A stretch of DNA of 64,000 nucleotides from Xanthomonas sacchari. GTDB lineage: Bacteria; Pseudomonadota; Gammaproteobacteria; Xanthomonadales; Xanthomonadaceae. This document shows positions 1 to 64,000 of the stretch, one piece after another (positions within the stretch are counted from its first letter, which is position 1; the number at the start of each line of letters is the position of its first letter). Position numbers and translations under genes: made by a program. Location of the stretch: contig NZ_CP100647.1 of the NCBI RefSeq assembly GCF_024266585.1, positions 2,399,001-2,463,000 of the forward strand, read 5' to 3'. The notes beneath the pieces were generated by a model. It had not been told where the DNA came from. It saw only the letters and a program-made list of their open reading frames with translations, and made no database searches.

Positions 1-695
1 GCGCCTTCGCTCGACTCGGGGACACGCGCCACGATCCGGCCATCGGGCGCGACGATCGCGGTGCAGCCGTAACTCACATGTCCATTCGCCATGCCGGTCA
101 CGTCGGCCGAGGCGATCCAGCAATGGGTCTGCCGCGCGCGATCCACCAGGTTCTGCAGACTCCTCGCACGCCAGCGCGCGGCGGTCTGCGGCGGCAGCAT
201 GTTGTTGAGCGGGTACACGATCAGGGCGGCGCCCTGCGCGGCGATCCGCGCAGCGGCGTCGGCATGGTTGGCGTCGTTGCAGACATTGATGCCATAGCGC
301 AGGCCCGACCTGAGAAAGGTGGGGAAGTCGCGACCCGCGCTCACCACCGGTTCGTTGGGATGGGCCTTGGCGTAGCGTCCGGTGATCCGGCCGTGCTCGA
401 CCACCAGCGCGCTATTGAAGACGTGCGGAGGCCGCAGTTCGAAGGCGCCGATGACAAGGGTCGTCTCGAAGCCCGCCACGTGTCGGCATAGCACGTCCAG
501 CGCCGCCTCCGATGCCTGGCGGGCGCGGCGGCGGATCGTCTGCGCATCGTAGGAATGCCCGAGCAGGAACGCTTCGGGGAATACCAATAGGTCGATCGCC
601 TGCGCGGCGGCCCAGTGCAGGCGCTGTACGATGACCTGGCAGGCGCCGTCCAGGTCGTCGTCGATGGCCGCGCATTGGATGGCCGCGATCCGCAT
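1..695 (-). CDS. Carbon-nitrogen hydrolase (nitrilase superfamily), 3' end outside the window
   Basis: Partial gene: the start codon is at 693-695 and about 231 codons are visible before the window edge. The protein begins MRIAAIQCAAIDDDL, as expected for an amidase/nitrilase. The Glu-Lys-Cys catalytic triad is readable in order: Glu in FPEAFL, Lys in YAKAHPNE and Cys in GINVCNDANHA. This family hydrolyses non-peptide C-N bonds of amides, nitriles or carbamoyl groups in the cytoplasm; the substrate cannot be told from this part. About 175 bases separate it from the lipoprotein gene upstream, so it may have its own promoter. No frame damage is seen. The family call is firm and the specificity is open. 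Confidence 0.85.
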   Translation of the reverse strand, partial: MRIAAIQCAAIDDDLDGACQVIVQRLHWAAAQAIDLLVFPEAFLLGHSYDAQTIRRRARQASEAALDVLCRHVAGFETTLVIGAFELRPPHVFNSALVVEHGRITGRYAKAHPNEPVVSAGRDFPTFLRSGLRYGINVCNDANHADAAARIAAQGAALIVYPLNNMLPPQTAARWRARSLQNLVDRARQTHCWIASADVTGMANGHVSYGCTAIVAPDGRIVARVPESSEG

Positions 696-870
696 CCGGG
701 TCTTCCTGGAACGTGTCGTTACATCGGGAGGGGAGGGCGGTTTGCCCTGCCGTGAGACGGCCGACCACGCCGATGTCGGGTCGGATCGCTCGCGCGGTCA
801 GCGCGACGGTCATCGGCCGATCGACGGAGGACGGAGGGCGGAGACGCGCGAGCGCAGCGCGGTCGCCGCT

Positions 871-1311
871 TCAGCGGCGCTCGGCCTGCAGGTTGCCGAA
901 GCTGTCGCGGTACGGCTGCAGCGAGGGAATGTCGCGCAATACCGCCGCCTGCGCTGCGGTGATTTCCGGAGTCGGCGCGAAGCCGACCGAGCGCATGTTC
1001 GGGTCCGGCGGCGCGGTCTCCAGGGTTTGCTGGCGCTGCATCTGCAGGTGCATGAACAACTGCTGCAGCTCGCTGCGCTGGGCGGCGGGCAACGGCAGTT
1101 CGATGTCGTCGATGCGCAGGCTGCCGTCCGGTCCGATGGTGGCGTTGGCGGCCGGCGCACGCCGCAGCATCACGGTCATGCTGTCCACCGCCACCCGCGG
1201 CTTGCTGCGCTCGGCGCGCGAGGAGGCGGTCTCGCCGCCGCGTCCGCCGCAGGCGGCGAGCAGCAGGCATAGCGACAGCAGCGAGAACCAGGCGAACAGC
1301 GTCTTCTTCAT
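871..1311 (-). CDS. Small lipoprotein of unknown function
   Basis: 146 residues from the chosen start, MKKTLFAW. A Met 10 codons upstream is possible, but only the internal start gives a clean lipoprotein signal: positive n-region, hydrophobic core, then a LLAAC lipobox with Cys at about residue 21. The mature part has a short segment reading DGSLRIDDIELPLPAAQR followed by a heptad-like, Gln-rich helix, and then a Pro-rich tail. The DG-L-ID-(x)n-L-Q-L arrangement resembles the lipoprotein at 3882-4442, so the two may be distant paralogues (inference). Predicted to be anchored in the cell envelope. Function unknown. Confidence 0.75.
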   Translation of the reverse strand: MKKTLFAWFSLLSLCLLLAACGGRGGETASSRAERSKPRVAVDSMTVMLRRAPAANATIGPDGSLRIDDIELPLPAAQRSELQQLFMHLQMQRQQTLETAPPDPNMRSVGFAPTPEITAAQAAVLRDIPSLQPYRDSFGNLQAERR

Positions 1312-1390
1312 GGGGGCGGTGAAGTAGGGGAGTGACGGCATTCTAGAACGTGCGGCGGCCCCGGTCGCGGCGGCATGCGCCTGCCGCGCG

Positions 1391-2830
1391 CTAGCGGCGC
1401 TGCCGCGGCACGGACTGCATGGCGCGCGCGAGCACCGTGAATATCCGCTCGTCGGTGGATTGCGCGACGTTGAAGCGCAGGAAATCGCCGGCGCTCAGCG
1501 ACTGGCTGAAGGCATTGCCGGGCGCAAGGACGACGCCCTCCTGCAGGCAGGCGCGCGCGATCGCCGCGGCCTCCATGCCCTCGGGCAGCCGGCACCAGAG
1601 GAACAGGCCGGCCTGGGGCAGCAGCCAGGGCCGGATGCCCAGGCCCTGGAGCCGCGCCACGGTCTTGGCCATCTGCTCCGCCAGCCGGCGCCGCAGGGTC
1701 TCCAGATGCCTGCGGTAGCCGCTGTCGGTGAGCGCGATCAGCACGGCTTCGGCCGCCAGCCGGCCGCTGCCGAAGCTCGTGGCGATCTTCAGGTCGGCGA
1801 GGCCGTCGATCCAGTCGCCCCGTGCCGCGATGTAGCCGCACCGCAGTGACGCCGAGACCGTCTTGGAAAAGCTGCCGAGCTGGATGACCCGCGCCAGGCC
1901 GTCGAAGGCCGCCAGCCTGGGCGCCGGGCTGATCTCGAAGTCGGCGAAGATGTCGTCCTCGACGATCACCAGGTCCGAGCCCTCGGCCGCCATCAGCAGC
2001 CGGTGCGCCGTCGCCGCCGACAGGGTCGCGCCGGTGGGGTTGTGGAGCCCGGAATTGGTGATGTACAGCCGCGGCGCGTGCGCCTGCAGGGCGGCCTCGA
2101 AGCGCGCCACGTCCGGTCCGTTCGGCGTATACGGCACGCCTACGACCTGCACGCGATGCGCCTTGAGCAAGGCGTGGAAATTGAAGTAGCACGGGTCGTC
2201 GACCAGGACGGTGTCGCCCGGCGAGAGCAGGAACCGGCAGATCAGGTCGATCGCATGCGTTCCCGATTCGGCGAGCAGGATCTGCTCCGGCGGCGCCTGT
2301 ACGCCGTTGCCCGCCAGCCGTCGCGACAGGAACTGGCGCAGGCCCGGATGCCCCAGGGGCGTGGCGTACTCGGTCAGTTCCAGGGTGTCGGCGCGCGCCA
2401 GCGTGCGCAGCGCGCGGCGCATCCCCGCGGCGTACAGCCACGCCGGCGGCAGCCAGCCGCAGCCGGGCCTGAGCACGCGCGCATCCGCTTCCAGCGATTG
2501 CCGCGACACCCACAGCGGGTCGATCTGCCTGTCGAGCTTCGGGCCGAGGTGCGCCAGCGCCAGCGGCGCCACCGGCCCGGCCACGTAGAAGCCCGACCCC
2601 GGTCGCGCCACGATCGCGCCTTCGGCCACCAGCCGCTCGTAGGCCTCCACCACCGTCGACACCGACACGCGCAGCGCGCGCGCCTGCATGCGCACGGAGG
2701 GCAGGCGCGCGCCCGGCAGGCAGGTGCGGGCGGCGATCCGGGCGCGGATATCGGCCATCACCGCGTCGATGCGCGTGCCGTGGGATGCGGGTGTGTCCAA
2801 CGTGGTCGGCTGTACTGGAGCGTGAGGCAT
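1391..2830 (-). CDS. MocR/PdxR-type transcriptional regulator (GntR wHTH fused to aminotransferase fold)
   Basis: 479 residues, full length for the MocR class. Residues ~20-90 form a GntR winged helix (LPSVRMQARALRVSVSTVV, then ARPGSGFYV). Residues ~125-470 form a fold-type I aminotransferase domain, with the PLP lysine in GSFSKTVSAS (Lys323) and the ITNSGLHNPTG loop. Such regulators bind PLP or an amino-compound adduct and usually control an adjacent divergent gene and themselves. Here the divergent gene is an EamA-type exporter starting 90 bases away. A 9-bp perfect inverted repeat (2808-2816 and 2834-2842) brackets this gene's start codon. The effector is not deducible. An internal start (MADIRARI, residue 25) is possible. 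Confidence 0.9.
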   Translation of the reverse strand: MPHAPVQPTTLDTPASHGTRIDAVMADIRARIAARTCLPGARLPSVRMQARALRVSVSTVVEAYERLVAEGAIVARPGSGFYVAGPVAPLALAHLGPKLDRQIDPLWVSRQSLEADARVLRPGCGWLPPAWLYAAGMRRALRTLARADTLELTEYATPLGHPGLRQFLSRRLAGNGVQAPPEQILLAESGTHAIDLICRFLLSPGDTVLVDDPCYFNFHALLKAHRVQVVGVPYTPNGPDVARFEAALQAHAPRLYITNSGLHNPTGATLSAATAHRLLMAAEGSDLVIVEDDIFADFEISPAPRLAAFDGLARVIQLGSFSKTVSASLRCGYIAARGDWIDGLADLKIATSFGSGRLAAEAVLIALTDSGYRRHLETLRRRLAEQMAKTVARLQGLGIRPWLLPQAGLFLWCRLPEGMEAAAIARACLQEGVVLAPGNAFSQSLSAGDFLRFNVAQSTDERIFTVLARAMQSVPRQRR

Positions 2831-2842
2831 AACAGTACAGCC
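2808..2842. promoter_or_regulatory. Candidate MocR operator: 9-bp perfect inverted repeat
   Basis: GGCTGTACT at 2808-2816 is exactly mirrored by AGTACAGCC at 2834-2842, with a 17-base spacer. It lies across the start of the MocR-type gene and upstream of the divergent exporter. Its position and symmetry fit an autoregulatory and divergent operator. That MocR binds it is inference. Confidence 0.55.
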
Positions 2843-2919
2843 AAATCGTAGTGGATCGTATCTGGCCGGATCCGCCTTCCGCGGCGTCTACTGGAACGGC
2901 GATGCAACAGGAGACGCGC

Positions 2920-3783
2920 ATGCAAAAAACGACCGCCGGCTGGATCAACGGGTGTATCGCCGTGGCGATCTTTGCGGGTTCGTTGCCCGCGACCCGCGTC
3001 GCGGTCGCCGATTTTTCCCCCGTGTTCCTGACCTGTGCCCGCGCCAGTATCGCCGCCTTGCTCGGGCTGGCGCTGCTGCTGGCGTTCCGGCAGCCGCGGC
3101 CGCGCCGCATCGAGCTTCCCGCCCTGGCGGTGACCGCGCTGGGGGTCGTGGTCGGGTTTCCGCTGCTGACCGCCCTGGCGCTGCGGCATGTCACCTCGGC
3201 GCATTCCATCGTGTTCGTGGGCATGCTGCCGTTGTGCACGGCGGTCTTTGCCGTGGTGCGCGCCGGCGAACGCCCGCGTCCGCCGTTCTGGGGCTTCTCG
3301 TTGGCCGGCGCCTGCAGCGTCGTCGGCTATGCGGCGCTGGGCGGTCTCGATGCCTCGTTGCAGGGCGATCTGCTGATGCTGGCCGCGGTGGTGCTCTGCG
3401 GGCTGGGCTATGCGGAGGGCGCCCGGCTGTCGCGCACGCTGGGCGGATGGCAGGTCATCTGCTGGGCGCTGGTGCTGTCGCTACCAGTGATGCTATCGCT
3501 GGCCCTGCTGACGCGGCCGGCATCGTTCGGCGATGTGCGGATGCCGGCATGGCTCGGACTGGGCTATGTCTCGCTGTTCAGCATGTTGATCGGTTTCGTG
3601 TTCTGGTACCGCGGCCTGGCGCAGGGCGGCATCGCCGCGGTCGGGCAGTTGCAGTTGTTCCAGCCCTTCATCGGCCTGGGCCTGGCCGCGCTGCTGCTCC
3701 ACGAAACGGTGAGCTGGACGATGCTGGCGGTGACCCTGGTGGCGGTGGTCTGCGTGGCCGGCGCGAAACAGTACGCCCGCTGA
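2920..3783 (+). CDS. EamA/DMT-superfamily transporter
   Basis: 287 residues from ATG 2920, which has AGGAGA at 2909-2914; a longer frame upstream lacks such a site. The protein is almost entirely hydrophobic with about ten predicted membrane helices in two EamA halves (~1-140 and ~145-287). The second half ends in VTLVAVVCVAGAKQYAR, typical of RhaT/YdcZ-like exporters. The family exports amino acids, purine analogues or other metabolites across the inner membrane. Divergent from the MocR-type regulator, which probably controls it and may sense its substrate; no specific substrate can be assigned. Confidence 0.88.
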   Translation: MQKTTAGWINGCIAVAIFAGSLPATRVAVADFSPVFLTCARASIAALLGLALLLAFRQPRPRRIELPALAVTALGVVVGFPLLTALALRHVTSAHSIVFVGMLPLCTAVFAVVRAGERPRPPFWGFSLAGACSVVGYAALGGLDASLQGDLLMLAAVVLCGLGYAEGARLSRTLGGWQVICWALVLSLPVMLSLALLTRPASFGDVRMPAWLGLGYVSLFSMLIGFVFWYRGLAQGGIAAVGQLQLFQPFIGLGLAALLLHETVSWTMLAVTLVAVVCVAGAKQYAR

Positions 3784-3853
3784 GACCGCAGCCCGACCGG
3801 CAGGCGTTTGCGCGGCTGCCGGGGGAATGCGGACACAGCGGGCATTGTGGGCG

Positions 3854-3885
3854 GTGATCCCGGCAGCGAGGCTGCCGCCGATCAC
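3854..3885. terminator. Hairpin between convergent genes
   Basis: GTGATC...GATCAC arms enclose GGCAGC-GAG-GCTGCC, giving a strong stem across 3854-3885 at the 3' end of the convergent genes at 2920-3783 and 3882-4442. No clear T-tract is seen on either side, so it may be a 3' stabilising hairpin rather than a true intrinsic terminator. Confidence 0.4.
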
Positions 3886-4442
3886 GCGGCCGAGTGCCTG
3901 CAGTCGCTGACGTCGCTGTCGTCGAGGGTGGAGTAGGGGCGGAATGCCGGCACCTTCTGCATCAGCGCGTCCTGCGCGGCGCGCAGCGCGGCGACCTGGT
4001 CGCAGATCTTCAGCGCCGCCTGCTTGATCTTGTCGGCCTGCGCCTCGACCTGCTCGCCGATGTGCTCGGTGTCGCCGCTGAGCACGCCGCTGATCGCATC
4101 GCCGGCCGCCTTCACCCCCAGCGCCGCGCCGGCCTTGCCGACCTCCAGGCCCTGCTTGCCCACCGCGTCGATCTGGCTGCGGTAGGCCAGCAGCAGGCGC
4201 TGTTGCTCGGCGTCCAGCGCGACCGGCTTGCCGTCGATCAACAGCTTGCCGTCGCGGGTGATGGTGGCCGGCGGCTGGCCATCGGCCTTGAGGGTGAGGT
4301 CGCCGTTGAGGAAGGTCAGGTGTTGCGCGCCGCCGTGATCGACGACGACACGGTCGTTCGACGTCGCCGCGCGCTGGCAGGCGCCGAGGGAGAGCAGCGC
4401 GGCCAGGGCGACGCCGGCCAGGGGCAGGGAACGGTACTGCAT
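3882..4442 (-). CDS. DUF2884 (YggN-like) lipoprotein, last gene of the YtrA operon
   Basis: 186 residues. N-terminal lipoprotein signal with lipobox LSLGAC (Cys22). The mature part starts with a beta-rich segment (HLTFLNGDLTLKADG, then ITRDGKLLIDGKPVALD), followed by a long helical region rich in Gln, Ala and Glu, and ends with a Cys near the C-terminus (DVSDCRHSAA). The layout resembles YggN/DUF2884 envelope proteins of unknown role. It follows the GSGD-repeat gene by 40 bases on the same strand and is probably cotranscribed with the upstream ABC genes. Resembles the lipoprotein at 871-1311. Confidence 0.72.
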   Translation of the reverse strand: MQYRSLPLAGVALAALLSLGACQRAATSNDRVVVDHGGAQHLTFLNGDLTLKADGQPPATITRDGKLLIDGKPVALDAEQQRLLLAYRSQIDAVGKQGLEVGKAGAALGVKAAGDAISGVLSGDTEHIGEQVEAQADKIKQAALKICDQVAALRAAQDALMQKVPAFRPYSTLDDSDVSDCRHSAA

Positions 4443-4482
4443 GGGCGTGTCCTCGTGCGGAAGGGAAAGGCGCTGGGGAGGA

Positions 4483-5307
4483 TCAGCGCGGCTTGGGCAG
4501 GTTGACGCTGCCGCGCACGCCGTGGTGGGTGACGTCGCCGCTGCCGACCTTCTGCACGCTCAGGTTGCCGCCGACGTTGCCCACGTCCAGGTCGCCGGAG
4601 CCGACGGTCTGCACCGCGACGCTGCCGCTGACGTCGCGCAGTTGCACGTCGCCGGAGCCGACGCTGTCGACCTGCACGCCGCCGCGCACGCCGTGCACGG
4701 TCAGGTCGCCGGAGCCGACCGTGCCGACCTTGACGTCGCCGCCGACCTGGTCGGCCTTGACGTCGCCCGAGCCCAGCGTCGGCAGGGCCACGCTGCCGAC
4801 ATTGCGCAGTTCGATGTCGCCGGAGCCGACCGTGGCGCTGACCGCGCCGCGGATGCCCTGCGCATGCAGGTCGCCGGAGCCGATCTTGGCGTCGAGCGAT
4901 GCCACGCCGCTGATCTCGGCGTCGCCGGAACCCAGTTGCAGCTGCACCGGCAGGTTGGCCGGGATGCTGCCGGCCACGTTGAGGTAGGCGTAGCGATTGC
5001 CGACGCTGATGCCGTGGATCTTGCCCTCGTGCTTCAGCGTCACCACCAGGGTGTCGCCGTCGCGGCGCTGGCGCAGGGTCAGCTCCTTGAGCATGTCCGC
5101 GTCGGAGGCGCAGGCGCGGCCGCGCAGGGCGTAGTCGCCGCCGCTGGCGCCGCTGAGCTTGAGGTCGTTCTGCTGCACGTCCAGCAGCACCGACTTGACG
5201 CCGGCCAGGTCCAGCTTGAGTTCGCGCGGTTCGGAATACTTGCAGTCGTCGGCCATGGCGACGGCCGGCAGCGACAGCAGCGCACACAGGATGAGGGTCT
5301 TGCGCAT
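4483..5307 (-). CDS. Secreted DUF4097-type beta-repeat protein with eight GSGD repeats
   Basis: 274 residues from ATG at 5305-5307, preceded by an AAGGAGTG site. Signal peptide MRKTLILCALLSLPAVAMA. After a ~100-residue beta-rich N-terminal part, the protein becomes a tandem array of 17-19-residue units, each starting GSGD (eight copies: GSGDAEIS through GSGDVTHH), as in DUF4097/DUF2807 beta-helix proteins. The repeat is also visible in the DNA as a ~57-base period across about 4500-4950. Predicted to be exported and to fold as a right-handed beta-solenoid. It lies 43 bases after the ABC permease, so it is probably part of the YtrA operon; role unknown, perhaps envelope stress. Confidence 0.82.
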   Translation of the reverse strand: MRKTLILCALLSLPAVAMADDCKYSEPRELKLDLAGVKSVLLDVQQNDLKLSGASGGDYALRGRACASDADMLKELTLRQRRDGDTLVVTLKHEGKIHGISVGNRYAYLNVAGSIPANLPVQLQLGSGDAEISGVASLDAKIGSGDLHAQGIRGAVSATVGSGDIELRNVGSVALPTLGSGDVKADQVGGDVKVGTVGSGDLTVHGVRGGVQVDSVGSGDVQLRDVSGSVAVQTVGSGDLDVGNVGGNLSVQKVGSGDVTHHGVRGSVNLPKPR

Positions 5308-5350
5308 CGGAACACTCCTTACGGAAAAGGGAAGGGAGACGGGTGTGCGA

Positions 5351-6343
5351 TCAGGCTTCGTCGCGCCAGCGGCGCACGTAGATCGCGGCGACGATGAAGG
5401 CCACGCCGACGGCGGCGCCGATCCAGATGTCGGGGTCGCGGAACAGCACCCAGCTGTCGCCGAGATGGATCGCATTGACCAGGTCCTGCGGACCGCTGAT
5501 GTGGGTCTCGGCCACCTGCTCGTTCAGCACCGGACCCCAGCTACCCGGCAGCACGCTGAGCAGGCCGCGGTAGACCACGGTGTACCAGATCAGCTTGTGG
5601 TTGACATTGAGCATCGGCAGGATGCCCATCATGCTGGCGGTCACGCAGCCCAGGATCGGGATCAGCACCGCCCACAGGAACGGCTTGCTGCGCGCCCAGG
5701 CCGAGCACAGCATCAGCCAGCCGATCGCCGGCAGCGACCACATCACCTGCACCGGCAGCGCGGCCAGGACCATGCCGATGATGCGCAGCGGATGCGATTC
5801 GGTGAAGACCGCGGTGCTCTGCGGGATGCCGTTGACCGACAGGGTCAGGGCGGTGACCACCCACAGCGCCAGGCCGATCAGCAGGCCGACGCCGATCGCC
5901 AGCAGCGGCGCCAGCAGCAGCGCCCAGGCGGCCTTGGACAGCACGGTGCCGGTGTCCGACAGCGGCAGCGACTTCCAGAACAGCACGCTGCGGTCGCGGC
6001 GGTCGTCGTACAGCGCGCCCAGCGCGTAGAAGAACACCACGAAGCCGACCACGATGCTGGCCAGCAGGACGCCGGCGAGCATGGTGCCGTCGCCGACCGC
6101 GCCGATGATCTGGTGGGCGTTCTGGGCGTGGCCGTCCCACTGCACGTCGTTCAGCCGCGAGCCGCCGCCGTTGTTGCGGCCGGCGATGCTGCCGATGATC
6201 GACAGCACCGTGTACAGCGTGGCGACGATGCCGCCGGTGATGACCGGCGCCCACAGGAAACCGCCGCGGTGTTCCCAGAACTCGCGCTTGAGCAGCCACG
6301 TGAAGGTGGACACGGGAGAGATCGATTTGGCGGGAGCGTTCAT
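5351..6343 (-). CDS. ABC-2 type transporter permease (YtrA operon)
   Basis: 330 residues beginning MNAPAKSISPVSTFTWLLKR. Starts 4 bases inside the end of the ATPase gene (ATGA overlap), so the two are translationally coupled. About six hydrophobic segments are seen: the first after WEHRGGFLWAPVITGG, a central set around VGFVVFFYALGALY, and the last near the C-terminus, GAAVGVAFIVAAIY. The DRRDRSVLFWKSLPLSD loop is typical of ABC-2 permeases linked to YtrA regulators. Together with the adjacent ATPase it should form an inner-membrane exporter; the cargo is unknown, and members of this class are often linked to cell-wall-active peptides. Confidence 0.87.
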   Translation of the reverse strand: MNAPAKSISPVSTFTWLLKREFWEHRGGFLWAPVITGGIVATLYTVLSIIGSIAGRNNGGGSRLNDVQWDGHAQNAHQIIGAVGDGTMLAGVLLASIVVGFVVFFYALGALYDDRRDRSVLFWKSLPLSDTGTVLSKAAWALLLAPLLAIGVGLLIGLALWVVTALTLSVNGIPQSTAVFTESHPLRIIGMVLAALPVQVMWSLPAIGWLMLCSAWARSKPFLWAVLIPILGCVTASMMGILPMLNVNHKLIWYTVVYRGLLSVLPGSWGPVLNEQVAETHISGPQDLVNAIHLGDSWVLFRDPDIWIGAAVGVAFIVAAIYVRRWRDEA

Positions 6344-7218
6344 GCGTAGGTGCCCTTCATGATGGCGACGAACAGGTCGGCCAGGCCGGGGGTGCGGGTT
6401 TCGCCGAGCGCGGCCAGCTGCGCCTGCGGCACGCCGTCGTACAGGAACACCGACTTGCCGAACGGCAGGCCGCGTTCGTCGATCGGCTGCAGCGCGCGCG
6501 CCGCCTCGATGCGCTCGGCCGGCACCAGCAGTTCGGTGTAGCGGGTGGCCATGTGCTCCATGTCGGCGCTGAGCACGATGCGGCCGTCGCGGATGAACAG
6601 CACGTCGGTGAGGATGTGCTCGATCTCCTCCACCTGGTGGGTGGTGATGACGATGGTCTTCTGCTCGTCGAAGTAGTCTTCCAGCAGGCGCTGGTAGAAC
6701 TCCTTGCGATACAGGATGTCCAGGCCCAGGGTCGGCTCGTCCAGCACCAGCAGGCGCGCGTCGATCGCCATCACCAGGGCCAGGTGCAGCTGCACGATCA
6801 TGCCCTTGGACATCTCGCGCACCCGCAGCTTGGGCGAGAGCTTGGTGTTGGCCAGGAAGCGCTCGCACTTGGCGCGATCGAAGCGCGGATGCACGCCGGC
6901 GACGAAGTCGATCGCCTCGCGCACCCGCATCCAGCGCGGCAGCACCGCCACGTCGGCGATGAAGCACACCTCGTTCATCAGCGCGTCGCGCTGCTTGCGC
7001 GGGTCCATGCCCAGCACGCGCAGTTCGCCTTCCACCGCGGTCAGGCCCAGCACGGCCTTCAATGCGGTGGTCTTGCCGGCGCCGTTGGGGCCGATCAGGC
7101 CGACGATGCGGCCGGGCGCGATGGCGAAGGACGCGTCGGCCAGCGCCGGCTTGTGGTTGTAGGTCTTGCGCAACCCCTGCGCGTAGACGACGGATTCGGA
7201 TGCGACAGCGGCAGTCAT
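6340..7218 (-). CDS. ABC transporter ATP-binding protein (YtrB-like)
   Basis: 292 residues. Walker A GPNGAGKTTALK is near residue 45 and Walker B LLVLDEPTLGLD near residue 165. The signature is degenerate: where LSGGQ is expected the protein has REMSKGM, as is common in YtrB/GldA-like subfamilies. The H-loop is in VITTHQVEEIE. It overlaps the regulator gene by 4 bases and the permease gene by 4 bases, so the three are one translation-coupled unit. Provides ATP hydrolysis for the permease at 5351-6343. Confidence 0.93.
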   Translation of the reverse strand: MTAAVASESVVYAQGLRKTYNHKPALADASFAIAPGRIVGLIGPNGAGKTTALKAVLGLTAVEGELRVLGMDPRKQRDALMNEVCFIADVAVLPRWMRVREAIDFVAGVHPRFDRAKCERFLANTKLSPKLRVREMSKGMIVQLHLALVMAIDARLLVLDEPTLGLDILYRKEFYQRLLEDYFDEQKTIVITTHQVEEIEHILTDVLFIRDGRIVLSADMEHMATRYTELLVPAERIEAARALQPIDERGLPFGKSVFLYDGVPQAQLAALGETRTPGLADLFVAIMKGTYA

Positions 7219-7577
7219 GGCGTTTTCCCCGGTGGCAACAAGTCTTGCAGTGTCAGGCCCAGGCGCTGGATGCGTTCCAGCACCAGAGGCCACTCTTCGT
7301 TGAGGAAGCGCTGGCGCTCGCTGCCGCGCAGCTTCTGCGCCGCTTCCTCGGTCATGAACATGCCCAGCCCGCGGCGCTTCTCGACCAGGGCCTCGTCGGC
7401 CAGTTCCTGGTAGGCGCGCGAGACGGTGATCGGATTGAGCTGGTATTCGGCGGCCACCTGGCGCACCGAGGGCAGGGCGTCGCCGGGCTTGAGGATGCCG
7501 TCGAGCATCATCGCGATGACGCGCTCCTTCAGCTGGCGGTAGATCGGAGCGCCGTCGCTCCATTGGATATCGCTCAT
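7215..7577 (-). CDS. ytrA: YtrA-subfamily GntR transcriptional repressor
   Basis: 120 residues, the short form with a winged helix and a small effector/dimerisation tail typical of the YtrA subfamily. The helix-turn-helix reads PIYRQLKERVIAMML, then LPSVRQVAAEYQLNPITVSRAYQEL, then the wing EKRRGLGMFM. Second gene of a six-gene operon whose promoter carries GGTG-N16-CACC, the palindrome I recall being reported for YtrA of Xanthomonas citri. Expected to repress its own operon and to release on an envelope or antibiotic signal. The symbol follows the subfamily. Confidence 0.9.
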   Translation of the reverse strand: MSDIQWSDGAPIYRQLKERVIAMMLDGILKPGDALPSVRQVAAEYQLNPITVSRAYQELADEALVEKRRGLGMFMTEEAAQKLRGSERQRFLNEEWPLVLERIQRLGLTLQDLLPPGKTP

Positions 7578-7579
7578 GG

Positions 7580-7822
7580 TCAGCTCCGTGGGCGCAAGGT
7601 GCGCGCGAAGGAGAAATAAGGCACGGACAGCGAGGCCCGCAGGCGCCGCACCGTCGGGACGGTGGCGGGTGCGGCGCCGGTGGCGCTGTCGTCGTGCGGC
7701 GTGCTGGCGCCATAATCCAGCGACCGTCCCTGGTGGCGTTGAGTGCCGATCCAGCTCGCGCAGAGCAGGGTGCCGACGATGACCAGGGCCGGAAGACTGC
7801 GCTGGAGGCGTTTGCGATTCAT
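7580..7822 (-). CDS. Small membrane-anchored protein, first gene of the YtrA operon
   Basis: 80 residues. MNRKRLQR is followed by one hydrophobic helix (SLPALVIVGTLLCASWIG) and then a polar, low-complexity tail rich in Ser, Ala and Thr. Two bases separate it from ytrA. The start codon is at 7820-7822, some 24 bases from the operator. I do not recognise a family. Being leader gene of the operon with one membrane segment, it could be an accessory subunit or sensor of the exporter, but that is inference. Confidence 0.75.
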   Translation of the reverse strand: MNRKRLQRSLPALVIVGTLLCASWIGTQRHQGRSLDYGASTPHDDSATGAAPATVPTVRRLRASLSVPYFSFARTLRPRS

Positions 7823-7845
7823 CGTGGGACCTGCTCTGGGTGAGT

Positions 7846-7869
7846 GGTGTTGTATTTAACTATAACACC
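7846..7869 (-). promoter_or_regulatory. YtrA operator GGTG-N16-CACC
   Basis: GGTG at 7846-7849 and CACC at 7866-7869 are separated by exactly 16 bases. The inner bases extend the match to GGTGTT...AACACC. It overlaps the -10 element and likely start site of the ytrA operon promoter, which fits a repressor site. The motif match to the X. citri YtrA site is from memory; binding is inferred. Confidence 0.82.
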
Positions 7870-7886
7870 GTTACACGGCATGTCAA
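7859..7886 (-). promoter_or_regulatory. Sigma-70-type promoter of the YtrA operon
   Basis: Read on the minus strand: -35 TTGACA (7881-7886), 16-base spacer, -10 TATAGT (7859-7864), and the first gene starts at 7822. The near-consensus hexamers in a high-GC genome make this a strong call. The region between this promoter and the divergent peroxidase gene at 7951 is only about 65 bases. Confidence 0.75.
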
Positions 7887-7950
7887 CACGCGGGATCCCC
7901 AACTTCCGACCTGGTCGTGCGCGACTTCCCTTTCTCTCCGACGGTGCCCC

Positions 7951-8517
7951 ATGAAAGTTTCCAAGCGTCTGTTTTTCCTCGCGATCCTGGCCGCTGCCGG
8001 CACCGTCGGCAGTGCCTGGGCGGGGTCCTTGCTGAACCAGGACTACCGGCCGCTGGCCGGCAAGGACAAGGTGAACCTGAACAAGACCTACGGCGGCAAG
8101 GTGCTGCTGGTGGTCAACACCGCCAGCAAATGCGGCTACACCCCGCAGTACGACGGCCTGGAGAAGCTGCAGCAGCAGTACGCGGCGCAGGGCTTCAGCG
8201 TGCTCGGCTTCCCGTCCAACGACTTCAAGGGCCAAGAGCCGGGCTCGGAGAAGCAGATCCAGGAGTTCTGCACGCTCACCTACGGGGTCAAGTTCCCGAT
8301 GTTCGAGAAGGTGCATGTGATCGGCGACGACGCGACGCCGCTGTACAAGCAACTGACCCAGGCCACCGGCGTGGCGCCGGGCTGGAACTTCCACAAGTAT
8401 CTGATCGCCCGCGACGGGCGCGTGGTCGCGCAATTTCCGAGCAAGGTCGCGCCCGACGATCCGGCCTTGCGCAGCGCCATCGAACGCGAACTGAAAGCGC
8501 AGCTGGCGTCGCACTGA
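7951..8517 (+). CDS. Glutathione/thioredoxin peroxidase with signal peptide
   Basis: 188 residues. Signal peptide MKVSKRLFFLAILAAAGTVGSAWA indicates export to the periplasm. The peroxidase core has the active-site Cys61 in NTASKCGYTPQY, Gln95 after FPSNDFKGQ, and Trp-Asn in WNFHKYLI, the usual catalytic tetrad. It uses Cys, not selenocysteine; most bacterial members reduce peroxides with thioredoxin-like donors. Divergent from the YtrA operon with a shared upstream region, so it may respond to the same stress, but no second operator is seen on its side. Confidence 0.92.
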   Translation: MKVSKRLFFLAILAAAGTVGSAWAGSLLNQDYRPLAGKDKVNLNKTYGGKVLLVVNTASKCGYTPQYDGLEKLQQQYAAQGFSVLGFPSNDFKGQEPGSEKQIQEFCTLTYGVKFPMFEKVHVIGDDATPLYKQLTQATGVAPGWNFHKYLIARDGRVVAQFPSKVAPDDPALRSAIERELKAQLASH

Positions 8518-8612
8518 AAGCGGGTCAACATCTCGGCCGCGCGTGCGACAATGCGGCCTCCGCGCCACCCCGGCGCATCCAGTACACAGTTCACTTCCAG
8601 GGAAAGTAGCGA

Positions 8613-9563
8613 ATGAAGATGGGAATGCGCGGCGCCGTGGCGTCGCTGGTGGTGGGGATGGCGATGGTCGCCGGTCATGCGTCGGCGCAGGCGCCGGCGG
8701 CCGGCAGCACGGCGACGACGCTGAGCACGGAAAAGCAGAAGGTCAGCTACGCGATCGGCATGGATGTGGCGCGTTCGTTCGAGCCCATCGCCCAGGACAT
8801 CGATGTGGACGCGCTGCAGCGCGCGATCGAGAACGCCTTCAAGCAGGGCAAGCCGCTGCTGTCCGACGAGCAGACCCAGGCCACCGACGCCGCGCTGCGC
8901 ACGCAGCTGGCGGCGCGCAACGGCCAGCCGGTGCCGGGCATGGCGCCGGGCACGCAGCCGCCGCCGGTGTCCAAGGAGAACGTGGGCCTGATGCTGGGCG
9001 ACCGTGCGGTCGGTCCGTCGCTGGCGCGGATCCAGAACGACATCGACCTGCCGACGCTGATGGGCGCGGTGCGCACCGTGTTCGCCAAGGGCCAGACCGC
9101 GATGACCCAGGAGCAGGCGATGGCCACGCTGCAGGCGTTCGGCGCCGCCAAGCAGGCCGCCGTGGCGAACGAGAACAAGCAGAAGGGCAACGCCTTCCTG
9201 GCGCAGAACAAGAACCAGAAGGGCGTGATCACCACGCCGTCCGGCCTGCAGTACATGGTGCTGCGCGAGGGCAGCGGCCAGCGGCCGACGCCCACCAGCA
9301 AGGTGCGGGTGAACTACGAAGGCAAGCTGCTCGACGGCACCGTCTTCGACAGCTCCTACAAGAACGGCCAGCCGGCCGAGTTCTCCCTGAATCAGGTCGT
9401 GCCGGGCTGGAGCGAAGGCGTGGCGCTGATGCCGGTGGGCTCCAAGTACCGTTTCTGGATTCCTTCCAACCTGGGCTACGGCCCGCAGGGCACGCCGGGC
9501 GGCCCGATCGGCCCGGATGCGATGTTGACCTTCGACGTGGAACTGTTGGGCATCCTTCAATAA
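8613..9563 (+). CDS. FKBP-type peptidyl-prolyl isomerase, Mip/FkpA-like, with doubled N-terminal domain
   Basis: 316 residues. Signal peptide to about residue 25 (GHASA). The FKBP isomerase domain occupies ~205-316 (VRVNYEGKLLDGTVFDSS, then GWSEGVALMPVG). Before it are two similar stretches resembling the Mip dimerisation helix bundle: ~35-90 (KVSYAIGMDVARSF...DIDVDALQRAIENAF) and ~125-180 (NVGLMLGDRAVGPSL...DIDLPTLMGAVRTVF). Mip-like proteins usually have one. Periplasmic folding catalyst, and related Mip proteins act in virulence. It ends 15 bases before the UDP-glucose dehydrogenase gene. Confidence 0.92.
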   Translation: MKMGMRGAVASLVVGMAMVAGHASAQAPAAGSTATTLSTEKQKVSYAIGMDVARSFEPIAQDIDVDALQRAIENAFKQGKPLLSDEQTQATDAALRTQLAARNGQPVPGMAPGTQPPPVSKENVGLMLGDRAVGPSLARIQNDIDLPTLMGAVRTVFAKGQTAMTQEQAMATLQAFGAAKQAAVANENKQKGNAFLAQNKNQKGVITTPSGLQYMVLREGSGQRPTPTSKVRVNYEGKLLDGTVFDSSYKNGQPAEFSLNQVVPGWSEGVALMPVGSKYRFWIPSNLGYGPQGTPGGPIGPDAMLTFDVELLGILQ

Positions 9564-9578
9564 CCGAAAGGAGATTAC

Positions 9579-10925
9579 ATGCGCGTAGCGATATTCGGCA
9601 CCGGCTATGTCGGGCTCGTCACCGGAACCTGTCTGGCCGAAGTCGGCCACCATGTGGTGTGCGTGGACATCGACCAAGCCAAAGTGGATGGGCTCAACAA
9701 GGGCGTGGTCCCGATTTACGAGCCTGGCCTCTCGCCGATGGTCAAGGCCAATCACGCCGCACGGAGGCTGTTCTTCACCACCGATGCGGCCAGCGCCATC
9801 GCGCATGGGGATATCGTGTTTATCGCCGTCGGCACGCCGCCGGACGAGGACGGTAGCGCAGATCTGCAGTACGTGCTGGCGGTGGCTCGCACCATCGGTC
9901 AGCACATCCAGGGGCCGACCGTCGTGGTCAACAAGTCCACGGTCCCGGTCGGCACCGCCGACAAGGTGCGCGCGGCGATCGCCGCCGAGCTGGAGGCGCG
10001 CGGCGAGGCGATCGAGTTCGACGTGGTCTCCAACCCGGAGTTCCTGAAGGAAGGCGACGCGGTCGCCGACTGCATGCGTCCGGACCGCATCGTCATCGGC
10101 AGCAGCAAGTCCGGCTCGGCCGCGCGCCTGCGCCGCCTGTACGCGCCGTTCAACCGCAACCACGACCGCATCGTGGAAATGGACGTGCGCTCGGCCGAAC
10201 TGACCAAGTACGCGGCCAACGCGATGCTTGCGACCAAGATCAGTTTCATGAACGAGATCGCCAACATCGCCGAGCGGGTCGGCGCCGACGTGGAAAAGGT
10301 GCGCCAGGGCATCGGCTCGGATCCGCGCATCGGCTGGCACTTCATCTACCCGGGAGCCGGCTACGGCGGCTCGTGCTTCCCCAAGGACGTGCAGGCGCTG
10401 GCGCGTACCGCGCAGCAGTACGGCCATGCGCCCAGGCTGCTGGATGCGGTGGAAGCGGTCAACGAGGCGCAGAAGGGCCATCTGTACGAACTGATCCAGC
10501 GCCACTACGGTGCGGCGCAGTCGCTCAAGGGCAAGACCTTCGCGGTGTGGGGCCTGGCGTTCAAGCCCAACACCGACGACATGCGTGCCGCCTCCAGCCG
10601 CCGCCTGCTGGCGCAACTGTGGGAAGCGGGCGCGACGGTCCGCGCCTACGATCCGGAGGCGACCGACGAAGCCAAGCGCATCTTCGGCGAGCGCGCCGAC
10701 CTGCACTTCTGCAGCGATGCCTTCGACGCGCTGGAAGGCGCCGACGCGCTGGCGGTGGTCACCGAATGGAAGCAGTTCCGCAGCCCGGACTTCACCCGCA
10801 TGAAGGAACTGATCGGCGATGCGGTGGTGTTCGACGGCCGCAATCTCTACGATCCGCAGGAAATCGAGAGCTTCGGCCTGGCGTATTACGGCATCGGTCG
10901 CGGACGTTCGATCCATGCAGCATGA
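9579..10925 (+). CDS. ugd: UDP-glucose 6-dehydrogenase
   Basis: 448 residues, the expected size. NAD-binding motif [19 protein letters not shown] is at the N-terminus. The catalytic Cys266 is in [16 protein letters not shown], and the C-terminal UDP-binding domain has [15 protein letters not shown]. Oxidises UDP-glucose twice with NAD+ to give UDP-glucuronate, a precursor of exopolysaccharide (xanthan) and lipopolysaccharide sugars. A GGAG site precedes the start. The slyX start lies inside its last codons, so the two are probably cotranscribed. Confidence 0.95.
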
Positions 10926-11151
10926 TTTTTCCACCCAGGACCGGTTGCTGGAGAACCGCCTGATCGAGCTGGAAACGCGCCTCTCCTTCCAGGAGCAGGC
11001 GCTGGCGGAAATGAGCGATGCCCTGGCCGAGGCGCGTATCGAAAGCCAGCGCAACGCCGAACTGCTGCGCCACCTGCTCGAGGATCTGGGCAAGGTGCGC
11101 AGTACGCTCTACGCCGATCCGGCCGACGAACCGCCGCCGCCGCATTACTGA
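10915..11151 (+). CDS. slyX: SlyX-family protein
   Basis: 78 residues. A long amphipathic helix from about residue 8 to 65 ([20 protein letters not shown]...LLRHLLEDL) is followed by a Pro-rich end (DEPPPPHY), the SlyX pattern. Coiled-coil protein of unknown role. The start overlaps the last 11 bases of ugd, so translation is probably coupled to it. Confidence 0.88.
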
Positions 11152-11178
11152 TCCCCCGAACCGACCGATGCCGTCCCG

Positions 11179-11880
11179 ATGAGCGATACCCTCCGCGAGC
11201 AGTTGCTGGGCCTGGGCTTCAAGCCTGCGCCGAAACCCGAACGCAAAGCCCCGCCTGCCGCGCCGCGGCCGCAGGGACGGCCGGGCCAGCGCCCGGCACC
11301 GGCCGGGGCGCGCGGCGAGCGCGCTCCCGCTGGCGCGCCCACGCCCGGCAAGCCGGGCGGCGGGCGTGGCCGCCCGCAGGGCAACGGCAAGCCGCACGGC
11401 AACGGCAAGCCGCAGGGCGCGGGTGGCCAGCCGGCGCGGCCGCCGCGCAGCCGCGAGGACATCGACCTGGCCAAGGCCTACGCGATCCGCGCCCAGCGCG
11501 AGAAGGACGAGCGCATCGAGGCGGAGCGGCAGAAGCAGGAAGAAGCGCGCCTGCGCCGCGAGGCGCGGGCCAAGCTCGACGAATTGCTCAAGGGCCAGGC
11601 GCTGAACCAGGCCGAGGCCGACATCGCCCGCCACTTCCCCTATGGCGGCAAGATCAAGCGCATCTACGTCACCGCCGACCAGCTCAAGGCGCTCAACGCC
11701 GGCGAACTGGGCGTGCTGCAGCAGAACGGCCGCTACCTGTTGGTGACCAAGGCGCTGCTGGACCAGGCCGAGGCGATCTTCCCGGCGGCGGTGGCGCTGC
11801 GGGTGGATCCGAACGCGCCGGCCGAGGAAGATCCCTACGCCGATCCCAAGTACCAGATCCCCGACGACCTGGTCTGGTAA
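11179..11880 (+). CDS. DUF2058 (YaiL-like) nucleoprotein
   Basis: 233 residues. The N-terminus MSDTLREQLLGLGFK is the DUF2058 signature. Residues ~15-90 form a low-complexity Pro/Gly/Ala/Arg tract (GNGKPHGNGKPQGAGG), basic and probably disordered. A charged coiled-coil helix follows (AYAIRAQREKDERIEAERQK), then the conserved C-terminal domain (YGGKIKRIYVTADQLKALNAG). YaiL-type proteins are annotated as polynucleotide-associated; the biochemical role is unknown. Confidence 0.87.
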   Translation: MSDTLREQLLGLGFKPAPKPERKAPPAAPRPQGRPGQRPAPAGARGERAPAGAPTPGKPGGGRGRPQGNGKPHGNGKPQGAGGQPARPPRSREDIDLAKAYAIRAQREKDERIEAERQKQEEARLRREARAKLDELLKGQALNQAEADIARHFPYGGKIKRIYVTADQLKALNAGELGVLQQNGRYLLVTKALLDQAEAIFPAAVALRVDPNAPAEEDPYADPKYQIPDDLVW

Positions 11881-11903
11881 GCGTGGCACTCCCAGGGACG
11901 GGT

Positions 11904-14021
11904 ATGCAGGACGCCGGGCGCCTGCGCACGCCGCCGCAAGCCGGCGGCGGCTACCTGCCGTACGTGGACGGGCTGCGCGCGATCGCGGTGCTGGCGGTGA
12001 TCGCCTACCACCTCGATCCGGCGTGGCTGCCGGGTGGCTTCACCGGCGTGGACATGTTCTTCGTGATCTCCGGCTTCGTGGTCAGCGCCTCGCTGCAACG
12101 CCTGCCGGCGGCCGGGCAGTTGGGCGTGTTCGTGCAGTTCTACGCGCGGCGCCTGCGCCGCATCGCGCCGGCGCTGGTGGTGTGCCTGCTGCTCACCGGC
12201 CTGGCCAGCGGGCTGTTCATTCCCGAGTCCTGGCTCAGCGAAACCAGCGCCAAGACCGGGCGCATGGCCTTCGTCGGCCTCAGCAACTGGGTGCTGGCCG
12301 CGACCGGCAACGATTACTTCTCGCCCAAGGCCGAGTTCAATCCGTACACCCACACCTGGTCGCTGGGCGTGGAAGAGCAGTTCTATCTGCTGTTCCCGCT
12401 GCTGTTCCTGGCCTGGAACCGCGGCGGCCGCGGCCGGCTGTGGTCGACGCTGCTGGTGGCGCTGGCCTCGGCCGCCTCGCTGGCGTTCGCCTGGCTGCGC
12501 AGCCGCGATGCCGGCGAGGCCGCGGCGGCGTTCTATCTGACCACCGCGCGGTTCTGGCAACTCGGCAGCGGCGTGCTGCTGTACCAGGTGCTGGCGCTGC
12601 GCGGCCGCTTCGACGCCGGTACCCAGGCGCCGCCGCCGGGCGCCTGGACCTGGCGCTCGCCGTTGCTGGCGCTGGCGCTGGGCGCGGTCGCGGTCGGCCT
12701 GTGGCGCGCGCGTCCGGGCCACTCGCCGTGGCCGGACGGCGTGTGGCCGGTGCTGGGCACGCTCGGCCTGCTGGCGCTGCTGCACGGTGCGCCGGCCGGC
12801 TGGACCCGCCGCGCGCTGGCGCACCGCGTGCCGGTGGCGATCGGCCGCGTGTCGTACTCGCTGTACCTGTGGCATTGGCCGGTGTTCGTGCTGTTCCGCT
12901 GGACCGTCGGCCTGGAATCGGCGCCGGCCAGGGCCGCCGCGCTGCTGCTGGTGGTCGGGCTGGCGCTGGCCTCGTACCGCTGGGTGGAGCTGCCGTGGCG
13001 GCACGGCCGCATCGGCCGCGCGCGGACGCCGGCGCGCACCATCGCGGCCGGGCTGGGGCTGGTGCTGCTCGCCGCCGGTACCCATGCGCTGCTGCAGAAC
13101 GCCCAGCGCTACTACGGGCTGAGCACGGTCAGCCGGCATCCGCTGGATTGGTACGCCTACGCCAAGGGCCTGCGCCGGGAGTTCCCGCAGTGCGCGCTGC
13201 AGACCAGCCAGGAGCCGGTGCAGGTGGGCAGCGCCAAGCTGTTCGCGCGCGGGGCCTGCACGCTGCACAACCGCGACGGCGGCCAGTTGTTCGTTGCCGG
13301 CGACTCGCATGCGCTGGCCTACAACGAACTGCTGCGGCGCTTCGCGCTGCAAAGCGGGGTGCCGGTGCGCCTGTACGGCGTCGGCGGTTGCCCGATCGTC
13401 GGGCTGCAGGCCTGGCAGGCGAGCAATCCCGGCTGCGAGGCCTACGAGCGCAGCACCCTGGCCGACGTCACCGCGCACGCGCGCGACGGCGATGTGCTGT
13501 TCCTGCCCGCCCTGCGGGTGCTGCGCCTGGCCGAGCAGGACCGCGTGTTCGACGAGAACGCGGTGATGGCCGAGCAAGAGGGCGCCGCGGCGCAGGCCGC
13601 GCGCGCGGCGGGCGAGGACGCGGCGGTGGCGCTGTTGCAGCCGTTGGCGCAACGCGGCGTGCGGATCGTTTTCGAGGCGCCCAAGCCGGTGCTGCGCGCG
13701 CCGCCGTATCGGTGTTCGGACTGGTTCAACCGCGGTAATCCGATCTGCGCGCACGGCATTTCGATCCCGCGCGCGACGATGGAGCGCTACCGCGCGCCGG
13801 TGTTGCAGAGCCTGCAGCGCATCGCCGCGCGCCTGCCGCATGCCTCGGTGTGGGACCCGTTGCCGCTGCTGTGCGATGCGCAGCAATGCACCGGCCGCCG
13901 CGACGGACGCCCGCTGTTCTTCGATGCCGATCACCTCAGCGGCTATGGCAACCGCGTGCTGCTGCCGGGCTTCACATCGCACTTCGCGGCGACCCAGGCA
14001 CACTCGCCGCCCGCGCCTTGA
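11904..14021 (+). CDS. Membrane acyltransferase (OafA/YrhL type) with C-terminal SGNH domain
   Basis: About 705 residues from ATG 11904; a GTG at 11883 is possible but lacks a good ribosome site, while AGGGACGG precedes the ATG. The N-terminal ~380 residues are an acyltransferase-3 membrane domain with ~10 helices (YLPYVDGLRAIAVLAVIAYH, then FTGVDMFFVISGF, THTWSLGVEEQFYL). The C-terminal ~320 residues form a periplasmic SGNH domain with GDSH in LFVAGDSHAL and the Asp-His pair in FFDADHLSGYGN. Such proteins O-acetylate LPS O-antigen or other glycans. It follows ugd, slyX and the DUF2058 gene, consistent with a surface polysaccharide role. Confidence 0.9.
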   Translation: MQDAGRLRTPPQAGGGYLPYVDGLRAIAVLAVIAYHLDPAWLPGGFTGVDMFFVISGFVVSASLQRLPAAGQLGVFVQFYARRLRRIAPALVVCLLLTGLASGLFIPESWLSETSAKTGRMAFVGLSNWVLAATGNDYFSPKAEFNPYTHTWSLGVEEQFYLLFPLLFLAWNRGGRGRLWSTLLVALASAASLAFAWLRSRDAGEAAAAFYLTTARFWQLGSGVLLYQVLALRGRFDAGTQAPPPGAWTWRSPLLALALGAVAVGLWRARPGHSPWPDGVWPVLGTLGLLALLHGAPAGWTRRALAHRVPVAIGRVSYSLYLWHWPVFVLFRWTVGLESAPARAAALLLVVGLALASYRWVELPWRHGRIGRARTPARTIAAGLGLVLLAAGTHALLQNAQRYYGLSTVSRHPLDWYAYAKGLRREFPQCALQTSQEPVQVGSAKLFARGACTLHNRDGGQLFVAGDSHALAYNELLRRFALQSGVPVRLYGVGGCPIVGLQAWQASNPGCEAYERSTLADVTAHARDGDVLFLPALRVLRLAEQDRVFDENAVMAEQEGAAAQAARAAGEDAAVALLQPLAQRGVRIVFEAPKPVLRAPPYRCSDWFNRGNPICAHGISIPRATMERYRAPVLQSLQRIAARLPHASVWDPLPLLCDAQQCTGRRDGRPLFFDADHLSGYGNRVLLPGFTSHFAATQAHSPPAP

Positions 14022-14061
14022 GGCGCAGCCCTTCATTTCCCGCAGCGCAAGGAGTTCGCGC

Positions 14062-14913
14062 ATGCTTGTTCCGTGTTCTACCGCGCCGCGTCCGTCGCCT
14101 CCATTGCGGCCGATGGAGGCCTCCGTCGCCAGCGGCTGCTGCCGACGCGGTGCGACTGTCCTGATGCGCGGCGCGCTGCTGCTGGCCGTCCAGGCCGGCA
14201 CCAGTGGGGTGGCGTGCGCCGAGGACGCGCCGGCGTTCGACCGGCCCGGCATCGGTTTCGCCTCAAGCACCCTGGAGCGCGGCCAGGTGGCCTGGGAGCA
14301 GGCGTTCTTCGATGGCAGCTACGACCGCGCCGGCGAGGTGCGCAGCACCGAGTACGTCGCCAACAGCCGGCTGCGGATCGGCCTGAGCGCGCGCACCGAG
14401 CTGCAGTTGGCGATCGACAGCCAGGTGTGGCAACGCGTGCGCGGCGGCGGGCAGGACCGGCGCGGGCACAGCGGCGGCGACGCCAGCCTCGGCCTGAAGC
14501 AGGCGCTGCCGAGCGCCAGCGACGGCTTCACCTGGGCGCTGCTCGGCAGCGCCAGCCTGCCGGTCGGGCGCGCGCCGTACGGCGATGCCGGCCACCGCTA
14601 CGACCTGGGCATGAGCGCCGGCTGGGACCTGCCGGAGGGGCGCAGCCTGGCGCTGTACGGCAACCTCAGCGATAGCGAGGATGGCTTCGGCTGGAGCGTC
14701 TCGCCGAGCTACACCTTCTATGCCGGCAATACGCTGAGCGCCTACGTCGAGGCCGGGATCGGCGGCGGCGAGGACGAGATGCGCGCGCTCGGCAGCGGCG
14801 TCACCTGGCTGTTCGCCGAGCGCGTGCAACTGGACCTGTCGGTGCTGCGCGGCCTGTCGGCGCAGACCCCGGACTGGCAGGGCGGCCTCGGCATTTCGGT
14901 GTTGCTGCGCTGA
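14062..14913 (+). CDS. Outer-membrane beta-barrel/transporter-like protein (MetA-phenol family type)
   Basis: 283 residues from ATG 14062, with AAGGAG at 14049-14054. The first ~50 residues are odd (Cys/Pro/Ser-rich, then a hydrophobic stretch MRGALLLAVQAG), and a start there would give a conventional signal peptide ending at ACA. The rest alternates polar and hydrophobic residues as in a 10-14-stranded barrel (RTELQLAIDSQVW, then LALYGNLSDSEDGFGWS) and ends in hydrophobic LGISVLLR. It resembles outer-membrane proteins annotated as putative MetA-pathway phenol transporters. Substrate unknown. Confidence 0.7.
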   Translation: MLVPCSTAPRPSPPLRPMEASVASGCCRRGATVLMRGALLLAVQAGTSGVACAEDAPAFDRPGIGFASSTLERGQVAWEQAFFDGSYDRAGEVRSTEYVANSRLRIGLSARTELQLAIDSQVWQRVRGGGQDRRGHSGGDASLGLKQALPSASDGFTWALLGSASLPVGRAPYGDAGHRYDLGMSAGWDLPEGRSLALYGNLSDSEDGFGWSVSPSYTFYAGNTLSAYVEAGIGGGEDEMRALGSGVTWLFAERVQLDLSVLRGLSAQTPDWQGGLGISVLLR

Positions 14914-14923
14914 GCCGACGCGC

Positions 14924-15841
14924 TCACTCGCTGGCGGCGCGCCCGTCGTTCGGCGGCAGCACCTCGGGCACGTGCGTGTCGTACTGGTGCAGCACTTCCG
15001 CGAACCCATGGCGCGGTTGCCAGCCCAGCGCGTCCAGCGCCCGCTGCGGTGAATAGACGCGGTCGATCCGTTCCGGCAGCGCCCAGCCGCGTTGCGCGAA
15101 TGCCGCCACCAGCGCCGGGGCGCGACGTTGCAGGACCGCCGGTGCCGCGCGGTGCAGTTCGGCGCAATCCTCGCGCTGGAACGGCGTGGTGCCGGAAATC
15201 ACGAACGTCGCGCTCGCCGGCCCGGCATGCCGCAACGCCGCGACGTGGGCCTCGGCGACGTCGCGCGCGTCGATGCCGCGATGCAGGCGGAATGCGGCCA
15301 TCACGTTGACCGGCTCCGGGAAGCAGCGCGACATGCGCAGGATGCGCACGCTCGGCCCGCCTTGTCCGGCGGCCTCGCACAGCAGCGCCTCGGCCTCCAG
15401 CTTGGTGTGGTGGTAGATGGTCTGCGGCTGTGGCGTCAGTGTCTCGTCGACCCAGGCGGCGGTGCCGTCGGGGCTGGCGGCGCTGCCATACAGCGCGGTG
15501 GTGCTGGTGAAGACGAGGCGGCGCACGCCGGCCGCCGCGGCGGCATCCAGCACGCGGCGCGTGCCGTCGACGTTGACCTGGCGGAAGCGCGCCGCCGGCA
15601 CGTGCGCGACATGCGGCGCATGCAGCGCGGCGGTGTGGATCACCGCGTCGGCGCCCTGCAGCGCCCGCGCCAGCAGCGCGGCATCGTCGAGGTCGCCGAC
15701 CCAGTCGGCGGTGGAGCAGGGCGTCCGGTCGAAGCCGCTGACGCGGTGCTCGCGCGCGAGCCGGATATGGATCGCGCGGCCGACCCGGCCGGCACTGCCG
15801 GTGACGACGATCTTCAGCGGCGACGCGATGGGCATGGGCAT
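14924..15841 (-). CDS. NAD(P)-dependent epimerase/dehydratase family protein
   Basis: About 305 residues. Rossmann motif KIVVTGSAGRVGRAI near the start; the YxxxK catalytic pair is in IYHHTKLEAEALL, preceded by FTSTTALYG with the catalytic Ser/Thr. Short-chain extended fold of the NAD-dependent sugar epimerase type. The start is uncertain: upstream Met codons in the same frame would add ~17 residues, and no ribosome site decides between them. Convergent with the beta-barrel gene at 14062-14913. Substrate unknown, probably a nucleotide sugar or small carbonyl compound. Confidence 0.82.
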   Translation of the reverse strand: MPMPIASPLKIVVTGSAGRVGRAIHIRLAREHRVSGFDRTPCSTADWVGDLDDAALLARALQGADAVIHTAALHAPHVAHVPAARFRQVNVDGTRRVLDAAAAAGVRRLVFTSTTALYGSAASPDGTAAWVDETLTPQPQTIYHHTKLEAEALLCEAAGQGGPSVRILRMSRCFPEPVNVMAAFRLHRGIDARDVAEAHVAALRHAGPASATFVISGTTPFQREDCAELHRAAPAVLQRRAPALVAAFAQRGWALPERIDRVYSPQRALDALGWQPRHGFAEVLHQYDTHVPEVLPPNDGRAASE

Positions 15842-15911
15842 TGGCGATGGCTCGAAGGCGGGTGGGGGGGCGATGTAGGCGATGCTGCGCACACCGGCGG
15901 CCGGTCCCGGC

Positions 15912-18674
<2,763 letters not shown>

Positions 18675-18773
18675 GATCAGCGTTCCGGAAACGGGGACGT
18701 GCAGGCGGGCACGCAGACGGCGATGCGCACGGTGGTACAGGCGGCGGGGGCGGGCGTACGCGGTACGGCCATC

Positions 18774-19925
18774 TCAGGCGGCCTGCGCCGATGCCGCCAG
18801 CGGCACGCGCGGCGGCAGCCCGCGCACCGCCTCGGCGATGGCGCGGATGTGCGCCGGGGTGGTGCCGCAGCAGCCGCCGACCAGGTTCAGCAGTCCGGAT
18901 GCGGCGAACTCGCGCAGCGTCGCGGCCATTTCCTCGGGGGTTTCGTCGTACTCGCCGAAGGCGTTGGGCAGGCCGGCGTTGGGGTGCGCGCTGACGTAGC
19001 CGTCGGCGATCCGTGCCAGGGTCTCCACGTGCGGCCGCAGGTCCTTGGCGCCGAGCGCGCAGTTCAGCCCGACCGACAGCGGCCGCCCGTGCGCGACCGA
19101 GGCGTAGAACGCCTCGGCGGTCTGCCCGGACAGGGTGCGGCCGGAGGCGTCGGTGATGGTGCCGGAGATCATCACCGGCAGGCGCCCGCCGCGCGCGTCG
19201 AACACCTCCTCGATCGCGTACAGCGCGGCCTTTGCGTTGAGCGTGTCGAAGATGGTCTCCACCATCAGCGTGTCGGCGCCGCCGTCGATCAGGCCGTCGA
19301 TGGCCTCGCGGTAGGTGGCGCGCAGTTCGTCGAAGCTGGTGTTGCGGAAGCCGGGGTCGTTGACGTCCGGGCTGATCGAGGCGGTGCGGCTGGTCGGGCC
19401 GAGCACGCCGATCACGAATCGAGGCTGGTCCGGCGTCAGTGCCTCGACCGCGTCGCAGCAGGCGCGCGCGACCTGCGCGCCGGCCTTGTTGAGCTCGTAG
19501 ACCAGGTGTTCCAGGTGGTAGTCGGCCTGGCTGATCGCCGTGGCGTTGAAGGTGTTGGTCTCGAGCAGGTCGGCACCGGCGTCGAGGTAGGCGCGATGGA
19601 TCTCGGCGATCACCTCCGGCCGGGTCAGCAGCAACAGGTCGTTGTTGCCTTTCAGGTCGTGGCCCTGCGGCGCGTGGTCGCAGCCGGGACCGTGCACGTG
19701 GCCGGCCTCCTGCGCGCTGTCGTAACCGTTGGCGAAACGCGCGCCGCGGTAGTCGTCCTCCTGCAGCCCATGGCGCTGGATCATCGTGCCCATCGCCCCG
19801 TCGATGATCAGGATGCGCTCGGACAGGGCCTGCAGCAGCGATTCGGCGCGCTGGGGGTGGAGCCATTGGGAGGCCGGGAGTGGGGAATGGGGAATGGGGA
19901 ATGGGGGAGGAGCGATGGTGCTCAT
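18774..19925 (-). CDS. metH: Methionine synthase, N-terminal homocysteine-binding module
   Basis: 383 residues. The homocysteine S-methyltransferase barrel carries [11 protein letters not shown] near residue 42, a zinc Cys in SVGLNCALG, and the Cys-Cys pair in GGCCGTTP near residue 355. The barrel is the first module of MetH, encoded here as its own gene. Starts at ATG 19923-19925 (AGGAGAT site) with a 4-base overlap with the regulator gene. Residues ~6-19 ([14 protein letters not shown]) are encoded by the repeat at 19874-19902, a lineage-specific extension. 99 bases separate it from the second metH gene, which probably shares its transcript. Confidence 0.94.
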
Positions 19926-19999
19926 GCGACATCTCCTGCGGCCGCCTTGGCCTTGGCGGTTGCTTTTTCGATTCCCGATTCCCCAATCCCGATTCCCGG
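19874..19999. repeat. Inverted GGGAATCGGGAAT repeat pair straddling the sahR-metH junction
   Basis: Arms 19874-19902 and 19971-19999 match in inverted orientation at 25 of 29 positions. The first arm encodes the start of the metH module; the second encodes the extreme C-terminus of the regulator. The 68-base loop holds the stop/start overlap, the start codon and the ribosome site of metH. Confidence 0.85.
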
Positions 20000-20923
20000 C
20001 TTCCCGGCAATCAACGAAATCACCTCGAAATGCGGCGGGCGCTTCTCGCGGGTCACGGTCTCCAGGCTGGACACCTCCAGCCCGGCCTTGCCGACGAACT
20101 TGCGCAGTTCCTTGGCCGAGAACCCCAGGTTGACGTGGCCGTAGGCCTGCACCGCGGCCTTGTGCTCGTGGCGCGCCAGGCTGCACAGCAGCAGGCGCCC
20201 GCCCGGGCGCAGCACCCGTGCCGATTCGCACACCGCCTGCGCCGGCTTGGTGGCGTAGGTCAGGGCGTGCATCATCACCACCAGGTCGAAGCTGGCGTCG
20301 GCGAAGGGCAGGGCGTGCATGTCGCCCTCGCGCACTTCCACGTTGCCGAGCCGGCGCAGGCGTTCGCTGGCCGCGGCCACCACCCGCGCGCTGGTGTCGA
20401 TGCAGACGTAGCGGCGCGCGTGCGGCGCCACCAGTTCGGCCAGCACGCCGTCGCCGGAGGCGATGTCGAGCACGTCGCCGGTCTCCAGCAGCGGCAGGGC
20501 GGTGCGCGCCAGCGCTTCCCAGGTGCGGCCCGGGGAATAGTGGCGTTCCATGTCGCCGGCCACCGAGTCGGCCCAGTTCTGGTCGGCGGCGCGGTTGGCC
20601 AGCACCGCGGCCACGCGCTCGGCGTCCTGGCGCAGCAGCGGATCGTCGCTGCCGGTGCTCAGTGCCAGCCACAATGCGCGCTGGGCCGGGTCCAGCAGGG
20701 CCTCGTCGAAGCGATAATAGGCGGACACGCCGGCACGGCGGTCGCGCACCAGCCCGGCCTCCTTGAGCTTGGCCAGGTGGGTCGAGACGCGCGGCTGCGC
20801 CAGGCGGGTGATCGCCGACAGCTCGGCCACGGTCAGCTCTTCCTGCTCCAGCAGCGCCAGCAGGCGCACGCGGGTGGCGTCGGCGAAGACCTTCAGCCGG
20901 GACGACCAGTCCTCCAGATCCAT
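19922..20923 (-). CDS. sahR: SahR-type regulator: ArsR-family wHTH fused to an SAM-dependent methyltransferase-like domain
   Basis: 333 residues from ATG 20921-20923, with AGGAAG upstream. The N-terminal ~100 residues form an ArsR winged helix ([29 protein letters not shown], then [12 protein letters not shown]). Residues ~150-300 contain an SAM-binding fold ([15 protein letters not shown], then CIDTS). This architecture matches SahR, the proteobacterial regulator of the S-adenosylhomocysteine/methionine cycle, where SAH acts as the signal. It sits directly upstream of metH. Residues ~307-320 ([11 protein letters not shown]) derive from an inserted repeat. Confidence 0.88.
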
Positions 20924-20980
20924 AAATATCTTCCTATCGCGATATAGAGATATTTTGGTCCGCGCGACGGTCCCGGTCAA
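20924..20980 (-). promoter_or_regulatory. Promoter and operator of the sahR-metH operon
   Basis: On the minus strand: -35 TTGACC (20975-20980), 17-base spacer, -10 CAAAAT (20952-20957). A perfect 8-bp inverted repeat, AAATATCT (20924-20931) and AGATATTT (20948-20955), with a further symmetric centre CTATCGCGATATAG, covers the region from the -10 to the start codon. This fits autorepression by SahR; the inference is from position and symmetry. Confidence 0.75.
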
Positions 20981-21011
20981 GTTGCACACGCCGGCGTATG
21001 GTTGGCGCGGC

Positions 21012-21017
21012 TACAAT
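21012..21017 (+). promoter_or_regulatory. Candidate -10 element of the acyl-CoA dehydrogenase gene
   Basis: TACAAT sits 33 bases before the GTG start. No good -35 element is found at the usual distance, so the call is tentative. Confidence 0.35.
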
Positions 21018-21049
21018 GGCCGCACCAACAAGCCCGGGAGGGGTTCGAC

Positions 21050-22198
<1,149 letters not shown>

Positions 22199-22256
22199 GG
22201 CCGGGAGTCGGGATCGGGGATTAGCCGGTTCCTGAATCCGCTGAGGAATCACGAAG

Positions 22257-22285
22257 AAGCGGCCGCAAGGCCGCTTTTTCTTTTT
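22257..22285 (+). terminator. Intrinsic terminator
   Basis: AAGCGGCC-GCAA-GGCCGCTT stem followed by a run of T (TTTTCTTTTT). Classic terminator of the acyl-CoA dehydrogenase gene. Confidence 0.9.
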
Positions 22286-22321
22286 GTGGAAAAGGGGTGA
22301 GCGGCATTCGGGCTGCAATGC

Positions 22322-22345
22322 GTCGGGACTGAAGTCCATCCCACA
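22322..22345. repeat. Half-site of the GGGA-CTTCAGTCCC palindromic repeat family
   Basis: GTCGGGACTGAAGTCCATCCC belongs to the same family as the copies at 36269-36292 and 36367-36434. No second arm is seen nearby. Confidence 0.6.
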
Positions 22346-22423
22346 AGGAGCGCTCGGCCTTCAAGGAGCGCTCCGTCTTGCGCCGGGTTTTGGATCGCGC
22401 TTCCCGACTAGATTCCCGGACAA

Positions 22424-22447
22424 CAAAAAACGGCCTTGCGGCCGCTT
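22424..22447 (-). terminator. Intrinsic terminator of the RND operon
   Basis: Read on the minus strand: CGGCC-GCAA-GGCCG stem followed by TTTTTTG. Its stem and tetraloop match those of the convergent terminator 170 bases away. Confidence 0.85.
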
Positions 22448-22534
22448 CTTGTTTTGCCTCTACAGGGCGGAAGGATCAGGACCGGGAGGGGTCCGTTCAC
22501 GCATCCCCACTCCCGAATCCCCAATCCCCGCCCC

Positions 22535-25500
22535 TCACCGATCCGGCTGATGCCGCGCCAGACCGGCTTCCTGCATCTGCGTGAATTCCTTCGACGGCTC
22601 GTCCAGCTTGTCGCCGAGCATGCGCCGCACCATCACGAAGAACAGCGGGATGAACAGCACGCCCAGCACGGTGGCGAACAGCATGCCGCCGATCACGCCG
22701 GTACCGATGGCATGGCGGGCGTTGGCGCCGGCGCCGGTGGAGATCGCCATCGGCAGCACGCCGAGGATGAACGCGAACGAGGTCATCAGGATCGGGCGGA
22801 AGCGCAGGTGCGCCGCCTCGGCCGCGGCCTCGCGCAGGGTCTTGCCCATCGCCCGCTGCTCCACCGCGAACTCGACGATCAGGATCGCGTTCTTGGCGGC
22901 CAGGCCGATCACCGTGATCAGGCCGATCTTGAAGTAGATGTCGTTGGGCAGGCCGCGCAGCAGCGAGAACGCCACCGCGCCGAGCACGCCGATCGGTACC
23001 ACCAGCAGCACCGACACCGGGATCGACCAGCTCTCGTACAGCGCCGCCAGGCACAGGAACACCACCACGATCGACAGCACCAGCAGCAGCGTGGCGGTGT
23101 TGCCGGCGATGATCTCCTGGTACGACATGCCGCTCCAGTCGAAGCCGAAGCCCGGCGGCAGGTCGTTGTTGACGATGTTCTCCATCGCGCTCATCGCCTG
23201 GCCGGAGCTGCCGCCCGGGGCCGGGTTGCCGACGATGTTGACCGCCGAGTAGCCGTTGTAGCGGCTCAGCGACGGCGAGCTGTAGATCCAGTCCGAACTC
23301 ACCACCGTGCTCAGCGGGATCATCTGCGGCAGCCCGCTGCTGTCGGTGGCGGTGCTGCTGGGCACGTAGAAGTTGCGCAGCGACTCCGGACCGGTGCGGA
23401 ACGGTGCGTCGGCCTGCATGTTGACGCGCTTGATGCGGCCTTCGTAGAAGAAGTCGTTGACGTACACCGGCGCCAGCATCAGCTGGATCGACTGGTAGAT
23501 GTCGTTGACCGACAGGCCCATCGACTGCGCCTGCACGCGGTCCACCTTCAGCTGCAGCTGCGGCGAGTTCTCCAGGCCGTTCGGGCGCACCCCGGCGAGG
23601 GCGTCCTGGCGCTGCGCGGCCTTGCCGAGCACGATGTTGCGCGCCTGCAGCAGGGCTTCCTCGCCCTGGCCGGTGCGGTCCTGCAGCCACATGTCGAAGC
23701 CGCCGAACTGGCCCAGGCCCTGCACGGTCGGCAGGTTGACCACGAAGATCTGTGCGTCCTTGATCCCGTAGAACATCCCGTTCAACTGCTGGATCAGGTC
23801 GCCGGCGGCGATGTCGCGCTCTTCCCAGGGCTTGAGCCGGATGAAGCCCATGCCCACGTTCTCGCCGCGGCCCAGGAAGCTGAAGCCGGCCACCTGCAGC
23901 ATGCCTTCGACCGCCTTCTGCTGCTGCAGCACGCCGCGCATCTGCGCGAACACCTCGTTGGTGCGGGTCTTGGTCGCACCCGGCGGCAGCTGCACGATCG
24001 CCAGCGCGAAGCCCTGGTCCTCTTCCGGCAGGAAGCTGCCCGGCATGCGCGTGAACAGGAACCCGCACAGCACCAACAGCAGGGCGAACACCGCCATCCA
24101 GCGCGGCGCGCGGCGGATGGTATTGCCGACCGCGCCGACGTAACGGTGCGCCAGCTTGTCGTAGTACTTGTTGAAGGTGCGGTAGACCCAGTTCGGGTTG
24201 TCGTTGTGGGTCGGCTTGAGGAACGCCGCGCACAGCGCCGGGGTGAAGCTCAGCGCCAGGAACGCCGAGAACCCCATCGACATGGCGATGGTGATCGCGA
24301 ACTGCTTGTAGATCGCGCCGGCGGCGCCGGGCTGCATCGCCGAGGGGATGAACACCGCCGCCAGCACCACGGTGATGGCCACCACCGCGCCGGTGATCTG
24401 GGTCATCGCCTTGTGCGTGGCCGCCTTCGGCGCCAGGTGCTCCTCTGACATGATGCGTTCGACGTTCTCGATCACCACGATCGCGTCGTCGACCACGATG
24501 CCGATCGCCAGCACCATCGCGAACAGGGTCAGCTGGTTGATGGTGAAGCCGATGGCCCACATGCCCAGGAAGGTGCCCAGCAGCGCCACCGGGATCACCA
24601 GGGTGGGGATGATGGTGGCGCGGAAGTTCTGCAGGAACACCAGCATCACCAGGAACACCAGCACGATCGCCTCGGCCAGGGTCTTGACCACTTCCTCGAT
24701 CGAGATCTTGACGAAGGTGGTGCTCTCGTACGGCGTGAACCAGGTGACGCCCTGCGGGAAGCTCGGCTGCAGCTCGTCCATCTTGGCCTTGACCGCCTCG
24801 GACACGCTCAGCGCATTGGCGCCGGGCAGCAGCTGGATCGCGAAGGCGCCGGTCGGCTTGCCGTTGTACTGGGTGTCGAAACCGAAGTTGGTCGGGCCGA
24901 ACGCGACCCGGGCCACGTCCTTCAGCCGCACCACGGTGCCGTTGCTGTCGGCGCGCAGGATGATGTTCTCGAACTGCTCGGGCGAGGTGAAGCGGCCCTC
25001 GGCGCTGACCGTGGCGGTGAACGACTGGCCCTGCGGCGCCGGGTCCGAGCCGAGCGAGCCGGCGGCGAACTGCACGTTCTGCGCGCCGATCGCGCTGTAC
25101 ACCTGGCTGGCGGACATGTGGTAACCCTGCAGCTTCTGCGGGTTGAGCCAGATGTCCATGGCGTACTCGGCGCCGAACTGCTGGGTGCTGCCGACGCCGG
25201 GCACGCGCGAGATCTGCTCCAGCACGCGCGAGCCGACGATGTCGTTGAGCGCGTCGCGGTCGATCGACGGGTTGTCCGAGCGCAACGCGATCACGCTGAG
25301 GAAGCCGGCGTTGGCCTTGGCCACCACCACGCCCTGCGCGGTCACTTCCGACGGCAGGCGCGGGGTCGCCAGCGACACCTTGTTCTGCACCTGCACCTGG
25401 GCGATGTCCGGATCGGTACCGGTTTCGAAGGTCAGGGTGATGGTGGCGCTGCCGCTGGAGGACGACGACGAGCTGAAGTACAGCAGGTGGTCGATGCCGG

Positions 25501-25708
25501 TGAGCTGCTGCTCGATCACCTGGGTGACCGAGCGTTCGGTGGTGCTGGCGCTGGCGCCGGGATAGGTGGCGGTGACGGTGACCTGGGGCGGGGCGATCGA
25601 GGGATAGGACTCGACGCCGAGATTGAGGATGGCGATCACGCCGCTGAGCGAGATCAGGATCGCCACCACCCAGGCAAAGACCGGGTGTTCGATGAAGAAC
25701 TTAGGCAT
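22535..25708 (-). CDS. RND-type efflux pump inner-membrane subunit (HAE1/AcrB family)
   Basis: 1,057 residues, full length for AcrB/MexB-type pumps. Starts MPKFFIEHPVFAWVVAILIS with the first of twelve membrane helices. The proton relay Asp pair is in LAIGIVVDDAIVVIENVER and the Lys in GLAAKNAILIVEF. A Ser-rich run (YFSSSSSSSGS) in the porter domain is a species-level variation. Driven by proton flux, it exports drugs or other amphiphiles with the adjacent fusion protein and an outer-membrane channel. No channel gene is present, so it must use one encoded elsewhere. Third gene of the TetR-MFP-RND operon. Confidence 0.95.
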   Translation of the reverse strand: MPKFFIEHPVFAWVVAILISLSGVIAILNLGVESYPSIAPPQVTVTATYPGASASTTERSVTQVIEQQLTGIDHLLYFSSSSSSSGSATITLTFETGTDPDIAQVQVQNKVSLATPRLPSEVTAQGVVVAKANAGFLSVIALRSDNPSIDRDALNDIVGSRVLEQISRVPGVGSTQQFGAEYAMDIWLNPQKLQGYHMSASQVYSAIGAQNVQFAAGSLGSDPAPQGQSFTATVSAEGRFTSPEQFENIILRADSNGTVVRLKDVARVAFGPTNFGFDTQYNGKPTGAFAIQLLPGANALSVSEAVKAKMDELQPSFPQGVTWFTPYESTTFVKISIEEVVKTLAEAIVLVFLVMLVFLQNFRATIIPTLVIPVALLGTFLGMWAIGFTINQLTLFAMVLAIGIVVDDAIVVIENVERIMSEEHLAPKAATHKAMTQITGAVVAITVVLAAVFIPSAMQPGAAGAIYKQFAITIAMSMGFSAFLALSFTPALCAAFLKPTHNDNPNWVYRTFNKYYDKLAHRYVGAVGNTIRRAPRWMAVFALLLVLCGFLFTRMPGSFLPEEDQGFALAIVQLPPGATKTRTNEVFAQMRGVLQQQKAVEGMLQVAGFSFLGRGENVGMGFIRLKPWEERDIAAGDLIQQLNGMFYGIKDAQIFVVNLPTVQGLGQFGGFDMWLQDRTGQGEEALLQARNIVLGKAAQRQDALAGVRPNGLENSPQLQLKVDRVQAQSMGLSVNDIYQSIQLMLAPVYVNDFFYEGRIKRVNMQADAPFRTGPESLRNFYVPSSTATDSSGLPQMIPLSTVVSSDWIYSSPSLSRYNGYSAVNIVGNPAPGGSSGQAMSAMENIVNNDLPPGFGFDWSGMSYQEIIAGNTATLLLVLSIVVVFLCLAALYESWSIPVSVLLVVPIGVLGAVAFSLLRGLPNDIYFKIGLITVIGLAAKNAILIVEFAVEQRAMGKTLREAAAEAAHLRFRPILMTSFAFILGVLPMAISTGAGANARHAIGTGVIGGMLFATVLGVLFIPLFFVMVRRMLGDKLDEPSKEFTQMQEAGLARHQPDR

Positions 25709-25720
25709 GGGGGGAGTCCG

Positions 25721-26998
25721 TTACTGCTTCGGCTGGTCGGAATGCGAGGCGGCGTCCGGCGCGTCGCCGTGCGCTGCGCCCTGCGCCGGGGCGGCGCCCT
25801 TGGCCGGCGCCGCGGCGCCTTGGGCGCCCTGGCCGGGAGCCGCGCCGGGGCCCTGGCCCTGCGCGGCGGCATTGGGATCCCACGGCTTGGCCACTGCCGG
25901 TGCGCCTTCCTTGACCTTGGGCAGGCCGCTGACCACGATCTGGTCGCCGCTCTGCAGGCCGCCGCTGACGATCCACTTGTCGCCCTGCTGGCCGACCGTG
26001 GTCAGGTCCTTGCGCAGCACCTTGCCGTCCTTGCCGACGACCATGGCGTAGGCGCCCTTGGCGTCACGCAGCACCGCGGCCTGCGGGATCAGGTAGACCC
26101 CCTTGCGCTCGCCCAGGTTGGCCGCGAAGCTGACGAAGGCGCCGGGCAGCAGCACCCGGTCCGGGTTCGGCAGCAGCGCGCGCAGCGTCACCGAGCCGGT
26201 GCTCGGGTCGACCGTGGCGCCGGAGAAGTCCAGGGTGCCGGCATGCGCGTAGGTGCTGCCGTCGCCGAGCTTGATCTGCACGGTGGACTTGTCCTCGGGG
26301 TTGAGGGCGACGTTGCCTTCGGTCTGCGCCTGGCGCAACTGCGCCAGTTCGTCGGCGCTCATCGAGAAGTTCACGTAGAGCGGGTCCATCTGGTCGATCG
26401 TGGTCAGCAGCGTGGCGTCGCCCTGGCCGACCAAGGCGCCCTCGGTGACCTGCTGCTTGCCGGCGCGGCCGGCGATCGGCGCGGTGACGGTGGCGTAGCC
26501 GAGGTTGATGCGCGCGGTTTCGACCGCCGCGCGGGCCTGCTGCACGGCGGCAGCGGAACTGCGCTCGGTGGCTTCGGCGCTGTCCAGGTCGGACTTGGAC
26601 ACGTAGGCCTGCGGCGCCAGGCTGCGCGCGCGGGCGGCGGCGGCCTTGGCGTTGACGTAGGTGGCTTCGGCCGCGGCCAGCTGGCCCTGCGCCGAGGCCA
26701 GCGTCGCCCGCAGCGGCGCCGGGTCGATCTGGAACAGCGGCTGGCCTTCCTTGACGTCGGTGCCTTCGGTGTACAGGCGCTTTTCCAGCACGCCGGCCAC
26801 GCGGGCTCGGACGTCGGCGCTGCGGAACGCGGACAGGCGGCCGACCAGCTCGCGCTGCAGCGGCACGGTCTGCGGCTGTGCCTGCAGCACGCCCACTTCC
26901 GGCGGCGGCATGGCCTGCTGCTGATCCTGTTTCTTGCAGGACGCCAACACCACCACGACGGCGCAGGCCAGGGCGAGAGAACGCAACGGGGAGGTCAT
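25721..26998 (-). CDS. RND efflux periplasmic adaptor (AcrA/MexA family)
   Basis: 425 residues. Lipoprotein signal MTSPLRSLALACAVVVVLASC with lipidated Cys21. The lipoyl/hairpin/barrel region is the usual one (QPQTVPLQRELVGRLSAFRSADVRARVAGVLEKRLY, then PQAYVSKSDLDSAEAT). The C-terminal ~50 residues form a Gln/Ala/Pro-rich tail (AAQGQGPGAAPGQGAQG) that is longer than in AcrA. It links the pump to an outer-membrane channel. Starts inside the end of the TetR gene (4-base overlap) and is followed by the pump after 12 bases. Confidence 0.94.
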   Translation of the reverse strand: MTSPLRSLALACAVVVVLASCKKQDQQQAMPPPEVGVLQAQPQTVPLQRELVGRLSAFRSADVRARVAGVLEKRLYTEGTDVKEGQPLFQIDPAPLRATLASAQGQLAAAEATYVNAKAAAARARSLAPQAYVSKSDLDSAEATERSSAAAVQQARAAVETARINLGYATVTAPIAGRAGKQQVTEGALVGQGDATLLTTIDQMDPLYVNFSMSADELAQLRQAQTEGNVALNPEDKSTVQIKLGDGSTYAHAGTLDFSGATVDPSTGSVTLRALLPNPDRVLLPGAFVSFAANLGERKGVYLIPQAAVLRDAKGAYAMVVGKDGKVLRKDLTTVGQQGDKWIVSGGLQSGDQIVVSGLPKVKEGAPAVAKPWDPNAAAQGQGPGAAPGQGAQGAAAPAKGAAPAQGAAHGDAPDAASHSDQPKQ

Positions 26999-27645
26999 CG
27001 GGTGGTACTCCGGTCTGGTTTTGTAGAAGAAAGAGAAGGCGCGGCGAACGCGCGCAGGAAGCCGTCCACGGCGAACTCGGCCCAGGCGCGCTGCGCGGTA
27101 CGGTCGCCGCGATGCGCGCTGTGGAAGCGCTGACGCTCGAAATCCATGCCCACGATCATGCTCAACAGCAGCTCGGCCATGAAGTGCGGATCGTCATGCC
27201 GCAGCTGGCCGCGGCCGGTGGCGCCGCGCAGGCAGTCGCTGAGGCAGTGCAGCAGGCGTTCCACGCTGTCGCGGAACATGGCCCGCGACAACTCGGGAAA
27301 ATGCCGGGACTCGGCGGCGATCAGTTGGGTGCTCTGCACCACGCGTGGCTCGGACAACTGCTCCAGGTACTCGCAGGCGAACCGCAGCAGGCTCGCACGC
27401 AGGTCGTCCTGCGCCGGCTCCAGGTGCGCGGTGGCCAGGTCCAGGTGGTCCTGCAGCGCCCGCTGCAGCAGGTCCTGCTTGCTACGGTAGCGGCTGTACA
27501 GGGTCTGCTTGGAGCAGCCGGCGCGTGCCGCCACCGCCTCCATGCTCAGGCCCATGCCTTCTTCGGCCAGCAGGTCGCGCACGGCGGCGTACACGCGCTG
27601 GTCGCGCGCCTGGCGCTGCGCGACAGAGGCGGGGGGGGTGCTCAT
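26995..27645 (-). CDS. TetR-family repressor of the RND operon
   Basis: 216 residues. N-terminal TetR helix-turn-helix (RVYAAVRDLLAEEGMGLSMEAVAARAGCSKQTLYSRYRSKQDLL) and a helical ligand-binding C-terminal domain. First gene of the efflux operon, coupled to the adaptor gene by overlapping stop and start codons. Expected to repress its own operon until bound by a pump substrate. A candidate operator lies just upstream. Confidence 0.9.
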   Translation of the reverse strand: MSTPPASVAQRQARDQRVYAAVRDLLAEEGMGLSMEAVAARAGCSKQTLYSRYRSKQDLLQRALQDHLDLATAHLEPAQDDLRASLLRFACEYLEQLSEPRVVQSTQLIAAESRHFPELSRAMFRDSVERLLHCLSDCLRGATGRGQLRHDDPHFMAELLLSMIVGMDFERQRFHSAHRGDRTAQRAWAEFAVDGFLRAFAAPSLSSTKPDRSTTR

Positions 27646-27650
27646 TGATT

Positions 27651-27668
27651 GTGGACTATACCGTCCAG
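27651..27668 (-). promoter_or_regulatory. Candidate TetR operator/-10 region
   Basis: Directly upstream of the TetR gene is GGACTATACCGTCC with partial dyad symmetry (GGAC/GTCC arms), and TATAGT on the minus strand inside it could be the -10. It is short and only partially symmetric. Confidence 0.4.
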
Positions 27669-27843
27669 TTTAGAATTAGAACAGCCTTGACACCGGGGCG
27701 TTCTTGTTGACAACGGCCGGTGCCGGGAAAGCATGGTGACCGCGGCGTGAAGGCGATGTTGTAGACACTTTGCGCGATCTGGCGCGTCGCCTCCGGCATG
27801 TCGTCGGTTTGCGATGCAGCAAGGTAGTTGAACGGCGCACCGG

Positions 27844-27849
27844 TACAAT
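27844..27849 (+). promoter_or_regulatory. Candidate -10 of the glutamate dehydrogenase gene
   Basis: TACAAT ends about 38 bases before the ATG at 27888. A -35 at the usual spacing is not evident. Confidence 0.35.
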
Positions 27850-27887
27850 TCGCGCTTTCCCATCGAGCATCGTTGCTGCTCTCCGTC

Positions 27888-30800
27888 ATGAAACCCAAAC
27901 ACGCCGCTTCCCGTTCCAAATCCACGGCCGCCGCGCGCAGCTCCGCGACCCCTTCCGCCACCAAGTCGGCCACGCCGTCGGCCAAGACGCCTGCCAAGCG
28001 CAAGGCGGCGGCCAAGCCCGCCGCTCCGCGCAAGGCGGCGGTGGTGGCCAAGCCGGCCGCGGCCGTCCCGGCCACCGCCAAGGTGATCGATGCGGCGCCG
28101 GCCGCCAGCGGTTTCAGCCTGGCGCCGGTGTTCGCGGCGCTGCGCAAGCGCTATCCGGGCGGTCGCCAGGACGAGGCGCAGGCGTTCGCCGAGGAGTTCT
28201 ACAAGCGCATGGAGGAGGACGAGTTCCCCCACCACAGCGCGCAGGAGTGGGCGGCGCTGGCCGCGTCGATGCTGGAATTCGCGCGCAAGCGCAAGCCGGG
28301 CACGGTCAACGTGCGGGTGTTCAACCCGAGCCTGAAGGGCGACGGCTGGGAGTCGTCGCACACGGTGCTGCAGATCGTCAACGACGACATGCCGTTCCTG
28401 GTCGACTCGGTGAGCATGGCGCTGGCGGAGCTGGGCATCGGCGTGCACGTGCTCGGCCATCCGGTGCTGCGCATGCAGCGCGACAAGGGCGGCGTGCTGG
28501 AGAACGTGGGCGAGGGCAAACCGGAATCGCTGATGGCGCTGGAGATCGACCGCCAGCCGCCGGAGGACATGGCGCAGGTGGAAGCGGCGATCCGGCGCAT
28601 CCTCGGCGAGGTGCGCAACATCGTGCGCGACTGGGGCAGCATGCGGGAGAAGATGCTGGCGCTGGCCGACGACCTGACCACGCGGCGCCTGCCGGTGGAC
28701 GACAAGGGCCGGCGCGAGGCGCAGGAATTCCTGCGCTGGGCCGCGGCCGACCATTTCACCTTCTTCGGCTACCGCGAGTACCGGGTGGAGAAGCAGGGCG
28801 GCGAAGACGTGCTGGCGCCGCTGGAGGACAGCGGCCTGGGCCTGCTGCGCGGGCAGGACAAGTCGCCGGCGCGGCCGGTGCGCACGCTGGCCGCGCACGG
28901 CCTCAGCGAGTCGGGCAACAAGGAAGCGCTGATCCTGACCAAGACCAACGCGCGCTCGCGGGTGCACCGCAGCGGCTACATGGACTACATCGGCGTGCTG
29001 GAGTTCGACGCCAAGGGCCGCATCGTCGCCGAGCAGCGCTTCCTCGGCCTGTTCACCTCCAGCGCCTACAACCGCCGCCCGTGGGAGATCCCGCTGGTGC
29101 GCGAGCGCTTCGACTCCGTCATGCGCAAGTCCGAGCTGACCCCGAGCAGCCACAGCGGCAAGGCGCTGCGCCACATCCTGGAGACGCTGCCGCGCGAGGA
29201 GCTGTTCCAGTCCAACGAGGAGGAGCTGTACCGCACCGCGATGGGCATCCTCGGCCTGCAGGAGCGGGTGCGCAGCCGCCTGTTCCTGCGCCGCGACAAG
29301 TACGGCCGTTTCATTTCCGCGCTGGTGTACATCCCGCGCGAGCGCTTCAACACCGACGTGCGCCTGCGCATCGAGGCGCTGCTGAAGGACGCGCTGCACG
29401 GCGAGTACATCGATTCCAGCGTGGTGCTGGGCGAGTCGCCGCTGGCGCAGCTGCACCTGATCGTGCGGCCGAAGCCGGGCGAAGCCTTGGAGTTCGATAC
29501 CAGCGAGCTGGAGTCGCGCCTGGCGCACCTGCTGCGCAACTGGCACGACGACCTGCGCGAGGCGCTGGTGGCCAGCCGCGGCGAGCGCGACGGCCTGCGC
29601 CTGGCCGCCAGCTACGGCCGCGCGCTGCCGGCCGGCTACATCGAGGAGTCCACCGCGCAGATCGCCGCGCGCGACGTCGAGCGCCTGGCCGCGTTGCGCG
29701 GCCCGGAAGACCTGCACCTGAGCCTGCAGGCGCTGCGCCGCGACGGCGCCGACAGCCTACGCCTGAAGCTGTACCGCCAGCACGACGACCTGCCGCTGTC
29801 GGACGTGCTGCCGATGATGGAGAACCTGGGCCTGCGGGTGATCTCCGAGCGTCCGTACCGGCTGGTGGTGGACGGCACGCCGCTGTCGATCCAGGACTTC
29901 GAGGTCGAGCCGCTGGCCGGCAGCATCGACGTGGCCGCCGCCGACGCGCCGCTGTGCGAGGCATTCGTGCGGATCTGGCGCGGCGACGCCGAGAACGACG
30001 GCTTCAACCGCCTGATCGTCGGCGCCAGCCTGAGCTGGCGCCAGGTCGCGGTGCTGCGCGGCTACTGCAAGTACCTGCTGCAGACCGGCGTGCCGTTCTC
30101 GCAGGCCTACGTCGAAGAGACCTGCAACCGCTATCCACTGCTGGCGCGGCTGCTGGTGGAACTGTTCGAGGCGCGCTTCGATCCGGCCACCGGCAGCGAG
30201 AGCAAGGCGCAGATCGCCGAGGGCCAGGCCGCGCTGGCGGCGCAGCTGCGCCTGCTGGCCAACGGCGACGACGCCGCGTTGAAGGTGCTGCAGCCGGTGA
30301 TCGACGCGCGCAGCGGCAGCCGCGAGGCGCAGCTGGAGGCGGTCTCGGCCGCGCTGCTGAAGCTGTTCGACCAGGTCGCCAGCCTCGACGAGGACCGCAT
30401 CCTGCGCAGCTTCAAGGGCGTGATCGAGGCGACCCTGCGCACCAGCCACTACCAGCGCACCGCCGATGGCGGCCTGGGCCACTGCATCAGCTTCAAGCTG
30501 GATTCGGCCAAGGTGCCGGACCTGCCCAAGCCGCGTCCGTACCGCGAGATCTTCGTGTACGGCCCGCGCGTGGAAGGCGTGCACCTGCGCTTCGGCGCGG
30601 TGGCGCGCGGCGGCCTGCGCTGGTCCGACCGGCGCGAGGACTTCCGCACCGAGGTGCTGGGCCTGGTCAAGGCGCAGATGGTCAAGAACACGGTGATCGT
30701 GCCGGTCGGCGCCAAGGGCGGCTTCTTCTGCAAGCGCCCGCCGGTCGGCGGCGACCGCGACGCGGTGCTGGCCGAGGGCATCGCCTGCTACAAGCTGTTC

Positions 30801-33020
30801 ATCCAGGGCCTGCTGGACATCACCGACAACATCGTCGGCGGCAAGATCGTGCCGCCGCCGCAGGTGGTGCGCCACGACCAGGACGACCCGTACCTGGTGG
30901 TCGCCGCCGACAAGGGCACCGCCACGTTCTCCGACATCGCCAACGGCCTGGCGCTGGCGCATGGCTTCTGGCTCGGTGACGCGTTCGCCTCCGGCGGCTC
31001 GGTCGGCTACGACCACAAGGGCATGGGCATCACCGCGCGCGGCGCCTGGGAGTCGGTCAAGCGCCACTTCCGCGCGCTGGGCCGCGACTGCCAGAACGAG
31101 GACTTCACCTGCGTGGGCATCGGCGACATGTCCGGCGACGTGTTCGGCAACGGCATGCTGCTGTCGCGCCACATCCGCCTGCTGGCCGCGTTCGACCACC
31201 GCCACATCTTCCTCGACCCGAACCCGGACGCGGCGGCGTCCTTCGCCGAGCGCGAGCGCCTGTTCAAGCTGCCGCGCTCCAGCTGGGCCGACTACGACGC
31301 CAAGCTGATCAGCGCCGGCGGCGGCATCTATCCGCGCACGCTCAAGTCGATCGAGATCAGCGCGCCGGTGCGCGAGGCGCTGGGCCTGGAGCCGGGGGTC
31401 AAGCAGCTTTCGCCGAACGACCTGATGCACGCCATCCTCAAGGCGCCGGTGGACCTGTTCTGGAACGGCGGCATCGGCACCTACGTCAAGGCCGCCAGCG
31501 AGACCCACGGCGACGTCGGCGACCGCGCCAACAACGGCCTGCGCGTCAACGGCGGCGAACTGCGCTGCAAGGTGGTCGGCGAAGGCGGCAACCTCGGCCT
31601 GACCCAGCTGGGCCGCATCGAGGCCGCGCAGGCCGGCGTGCTGCTCAACACCGACTTCATCGACAACTCGGCCGGCGTGGACACCTCCGACCACGAGGTC
31701 AACATCAAGATCCTGCTCAACGACGTGGTGCAGGCCAAGAAGCTGACCCTGGACGCGCGCAACAAGCTGCTGGCGTCGATGACCGACGAGGTCGCCGAGC
31801 TGGTCCTGTGGGACAACATCCGCCAGAACCAGGCGCTGAGCCTGATGGAGCGGATGAGCGTCAAGCGCCTGGGCTCCAAGCAGCACTTCATCCGCACCCT
31901 GGAAGCGCAGGGCCTGCTCGACCGGCAGATCGAATACCTGCCCTCGGACGCGGAGATCTCCGCGCGCAAGGCACGCGGCCAGGGCCTGACCCGGCCGGAG
32001 CTGGCGGTGCTGCTGTCCTACTCCAAGCTGGTGGCGTTCCAGCAGTTGCTGGAGTCGGACATTCCCGAGGACCCGTACCTGTCCAAGGAACTGCAGCGCT
32101 ACTTCCCCAAGCCGCTGCAGAAGAAGTACGCCGATGCGATGGAGCGGCACCGCCTCAAGCGCGAGATCATCGCCACCGCGGTGACCAACACCACCATCAA
32201 CCGCATGGGCGCCACCTTCCTGATGCGCATGCAGGAAGACACCGGCCGCAGCATCGCCGAGGTCGCCAAGGCCTACACCATCAGCCGCGAGACGCTGGAT
32301 GCGCGCGCGCTGTGGACGCAGATCGATGCGCTGGACGGCAAGGTGCCCGAGTCGGTGCAGATCGACGCGCTGGAGGTGATCTGGACGCTGCAGCGCGCCT
32401 TCGTGCGCTGGCTGCTGTTCCGTCCGGGCCCGATGCCGGGCATCACCGCGGCGGTGGAGCGCTACTACGAGCCGTTCAACGACATCCGCGTCGCCTCCGG
32501 CGTGCTGCCCGATTCGCAGCGGCCGCGCTACGAGGCGCTGGTGCAGGAGTGGCAGGACAAGGGCCTGCCGCCGGCGCTGGCGCAGCAGTTGTCGGAACTG
32601 CGCTTCCTGGAGCCGGCGTTCGACATCATCGAGATGGCGCGCACCCGCAAGCTCAAGCCGGTGGAGGTGTCGAAGGTGCACTTCCGCCTCGGCGAGGCGC
32701 TGCAGTTGCCGTGGCTGTTCGAGCAGATCGACGCGCTGGAGGTCAACGGCCGCTGGCATGCGGTGGCCCGCGGCGTGCTGCGCGACGAACTGGCCAAGCA
32801 CCACAGCGCGCTGGCCGGCCAGGCGTTGAGCCTGCCGGGCGGTAGCGCCGAGGCCAAGGTGCAGCATTGGCTGCAGCGCGACGACAGCAGCCTGCGCTTC
32901 ACGTTGAACATGCTGCAGGAACTGGCCGCGCAGAAGACGCTGGACTACCCGACCGTGTCGGTGGCGGTGCAGCGGCTGGGCCAGCTGGCGGCGCACGGGG
33001 TGACGGCGCACGGGGTGTAG
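27888..33020 (+). CDS. Large NAD-specific glutamate dehydrogenase with basic N-terminal tail
   Basis: 1,710 residues from ATG 27888, of the very large bacterial NAD-GDH class (L_180 type) that catabolises glutamate to 2-oxoglutarate and ammonia. The catalytic core lies in the C-terminal half: [25 protein letters not shown], the Lys/Gly-rich VPVGAKGGF, and the nucleotide-binding region around [17 protein letters not shown]. The first ~70 residues are an unusual tail of Lys, Ala, Pro, Ser and Thr ([31 protein letters not shown]) with no homology to the enzyme core, resembling histone H1-like tails. The last codons are a tandem repeat (AHGVTAHGV). Confidence 0.94.
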   Translation: [1710 protein letters not shown]

Positions 33021-33140
33021 CCCCGTGGTCAGACCCGTGCGGGCCTGACCCAACCGTTTGCGGCGCAAACGGTTGGCGCCGCACGGCCACCTTGCCTATC
33101 CCCCGCGGCTTCGCCGCGCCCCCCTTAACAGAAGGGGGGC
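33010..33140. terminator. Cluster of consecutive hairpins after the glutamate dehydrogenase gene
   Basis: Several stems in a row: ACGGGG/CCCCGT (33010-33026, overlapping the stop codon), GGTCAG/CTGACC with inner CCCG/CGGG (33027-33050), a perfect 10-bp stem CAACCGTTTG/CAAACGGTTG (33051-33075), CCGCGGCTTCGCCGCG (about 33102-33117), and a 9-bp stem GCCCCCCTT/AAGGGGGGC (33118-33140). No single T-tract terminator is obvious, but together they should stop transcription or protect the 3' end. Confidence 0.6.
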
Positions 33141-33189
33141 TTTCCTCCAGGGAGGAATGTGGGATGGGCGAGGGGGCTGTCGTGGTGGG

Positions 33190-33300
33190 GGGATTGGGGA
33201 GTCGGGAGTGGGGATTCGCAACGGCGCAGCGCTTTCTCGATTTCTCTGTGTGCCTTCCGATCCCGTTGCCCGCTTTTGCCAATCCCGACTCCCGAATCCC
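33190..33300. repeat. Inverted pair of the GGGAATCGGGAAT repeat family
   Basis: Arms 33190-33207 and 33283-33300 are inverted copies matching at 17 of 18 bases. The pair precedes the NAD kinase gene by about 25 bases. The space between arms holds no gene. Confidence 0.75.
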
Positions 33301-33326
33301 GGCTTTCCCCCCAGGCAGGTATGATC

Positions 33327-34115
33327 ATGGCCATGAATGCGCCCATGCCGTCCTCGCCCCGCATCTGTTTCCTCGCCAGCGTCACCACCGAGTCGCAGCG
33401 GGCGCGCGAACAGTTGGTCGCGCGCTACGGCGATTGCGAGCCGGCCGAGGCCGATGTGCTGTGCGCGCTCGGCGGCGACGGGTTCATGCTGCAGACCCTG
33501 CATCGCCACGGCAGCCTGGGCAAGCCGGTGTTCGGCATGAAGCTGGGCACGGTCGGCTTCCTGATGAACCAGTTCCGCGACGATGACCTGGTCGCGCGCC
33601 TGGCCCAGGCCGAGCCGGCCAAGCTGCGGCCGCTGGAGATGCTGGCGCAGACCGAATCGGGCGCCACCACCGGCTCGCTGGCCTACAACGAGGTCTCGCT
33701 GCTGCGGCAGACCCGCCAGGCCGCGCATGTGAGCATCGACCTCAACGGCCAGACCCGGGTCGACGAACTGATCTGCGACGGCGTGCTGGTGTCCACCCCG
33801 GCCGGCAGCACCGCCTACAACTCCTCCGCGCACGGGCCGATCCTGCCGCTGGGCTCGCACACCCTGGCGCTGACCCCGATCGCGCCGTACCGGCCGCGGC
33901 GCTGGCGCGGGGCGATCCTCAAGGCCGACATCGAGGTGCGCTTCCGCGTGCTGGACCCGTACAAGCGCCCGGTCAGCGTCACCGCCGACTCGCACGAGAC
34001 CCGCGACGTGGTCGAAGTCACCATCCGCGAATCCCGCGACCGCCTGGTCACCCTGCTGTTCGATCCGGAGCACAATCTGGAGGAGCGGATCTTGAGCGAG
34101 CAATTCATGGTGTAG
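33327..34115 (+). CDS. nadK: NAD kinase
   Basis: About 262 residues. ATG codons at 33321, 33327 and 33333 are in frame; 33327 has the best spacing from AGGCAGG. The GGDG motif is in [11 protein letters not shown] and the catalytic core in [23 protein letters not shown]. Phosphorylates NAD+ with ATP to make NADP+. Upstream Met codons in frame belong to a repeat element and are unlikely starts. Confidence 0.94.
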
Positions 34116-34116
34116 G

Positions 34117-34246
34117 GGCGGGGAGTGGGGAATCGGGAATGGGGAATCGCAAGAGCGGTTTCCTGATAACACCCTTTCCCTGGATAAATTCATCGCCTGC
34201 AAACCGCTTTTACCTATTCCCCATTCCCGATTCCCCACTCCCCGCC
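34117..34246. repeat. Element with perfect 31-bp terminal inverted repeats of the GNR family
   Basis: Arms at 34117-34147 and 34216-34246 are exact inverted copies over 31 bases. Inside, AGCGGTTT (34154-34161) and AAACCGCT (34201-34208) form a second nested pair. The element fills nearly the whole gap between nadK and the nucleotidase gene. It resembles paired REP-type elements, not an insertion sequence, since no transposase is encoded. Confidence 0.9.
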
Positions 34247-34250
34247 AACA

Positions 34251-35216
34251 ATGTCCGACAACTCCCCCCGTCTGCTCACCGTCGCGGTCACCTCGCGCGC
34301 CCTGTTCGATCTGGAAGAGGGCCATGCCCTGTTCGAGCGCGAAGGGGTGGAGGCGTACAGCGCGTACCAGCGCGAGCGCGAGGACGATGTGCTGGCGCCC
34401 GGGGTGGCGTTTCCGGTGGTGCGCAAGCTGCTGGCGCTGAACCAGGGCACGCCGCCGGAGACGCCGCCGGTGGAGGTGATCCTGCTGTCGCGTAATTCCG
34501 CCGACACCGGGCTGCGCATCTTCAATTCGATCCAGCACTACGGCCTGGGCATCGTCCGCGCCACCTTCACCTCCGGCGAGGCGACCTGGCCCTACGTCAA
34601 GCCGTTCGGCACCGACCTGTTCCTGTCGGCGAACCCGGAGTCGGTGCGCCGCGCGCTCAGCCACGGCATCGCCGCGGCGACCATCCTGCCCAAGCCGCCC
34701 GGCGAGCATGCGCAGGAAGCGGCCGCGGCGGCCGGGGCGATCGACGCCGGGCGCCTGTCCACCCAGCTGCGCATCGCCTTCGACGGCGATGCGGTGATCT
34801 TCGGTGACGAGGGCGAGCGCTTCTCGCGCGAACAGGGCGTGGAGGCGTTCGGCCGCTACGAACGCGAGAACGCGCGCGAGCCGCTGACCGGCGGGCCGTT
34901 CCGCAACTTCCTGTCGGCGCTGCATGCGCTGCAGTCCGCGTTCCCGGCCGGCGAGGCCTCGCCGATCCGCACCGCGCTGGTCACCGCGCGCTCGGCGCCG
35001 GCGCACGAACGGGTGATCCGCACCCTTCGCGAATGGGGCGTGCGCCTGGACGAGGCGCTGTTCCTCGGCGGCCGCCACAAGGGCCCGTTCCTGCAGGCGT
35101 TCGGCGCGGACATCTTCTTCGACGATTCGCAGCACAATATCGACAGCGCCGCCCGCGAGCGCGTCGCCGCCGGACATGTGCCGCACGGGGTCGCCAACGA
35201 CATCGCCACGCGGTGA
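34251..35216 (+). CDS. 5'-nucleotidase (PF06189 type)
   Basis: 321 residues. The family-defining segments LLTVAVTSRALFDLEEGHALFEREG at the start and SRNSADTGLRIFNSIQHYG near residue 85 are present, as are the DGDAVIFGDEGERF segment (metal-binding Asp residues) and GADIFFDDSQHNID. Resembles cytosolic 5'-nucleotidases that release phosphate from nucleoside monophosphates. Its stop codon overlaps the GTG of the next gene. Physiological substrate unproven. Confidence 0.88.
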   Translation: MSDNSPRLLTVAVTSRALFDLEEGHALFEREGVEAYSAYQREREDDVLAPGVAFPVVRKLLALNQGTPPETPPVEVILLSRNSADTGLRIFNSIQHYGLGIVRATFTSGEATWPYVKPFGTDLFLSANPESVRRALSHGIAAATILPKPPGEHAQEAAAAAGAIDAGRLSTQLRIAFDGDAVIFGDEGERFSREQGVEAFGRYERENAREPLTGGPFRNFLSALHALQSAFPAGEASPIRTALVTARSAPAHERVIRTLREWGVRLDEALFLGGRHKGPFLQAFGADIFFDDSQHNIDSAARERVAAGHVPHGVANDIATR

Positions 35217-36025
35217 GCGACACGCCCGGCGGCGGTCGCTGGACGGTACTGCGCCGCCTGTTGCGGCAAGGTTCGGACGCACCCGCCGCGCTGCGTCCGG
35301 GGCAGCCCTACGTGCGCCACGGTTGGCGCTACACCAGCCTGCAGTTCAAGGGCGAGGTGACCCAGAGCCGCATGTACACGTGGTGGCCGGACGTGCTGCA
35401 GGTGGGCTACACCCGCAGCATGCTCGGCGCGCTGCTGTTGCGCCCGGACCCGCGGCGGATCGGCATCGTCGGCCTCGGCGGCGGCTCGCAGGCCAAGTTC
35501 TGCTACCGGCACCTGCCGCAGGCGCGGATCGAGGCGATCGAGGCCGATACCGACGTGCTGGCCCTGCGCGCGGCCTTTCGCATCCCGGACGACGACGCGC
35601 GCTTCGAGGCCGTGCACGGCGATGGCGCGCGGCTGCTGCCGCAACGGCGCGATCGCTACGACTTGCTGTTGCTCGACGCCTACGACGCCGACGGCATCCC
35701 GGCGGCGCTGCTCAGCCGCGGTTTCTACGAGGACTGCCATGCGGCGCTGGCGCCGGGCGGGGTGCTGGCGGTGAACCTGTACGACACCGACACGCGCCGC
35801 CACCTGGCGCATCTGCGCGCGCTGTTCGGCGGCCGCGTGCTGCGCCTGGACGAGCCGCAGATGGACAACCACGTGGTGTTCGCCTGGACCGGCGCGCTGC
35901 CGGGGCTGGACGCGCACGCAGCCCTGGCGCGCCTGCCGTGGTCGGCGCGCTGGCAACTGCGCACGCCGTTCCGGCGCGTGCAGCAGGCGATGGCGGGCAG
36001 GACGGGGCCGGGCGCGCCGCGCTAG
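35213..36025 (+). CDS. Spermidine-synthase-like protein
   Basis: 270 residues from GTG 35213, coupled to the nucleotidase gene by overlap. Methyltransferase-fold glycine motif IGIVGLGGGSQAKF near residue 83, then EAIEADTDVL and LLLLDAYDADGIP. The layout is that of the polyamine synthase/aminopropyltransferase family. Substrate specificity is uncertain, since such standalone proteins are often not polyamine synthases. Confidence 0.8.
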   Translation: MSDTPGGGRWTVLRRLLRQGSDAPAALRPGQPYVRHGWRYTSLQFKGEVTQSRMYTWWPDVLQVGYTRSMLGALLLRPDPRRIGIVGLGGGSQAKFCYRHLPQARIEAIEADTDVLALRAAFRIPDDDARFEAVHGDGARLLPQRRDRYDLLLLDAYDADGIPAALLSRGFYEDCHAALAPGGVLAVNLYDTDTRRHLAHLRALFGGRVLRLDEPQMDNHVVFAWTGALPGLDAHAALARLPWSARWQLRTPFRRVQQAMAGRTGPGAPR

Positions 36026-36268
36026 GCGGGGCCTGGCTGGCGACATCGGGTCATGGTGTCCCCGAGGGCCGGCGTGCCGGTGCGCTGCGTTGTGCGCGTG
36101 CACTCCCTCGTGCCGTTTCGGTTGCCATCGCCGCCACCGGCTTGCTCACCCGCCGATCGACGTGGCGCCTGCGGCACGCAGAGCGGCACGATGCGCAACT
36201 ATGCGTCCAGTGACCGGTTGACCCATCTGGGCAGGACGGCGTATCGCGGCCGATGGCCTGTGCCTCCT

Positions 36269-36292
36269 GTGGGAGGGACTTCAGTCCCGACT
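36269..36292. repeat. GGGA-CTTCAGTCCC variant repeat
   Basis: TGTGGGAGGGACTTCAGTCCC is a variant of the palindromic element at 36367-36434 and matches the half-site at 22322-22345 in inverse orientation. Confidence 0.6.
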
Positions 36293-36366
36293 GCATGCTG
36301 CCTGGGGAAACATCGGCCCTTCGATCGTCGCGACGGAACGGAGCCCCGATCACGCCAGGGCACCCG

Positions 36367-36434
36367 CGTAGGAGCGGCTTCAGCCGCGACCGCCTTGCAG
36401 GGAAAGCCCGGTCGCGGCTGAAGCCGCTCCTACG
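36367..36434. repeat. Palindromic repeat, perfect 24-bp arms
   Basis: CGTAGGAGCGGCTTCAGCCG... at 36367-36390 and its exact inverse at 36411-36434 with a 20-base loop. This sequence class is a widely known REP-like repeat in xanthomonads and pseudomonads. It is in the middle of the 540-base gap between 36026 and 36569, which otherwise shows no gene. Confidence 0.88.
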
Positions 36435-36569
36435 AGACAGGCGGATGCTTGGCAAAAACGGATTGTTGCAGGTGCTCTGAACGTCATCGCCACAGGAGGG
36501 CGTCGCGTGCTCGCGCTCTGACGTCACCTCGGGCGTTCAGCCGAGATGCCTTGTGCCGCCCGCCATCGC

Positions 36570-37106
36570 CTACAGCGGCAACAGGATGTTGCTGAGCTTC
36601 CAGTGCAGGCCCTCGCGGGTGAACACGAAGGGCACGGCGGTGCCGTCGGCGGCATGCACGGTGGCGACGAAGCGCGTGGTCGATTCGAAGCGATGTTCGG
36701 CCTGGTGCAACGGTTGCGGCGGGCGCGGCGCGGCGTAGGTATCGCCGCCGACGGTGTCGCCGCTGGCGCGTTTCCACAACACGTCGCCCTGCATCAGCGC
36801 GCCGATGCCGGTCGGGGTGACCAGCGCGTCCACGCTCATCCCACCGAGGCCGCCGGCCAGCGACAGCAGCGCGCCGCCGAACAGGCTGGACTGCAGGTCG
36901 GGACCGGCGCGGCGCACCAGCGCATCGTCCACCTGGGCCTTGAGGTTGACCCGCAGGGTCGGGAAGTCGACGTAGCGCTCCAGCGCCGCGGCATCGCGTT
37001 CGCGCAGCGCCTGGTCGATGCCGCGGATGGCCAGGTATGGCCCGGCGACGACGTAGCCGCCGAGGGCGAACAGGGCGAGGAACAGCAATGCCAGCCATTT
37101 CTTCAT
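36570..37106 (-). CDS. DUF2939 family protein
   Basis: 178 residues. N-terminal signal/membrane segment MKKWLALLFLALFALGGYVVAG, then the DUF2939 start YLAIRGIDQALRERDAAALERYVDFPTLR. The C-terminal beta-rich part (FVFTREGLHWKLSNILLPL) is highly typical. Predicted to be periplasmic and anchored by its N-terminal helix. Function unknown. Followed upstream by a palindromic repeat. Confidence 0.85.
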   Translation of the reverse strand: MKKWLALLFLALFALGGYVVAGPYLAIRGIDQALRERDAAALERYVDFPTLRVNLKAQVDDALVRRAGPDLQSSLFGGALLSLAGGLGGMSVDALVTPTGIGALMQGDVLWKRASGDTVGGDTYAAPRPPQPLHQAEHRFESTTRFVATVHAADGTAVPFVFTREGLHWKLSNILLPL

Positions 37107-37123
37107 GGGATGTCCTCAGGTCG

Positions 37124-37191
37124 CGTAGGAGCGGCTTCAGCCGCGACGGACGTTGACGGGAATGCCTGTCGTGGCTGAAGCCGCTCCTACG
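37124..37191. repeat. Second copy of the palindromic 24-bp-arm repeat
   Basis: Arms 37124-37147 and 37168-37191 repeat the family with one mismatch. It sits in the gap between the DUF2461 gene and the DUF2939 gene. Confidence 0.87.
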
Positions 37192-37207
37192 GAAAAACGC
37201 TGCCGTT

Positions 37208-37894
37208 CTAGAATTCCAGGTCCAGTGCCGCGCACAGGTAGTCCACGAACGGGCCCAGCGTCTGCAGGTCGGCGGCGATCTGCGTGCGCAGCCGCGGGCC
37301 GGTCATGGTCGCATCGTCGAGCTGGCGCCAGAATACCCAGTTCTTGTGCTTGAGGTCGTCGATGCATTCGAAGTCGGCCGGGAAGCCGCGCGGCGGCCGC
37401 ACCAGCATCTCGCTTTCCTCGAAGTCGAAGCGGCGGCGCAGCGCCGGCGCGTGCGCGGCGGCCTTCCAGCTGCCGGGATTGTCGAAGATGAACTGGCGCA
37501 CCTTGCGCTGCGTGTCCGGCTCCGGATGCCACAGCCCGGCGCCGACGAAGCTTTCGCCCGGTTGCAGGTGGATGTAGAACGACGGCGCCGGCACCTGCTT
37601 GCGCCGCTCGTGGAACAGGCGCGCGCCCTGCCAGGTCTTGTACGGCGACTTGTCGTGGGAGAAGCGCGCGTCGCGGTGGATGCGGAACAGCGAGCCGCCG
37701 ACGCCGCGCGGATCGGCACGGAAATGTTCGCTGACCTGCGCCAGGTCCGGCTGCAGATCGGTGATCAGGCGCAGGAACGGCTGCCGCACGTGCTCTTCGT
37801 ACTTGTGCCGGTTGGCGTTGAACCAGGCCTTGTCGTTGTGCCGCGCCAGGGCACGCAGGAACTTGAAGCTGGCATCGCTGAAATAGCTGGTCAT
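37208..37894 (-). CDS. DUF2461 family protein
   Basis: 228 residues. MTSYFSDASFKFLRALARHND and NKAWFNANRHKYEEHV-like segments are typical of the DUF2461 (TIGR02453) family, as are RIHRDARFSHDKSPYKT and the C-terminal WVFWRQLDD. Soluble cytoplasmic protein of unknown function. Its start overlaps the stop of the exonuclease I gene by 4 bases, so they are one transcript. Confidence 0.88.
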   Translation of the reverse strand: MTSYFSDASFKFLRALARHNDKAWFNANRHKYEEHVRQPFLRLITDLQPDLAQVSEHFRADPRGVGGSLFRIHRDARFSHDKSPYKTWQGARLFHERRKQVPAPSFYIHLQPGESFVGAGLWHPEPDTQRKVRQFIFDNPGSWKAAAHAPALRRRFDFEESEMLVRPPRGFPADFECIDDLKHKNWVFWRQLDDATMTGPRLRTQIAADLQTLGPFVDYLCAALDLEF

Positions 37895-39330
37895 AGGCTG
37901 CGTTGCAGGTCGTGGCCCCAGGCGGCCAACTGGTCGAGCAGGGCTTGCTTGGTAGCATCCTGCGGGTGAGCCAAGCGTAAACCGGCCAGCTCCGCGTGGA
38001 AGGCGTCGAAGCTCAGTTCGGACAGGCCGCTGTCCTGCTGCAGGCGCTGCCGCCGGTAGTCGTCCCAGCGCGCCTGCTCGGCGATGGACAGGCTCTGCGG
38101 CCAGTTGCGCGCGCGGTAGCGGAACAGCAGTTCGGGCAGGCGCCGATCGCGGAACTGTCCTTCCAGCGCGGCCAGCTGCGCCGGTGGAGTGGCGCGGACC
38201 TGCGCCATCGCGCGCTTGTCGCCATCGGCCAAAAAGCCGTCGTACAGCGAGGCGTCGACATCGGCCGGCACCGCGGCGCGCTCGCTGGCGAACACCCGCC
38301 GCACCTTCTCCGCCAGCGCCGGGCCGGCCTCGCGCAGGCGCGCGGCCTTGGCCAGCAGTTGCGCCGGGTCCAGCCGCAGCCGGGCGAAATCCGCCTCGCG
38401 CAGGTGCGCCCAGGCGACCAGCGCCGGCGCCTTGTTCAGATGCACTTCCTTGAGCGGGATGCGCTGTTCGCCCTCGGGCAGATCGGCCTGCGGGGTGTAC
38501 AGGCGGTCGGCGATCTGTTCCGGCGTATAGCGCAGCAGCGGCTCGATGTCGCCTTCCAGGTCGAACACCAGCACCCGGCTGTCGATGCGTGGGTGCCGTG
38601 CCAGCGGCAGCACCGGCGCCGCGCACAGGCGCGCGGCCGGATAGCGCATCGACACGTGCAGCACCGGCTGCATCGCCACCGCGTCGAGCAGGTTGCCGCA
38701 GAAGCGCTTGTCGCGCAGCTTCAGCGCGTACTCCCACAGCCGCGGCTGGCTGCGGCGGAAATGCCGGGCCATGCCGATGGTGGCGTAGACGTCGGACAGC
38801 GCCTCGTGCGCATCGCCGTCGCGCACGCCGTTGGCCAATGCCAGCTGCTCCAGCTTGAACGAGGTGGCGCCGTCCTCGCGCTGCGGCCAGACGATGCCTT
38901 CCGGGCGCAGCGCGTGCATCAGCCGCAGCATGTCCAGCAGGTCCCAGCGCGAGTTGCCGTTGCGCCACTCGCGTTCGTAGGGATCGTGGAAATTGCGGAA
39001 CAGCCCGTGGCGCACGAACTCGTCGTCGAAGCGCAGCGAGTTGTAGCCCAGCGTGCAGGTCTGCGGCCGCGCCATCTGCTCGGCGATGCGCGCGAACGCC
39101 TCGGCTTCGCTGACGCCTTCGCGCAATGCCTGCTGCGGGGCGATGCCGGTGATCAGGGTGGCGACCGGCGAGGGCAGCAGGTCGTCGGCGGGCTTGACGA
39201 AGAAACTGATCGGTTCCTCGATCACGTTCAGTTCGGCGTCGGTGCGCACCGCGGCGAACTGCGCGATGCGCGTGCGCCGCGGATCGGCGCCGAAGGTTTC
39301 CAGGTCGTAGAAGAGGAAGCTGTCGGGCAT
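37891..39330 (-). CDS. sbcB: Exodeoxyribonuclease I
   Basis: 479 residues from ATG 39328-39330, close to Escherichia coli ExoI (475). The DEDDh exonuclease motifs are seen: FLFYDLETFGADPRR near the start, GYNSLRFDDEFVRHGLF, and DAHEALSDVYATIGMAR with the last Asp. The C-terminal SH3-like and helical domains follow. Degrades single-stranded DNA 3'-5' in recombination and mismatch repair. A longer frame upstream is not supported. Confidence 0.95.
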   Translation of the reverse strand: MPDSFLFYDLETFGADPRRTRIAQFAAVRTDAELNVIEEPISFFVKPADDLLPSPVATLITGIAPQQALREGVSEAEAFARIAEQMARPQTCTLGYNSLRFDDEFVRHGLFRNFHDPYEREWRNGNSRWDLLDMLRLMHALRPEGIVWPQREDGATSFKLEQLALANGVRDGDAHEALSDVYATIGMARHFRRSQPRLWEYALKLRDKRFCGNLLDAVAMQPVLHVSMRYPAARLCAAPVLPLARHPRIDSRVLVFDLEGDIEPLLRYTPEQIADRLYTPQADLPEGEQRIPLKEVHLNKAPALVAWAHLREADFARLRLDPAQLLAKAARLREAGPALAEKVRRVFASERAAVPADVDASLYDGFLADGDKRAMAQVRATPPAQLAALEGQFRDRRLPELLFRYRARNWPQSLSIAEQARWDDYRRQRLQQDSGLSELSFDAFHAELAGLRLAHPQDATKQALLDQLAAWGHDLQRSL

Positions 39331-39383
39331 GCAGGGTCGAATGGTGCGGGCAAGGCCGGAGAGGCGCGGAACGTGGCGTGCTT

Positions 39384-39470
39384 GTGTAGGATCGGCTTCA
39401 GTCGCGACGGGCATTACCGGGAATGTCCGTCGCGGCTGATGGCCCGAGGCCACGTAGCGCCGCTCCTACA
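39384..39470. repeat. Degenerate third copy of the palindromic repeat
   Basis: GTAGGATCGGCTTCAGTCGC at the left end and CGGCTGAT...GCCGCTCCTAC at the right, with an extra ~19-base insert (about 39440-39458) between the two halves of the right arm. It lies between the kmo and sbcB genes. Confidence 0.7.
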
Positions 39471-39502
39471 GAAGACGGAGTGTCCCGATAGGGTACGCCG
39501 GA

Positions 39503-40867
39503 TCAATGCGCCCCCTCCAGCGGCGTCAGCCGCGCATGCACGATCCGCTCCAGCGAGGTCCAGTCGATCCGCGACAGGTCGCTATGGCCCTGCGTGGCCT
39601 CGACCAGGATGTCGCGCTGCACCTCGCTGCGTTGCAGTGCCTGCGCGTACGGCGTGCGTAGGAAGGTGACCATGGTGTAGTGCGGGACGAAGCGGGTCGG
39701 ATGCCGCGCCTGCAGCGCCTGGCCGAGTTCGCGCTGCAGCAGGAAACCGGCGTCGCCGACGCGGTCGCGCATTTCCACGTAGTTCTCCAGCGCCATCTGC
39801 TGGATCGCCCCCGCATTGGGTTTGCGCTCGGCCTCGAAGGCGGCATAGGCGCGGGCCAGGTCCGGCTCGCGCTGCAGGTGCGCGGCCAGCGCCGCGCAAT
39901 CCTCGAACGCGCAGTTCATGCCTTGCCCGTGGAACGGCACCATCGCGTGCGCGGCGTCGCCCAGCAGCACCGCGCGGCCGTCCAGGTGCCAGCGCTCCAG
40001 CCGCAGCGTGCCGAGCAGGCCGGGTGGATGCTGTTCCCAGTGCTCGGCCAGTTGCGGCATCAGCGGCAGCGCATCGGCGAAATCGCGCGCGAACAGCGCC
40101 AGCGCTTCCTCGCCGTTGCGTACGGTGGCGAAGCTGGGCTCGCCGTTGTTGGGCAGGAACAGGGTGACGGTGAAGGTGCCTTCGTGGTTGGGCAGGGCGA
40201 TGCACATGTAGTGCCCGCGCGGCCAGATGTGCAGGGCGTTGGGCTCGATGCGGAAGCCGCCGTCGGCGCCCGGCGGGATCTCCAGTTCCTTGTAGGAGTG
40301 GTCGAGGAACTCGATGTGCTCGGCCATCGGCGCCTTGCGCTGCATCGCCGCGCGCAGCGCCGAGCCGGCGCCGTCGGCGCCGATCATGCTGTCGAAGCGG
40401 ATGTCGTGCGGCTGGTCGTCGCGGTCGTCGATGAAACGCGCATAGCCGGCGTCGAAGTCGACCGTGTGCAGGCGTCGGTAGAAGTGGATGCGCGCGCCGG
40501 CCTGCTCGGCCAGTTGCAGCAGGGTGATGTTGAGATCGTTGCGGTGCACCGACCAGATCACCTCGCTGTCGTCGCGGCCATAGCGTTGCAGCTGCTGCTG
40601 GCCGTCCGGGAAGTGCACCATGCGTCCGCGCATCATCACCGCCTTGGCCATCACCGCGGTATCGGCGCCGGCCTGGCGCAGCACGTGCAGGCCGCGTTCG
40701 GCCAGGGCCAGGTTGATCGAGCGGCCGCGCTCGTAATCGTGCACGCGCGGATCGCCGCGGCGTTCATAGACGGTGACCTGCCAGCCCTGGCGCGACAGCA
40801 GGATGGCGAGCAGGGAGCCGGCCAGGCCGGCGCCGATCAGGGTGATGCTGCGGGGGGATGCGTTCAA
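39503..40867 (-). CDS. kmo: Kynurenine 3-monooxygenase
   Basis: 454 residues. FAD-binding GAGLAGSLLAILLSRQGWQV at the N-terminus; GDAAHAMVPFHGQGMNCAFEDC near residue 310. The C-terminal region extends to HARLTPLEGAH. Hydroxylates kynurenine to 3-hydroxykynurenine with NADPH and oxygen. Last gene of a minus-strand cluster with kynureninase and HAAO, so the product passes toward quinolinate for NAD synthesis, which is known for xanthomonads. Confidence 0.95.
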   Translation of the reverse strand: MNASPRSITLIGAGLAGSLLAILLSRQGWQVTVYERRGDPRVHDYERGRSINLALAERGLHVLRQAGADTAVMAKAVMMRGRMVHFPDGQQQLQRYGRDDSEVIWSVHRNDLNITLLQLAEQAGARIHFYRRLHTVDFDAGYARFIDDRDDQPHDIRFDSMIGADGAGSALRAAMQRKAPMAEHIEFLDHSYKELEIPPGADGGFRIEPNALHIWPRGHYMCIALPNHEGTFTVTLFLPNNGEPSFATVRNGEEALALFARDFADALPLMPQLAEHWEQHPPGLLGTLRLERWHLDGRAVLLGDAAHAMVPFHGQGMNCAFEDCAALAAHLQREPDLARAYAAFEAERKPNAGAIQQMALENYVEMRDRVGDAGFLLQRELGQALQARHPTRFVPHYTMVTFLRTPYAQALQRSEVQRDILVEATQGHSDLSRIDWTSLERIVHARLTPLEGAH

Positions 40868-40913
40868 TGGGGTGTCCGGAAGGCGCAGCCGCTGGCCGCG
40901 CGAGAGAGGCGGG

Positions 40914-42191
40914 TCAGACGCCGGCCCAGGTTTCCACTTCCTCGACGAAGCGGTAGACGTCGCGGTAGCGGTTGTACAGCGGCACCGGGCTGATCCGGAT
41001 CACGTCCGGCTCGCGCCAGTCGCCGAGCACGCCGACCGATTGCAGGTACTCGAACAGCGCCCGGCCGCGCGCGCGGCCGCCGGCCACGCGCAGCGACAGC
41101 TGGCAGCCGCGTTGCGCCGGGTCGGACGGAGTGATGATCTGCAGGGTGTCGGCCAGGCGGGCGCGGATCAGCGTCTCCAGGTAGCCGGTGAGCTGCTGCG
41201 ACTTCTGCCGCAGCGCGTCCAGCCCGGCGCGCTCGAACAGGTCCAGCGAGGCGCGCAGCGGCGCCATGCTCAGGATCGGCGGATTGCTCAGCTGCCAGCC
41301 GTCGGCGCCGGGCGCGGCGACGAACTCGGGCGCCATGCGGAAGCGGGTGCGCTTGTCGTGGCCCCACCAGCCGGCGAAGCGCGGGGTGTCGCCGTGGCCG
41401 TGGCGCTCGTGCACGAAGGCGCCGGCGACCGCGCCGGGGCCGGCGTTGAGGTACTTGTAGTGGCACCACACGGCGAAGTCCGGGGCGGCGTCGTGCAGGT
41501 GCAGCGGCACGTTGCCGATGGCGTGGGCCAGGTCGAAGCCGACCGCGGCGCCGGCCGCGCGCGCCAGCCGCGCCACCGAGGCCAGGTCGAAGGCCTGGCC
41601 GGTGCGGTACTGCACGCCCGGCCACAGCACCAGCGCCAGGCGCGGGCCGTGCTCGGCGATGGCGCGCTCGATCGCCGCCAGCGACACGGTGCCGTCGGCG
41701 CCGTCGGGCTGCACTTCGATCAGGTCGGCGGCCGGGTCGAAGCCGTGGAAGCGGATCTGCGAGGCCACCGCGTGCTGGTCGGAGGGGAACGCGCCGGCCT
41801 CGATCAGGATCGCCGGCCGCTCGCGGGTGGGCCGGTAGAAGCTGACCATCAGCAGGTGCAGGTTCACCGTCAGCGTGTTCATCGCCACCACTTCGTGCGG
41901 GTGCGCGCCGACCAGGCGCGCCAGCGGCGCGGCCAGCAGCTCGTGGTAGGTCATCCACTGGGTGTCGCCGTTGAAATGGCCTTCCACCGCCAGCGACGAC
42001 CACTTGTCCAGCACCTCCTGCACCGCGGCGCGCGCGCCGCGCGGCTGCAGGCCCAACGAGTTGCCGACGAAGTAGGCCTGGTCGGCGCCCTGGTGCTGCG
42101 GGAACAGGAATTCCTGGCGCAGGGCCCGCAGCGGATCGGCGGCGTCGAGGGCGATGGCGTGCTGGCGGGACAGGATCTCGTTCATCGGCAT
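40914..42191 (-). CDS. kynU: Kynureninase
   Basis: 425 residues from ATG 42189-42191; a second ATG two codons in (42185) is almost as good. PLP-lysine in AVWCHYKYLNAGPGA, substrate loop YFVGNSLGLQPR at ~40. Cleaves 3-hydroxykynurenine to 3-hydroxyanthranilate and alanine. Strongly similar across its length to the Xanthomonas enzyme. 46 bases before kmo. Confidence 0.96.
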   Translation of the reverse strand: MPMNEILSRQHAIALDAADPLRALRQEFLFPQHQGADQAYFVGNSLGLQPRGARAAVQEVLDKWSSLAVEGHFNGDTQWMTYHELLAAPLARLVGAHPHEVVAMNTLTVNLHLLMVSFYRPTRERPAILIEAGAFPSDQHAVASQIRFHGFDPAADLIEVQPDGADGTVSLAAIERAIAEHGPRLALVLWPGVQYRTGQAFDLASVARLARAAGAAVGFDLAHAIGNVPLHLHDAAPDFAVWCHYKYLNAGPGAVAGAFVHERHGHGDTPRFAGWWGHDKRTRFRMAPEFVAAPGADGWQLSNPPILSMAPLRASLDLFERAGLDALRQKSQQLTGYLETLIRARLADTLQIITPSDPAQRGCQLSLRVAGGRARGRALFEYLQSVGVLGDWREPDVIRISPVPLYNRYRDVYRFVEEVETWAGV

Positions 42192-42327
42192 TGGGTTCCG
42201 GGAAGCAAGGCGAAAGTCTAGAGCGTATGGAAAGGCGTGAGGTGAGTGCGCGGCGGCATGGCGCGGGGCCATGCCGCGCGGGCCTGTCCGGCGCTGCCTG
42301 CGCGGCCGGCGCGCCGCGGCAGCGCGT

Positions 42328-44478
42328 TCATCCGCTGCGGTGCGCGGTCGCCGGCGGCGGCTCCTTGGCGGCGGCCGCGGCCGGCAGCAGTGCGCTGCGG
42401 ACCAGGTGGGTGAGGGTGCCGATGCTGTCGGCGACGCGGTCGCTGGTGTCGGCCAGCGCGGCCAGCGCGCCGCCATCGCTGCCGTCCTGCGGTTGCGCGG
42501 CCAGCGCCTCGGCCAGGCGCCGCTCGGCGGCGCGCAGGCTGGCCTGCGGTGGCGGCGTGCCGGTGCGCAGGCCCTCGGCCAGCTCGGTCAGCGCGGCATG
42601 CGCCTGCTGCCGGAACTGCTGCAGTTCCGGCAGCGGTGGCAGCGGCGGCGCATCGCGCAGCACCGCCTCCAGCGCCAGCGAGGCGCGGATCAGCCGGTTG
42701 CCGTTGGCCAGCACCGATTCGGCCAGGGTCAGTTCGCGCAGGTTGCGCCTGCGCCGCGGCTCGCCGCGCAGGCGTTCGATCGAGGCCTGCGCGTTGGTGC
42801 GCGCGGTGCGCGAGGCCGCGCGGGTGTCCGGCAGCGCCTGCAGGCGGCCCTCCAGCACCGCGTCGAGATGGTCGCGATAGGCCAGCAGCAACTGCGCCAG
42901 GATGGCGCGGATGTGCTTACGTTCCCAGGTCGGCCACAGCGCGTAGGCGGCCAGCGCCAGCGCGCTGCCGAGCACGGTGGCCTGGATGCGCTCGCCGATC
43001 GCCTCGCCCGGGGCCATGCCCTCGAACGACAGCAACAGCACCAGCATGCCGGTCAGGCTGGCCACGCCGAGCCCATAGTTGACCTGGGTCAGCAGGCGGA
43101 AGCCCAGGCAGAACACGGTCAGCAACAGCAGCCGCACCACCGCCCCGTCCATCACGAAGTGCGCCAGCATGGTGGCCAGCAGCAGCCCGGCGAAGGTGCC
43201 GGCCACGCGCAGCGCGCCGAAGCTGAGGGTGCCGCCGAAATCCGGCTTGAGCACGATCGCGGTGGTCATCGGGATCCAGTAGCCATGCGGAATCGCCTGC
43301 CAGCGGGCGAACAGCACCGCCAGGGCCAGGCACACGCCGCAGCGCAGCGCATGGCGGAACGCCACCGAGGACAGGTTCAGGTTCGCCCGCAGGGTCTGCA
43401 GCGGCGCCAACGGTCGCAGCGCCGCCGGCAGCCGCGCCTCGGCCAGCTCGGCCTGGATCTCGCCGCGGCTGCTGGCCCAGCGGCTGTTGCGCACCAACGC
43501 GCGCAACTGGCCGCCCAGGCCTTGCGCGCGGGCCACGGCGATGCGCAGCAGGCGCCGTTCGCGGGTGTCCTCGGTCTGCGCCTGCACCTGCGCCAGCGCG
43601 TCGACCAGGTCGTCGAACCCGGTCATCGACGCAGTGGCCGCATCCGGATCCTCGGCGCTGTCCAGCGCGTGCGCGAGCTGGTCCAGCACCACCGCGCTGC
43701 GTTCGAGCACGCGTTCGATCGGCAAGCGCGCGGGCGATGTCGCCTCCAGGCGTCCGTGCAGGTCGGCCAGGGTCAGCAGCTCCAGCCGCGCGCGTTCGCA
43801 CAGTTCGGCGATGACCCGGAACGCCTGCACCGCACGTCCGCGCGAGCGGTGTTCGCCGTGCAGCATCACCATCGCCTCGAGCACCGCCTCGGTGGCCGGC
43901 GGCGCCGCGGTCGCGCCGGGGCGCTGGCGGGCGATGCCGGCCAGTTGCCGCATCAGATCGGCCAGGGCGAAGCGCTCGGGGCGGTAGCGCTGCAGCGGCC
44001 AGGCCGCCAGTGCCATCAGCATCTGCAGCACGCCGCCGGCGAAGATCAGCGTAGCCACGCCGACGCTCTGCCACGGCGGCAGGCGCACGTCGGCGCTGAC
44101 CACCAGCAGGATCATGCTGGTCAGCCCGACCCGCGCCGCCACCGGACCCAGCGCCACCAGCAGGCCGCCGCCCAGGCCGAGCAGCAGGGCGCAAAGCGCC
44201 AGCGCCAGCGTGTGCGCGCCGATCAGCATCCCCAGCAACGCGGCCATGCCCGCCGCCAGCGCCGCCATCAGCATGCGCTGCATCCGCGCCCGGTACGGGC
44301 CGGGCTGGTCGGAGAACATGGTGTTGAGCGCGCCGGTGGACACCGCCAGGCCCAGCTCGGCATGGCCGGCGGCCACGCCCAGCGCCAGCGGCGCGACCAC
44401 CGCGGCGGTGTTGCGCAGGGCCACGCGCACCGGCACGTCGCGCGGCTTGAGCGCGATCAGGCTGCGCAGCATCGCCAA
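42328..44478 (-). CDS. FUSC-family inner-membrane protein within the kynurenine cluster
   Basis: 716 residues. Two hydrophobic blocks of ~5-6 helices, at ~15-165 and ~390-520, are separated by a large soluble domain (~170-380) with long helices. Another helical region follows (~520-700). This is the YccS/FUSC aromatic-acid exporter arrangement. Located between HAAO and kynureninase, so it may export an aromatic intermediate (for example 3-hydroxyanthranilate or kynurenine); this is context-based. The start may be Met1 or Met3. Confidence 0.85.
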   Translation of the reverse strand: MAMLRSLIALKPRDVPVRVALRNTAAVVAPLALGVAAGHAELGLAVSTGALNTMFSDQPGPYRARMQRMLMAALAAGMAALLGMLIGAHTLALALCALLLGLGGGLLVALGPVAARVGLTSMILLVVSADVRLPPWQSVGVATLIFAGGVLQMLMALAAWPLQRYRPERFALADLMRQLAGIARQRPGATAAPPATEAVLEAMVMLHGEHRSRGRAVQAFRVIAELCERARLELLTLADLHGRLEATSPARLPIERVLERSAVVLDQLAHALDSAEDPDAATASMTGFDDLVDALAQVQAQTEDTRERRLLRIAVARAQGLGGQLRALVRNSRWASSRGEIQAELAEARLPAALRPLAPLQTLRANLNLSSVAFRHALRCGVCLALAVLFARWQAIPHGYWIPMTTAIVLKPDFGGTLSFGALRVAGTFAGLLLATMLAHFVMDGAVVRLLLLTVFCLGFRLLTQVNYGLGVASLTGMLVLLLSFEGMAPGEAIGERIQATVLGSALALAAYALWPTWERKHIRAILAQLLLAYRDHLDAVLEGRLQALPDTRAASRTARTNAQASIERLRGEPRRRRNLRELTLAESVLANGNRLIRASLALEAVLRDAPPLPPLPELQQFRQQAHAALTELAEGLRTGTPPPQASLRAAERRLAEALAAQPQDGSDGGALAALADTSDRVADSIGTLTHLVRSALLPAAAAAKEPPPATAHRSG

Positions 44479-44503
44479 CCGGAACGGCGCGGGCGCAGGG
44501 CGG

Positions 44504-45028
44504 TCACGGCGCGGCGGCAGCCGCCGGCAGCGGATGCACGTGGCCGCAGCGGCCGCAGGTGCGCAGCGATTCGGACGCGTAGAACCGCGCGAACACCGGG
44601 GGGAAGTCGCTCTCGATGTCCTGCAGCGGGAAGTAGGCTTCGTACAGCAGATGGTTGCAGCGCTCGCAGAACCACAGCAGGCCGTCCTGCTCGTGCGGCA
44701 GGCGCTGCCGCTCGATCACCAGGCCCACCGAGTCGGGCCCGCGCTGCGGCGAATGCGGCACCTTGGGCGGCAGCAGGAAGGTCTCGCCGGCGCGGATCGG
44801 GATCTCGCGCACCGCGCCGTCCTCCTGGATCTTCAGCACCATCTCGCCTTCGAGCTGGTAGAACCACTCCGGGCCTTCGTCGTAGTGGTAGTCGCTGCGC
44901 GCGTTCGGCCCGCCGACCACCATCACGATGAAGTCGCCGGCGTGGATGCACTTGTTGCCCACCGGCGGCTTCAGCAGATGCCGGTGGGCGTCGATCCAGG
45001 CGTGCAGGTTGAGGGGGCCGGGGAGCAT
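44504..45028 (-). CDS. nbaC: 3-hydroxyanthranilate 3,4-dioxygenase
   Basis: 174 residues. Cupin iron ligands His48 and Glu54 in [17 protein letters not shown] and His92 in LPPKVPHSP. The bacterial-type rubredoxin-like metal site at the C-terminus is complete: Cys121-X2-Cys124 and Cys158-X2-Cys161. Opens 3-hydroxyanthranilate to the precursor of quinolinate for NAD synthesis. Lies 38 bases after the carbonic anhydrase gene and 25 bases before the FUSC gene. Confidence 0.95.
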
Positions 45029-45066
45029 GCGGATCCTTGGGCGGAAATGGCCGAGCGGCGCGCCGC

Positions 45067-45729
45067 TCAGCGGTCCTCGCGGTCCTGGCGGATGCGCGCC
45101 AGGGCGGCATCGTAGCGCGGCGCCAGGTCCTCGATGCGCTCCAGCGCCATGCCCAGGTCGTGCACGCGGCCGTCGCGCAGGCTGTACACCCAGCCGTGCA
45201 CGGTGAGTTCCTGGCCGCGCGTCCAGGCGTCGCGCACGATCGAGGTGCGGCTGACGTTGACCACCTGCTCCAGCACGTTGAGCTCGCACAGGCGCGCGTG
45301 CTGCAGGCTGAGGTCGCCGGCCTGCTGCAGGCACTGCTCGTGCTTCTCGGCCACGTCGGTGACGTGGCGGATCCAGTTGTCGACCAGGCCCAGCCGCGCG
45401 CGGGTCAGGCCCGCGTGCACGCCGCCGCAGCCGTAGTGGCCGACCACCAGGATGTGCCGTACCTTCAGCACCTCGACCGCGAACTGGATCACCGACAGGC
45501 AATTCAGGTCGGTGTGCACGACCACGTTGGCGATGTTGCGGTGGACGAACACCTCGCCCGGCGCCATGTCGATGATCTGGTTCGCCGGCACCCGCGAGTC
45601 GGAGCAGCCGATCCACAGGTACTCCGGGGTCTGCTGCTTGGACAGGCGGCTGAAGAACTCGGGATCCTCGCGGTTGATGCGTTCGGACCAGGAGCGGTTG
45701 TTGTCCAGCAGTTGTTCGATCTTGCTCAT
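45067..45729 (-). CDS. can: Beta-carbonic anhydrase
   Basis: 220 residues. Zinc ligands at Cys42, Asp44 (with Arg46), His98 and Cys101 match Escherichia coli Can position for position: [18 protein letters not shown]. Interconverts CO2 and bicarbonate. First gene of the minus-strand cluster leading to HAAO. It may be cotranscribed with the kynurenine genes, although a separate promoter cannot be excluded. Confidence 0.94.
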
Positions 45730-45879
45730 AGCCGGGCATTATCCCAGAAGCCCGCGGCCGGCGCGCGGCCCGGTTCGCTGCCGCCTGCACGCCCGGCGTG
45801 CGAGGTCCCGCGGCGTCTCGGGACGCAGGCAGTGCCGGATCGGACTTTTGCCGATCCCGCCGACGCGCGCCGCTGCGCA

Positions 45880-46160
45880 GACTTCCTCCACGCCCACACC
45901 GGGCGAACTGGAAGTGCCGCTGCTGGCCATCGTCAACGTGCCCAGCCTGAGCATCCAGACCGTGGACATCACCTTCGACATGGAGGTGAAGTCGTCCTTC
46001 TCCGCGAAGGAAAAGACCGATGCCTCGGCGTCGCTGTCGGCGGATGTGGAACACGGCTTCGGCCTGTTCAAGGCCAAGGTGCATTTCCAGGGCTCGGTCG
46101 CCACCAGCAAGGAGAACACGCGCAGCTCCGACAACTCGGCCAAGTACCACGTCTCGGTGC
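45880..46160 (+). pseudogene. DUF2589 protein remnant, 5' truncated and frame-broken
   Basis: One plus-strand frame encodes the second half of a DUF2589 protein: [51 protein letters not shown]. No start or first half is found upstream; the frame is lost around 46160, where similarity to a second protein begins in another frame. Best read as a decayed gene. Confidence 0.75.
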
Positions 46161-46500
46161 GGCCGAAACCGTGCAGGGGGTGGCGGAGGAGGCCGAGCTG
46201 CCGGCGTTGCAGATCCCGTTGTGGGGACTGCACGCCTGGCAGTTGCCGCAGATCGGCGAACTGGCCCTGTCGTTCGACCTGGAACTGGACGTGGTGGAGC
46301 TGCCGGACGGGGCGCCGCGCCTGGCGCTGCAGGTGGCGCCGCGCCGGCCTCGCCGGCCCGGCCAGCGCCTGCAGATCCTGTTCCGCGGCACCCATACCCC
46401 GGTCGGCGAGGTGCTGTTCGACGGGCAGCGGCTGAAGCTGTGGCACCTGTCCGAACCGGTCGCCCCGCACGATCCCGCCAAGGAGACGGCCCATGCCTAG
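46159..46500 (+). pseudogene. Second DUF2589-like remnant, C-terminal part only
   Basis: In the frame shifted by one relative to 45880-46160: [61 protein letters not shown]. The beta pattern parallels the first remnant, suggesting two tandem family members joined by deletion, or one gene with a frameshift. Ends in TAG at 46498-46500, overlapping the next ATG. Confidence 0.55.
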
Positions 46501-46681
46501 ACACGGCTTGCTGCTGTCGCGGCACGACACCGACCTGTGGTGCCGAGAACTGCACATCGACCTGCGCTCGCTGGCCCGCACGCAGCGGTTGCGCCGGCGC
46601 CGGCGGCGGGCACTATGGTTGCTTGCCGTACTGTGCCTGGTGGCGGCCGTGTCGGCGCTGCTCTGGTTCGGTCTGTCCTGA
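46493..46681 (+). CDS. Small membrane protein with C-terminal anchor
   Basis: 62 residues. Polar N-terminal part with paired Arg, then a run of seven Arg residues ([11 protein letters not shown]) before one hydrophobic helix ([20 protein letters not shown]), an inside-positive tail anchor. Its ATG overlaps the stop codon of the remnant at 46159-46500, so it probably was the last gene of that small operon. Function unknown. Confidence 0.65.
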
Positions 46682-46725
46682 CCGCGCCGTTCGTTTTCCC
46701 TTTCGTATCCCAACAGGAGAGTCGC

Positions 46726-47499
46726 ATGCGTATCCGTTCGTGTGGTGTTGCGCGTTTCCCGCTCTGGCTGGCGCTGTGCCTGGCCTTGCCGTCCGCTGCC
46801 GGCGCCGCGCCGCAGGCGCCCACGTCTGCCGCAGCGGCCAGCGCCGAGGCGCTCCCGACTGGCGATTGGAACGGCACCCTGACGCTGGACCCGCAGCGCC
46901 TGGCGTCGGTGCGCCTGGTTCAGCGCGACGGCAAGGCCAGGCTGGTGTTCGGCCCGCCGTTGAACTGCACGTTGCTGGTCAAGTCACAACAGGATGGCGC
47001 CTTCGCGCTGGACTCGATCAACGGTGGCGCCTACTGCGACAAGCAGATGGGCAAGCAATTGCGCGTGCAGCGCAGTGGCGACGATCTGCGGCTGACGGTC
47101 GACGGCAAGGACCTGCCGGTGGTGCTGCATTCCGACCCGGGCCAGCCCAGCCCGCTGCAGGGTACGTGGCGCGGAATGGTCCACCCAGAGCGCGGCGAGA
47201 GGGACGTCGTCGTGGAACTGAGCGTCGCCGCGACGCCGCAGGCGCCCGGCAATCCCACGGTGCGACTGCGCTACGGCGCGCCACGCGAGTGCGGAGTGCA
47301 GGCGTATTACGTCGGCCTGCGTGAAGGAACGGCGGTGTATTCGTTGAATATCGCCCATGGCGGCTATTGCGATCGCCTGAGCGGGGGGCAGCTCACCTTG
47401 CACGCAAGGCCGGACGGACGCATCGAACTGCAGGTCATCGACCCCGCCGGGATGCGTCGGGACAGCGGGCTGCTGGAGCGTGCGCCCACCAACCCGTAA
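46726..47499 (+). CDS. Secreted protein with two tandem copies of a Cys-containing beta domain
   Basis: 257 residues, ATG 46726 with AGGAGA. Signal peptide ending at SAAGAAPQAP. Mature protein has two ~95-residue halves with the same pattern: a beta-rich start, one Cys after LN or E (PPLNCTLLVK; PRECGVQAYY), and a second Cys in GGAYCDKQMGKQL or GGYCDRLSGGQL. Each half thus has a conserved Cys pair, likely a disulfide in the periplasm. No family recognised. Confidence 0.82.
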   Translation: MRIRSCGVARFPLWLALCLALPSAAGAAPQAPTSAAAASAEALPTGDWNGTLTLDPQRLASVRLVQRDGKARLVFGPPLNCTLLVKSQQDGAFALDSINGGAYCDKQMGKQLRVQRSGDDLRLTVDGKDLPVVLHSDPGQPSPLQGTWRGMVHPERGERDVVVELSVAATPQAPGNPTVRLRYGAPRECGVQAYYVGLREGTAVYSLNIAHGGYCDRLSGGQLTLHARPDGRIELQVIDPAGMRRDSGLLERAPTNP

Positions 47500-47547
47500 T
47501 CCGCCGCGCGCAGGCGCCGGCCGCCGTGTCCGTCCAGGAGTGATGTG

Positions 47548-47807
47548 ATGAACATCTGGATCAAGACGCTGGCCGGCGCCGGGCATCCTGTCGCAACTGT
47601 GCGCCGAGTGCGAAGCGATGGCCCGACATCAGCGTCAAGACCATCGGCACCCATCGCGAGCACATCATGCTCAAGCTCGGCATGCAGGGCATCGCGCAAC
47701 TGACCCGCTATGCGATCCGCGAGGGCTTGTCGCCGCTGGACGGGGGCCTGGCCAGCGCGCGCCGCGCCGATCGCGACCAGCACGAGCGCGACAGCCGGTG
47801 CGGCTGA
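47548..47807 (+). pseudogene. Fused fragment: gene start plus LuxR helix-turn-helix remnant
   Basis: A gene-like start (ATG 47548 with AGGAG upstream) reads MNIWIKTLAGAG and then loses its frame. In a different frame, 47601-47807 encodes the end of a NarL/LuxR response regulator: ISVKTIGTHREHIMLKLGMQ, IAQLTRYAIREGLSPLDGG. The first helices of the DNA-binding domain and the receiver domain are absent. This looks like a deletion that joined the 5' end of one gene to the 3' end of another. Confidence 0.7.
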
Positions 47808-47825
47808 GCAACGCGGCCGCGCCGC

Positions 47826-48446
47826 TCAGTCCGGGCGTCGCGCGCGCATCAGCGCCGCGACGGCCTGCGCACCGGGCGCGGCCTGGGCCTGCAGCGCCTC
47901 GCGCACCGCGGCCTGGTTCGCCGGCGGGTGGTTCTGGTTGAGCTTGAACTTCAGCGCGACCCGCTCGACCTCGAAGCGGAAGCCGACGATGCCGCGCAAC
48001 TGGCGCCGGTGCGCCGTGTTGTCCGGCTCGTAGCGCCAATCGCTGCCGATGGCGCGCTCGTGCTGTTCGCTCAACCGCGCCACCACGTCGGCCAGCAGCG
48101 CTTCGTCGTCGCTGGGATGCAACTGCCCGTGCAACTGCGCGGTGGCGTAGTTCCAGGTCGGCACCCGCGCCATCGCGTCCTTGTCCGGGTACCAGCTTGG
48201 CGAGACGTAGGCGTGCGGGCCATGCACGAGCAGCAGCGCCGGCCCGGCGTGGCGCGCCTGCGGATTGGCCCGCGACCAATGGCCTTCGACCAGGATACGC
48301 TCACCGTCGCGCCGGTACAGCACCGGCAACGGCGTGGCGCAGGGCAGGCCGTCGGCGACGGTGACCAGGGTGGCGAACGGGTTGTCCGCGATCAGCGCAT
48401 CGAGCGCGTGCAGGTCGCTTTCGGCGAAGGCGGGCGGGACGTGCAT
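47826..48446 (-). CDS. PaiB-family FMN-binding protein
   Basis: 206 residues from ATG 48444-48446, MHVPPAFAESD, the usual PaiB start. Characteristic motifs: AYVSPSWYPDK near residue 85, PTWNYATAQLHGQ, and C-terminal KFKLNQNHPPAN. The split barrel FMN-binding fold; PaiB of Bacillus is a regulator or amine-related protein, but in proteobacteria the role is untested. Downstream end is convergent with the LuxR remnant. Confidence 0.85.
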   Translation of the reverse strand: MHVPPAFAESDLHALDALIADNPFATLVTVADGLPCATPLPVLYRRDGERILVEGHWSRANPQARHAGPALLLVHGPHAYVSPSWYPDKDAMARVPTWNYATAQLHGQLHPSDDEALLADVVARLSEQHERAIGSDWRYEPDNTAHRRQLRGIVGFRFEVERVALKFKLNQNHPPANQAAVREALQAQAAPGAQAVAALMRARRPD

Positions 48447-48453
48447 CGCCGGC

Positions 48454-48768
48454 TCAGGCGCGCGCACCCAGGGTCTGGGTCATGCGCCCGCGCAGGCCGG
48501 CGTCGTCGTCGGCCTGCGGCGGCGACACCTCGCCCAACGAGAAGCCGCGCGCCCGCGCATCGTCCTCGTCCAGGCCGTCGAAGGCGACGAACTCGGCGTC
48601 GAACAGCGCCGCGCGGGCGGTGTCCTCGCTGTCGTAGCTGAGCGTGTTGCCGTCGCTGTCCAGCACCTCGGCGGTGCCGGCGGCGCGCACGCGCAGGCGC
48701 GCCCACACCAGCAGGCGGCCGAGGCTGGCCAGGTACCACTGATCGTGGGTGGAAGAATCTGAAGTCAT
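48454..48768 (-). CDS. Conserved small protein of unknown function
   Basis: 104 residues, MTSDSSTHDQWYLASLGRLL. N-terminal part beta-like (VWARLRVRAAGTAEVLDSDGN), then an acidic segment with DEDDARARGFSLGEVSPP. No family recognised. Its start overlaps the stop of the membrane protein gene by 4 bases and ends 7 bases before paiB-like, so the three are probably one operon. Confidence 0.65.
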   Translation of the reverse strand: MTSDSSTHDQWYLASLGRLLVWARLRVRAAGTAEVLDSDGNTLSYDSEDTARAALFDAEFVAFDGLDEDDARARGFSLGEVSPPQADDDAGLRGRMTQTLGARA

Positions 48769-49070
48769 GGGATCACCAGGGAAAGCAGCCAGAGCAGGGC
48801 GGCCATGCCCAGGCCGAAGAAGATGGTTAGCAGCGACAGCCAGGCCGGCGTCGCCAGCCCGGACAGCCCGCGGTCGCCGAGCGGGCGGTAGCGCCGCGCC
48901 AGCAGCCAGCCCAGCGCCGCCGGCTTGAGGAAGGCGCCCGGCCCGAACGCCGCCACCAGCGGCGGATGGCGGTCGCGGATGTGCACCAGGGTCAGCGGCC
49001 AGAAGATCAGGAACGCACTGGCCCCGGCGATCGCCACGCCGACGAAGCACAGCGCGAAGAACAGGATCAT
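48765..49070 (-). CDS. Small inner-membrane protein of unknown function
   Basis: 101 residues with two long hydrophobic helices (~1-30, FFALCFVGVAIAGASAFLIFW; ~75-101, WLSLLTIFFGLGMAALLWLL) flanking a basic loop (LVHIRDRHPPLVA). Starts 22 bases after the asparaginyl-tRNA synthetase gene. Function unknown. Confidence 0.7.
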   Translation of the reverse strand: MILFFALCFVGVAIAGASAFLIFWPLTLVHIRDRHPPLVAAFGPGAFLKPAALGWLLARRYRPLGDRGLSGLATPAWLSLLTIFFGLGMAALLWLLSLVIP

Positions 49071-49092
49071 GGCGGGCGTTCCCCGGTTCGCC

Positions 49093-50487
<1,395 letters not shown>

Positions 50488-50588
50488 GACTTGAATCCTC
50501 GCCGCAGCGACTCGATATGGAAGGGGCAAGTGTACTGGCTCGAGCGCAGCGCTTGCGAGGCGTGGCGGCGATCGGCCGCCTTCCTCCC

Positions 50589-50594
50589 TATAAT
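50589..50594 (+). promoter_or_regulatory. Candidate -10 of the HesB/IscA-like gene
   Basis: TATAAT 30 bases before the ATG at 50624. No canonical -35 at the correct spacing. Confidence 0.4.
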
Positions 50595-50623
50595 GTCCGT
50601 TCGCAGTCGCCGGAGTTCTCCCC

Positions 50624-50971
50624 ATGGCCGTCCATCTCACCCCCGTCGCCCATGCCCGCGTGCAGCGCTTCGTCGCGCAGACGCCGGGTGCGCTGGGACT
50701 GCGCTTCGGCGTCGAGCGCACCGGCTGTTCGGGTTGGGGCCACGTCACCGACCTGGCGCGCGAGGCGCGTCCGGACGATGCCGTGTTCGAGCAGGACGGC
50801 GTGCGCATCTACGTGGACGCGACCAGCCTGCCGCTGGTGGACGGCACCGAGATCGACTTCGCCAAGCAGGGCCTGGGCGAGACCTTCGTGTTCCGCAATC
50901 CCAACGCCACCGCCGAGTGCGGCTGTGGCGAGAGCTTCACCACCGACGCCACGCACGCCACCGTGCCCTGA
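50624..50971 (+). CDS. HesB/IscA-family iron-sulfur assembly protein
   Basis: 115 residues. [19 protein letters not shown]..., [15 protein letters not shown], and C-terminal ECGCGESF hold the three conserved Cys of A-type carriers. Delivers iron-sulfur clusters to target enzymes. Divergent from asnS. Which A-type carrier it is (IscA, ErpA or SufA) is not resolved by sequence alone. Confidence 0.92.
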
Positions 50972-51036
50972 GCGTCGCCGCGGCGGCCAGGCGGCCTCCT
51001 CCGGGAGGGCGCAGGGTGGGGCGGCGCGGTTTTCGC

Positions 51037-51582
51037 ATGCAGCTGCCTCAGTTTCTGCATCACCCCAACGCCTATGCGCTGTGCTTCGCGCAGGAAGCCG
51101 GCGTGTGCGACTGTTGTGGCGACGCCCGCGCATGGCGCTACCAGGGGCCGTTCTATTGTGCCGGCGATGGCCCACGGTACCTGTGTCCCTGGTGCATCGC
51201 CGACGGCCGCGCCGCGGCGCGCTTCGAGGGCGAGTTCAACGACTGGGCCGGGATCGAGGGCGTCTCGCCCGACCCGGACGACCCGCCGCCGGCCATCGAC
51301 GCTGCGCTGCTGCGGGAGATCTGCACGCGCACCCCTGGGTATTCGGCGTGGCAGCAGCCGGTGTGGCTGAGCCATTGCGACCGGCCCTGCGCCTTCCTGG
51401 GCTACGCCGGCCGCGACGATCTCGCGCCGATCCTGGAGGAGGTCATGCCCGATATCGTCGAGGTCACCTCGCGCGATGCGGACTGGCTGCTGGCCCGCAT
51501 CTCCCGCGACGGCGCGCTGGTCGGCTGCCTGTTCCGTTGCCTGCAGTGCGGACAGCATCGGCTGCACGTCGATATGGGGTGA
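51037..51582 (+). CDS. CbrC family protein
   Basis: 181 residues, MQLPQFLHHPNAYA. CbrC/UPF0167 pattern with several Cys pairs: VCDCCGDARAW, YLCPWCIADG, FRCLQCGQHRLHVDMG, probably metal-binding. CbrC of Escherichia coli is linked to colicin tolerance. Start choice: an upstream in-frame GTG-initiated extension is not conserved. Confidence 0.87.
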   Translation: MQLPQFLHHPNAYALCFAQEAGVCDCCGDARAWRYQGPFYCAGDGPRYLCPWCIADGRAAARFEGEFNDWAGIEGVSPDPDDPPPAIDAALLREICTRTPGYSAWQQPVWLSHCDRPCAFLGYAGRDDLAPILEEVMPDIVEVTSRDADWLLARISRDGALVGCLFRCLQCGQHRLHVDMG

Positions 51583-51585
51583 GAA

Positions 51586-51729
51586 GCCGGGACTCGGGGC
51601 CCGGGACCGGGAACCCGGGAAAAGCGGTGCGATCTGCCCCAATGCAACGGTGGGTCGGGCATCTCGCCATGAAAAAAGCCGGGTGGCCTTGCTTTTCCGG
51701 ATCCCGGGCCCCGGGTCCCCGGTCCCGGC
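51586..51729. repeat. Degenerate inverted pair (GGGACCGGG-rich) of the GNR-like repeats
   Basis: GCCGGGACTCGGGGCCCGGG from 51586 and its approximate inverse ending at 51729. It is a GC-rich relative of the GGGAATCGGGAAT family. Sits between the CbrC gene and the promoter of rpsF. Confidence 0.5.
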
Positions 51730-51762
51730 GTCACAGCAATCCAGCGCCGTCCACCCGACAGC

Positions 51763-51792
51763 TTGTCCACGGCGGCCCTTCTGCGCCATAAT
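51763..51792 (+). promoter_or_regulatory. Candidate promoter of the rpsF operon
   Basis: TTGTCC (51763-51768), 18-base spacer, CATAAT (51787-51792). The transcript would begin about 90 bases before rpsF. Confidence 0.45.
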
Positions 51793-51801
51793 GTGCGGCT
51801 T

Positions 51802-51853
51802 CCTGCCTTCCCGGCAGGAGTCCTTGCCCCACCGCCGTCGCACCGCGGGGGGC
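51802..51853 (+). promoter_or_regulatory. Structured leader of rpsF, possible S6:S18 regulatory RNA
   Basis: Two stems: CCTGCC-TTCCC-GGCAGG at 51802-51818 and GCCCC...GGGGC enclosing ACCGCCG and CACCG at 51826-51853. S6:S18 complexes are known to bind a leader hairpin with CCG and ACCG-type elements in many bacteria. The match is by eye. Confidence 0.3.
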
Positions 51854-51890
51854 TGTCCGGCCGCAAGGCCACATCCGAAAGGTAAACACC

Positions 51891-52325
51891 ATGAGTCGTC
51901 ATTACGAAATCGTGTTCCTGGTCCACCCGGACCAGAGCGAGCAGGTCCCGGCCATGATCGAGCGCTACAAGTCGCTGGTCGAGAACGGCAAGGGCACCAT
52001 CCACCGTCTGGAAGACTGGGGCCGCCGCCAGCTGGCGTACCCGATCCAGAACCTGGTGAAGGCCCACTACGTCATGCTGAACATCGAAGTGGACCAGGCC
52101 GTGCTGAGCGAGCTGGTCGAGAGCTTCCGCTTCAACGACGCGGTGCTGCGCCACCTGGTGATCAAGCGCGACGGCGCCGACACCGAGCAGTCGCTGATCA
52201 TGAAGAGCAAGGACGAGAAGGCCGACAAGCCCGAGCGCGGTGAGCGCCGTCGTCGCGACGACGAAGAGGGCGATGCGCCCGCCGCCGCCACCGAAACCGA
52301 CGGCGACGCCGCCGAAGCCGCCTAA
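51891..52325 (+). CDS. rpsF: 30S ribosomal protein S6
   Basis: 144 residues. [29 protein letters not shown]... the canonical start; ends with an acidic/basic tail ([12 protein letters not shown]) longer than in Escherichia coli. [11 protein letters not shown] at the end is typical of xanthomonads. Part of the platform of the small subunit, partner of S18, whose gene follows 11 bases later. Confidence 0.97.
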
Positions 52326-52336
52326 GGAGCACGCTC

Positions 52337-52567
52337 ATGTCCAAGTTCTTCCGTCGTCGCAAGTTCTGCAAGTTCACCGCCGAGGGCGTCAAGGAGATCG
52401 ACTACAAGGATCTCAACACCCTGCGCCAGTACCTCACCGAGAACGGCAAGATCGTGCCGAGCCGCGTGACCGGCACCAAGTCCAAGTACCAGCGTCAGCT
52501 GGCCACGGCGGTCAAGCGCGCGCGTTTCCTGGCGCTGATCCCGTACACGGACAACCACGACGTCTGA
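52337..52567 (+). CDS. rpsR: 30S ribosomal protein S18
   Basis: 76 residues, [20 protein letters not shown]; core with [23 protein letters not shown]. Binds S6 and 16S rRNA in the platform of the small subunit. Confidence 0.97.
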
Positions 52568-52659
52568 TCCGGGTCTCCCGGAGCGACATGGCCCGCACCT
52601 GCCGGTGCGGGCACTCAACCGAAGTCTGGCGATTGAAGAGTGCGGTGCCGATCGGGCGC

Positions 52660-52692
52660 AAATCCCGATTCCCGAATCCCGAATCCCGGCTT
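52660..52692. repeat. GNR-type repeat between rpsR and rplI
   Basis: CAAATCCCGATTCCCGAATC and onwards, the same family as the repeats at 17717 and 19971. It interrupts an otherwise compact operon: rpsR and rplI are separated by 192 bases. Confidence 0.75.
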
Positions 52693-52759
52693 CTCCTATT
52701 CGGACAGCAAGCGTTGCGGGCGCCTTCGGGCGTGCGCTAACGAATAACGGAGCAAGACC

Positions 52760-53209
52760 ATGCAACTGATTCTTCTGCAGAAAGTGACCAACCTGGGCGG
52801 CCTCGGCGACAAGGTCGACGTCAAGCCGGGCTATGGCCGCAACTACCTGGTGCCGCAGGGCAAGGCCGTGCCGGCCACCGCCGCCAACATCGCCGAGTTC
52901 GAAGCCAAGCGCGCCGAGTACGAAGCCAAGGCCAAGGCCATCCACGACGACGCCGAAGGCCGCGCCGCCAAGCTGGAAGGCGCCAGCGTGACCGTCAAGG
53001 CCAACGCCTCCACCGAAGGCAAGCTGTACGGTTCGGTCGGCCCGCGCGACATCGCCGAGGCCTTCACCGCCGCCGGCCTGCCGCTGGAGAAGGGCGAAGT
53101 GGTGCTGGGCGAAGGCGCGTTCCGCAACATCGGCGAGTACGAGGTGCTGGTGCGCCTGCACGCCGACGTGGAAACCACGGTCAAGGTCGTGGTCGAAGCC
53201 GACGCCTGA
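52760..53209 (+). CDS. rplI: 50S ribosomal protein L9
   Basis: 149 residues. [40 protein letters not shown] is the conserved N-terminal domain, followed by the long connecting helix ([17 protein letters not shown]) and the C-terminal RNA-binding domain. Completes the rpsF-rpsR-rplI operon. A strong terminator follows. Confidence 0.97.
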
Positions 53210-53229
53210 TCGCGGCGTCATCGCTGTAC

Positions 53230-53264
53230 CGACACGGGCACCGCAAGGTGCCCGTGTCGTTTTT
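53230..53264 (+). terminator. Intrinsic terminator of the rpsF-rplI operon
   Basis: 13-bp stem CGACACGGGCACC/GGTGCCCGTGTCG with a GCAA loop, followed by TTTTT. About 275 bases then lead to smc with no other gene. Confidence 0.93.
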
Positions 53265-53399
53265 GCCGGCCTGCGCCGCCATCGGCGGGCCGTGCGGCCC
53301 GGACCGGCACGGCCGGCCGGGGCCGCTCGCCTGCATGTGCGATCGCCGTCGCATTGCCGCTGCCCGGCGTGCCCCGCCCCAGCGTCGCGCAGGGGCCGC

Positions 53400-53405
53400 T
53401 ATACT
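53400..53405 (+). promoter_or_regulatory. Candidate -10 upstream of smc
   Basis: TATACT 134 bases before the smc ATG. No -35 is evident. Confidence 0.25.
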
Positions 53406-53538
53406 CAGCGACTCGCGTCCGATTTCGGCCCAGCGATGTAGCCGCATCAATGGGTTGGAAGCAGGACCTCACCTGGATCTTCACTAGCGGCAGCGCAGCT
53501 CGGAATGCCGGCGGCGTCTGCCATGGATTGCCCGCACC

Positions 53539-56500
53539 ATGCGCCTGTCGACCATCAAGCTGTCCGGCTTCAAGTCCTTCGTCGATCCGACCACGCTGCA
53601 CCTGCCGACCAACATGACCGGCATCGTTGGTCCGAACGGCTGCGGCAAGTCGAACATCATCGACGCGGTGCGCTGGGTGATGGGCGAAAGTTCGGCCAGC
53701 CGCCTGCGCGGCGATTCGCTGACCGACGTGATCTTCTCCGGTTCCTCGGCGCGCAAGCCGGTGTCGCAGGCCACGGTGGAGCTGATCTTCGACAACACCG
53801 ACCACACCATCGCCGGCGAGTACGCCTCCTTCAACGAGATCTCGGTCAAGCGCCAGGTCAGCCGCGACGGCAGCAGCAGCTACTACCTCAACGGCACCAA
53901 GTGCCGGCGCCGCGACATCACCGACCTGTTCCTGGGCACCGGCCTGGGCCCGCGCAGCTACTCGATCATCGAGCAGGGCATGATCAGCCAGATCATCGAG
54001 GCGCGCCCGGAGGACCTGCGCGTGTACCTGGAGGAGGCCGCCGGCATCTCCAAGTACAAGGAGCGGCGCAAGGAGACCGAGACCCGCATCCGCCACACCC
54101 GCGAGAACCTGGAGCGCCTGGGCGACCTGCGCGAGGAAATCGGCAAGCAGCTCGAGCACCTCAAGCGCCAGGCGCGCCAGGCCGAGCAGTACCAGGCGCT
54201 GCAGGAAGAACGGCGGATCAAGGACGCGCAGTGGAAGGCGCTGGAATACCGCGGCCTGGACGGGCGCCTGCAGGGCCTGCGCGAGGCCCTGGGCCAGGAA
54301 GAGACCCGCCTGCAGCAGCTGATCGCCGAGCAGCGCGATGCCGAAGCGCGCATCGAGACCGGCCGCGTGCGCCGCGAGGAGGCCGCCGAAGCGCTGAGCA
54401 CCGCGCAGGCCGAGGTCTACAAGGTCGGCAGCACCCTGGCCCGGATCGAGCAGCAGATCCAGCACCAGCGCGACCTGTCGCAGCGCCTGCACAAGGCGCG
54501 CGACGAGACGCAACTGGCGCTGGCCGAGCTCGGCCAGCACATCGGCACCGACGAAGCCAAGCTGGCGCTGCTGCGCGAGTCGGTGGACGTGGCCGGCCCG
54601 CAGCTGGAGCAGTTGCAGGAAGACAACGAATACAAGCAGGAAGCGCTGCGCGAGGCCGAGGCGCGCCTGGCCGACTGGCAGCAGCGCTGGGAATCGCACC
54701 AGCGCAACACCGCCGAAGCCTCGCGCGCCGGCGAAGTGGAGCGCACCCGCGTCGATTACCTGGACCGGCAGTCGCTGGAGGCCGAGCGCCGCCGCGAGGC
54801 GCTGCTGGCCGAGCGCGCCGGGCTGGACCTGGACGCGCTGGCCGAGGCCTTCGCGCAACTGGAACTGCAGCACGAGACCCAGCGCGCCGCGCTGGACGGC
54901 CTGACCGAGCAGGTCGAGGCGCGCAAGCAGGCGGTGGCGGCGTTGCAGGACCAGCAGCGCACCGCGCAGGCCGAACTGGCCGACGTGCGCAAGCAGGCGC
55001 AGGCCGCGCGCGGCCGGCTGTCGTCGCTGGAAACCCTGCAGCAGGCCGCGCTCGGCCAGGAGCAGGGTGCGGCGGTGGCCTGGCTGCAGGCGCACGGGCT
55101 GGATTCGGCAGCGCGCGTCGGCGAGCGGCTCAGCGTGGAGAGCGGCTGGGAGAACGCGGTCGAAGGCGCGCTCGGGCAGTTGATCGAAGGCGTGCTGGTG
55201 GAGGCGCCGGAAACCCTGGTCGACGCCCTGGGCGAACTCGGCGAAGGCCGCATCGCCCTGGTCAGCGGCGCCGAGGCGGCCGAGAGCTTCGCGCCGACCT
55301 CGCTCGCGGCCAAGGTGCAGGGGCCGATCGCGATCCGCCGGCTGCTGGCGCGGCTGCATGCGGCCGAGGACCTGGCCGCCGCGCGCGCCCTGCTGCCGCA
55401 GCTGGGCGAGGGCGATTCCATCGTCACCCGCGACGGTGCGCGCCTGGGCCAGGGCTGGCTGCGGGTGTCGCGCTCCGGCGCGGCCAAGCAGGGCGCGCTG
55501 CTGCGCGAGCGCGAGATCCAGAGCCTGCGCGGCCAGATCGAGACGCTGCAGGACCGCGAGGCCGACCTCGAGCACCGCCTGGGTGAGCTGCGTGCGCAAT
55601 TGCTGGCCGGCGAGCAGCAGCGCGAGGACGCGCAGCGCCAGTTGTACCAGGCGCACCGCAGCGCCTCCGAACTGGCCGGGCAGTTGCAGAGCCAGCAGGG
55701 CAAGGTCGACGCCGCGCGCACCCGCATCGAGCGCATCGAGCTGGAGGTCGCGCAGTTGCTGGAAACCCTCGACAGCAGCCGCGAGCAGGCGCGCGAGGCG
55801 CGCTCCAAGCTGGAGGACGCGGTCACCAGCATGGGCGACCTGGAATCGGTGCGGCACGCGCTGGAAAGCGAGCGCCGCCAGCTCACCGAGGCGCGCGACC
55901 TGGCCCGCGACGCCGCGCGGCGGGTACGCGAGGCCGCGCATGCGCTGGCCCTGACCCTGGAATCGCAGCGCACCCAGATCGCCTCGCTGAGCCAGGCGCT
56001 GGAGCGCATGGGCAACCAGCGCGGCCAGTTGGACGCGCGCCTGGGCGAACTCAGCGCGCAGTTGAACGAGGGCGATTCGCCGGTGCTGGCGCTGGAGGCC
56101 GAGCACCAGGCCGCGCTCAGCGAGCGCGTTCGCACCGACCGCGTGCTCGGCGAGGCGCGCGCGCTGCTGGACGGCATCGACAACGAACTGCGCGCGCTGG
56201 AGCAGACCCGCCAGCAGCGCGACGAACAGGCGCTGGCGCAGCGCGAGCGCATCGCCCAGCGCCGGCTCGACCAGCAGGCGCTGGTGCTCAGCGCCGAGCA
56301 GTTGTCGGCGGCGGTGGTCAAGGCCGGCTTCGTGCTCGAGGACGTCATCAACGGCCTGCCCGAACACGCCGACCCGGCCGAGTGGGAGCAGGCGGTGCAG
56401 CAGATCGACGCGCGCATGCGCCGGCTGGAGCCGGTCAACCTGGCGGCGATCAGCGAGTACGGCGAGGCCGCGCAGCGCGCCGAATACCTGGAGGCGCAGG

Positions 56501-57042
56501 ACGTCGACCTGAACACCGCGCTGGAGACCCTGGAAGACGCCATCCGCAAGATCGACCGCGAGACCCGCGGCCGCTTCAAGGACACCTTCGACCGGGTCAA
56601 CTCCGGCGTGCAGGCGCTGTATCCGCGCCTGTTCGGCGGCGGCCATGCCTACCTGGAGCTGACCGGCGAGGACCTGCTGGACACCGGCGTGGCGATCATG
56701 GCGCGGCCCCCGGGCAAGCGCGTGTCCAGCATCTCGCTGCTGTCCGGTGGCGAGAAGGCGATGACCGCGGTGGCGCTGGTGTTTGCGATCTTCCAGCTCA
56801 ACCCGGCGCCGTTCTGCCTGCTCGACGAGGTCGACGCGCCGCTGGACGAGGCCAACGTCGGCCGCCTGGCGGCGATGGTCAAGGAAATGAGCGAGAAAGT
56901 GCAGTTCCTGTTCGTCAGCCACAACAAGGCGACGATGGAGGCGGCGCACCAGCTCAGCGGCGTCACCATGCGCGAACCGGGCGTCAGCCGCCTGGTCAGC
57001 GTGGACCTGGAGGAGGCCGCGCGTTTGGCGGGCGCGGCCTGA
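53539..57042 (+). CDS. smc: Chromosome segregation ATPase SMC
   Basis: 1,167 residues. Walker A GIVGPNGCGKSNIIDAVRWVMGE near residue 32; long coiled coils on both sides of a hinge (~510-650, WLQAHGLDSAARVGERLSVESGWENAVEGALG); C-terminal LLSGGEKAMTAVAL signature and Walker B PFCLLDEVDAPLDEAN. Organises and segregates the chromosome with ScpAB. Upstream of zipA, with 114 bases between. Confidence 0.97.
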   Translation: MRLSTIKLSGFKSFVDPTTLHLPTNMTGIVGPNGCGKSNIIDAVRWVMGESSASRLRGDSLTDVIFSGSSARKPVSQATVELIFDNTDHTIAGEYASFNEISVKRQVSRDGSSSYYLNGTKCRRRDITDLFLGTGLGPRSYSIIEQGMISQIIEARPEDLRVYLEEAAGISKYKERRKETETRIRHTRENLERLGDLREEIGKQLEHLKRQARQAEQYQALQEERRIKDAQWKALEYRGLDGRLQGLREALGQEETRLQQLIAEQRDAEARIETGRVRREEAAEALSTAQAEVYKVGSTLARIEQQIQHQRDLSQRLHKARDETQLALAELGQHIGTDEAKLALLRESVDVAGPQLEQLQEDNEYKQEALREAEARLADWQQRWESHQRNTAEASRAGEVERTRVDYLDRQSLEAERRREALLAERAGLDLDALAEAFAQLELQHETQRAALDGLTEQVEARKQAVAALQDQQRTAQAELADVRKQAQAARGRLSSLETLQQAALGQEQGAAVAWLQAHGLDSAARVGERLSVESGWENAVEGALGQLIEGVLVEAPETLVDALGELGEGRIALVSGAEAAESFAPTSLAAKVQGPIAIRRLLARLHAAEDLAAARALLPQLGEGDSIVTRDGARLGQGWLRVSRSGAAKQGALLREREIQSLRGQIETLQDREADLEHRLGELRAQLLAGEQQREDAQRQLYQAHRSASELAGQLQSQQGKVDAARTRIERIELEVAQLLETLDSSREQAREARSKLEDAVTSMGDLESVRHALESERRQLTEARDLARDAARRVREAAHALALTLESQRTQIASLSQALERMGNQRGQLDARLGELSAQLNEGDSPVLALEAEHQAALSERVRTDRVLGEARALLDGIDNELRALEQTRQQRDEQALAQRERIAQRRLDQQALVLSAEQLSAAVVKAGFVLEDVINGLPEHADPAEWEQAVQQIDARMRRLEPVNLAAISEYGEAAQRAEYLEAQDVDLNTALETLEDAIRKIDRETRGRFKDTFDRVNSGVQALYPRLFGGGHAYLELTGEDLLDTGVAIMARPPGKRVSSISLLSGGEKAMTAVALVFAIFQLNPAPFCLLDEVDAPLDEANVGRLAAMVKEMSEKVQFLFVSHNKATMEAAHQLSGVTMREPGVSRLVSVDLEEAARLAGAA

Positions 57043-57156
57043 CGTGACATGCTAAAGGACGTGCTATGCGTGGCGGCGATGTTCCCGTGTTGGCGAACCT
57101 CGTGCGCACCAGGCCGCTATTTTCCCCCTGTGTACCCTTGCCGGAGTAACCCCTGA

Positions 57157-57888
57157 ATGTCCGACATGGCAATGCTACGCATCGGCATCCTCGCCGCCGG
57201 CTTGCTGTTGATTGCGGCGATCTTCCTGTTCGGCCGCCCCAAGAAACCGAGCCAGGGCCGGCGCGTGGAGCCGGCCGATCCGGCCGCGCCGCGCCGCGAA
57301 CCCTCGCTGGGCGAGGCGGCCGCTGGCGATGACGCGCTGGCCGCGCCCGGCGCGGATGGCGAGGCGCACCAGCCCGAGCTGGGCCTGCCCGCTGCGGAGG
57401 CGCCCGGTGCCGACCTCGGCAAGCGGCCGAGCCAGGATTTCGACAAGATCGTCTCGCTGTACGTCGCCGCCCGCGCCGGGCAGGTGCTGCGCGGCGAGGA
57501 CATCGTGGTGGCCGCGGAGAAGACCGGCCTGACCTTCGGTCACATGAACGTGTTCCACCGCCTGGTGGAGGGGCATCCCGAGCGCGGCCCGATCTTCAGC
57601 ATGGCCAGCATCATGAAGCCGGGCAGCTTCGACATGGCGCACATCCGCGAGATGGAGACCCCGGCGATCGCCTTCTTCCTGACCCTGCCGGCGCCGCTGA
57701 CCGCGCTCGACGCCTGGGAAAAGATGCTGCCGACCGTGCAGCGCATGGGCGAACTGCTCGACGGCGTGGTCCTGGACGACAGCCGCAACGCCCTGGGCCG
57801 CCAGCGCATCGCCCACATCCGCGACGACCTGCGCGCCTACGACCGGCAGCACCAGGCGCCGCCGTTGACGAAAGCCCCACGCTGGTAG
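57157..57888 (+). CDS. zipA: Cell division protein ZipA
   Basis: 243 residues. N-terminal membrane helix MLRIGILAAGLLLIAAIFLFG, then a Pro/Ala/Glu-rich linker (~25-90), then the ZipA C-terminal domain starting IVSLYVAARAGQVLRGEDIV and including GSFDMAHIREMETPAIAFF. Anchors FtsZ to the membrane at division. It normally lies next to ligA in gammaproteobacteria; here an aminotransferase gene and repeats intervene. Confidence 0.95.
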   Translation: MSDMAMLRIGILAAGLLLIAAIFLFGRPKKPSQGRRVEPADPAAPRREPSLGEAAAGDDALAAPGADGEAHQPELGLPAAEAPGADLGKRPSQDFDKIVSLYVAARAGQVLRGEDIVVAAEKTGLTFGHMNVFHRLVEGHPERGPIFSMASIMKPGSFDMAHIREMETPAIAFFLTLPAPLTALDAWEKMLPTVQRMGELLDGVVLDDSRNALGRQRIAHIRDDLRAYDRQHQAPPLTKAPRW

Positions 57889-57960
57889 CGTGGGGCTGGG
57901 AATGGGGAAACGGGAATGAGGAATTGTAGAAGCGATTCCCTGTCGCTGATGCCACGCGTG

Positions 57961-58135
57961 CTTTTCCCTTCTCCCGCCGGGACCATGGCCCCCTCTTCGG
58001 GGGAAGGCGCCCCCGAAGAGGGGGCGGATGAGGGTACGACTGCCGCCGATGCCAGAACCCCTGGTTTTTGCTCTGGCGAATCTCGAATCCCGAATCCCGG
58101 CCGTTAAGCCAACCCCGAATCCCGACTTCCCACTC
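57961..58135. repeat. Mosaic repeat, copy A (left of the aminotransferase gene)
   Basis: A composite of CCCTTCTCCC-GGGA hairpin, GGCGGATGAGGGTACGACTG, CCAGAACCCC, then AATCCCGAATCCC and GGCCGTTAAGCCAA. The same sequence order, in the same orientation, is at 60001-60155. The 380-base gap between zipA and the aminotransferase gene consists mostly of this and GNR repeats. Confidence 0.82.
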
Positions 58136-58230
58136 CTGGCGCGCTGGCGCCAGCACTGGCGAATCGTGAGGCGGGAACAACAAGGCCAGGGCAAGCCCAG
58201 CCACGCCTCAGCTGCACGGCAACCGGCTTC

Positions 58231-58262
58231 GACGATTCCCGATTCTCCATTCCCAATTCCCG
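58231..58262. repeat. GNR-type repeat after the aminotransferase gene
   Basis: CGATTCCCGATTCTCCATTC and onwards ends nine bases before the stop codon of the aminotransferase gene on the opposite strand. Same family as elsewhere in the window. Confidence 0.7.
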
Positions 58263-58270
58263 GCCCCAAG

Positions 58271-59401
58271 CTACTTGCGCGCCTTAGCAAACGCATCCCG
58301 AAACCGCAGCATCTCCGCTTCGCTGCCGACGGTGACGCGGACCAGCTTCGGCCAGATCGGCCAGCTGCGGCCGACGATGACGCCTTGCTCGGCCATCGCC
58401 GCGGCGAAGGCGGCGCCGTCGCGCTTGACGTCGACCATGAAGCAGTTGGCCTGCGACGGCAGGCACTTGTAGCCTTTGCTCTGCAGCCAGGCGATGGTGT
58501 CGTTGCGGATGCGCGCGTTCTCGGCGCGGCGGGTCGGCACCAGTTGCGGGTCCTGCAGGCTGGCGATGCCGGCGGCGAGGGCGGGCACCGACACCGGATT
58601 CTGGCCGAACGCGGCGAGCTTGGTCTGCAGCCCCGGCGCGGCCACCGCCAGGCCCAGGCGCAGGCCGGCCATGCCGTACAGCTTGGAGAAGGTGCGCAGC
58701 ACCAGCAGGTCCTGGCGCTGGCCGATCAGGTCGATCACCGACGGCTCCTCGCTGTAGTGCAGGTAGGCCTCGTCGACCAGCAGCACGCTGGAGGCGGGCT
58801 TGTTGGCCAGCAGCCATTCGATGTCGGCGCGCTTGGTCACCGAGCCGGTGGGATTGTTCGGATTGCACAGGTAGATCAGGCCGGCGTTCGGGTCGGCGCT
58901 GGCCATGGCCTTGACGTCGTGGGCGCCGTCGGCGCGCAGCGGCACCCGCCGCACCGGCGCGCCATGGGCGGCGGCGACATCGGCCACCGCCTCGAAGGTC
59001 GGATCGGCCACCACCACGCCGGCGCGCGGCGTGGTGAAGGCGCGCGCCGCGCGGGCCAGCGGCTCGCTGGAGCCGGGATAGACGGCCACGTGGTCGGCCG
59101 GCAGGTGCTGCTGGCCGACGAAGGCGGCGATCAATGCGTCCGACAGTTCGAACAGATAGCGGCCGCTGCGCGGCAGGATCGCTTGTGCCGCCGCCAGCGC
59201 CGCGGGCGAGGGACCCAGCGGGCATTCGTTGAAGTTCAGGTACACCGTGCCGGCCGCCGGCGCCACGCCGGGCGTGGCGGCCGTGGCGGCGGCCGCCTTA
59301 CGCCGCGCCGCCTCCGCGACGGGCGCCAGGCCGACGGCGCCGAGCGCCAGGCCGGAGGTGGCCAGGGAGAGGAAGGAACGGCGTGAGACCGGTAGCGACA
59401 C
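58271..59401 (-). CDS. Tat-exported pyridoxal-phosphate aminotransferase (HisC-like fold)
   Basis: 376 residues. The first residues MSLPVSRRSFLSLATSGLALGAVGLAPVAEAA are a typical Tat signal with RRSFL, predicting export as a folded, PLP-loaded enzyme to the periplasm. Aminotransferase core follows: NPNNPTGSVT near residue 175, VDEAYLHY, TFSKLYGMAGLRLG with the PLP Lys near residue 240. Resembles histidinol-phosphate aminotransferase, but HisC is not normally exported. Flanked by mosaic repeats between zipA and ligA. Substrate unknown; periplasmic amino-acid or siderophore modification is possible. Confidence 0.88.
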   Translation of the reverse strand: MSLPVSRRSFLSLATSGLALGAVGLAPVAEAARRKAAAATAATPGVAPAAGTVYLNFNECPLGPSPAALAAAQAILPRSGRYLFELSDALIAAFVGQQHLPADHVAVYPGSSEPLARAARAFTTPRAGVVVADPTFEAVADVAAAHGAPVRRVPLRADGAHDVKAMASADPNAGLIYLCNPNNPTGSVTKRADIEWLLANKPASSVLLVDEAYLHYSEEPSVIDLIGQRQDLLVLRTFSKLYGMAGLRLGLAVAAPGLQTKLAAFGQNPVSVPALAAGIASLQDPQLVPTRRAENARIRNDTIAWLQSKGYKCLPSQANCFMVDVKRDGAAFAAAMAEQGVIVGRSWPIWPKLVRVTVGSEAEMLRFRDAFAKARK

Positions 59402-59574
59402 GGGGCTCTCCAGAGCGGGCGGGGAGGTAACGTTAACGGGGTGTTAATGGCGGGGCAAGGGAGCGAGGGGCGAGCAGTGGGGATTTGGGATGGCTTGAGG
59501 GCTGGGATTGGGGATTGGGGATTGGGGATTGGGGATGGCAAAAGCGTGCACTGACACCGATGGCGCAGCGCACT

Positions 59575-63209
<3,635 letters not shown>

Positions 63210-63210
<1 letters not shown>

Positions 63211-64000
63211 TGGACCTGCTGTCCGCCCTGCAACTGCGCGCGCGGCTCAATGCCGCCATCCGCGCCTTCTTCGCCGCGCGCGGCGTGCTGGAAGTGGAGA
63301 CGCCGATGCTGTCGGCGGCCGGCAACACCGAGCCGAACATCGACAGCTTCCAGACCCGTTTCAGCGGTCATGTCGATGCCGGCCCGGCGCTGCGCTGGCT
63401 GCGCACCTCGCCGGAGTATCCGCTGAAGCGGCTGCTCGCCGCCGGCATCGGCGACTGCTACGAATTGGGGCGGGTGTTCCGCAACGGCGAGGCCGGCGGC
63501 CGCCACAATCCCGAGTTCACCATGCTCGAGTGGTACCGCGTCGGCTGGGACCATCGGCAGCTGATCGAGGAGACGGTGGAGCTGGTGCGCACCGCGCTGG
63601 CCCTGGTCGGACGCAGCGCCACGTTGCAGGTGCTCAGCTACCGCGAGCTGTTCCTGCAGGGGCTGGAGCTGGATCCGTTCGTCGCGCCGCTGGACGCGCT
63701 GCAGCAGCCGTTGCGCGATATCCGCATCGACGCCGACGGCCTCGGCCGCGACGACTGGCTGGACCTGCTGATGACCCACCGCCTGCAGCCGGCGTTCCCG
63801 GCCGACCGCCTCACCGTGGTCCACGACTGGCCGGCCAGCCAGTGCGCGCTGGCGCGGATCCGCGACGGCGACCCGCCGGTGGCCGAGCGCTTCGAGCTGT
63901 ACCTGGGCGGCTACGAACTGGCCAACGGCTACCACGAGCTCAACGATGCCGCCGAGCAGCGCCGGCGCTTCCTGCGCGACCATGCGCTGCGCCAGGCGCG
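63210..64000 (+). CDS. epmA: EF-P lysine beta-lysylation ligase (EpmA/GenX/PoxA), partial
   Basis: 264 residues in the window, 3' end cut off. Class II aminoacyl-tRNA-synthetase-like: LRTSPEYPLKRLLAAGIGDCYELGRVFRNGEAGGRHNPEFTMLEWYR is motif 2 with the adenylate-binding residues. No N-terminal anticodon-binding domain, in agreement with EpmA. Activates (R)-beta-lysine to modify elongation factor P. ATG at 63210 overlaps the stop of the acetyltransferase gene. Confidence 0.92.

Follow-up and report, generated by a model that had tools for sequence, protein, structure and literature searches.

Inverted G-rich heptamer elements at the samR-metH1 junction of Xanthomonas sacchari: a hairpin probably left by DNA-level upkeep rather than built as a translation switch

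The end of samR and the start of metH1 in Xanthomonas sacchari are each occupied by a G-rich repeat, in inverted orientation relative to each other, and a transcript across the junction would fold into a long hairpin around the metH1 start. A sequence-only reading of this DNA had suggested that a mobile short repeat may act here as a translational coupling or attenuation device. Does the hairpin serve the translation of metH1, or does it follow from the way in which the repeats are maintained in the DNA? The question was addressed in the window, which here means the whole stretch of 64,000 nucleotides that was analysed, in the remainder of its genome and in related genomes. The hairpin is probably a by-product of the DNA-level upkeep of paired, inverted G-rich elements rather than a purpose-built translation switch.

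By their domain profiles, the genes concerned encode a regulator of the ArsR/methyltransferase kind and a cobalamin-dependent methionine synthase that is split in two, and samR, metH part 1 (metH1) and metH part 2 (metH2) all lie on the minus strand. Co-location of samR with metH1 and metH2 has been described in Xanthomonas, with SamR as a distant homologue of SahR (PMC4239095). The regulator had earlier been named sahR; the name should be samR, the protein being SahR-like and not SahR proper (PMC4239095). The features of the junction are as follows.

15912-18674, minus strand: metH part 2, with pterin, cobalamin and activation domains (profile matches)
18774-19925, minus strand: metH part 1, with a homocysteine S-methyltransferase domain (Pfam S-methyl_trans; NCBIfam methionine synthase, residues 25-374)
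19876-19903, plus strand: metH-side arm, which is C-rich on the mRNA and reads GGGAGTG GGGAATG GGGAATG GGGAATG on its G-rich strand; encodes part of the MetH1 N-terminal extension (FPIPHSPLP)
19904-19913, plus strand: inner tail of the metH-side arm, GGGGAGGAGC; GGAGGAGC differs from GGAAAAGC by two letters
19922-19925, minus strand: ATGA, the samR stop (TGA) and the metH1 start (ATG), within the loop
19922-20923, minus strand: samR, with an ArsR-type HTH and a SAM-dependent methyltransferase domain (Pfam HTH_5, Methyltransf_11)
19933-19937, minus strand: Shine-Dalgarno-like AGGAG of metH1, read from the sequence
19962-19969, minus strand: inner tail GAAAAAGC, matching the family tail GNAAAAGC
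19970-19997, minus strand: samR-side arm, GGGAATC GGGATTG GGGAATC GGGAATC; encodes part of the SamR C-terminal extension (GIGIGESGI)

Arm-to-arm comparison of 19874-19902 with the reverse complement of 19971-19999 gave agreement at 25 of 29 positions, as the sequence-only reading had stated. Its account of the geometry also stands: the loop between these 29-bp arms (19903-19970) is 68 nt long and holds the stop codon, the AUG and the ribosome-binding site, with the samR TGA and the metH1 ATG overlapping as ATGA (19925-19922), and both arms are translated, one in the SamR C-terminus and the other in the MetH1 N-terminus, with both frames kept. Counted as whole heptamers, the arms are 19970-19997 (minus strand) and 19876-19903, spaced by 66 nt, and each side shows a head, four units and tail-like sequence. 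Inverted pairs of at least 25/29 with a loop of 20-120 occur at three places in the window and in none of 20 first-order Markov resamplings, and the 13-mer GGGAATCGGGAAT (at most one mismatch) has 20 occurrences in the window, where 0.02 would be expected. A repeat listing at seed 9 reported no inverted pair here, the longest word common to the arms being 8, and an Rfam comparison of window positions 15000-24000 gave no match at the junction and a single sub-threshold match at 21775-21946.

Rehm et al. (2015, PMC4692102) presented the GGGAATC family of Xanthomonas as simple sequence repeats that form G-quadruplexes. They reported 70 convergent pairs in one species and 75 in another, and noted stem-loops formed by the pairs as possible. 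Genome-wide, 340 matches to the doublet GGGAATCGGGAATC (at most one mismatch) were found, against none for the reversed control. Arrays were surveyed in the window and in 40 stretches of the same genome, of which 20 were evenly spaced and 20 kb long and 20 were chosen around arrays, and among the 96 arrays the neighbours less than 300 bp apart were convergent in 29 cases, same-direction in 11 and divergent in one. The unselected part, window included, holds 53 arrays in 464 kb; GCC often precedes these, and an GNAAAAGC-like tail, by a strict pattern, follows 19 of them compared with 19 of 5000 random window places. Four-unit arrays are ordered, the commonest seventh bases being G, G or C, G and C in genome G000, and this unit order departs from chance, being reached by 0 of 2000 shuffles in both G000 and G017 and by 3 of 2000 in G006. 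Given the ordered units and the tail, an arm is better seen as a copy of an ordered element of ~40 bp (GCC head, usually four GGGANYS heptamers, GNAAAAGC-like tail) than as a plain microsatellite produced by independent slippage. Heptamer arrays are stop-free in all six frames (eight unit types tested), which helps to explain their survival inside genes, and two further in-frame instances lie in metH part 2.

16523-16603, convergent pair, no single strand: second heptamer pair, in frame in metH part 2, with arms at 16523-16550 and 16576-16603; a pair is present here in 18/20 genus genomes, with none in G001 and an array-less insert in G012
17723-17750, minus strand: single heptamer array, in frame in metH part 2; an array is present in 8/20 genus genomes

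The pair in metH part 2 occurs as two AWT allele types, and even G002 and G003, which are closely related, do not share the same one. Further convergent pairs in the window lie at 22203-22528, which brackets the gap between two convergent genes and contains terminator-like hairpins, and at 34121-34242. Elsewhere in the same genome (1153495-1154290; L110, 996-1791), same-direction arrays of two to four units recur every 145-246 bp.

The distribution of the junction arms was examined in a genus set of 20 genomes, the present one included. Both arms are present in 12, the samR-side arm alone in six (one with a remnant of the metH arm), so that the samR-side arm is found in 18, and neither in two; the latter two genomes are almost array-free throughout (4 and 3 AWT matches). 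A search of 60 family genomes retrieved 30 loci, 27 of them outside the genus. Among these 27, three carry a samR-side arm at the same place, one a decayed extension and 23 nothing; two of the three also have a metH-side arm by pattern, which in the third is decayed as judged by eye. Most outgroup loci read are thus insert-free, and in these metH1 still adjoins samR. A scan of named genomes, in which the best 80 of 330 loci were used, added to the first set 27 Xanthomonas-labelled loci, with a samR-side arm by pattern in 24 and a metH-side match, sometimes weak, in 15, and 42 Stenotrophomonas-labelled loci, of which 40 are armless, one has both arms (MMGLT7) and one is unreadable. SamR ends in ..KP* where arrays are absent and continues as ..KPG.. 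(in a few cases ..KPV..) where they are present, and many array-free relatives have ~10-30 nt, by eye and in some cases more, between the conserved SamR end and the MetH1 start. The insertion looks old, placed after the ancestral KP of SamR and decayed in several lineages. The mobility that had been ascribed to the repeat is unproven, its positions being old and conserved.

The positions are stable, and the units that occupy them are replaced. In orthologous regions of ~14-18 kb from the 20 genomes, arrays occur in 18, at near-identical positions, some sites being empty in some genomes. The unit types are AAT/ATT in most genomes and ACC/ACT/ACG in G004, G015, G017, G019 and partly G006. Whole-genome counts give 465 ACC matches (reversed control 24) versus 86 AWT (control 0) in G004 and 11 ACC (control 1) versus 759 AWT (control 11) in G000; G017 is mixed, with 254 and 311 matches. 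Two further regions, compared in 10 genomes, show the same type switching at the sites A948, A3216, A4713 and B4121. Site A6048 is always AWT in these genomes and differs in AAT or ATT; there the arms and the interior change jointly and the flanking genes track the species (alignment with G014 left out). In G006 and G007, which are ~3% apart in the samR-metH region, the arms differ at several sites and the flanking genes are alike (L236 versus L235, L244 versus L245). ACC-type genomes are interleaved with AWT-type genomes in the rpoB, gyrB and combined trees, which carry no support values; the rpoB and gyrB trees disagree in part, and the tree of the samR-metH region may reflect recombination. 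Repeated switching, the exact number of switches not being claimed, would rest on the interleaving seen in each of these sequence trees.

The two arms of a pair change together. Both arms of convergent pairs are of the same class in 20/20 cases in G017 (p 0.005) and 7/7 in G006 (p 0.028) by permutation uncorrected for shared ancestry, counts that include three and two non-random pairs of the met region, respectively; one divergent neighbour pair in G006, outside this count, has arms of different class. Over 18 C-type pairs of G017 the arm-to-arm ACC versus ACT composition is correlated with r 0.89 (0 of 20000 permutations, shared ancestry uncorrected), and r is 0.86 when the met region is left out (15 pairs). 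Pairing is commoner among C-type than among W-type arrays (Fisher p 0.002 in G017, 0.013 in G006). With all types taken together, the 14 arm pairs of the junction match better within their own species than when arms are swapped (p 5e-5), and within a type the comparison gives p 0.11 (AWT) and 0.05 (ACC/ACT), all uncorrected for shared ancestry; at these within-type values, fine compensatory coevolution in one unit type is not claimed. The cross-species similarity of the junction arms is explained by joint turnover of the pair, as elsewhere in the genome.

The segments between arms were compared across species, with one genome per species and the 10 nt beside each arm excluded, at nine sites and in 279 comparisons. 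The spacer is inverted between some species at four sites, and none was seen inverted at the other five. Fifteen comparisons were called inverted, ten of them at the site upstream of samR, where the single convincing case is G015 versus G019 (reverse score 38 versus forward 20), the other nine calls being inflated by a symmetric terminator. The remaining inverted sites are A3216 (G015 versus G017, 26 versus 8; G004 and G019 likewise), A4713 (G015 versus G017, 22 versus 8) and A948 (G000 versus G007, 39 versus 17). The corresponding loci are L243 versus L242, L240 and L239 for A3216 and L235 versus L086 for A948. At the samR-metH1 junction, where an inversion would remove the metH1 start, none of 66 species pairs is inverted, 16 being collinear and 50 matching neither way. 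At the metH2 pair none of the 15 comparisons with usable interiors is inverted; an untrimmed comparison scored 44 of 153 slightly better reversed, by at most four points, which was taken as noise. In published work, homogenised arms together with inverted spacers are the signature left when a polymerase switches template between inverted repeats (PMC8604942), a process by which RNA hairpins are reported to be created and maintained (PMC8794818). The family displays both parts of this signature, the inversions being at the four sites and not at the junction. Homologous recombination, between arms or between strains, could produce patterns like these as well.

The number of units also bears on the genes themselves. 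A frame survey of 127 loci left 113 distinct usable junctions (13 duplicates, one unusable), of which two of the 43 with arrays and none of the 70 without place SamR and MetH1 in a single open frame. The two are those of X. cannabis (L293), with five units, and X. vasicola (L306), with two, the usual number being four; five and two are equal modulo 3 and give the same frame shift, and the loops differ too. The unit number is likely to be the cause of the shared frame, judging from these sequences. At other loci, heptamer numbers vary between strains of X. euvesicatoria (VNTR table, PMC8002079).

In the explanation that we prefer, the junction structure would be one member of a family of ~40-bp G-rich elements that are spread over the genome as inverted pairs, and such a pair would normally bracket the short gap between two genes. 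Here the end of SamR and the start of MetH1 would have been so close that the arms landed inside both reading frames, where they are tolerated because the arrays are stop-free in six frames. DNA exchange between the arms would keep them alike and would sometimes invert the segment between. The patterns are observed; the process behind them would most likely be a switch of template by the polymerase, or else recombination between the inverted arms. The RNA hairpin would follow from this architecture with no need for selection on translation, any translational coupling would rest on the ATGA overlap, and the repeats would still matter to the genes through the unit number, which would set the frame. 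Several points count against this explanation. The arms would likewise stay alike if strains exchanged whole cassettes by homologous recombination, inversions are seen between species only, with none at five of the nine sites, 50 of the 66 junction comparisons match neither way, and the divergent pair in G006 has mismatched classes. Template switching alone, moreover, supplies neither a new unit type nor genome-wide differences in type.

In a second explanation, the pairs would be a self-homogenising, invertible element. A putative trans-acting source would rewrite its unit in place throughout the genome, more than once and in lineages independent of one another, much as telomeres are rewritten when the telomerase template changes; at samR-metH1 this turnover would switch the frame, so that SamR and MetH1 are either separate or fused. 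We regard this as rather unlikely.

The proposal that selection maintains the stem as a device for coupling or attenuating metH1 translation, which would keep the terminating ribosome near the start or hide the start until samR is translated, depends on the folding of the transcript. The minus-strand RNA of 19850-20020 was predicted to fold at -75.5 kcal/mol (z -3.99, 0 of 200 shuffles as stable), with the arm-arm stem present in both the MFE and the centroid structures, and to this extent the folding anticipated by the sequence-only reading was borne out. The stem is predicted in all 12 genus genomes with two arms (18-26 of 28 pairs, in one case 18 of 21) and in the MFE of two outgroup loci; its retention in 12/20 genomes, far more stable than shuffles in the window, speaks for such a device and against the preferred explanation. 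The same holds for the Shine-Dalgarno region being mostly paired, as an attenuator would need, in G000, G007 and G011 (unpaired 0.16-0.20); the values in G010 and G006 are 0.22 and 0.24. Sequestration is strongest in three close species with no general pattern, and it was rejected as a conserved feature. The ATGA overlap is present in 38/41 distinct unfused junctions with arrays versus 14/70 array-free ones, a comparison confounded by phylogeny, and the overlap itself suggests translational coupling.

Against a selected device, the stem is not general in the orthologues: it is absent in 8/20 genus genomes (six without the metH arm, two without either arm), most outgroup loci examined have no insert, and the Stenotrophomonas-labelled loci among the best 80 of 330 are armless in 40 of 42. 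In the 14 loci with the stem the Shine-Dalgarno region has a mean unpaired probability of 0.38, versus 0.41 in the 10 without, and the AUG one of 0.81 versus 0.67; barring the arms from pairing in the 14 stem loci lowers the value for the Shine-Dalgarno region from 0.38 to 0.34 and that for the AUG from 0.81 to 0.68. A general hiding of the metH1 start by the stem is therefore not predicted by the folding model, the AUG being if anything slightly more open. In 10/14 junction arm pairs, position 7 of unit 3 retains an unrepaired C-C mismatch, and similar pairs occur at unrelated loci, even between convergent genes. The translational role proposed from the sequence alone is not supported by the missing stems, the similar accessibility and the retained mismatch, and we hold it to be unlikely.

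A G-quadruplex rather than the duplex may be the functional form, the G-rich arm at the samR end forming an RNA or DNA G4 that would pause ribosomes or polymerase. Four G-tracts are present and are kept while other letters of the unit change, the G-rich samR-side arm is found in 18/20 genomes versus 12/20 for the metH-side arm, and oligonucleotides of the repeat form G4s in vitro (PMC4692102). However, the duplex would compete with such a structure, two genus genomes manage without arms, and Rehm et al. report that a gene-regulatory role of the repeats could not be identified (PMC4692102), which makes this explanation quite improbable. Inverton-like switches, in which a dedicated site-specific recombinase would orient promoters or terminators between the arms, could account for the inverted spacers at 4/9 sites, but the flips are seen between species only and the junction has 0/66, and this is very improbable.

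Mobilisation of the arrays as non-autonomous elements of a RAYT (Y1) transposase, i.e. as a REPIN variant, is hardly credible: the doublets are REPIN-like and Y1_Tnp matches occur in 18/20 genomes, missing exactly in the two nearly array-free ones, but this joint loss is confounded, both array-poor genomes being small, none of 20 stretches (4.3-4.4 kb) around a subset of the Y1_Tnp matches in the 18 genomes holds a heptamer array, and 14 of these stretches show REPs of the GTAGGAGC/GTGGGAGC type, the stretch of the present genome showing neither. REPs of this kind flank published Xanthomonas RAYT genes (PMC2817692), and a RAYT as the maker of the arrays is largely refuted by the Y1_Tnp loci carrying ordinary REPs or none. 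Genome G019 has 21 listed near full-length copies of a Y1 transposase (IS200/IS605-like), which are near-identical and each carry one internal TAG.

When the arms of a long RNA stem show matched changes, this is usually taken as proof of selection on the RNA. The matching here is at least equally explained by DNA exchange, and covariation in such repeats can thus mislead. The family also offers a natural series of unit change at many fixed sites and of intergenic flips by inverted G-rich arms, in which it can be studied how repeat number may join or separate a regulator and its target enzyme.

Among known systems, REP doublets and REPINs are likewise short, dispersed inverted doublets with spacers mostly of 20-100 bp, sometimes intragenic (PMC2817692, PMC3733652). 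They are defined by a GTAG/GTGG head and an internal palindrome, whereas the present arms are direct heptamers with an GNAAAAGC-like tail, and by a cognate RAYT flanked by the same repeat, for which the count here is 0/20 Y1_Tnp stretches. The palindromic elements of Rickettsia also lie in frame within metabolic genes, but are described as ~150 bp long with a conserved peptide (PMC10969869), unlike heptamer arrays open in six frames. Template switching shares with the present family the homogenisation of arms and the inversion of spacers, also in coding sequence (PMC8604942, PMC8794818); the former account concerns yeast genes and the latter RNA hairpins, whereas the elements here form a family of bacterial repeats whose unit is typical of the species. 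The closest likeness is to the GGGAATC/GGGNATC repeats (PMC4692102), with which the junction pair shares the heptamer, the usual four units, convergent pairs near gene ends, a mostly conserved gene context, some intragenic positions and a possible stem-loop. Repeats of that family have at least 14 bp, two units and one GGGAATC, and the samR-side arm has three GGGAATC; the junction also has the convergent arrangement on opposite strands that is reported for part of the family. In the sections of that paper that were consulted, and in the literature searched, no report was found of an order among the units, of the GNAAAAGC-like tail, of the ACC/ACT types, or of joint turnover, spacer inversion or frame fusion. 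New here, relative to the known family, are the ordered element of ~40 bp, the joint change of unit in both arms, the inversion of spacers and the fusion of reading frames.
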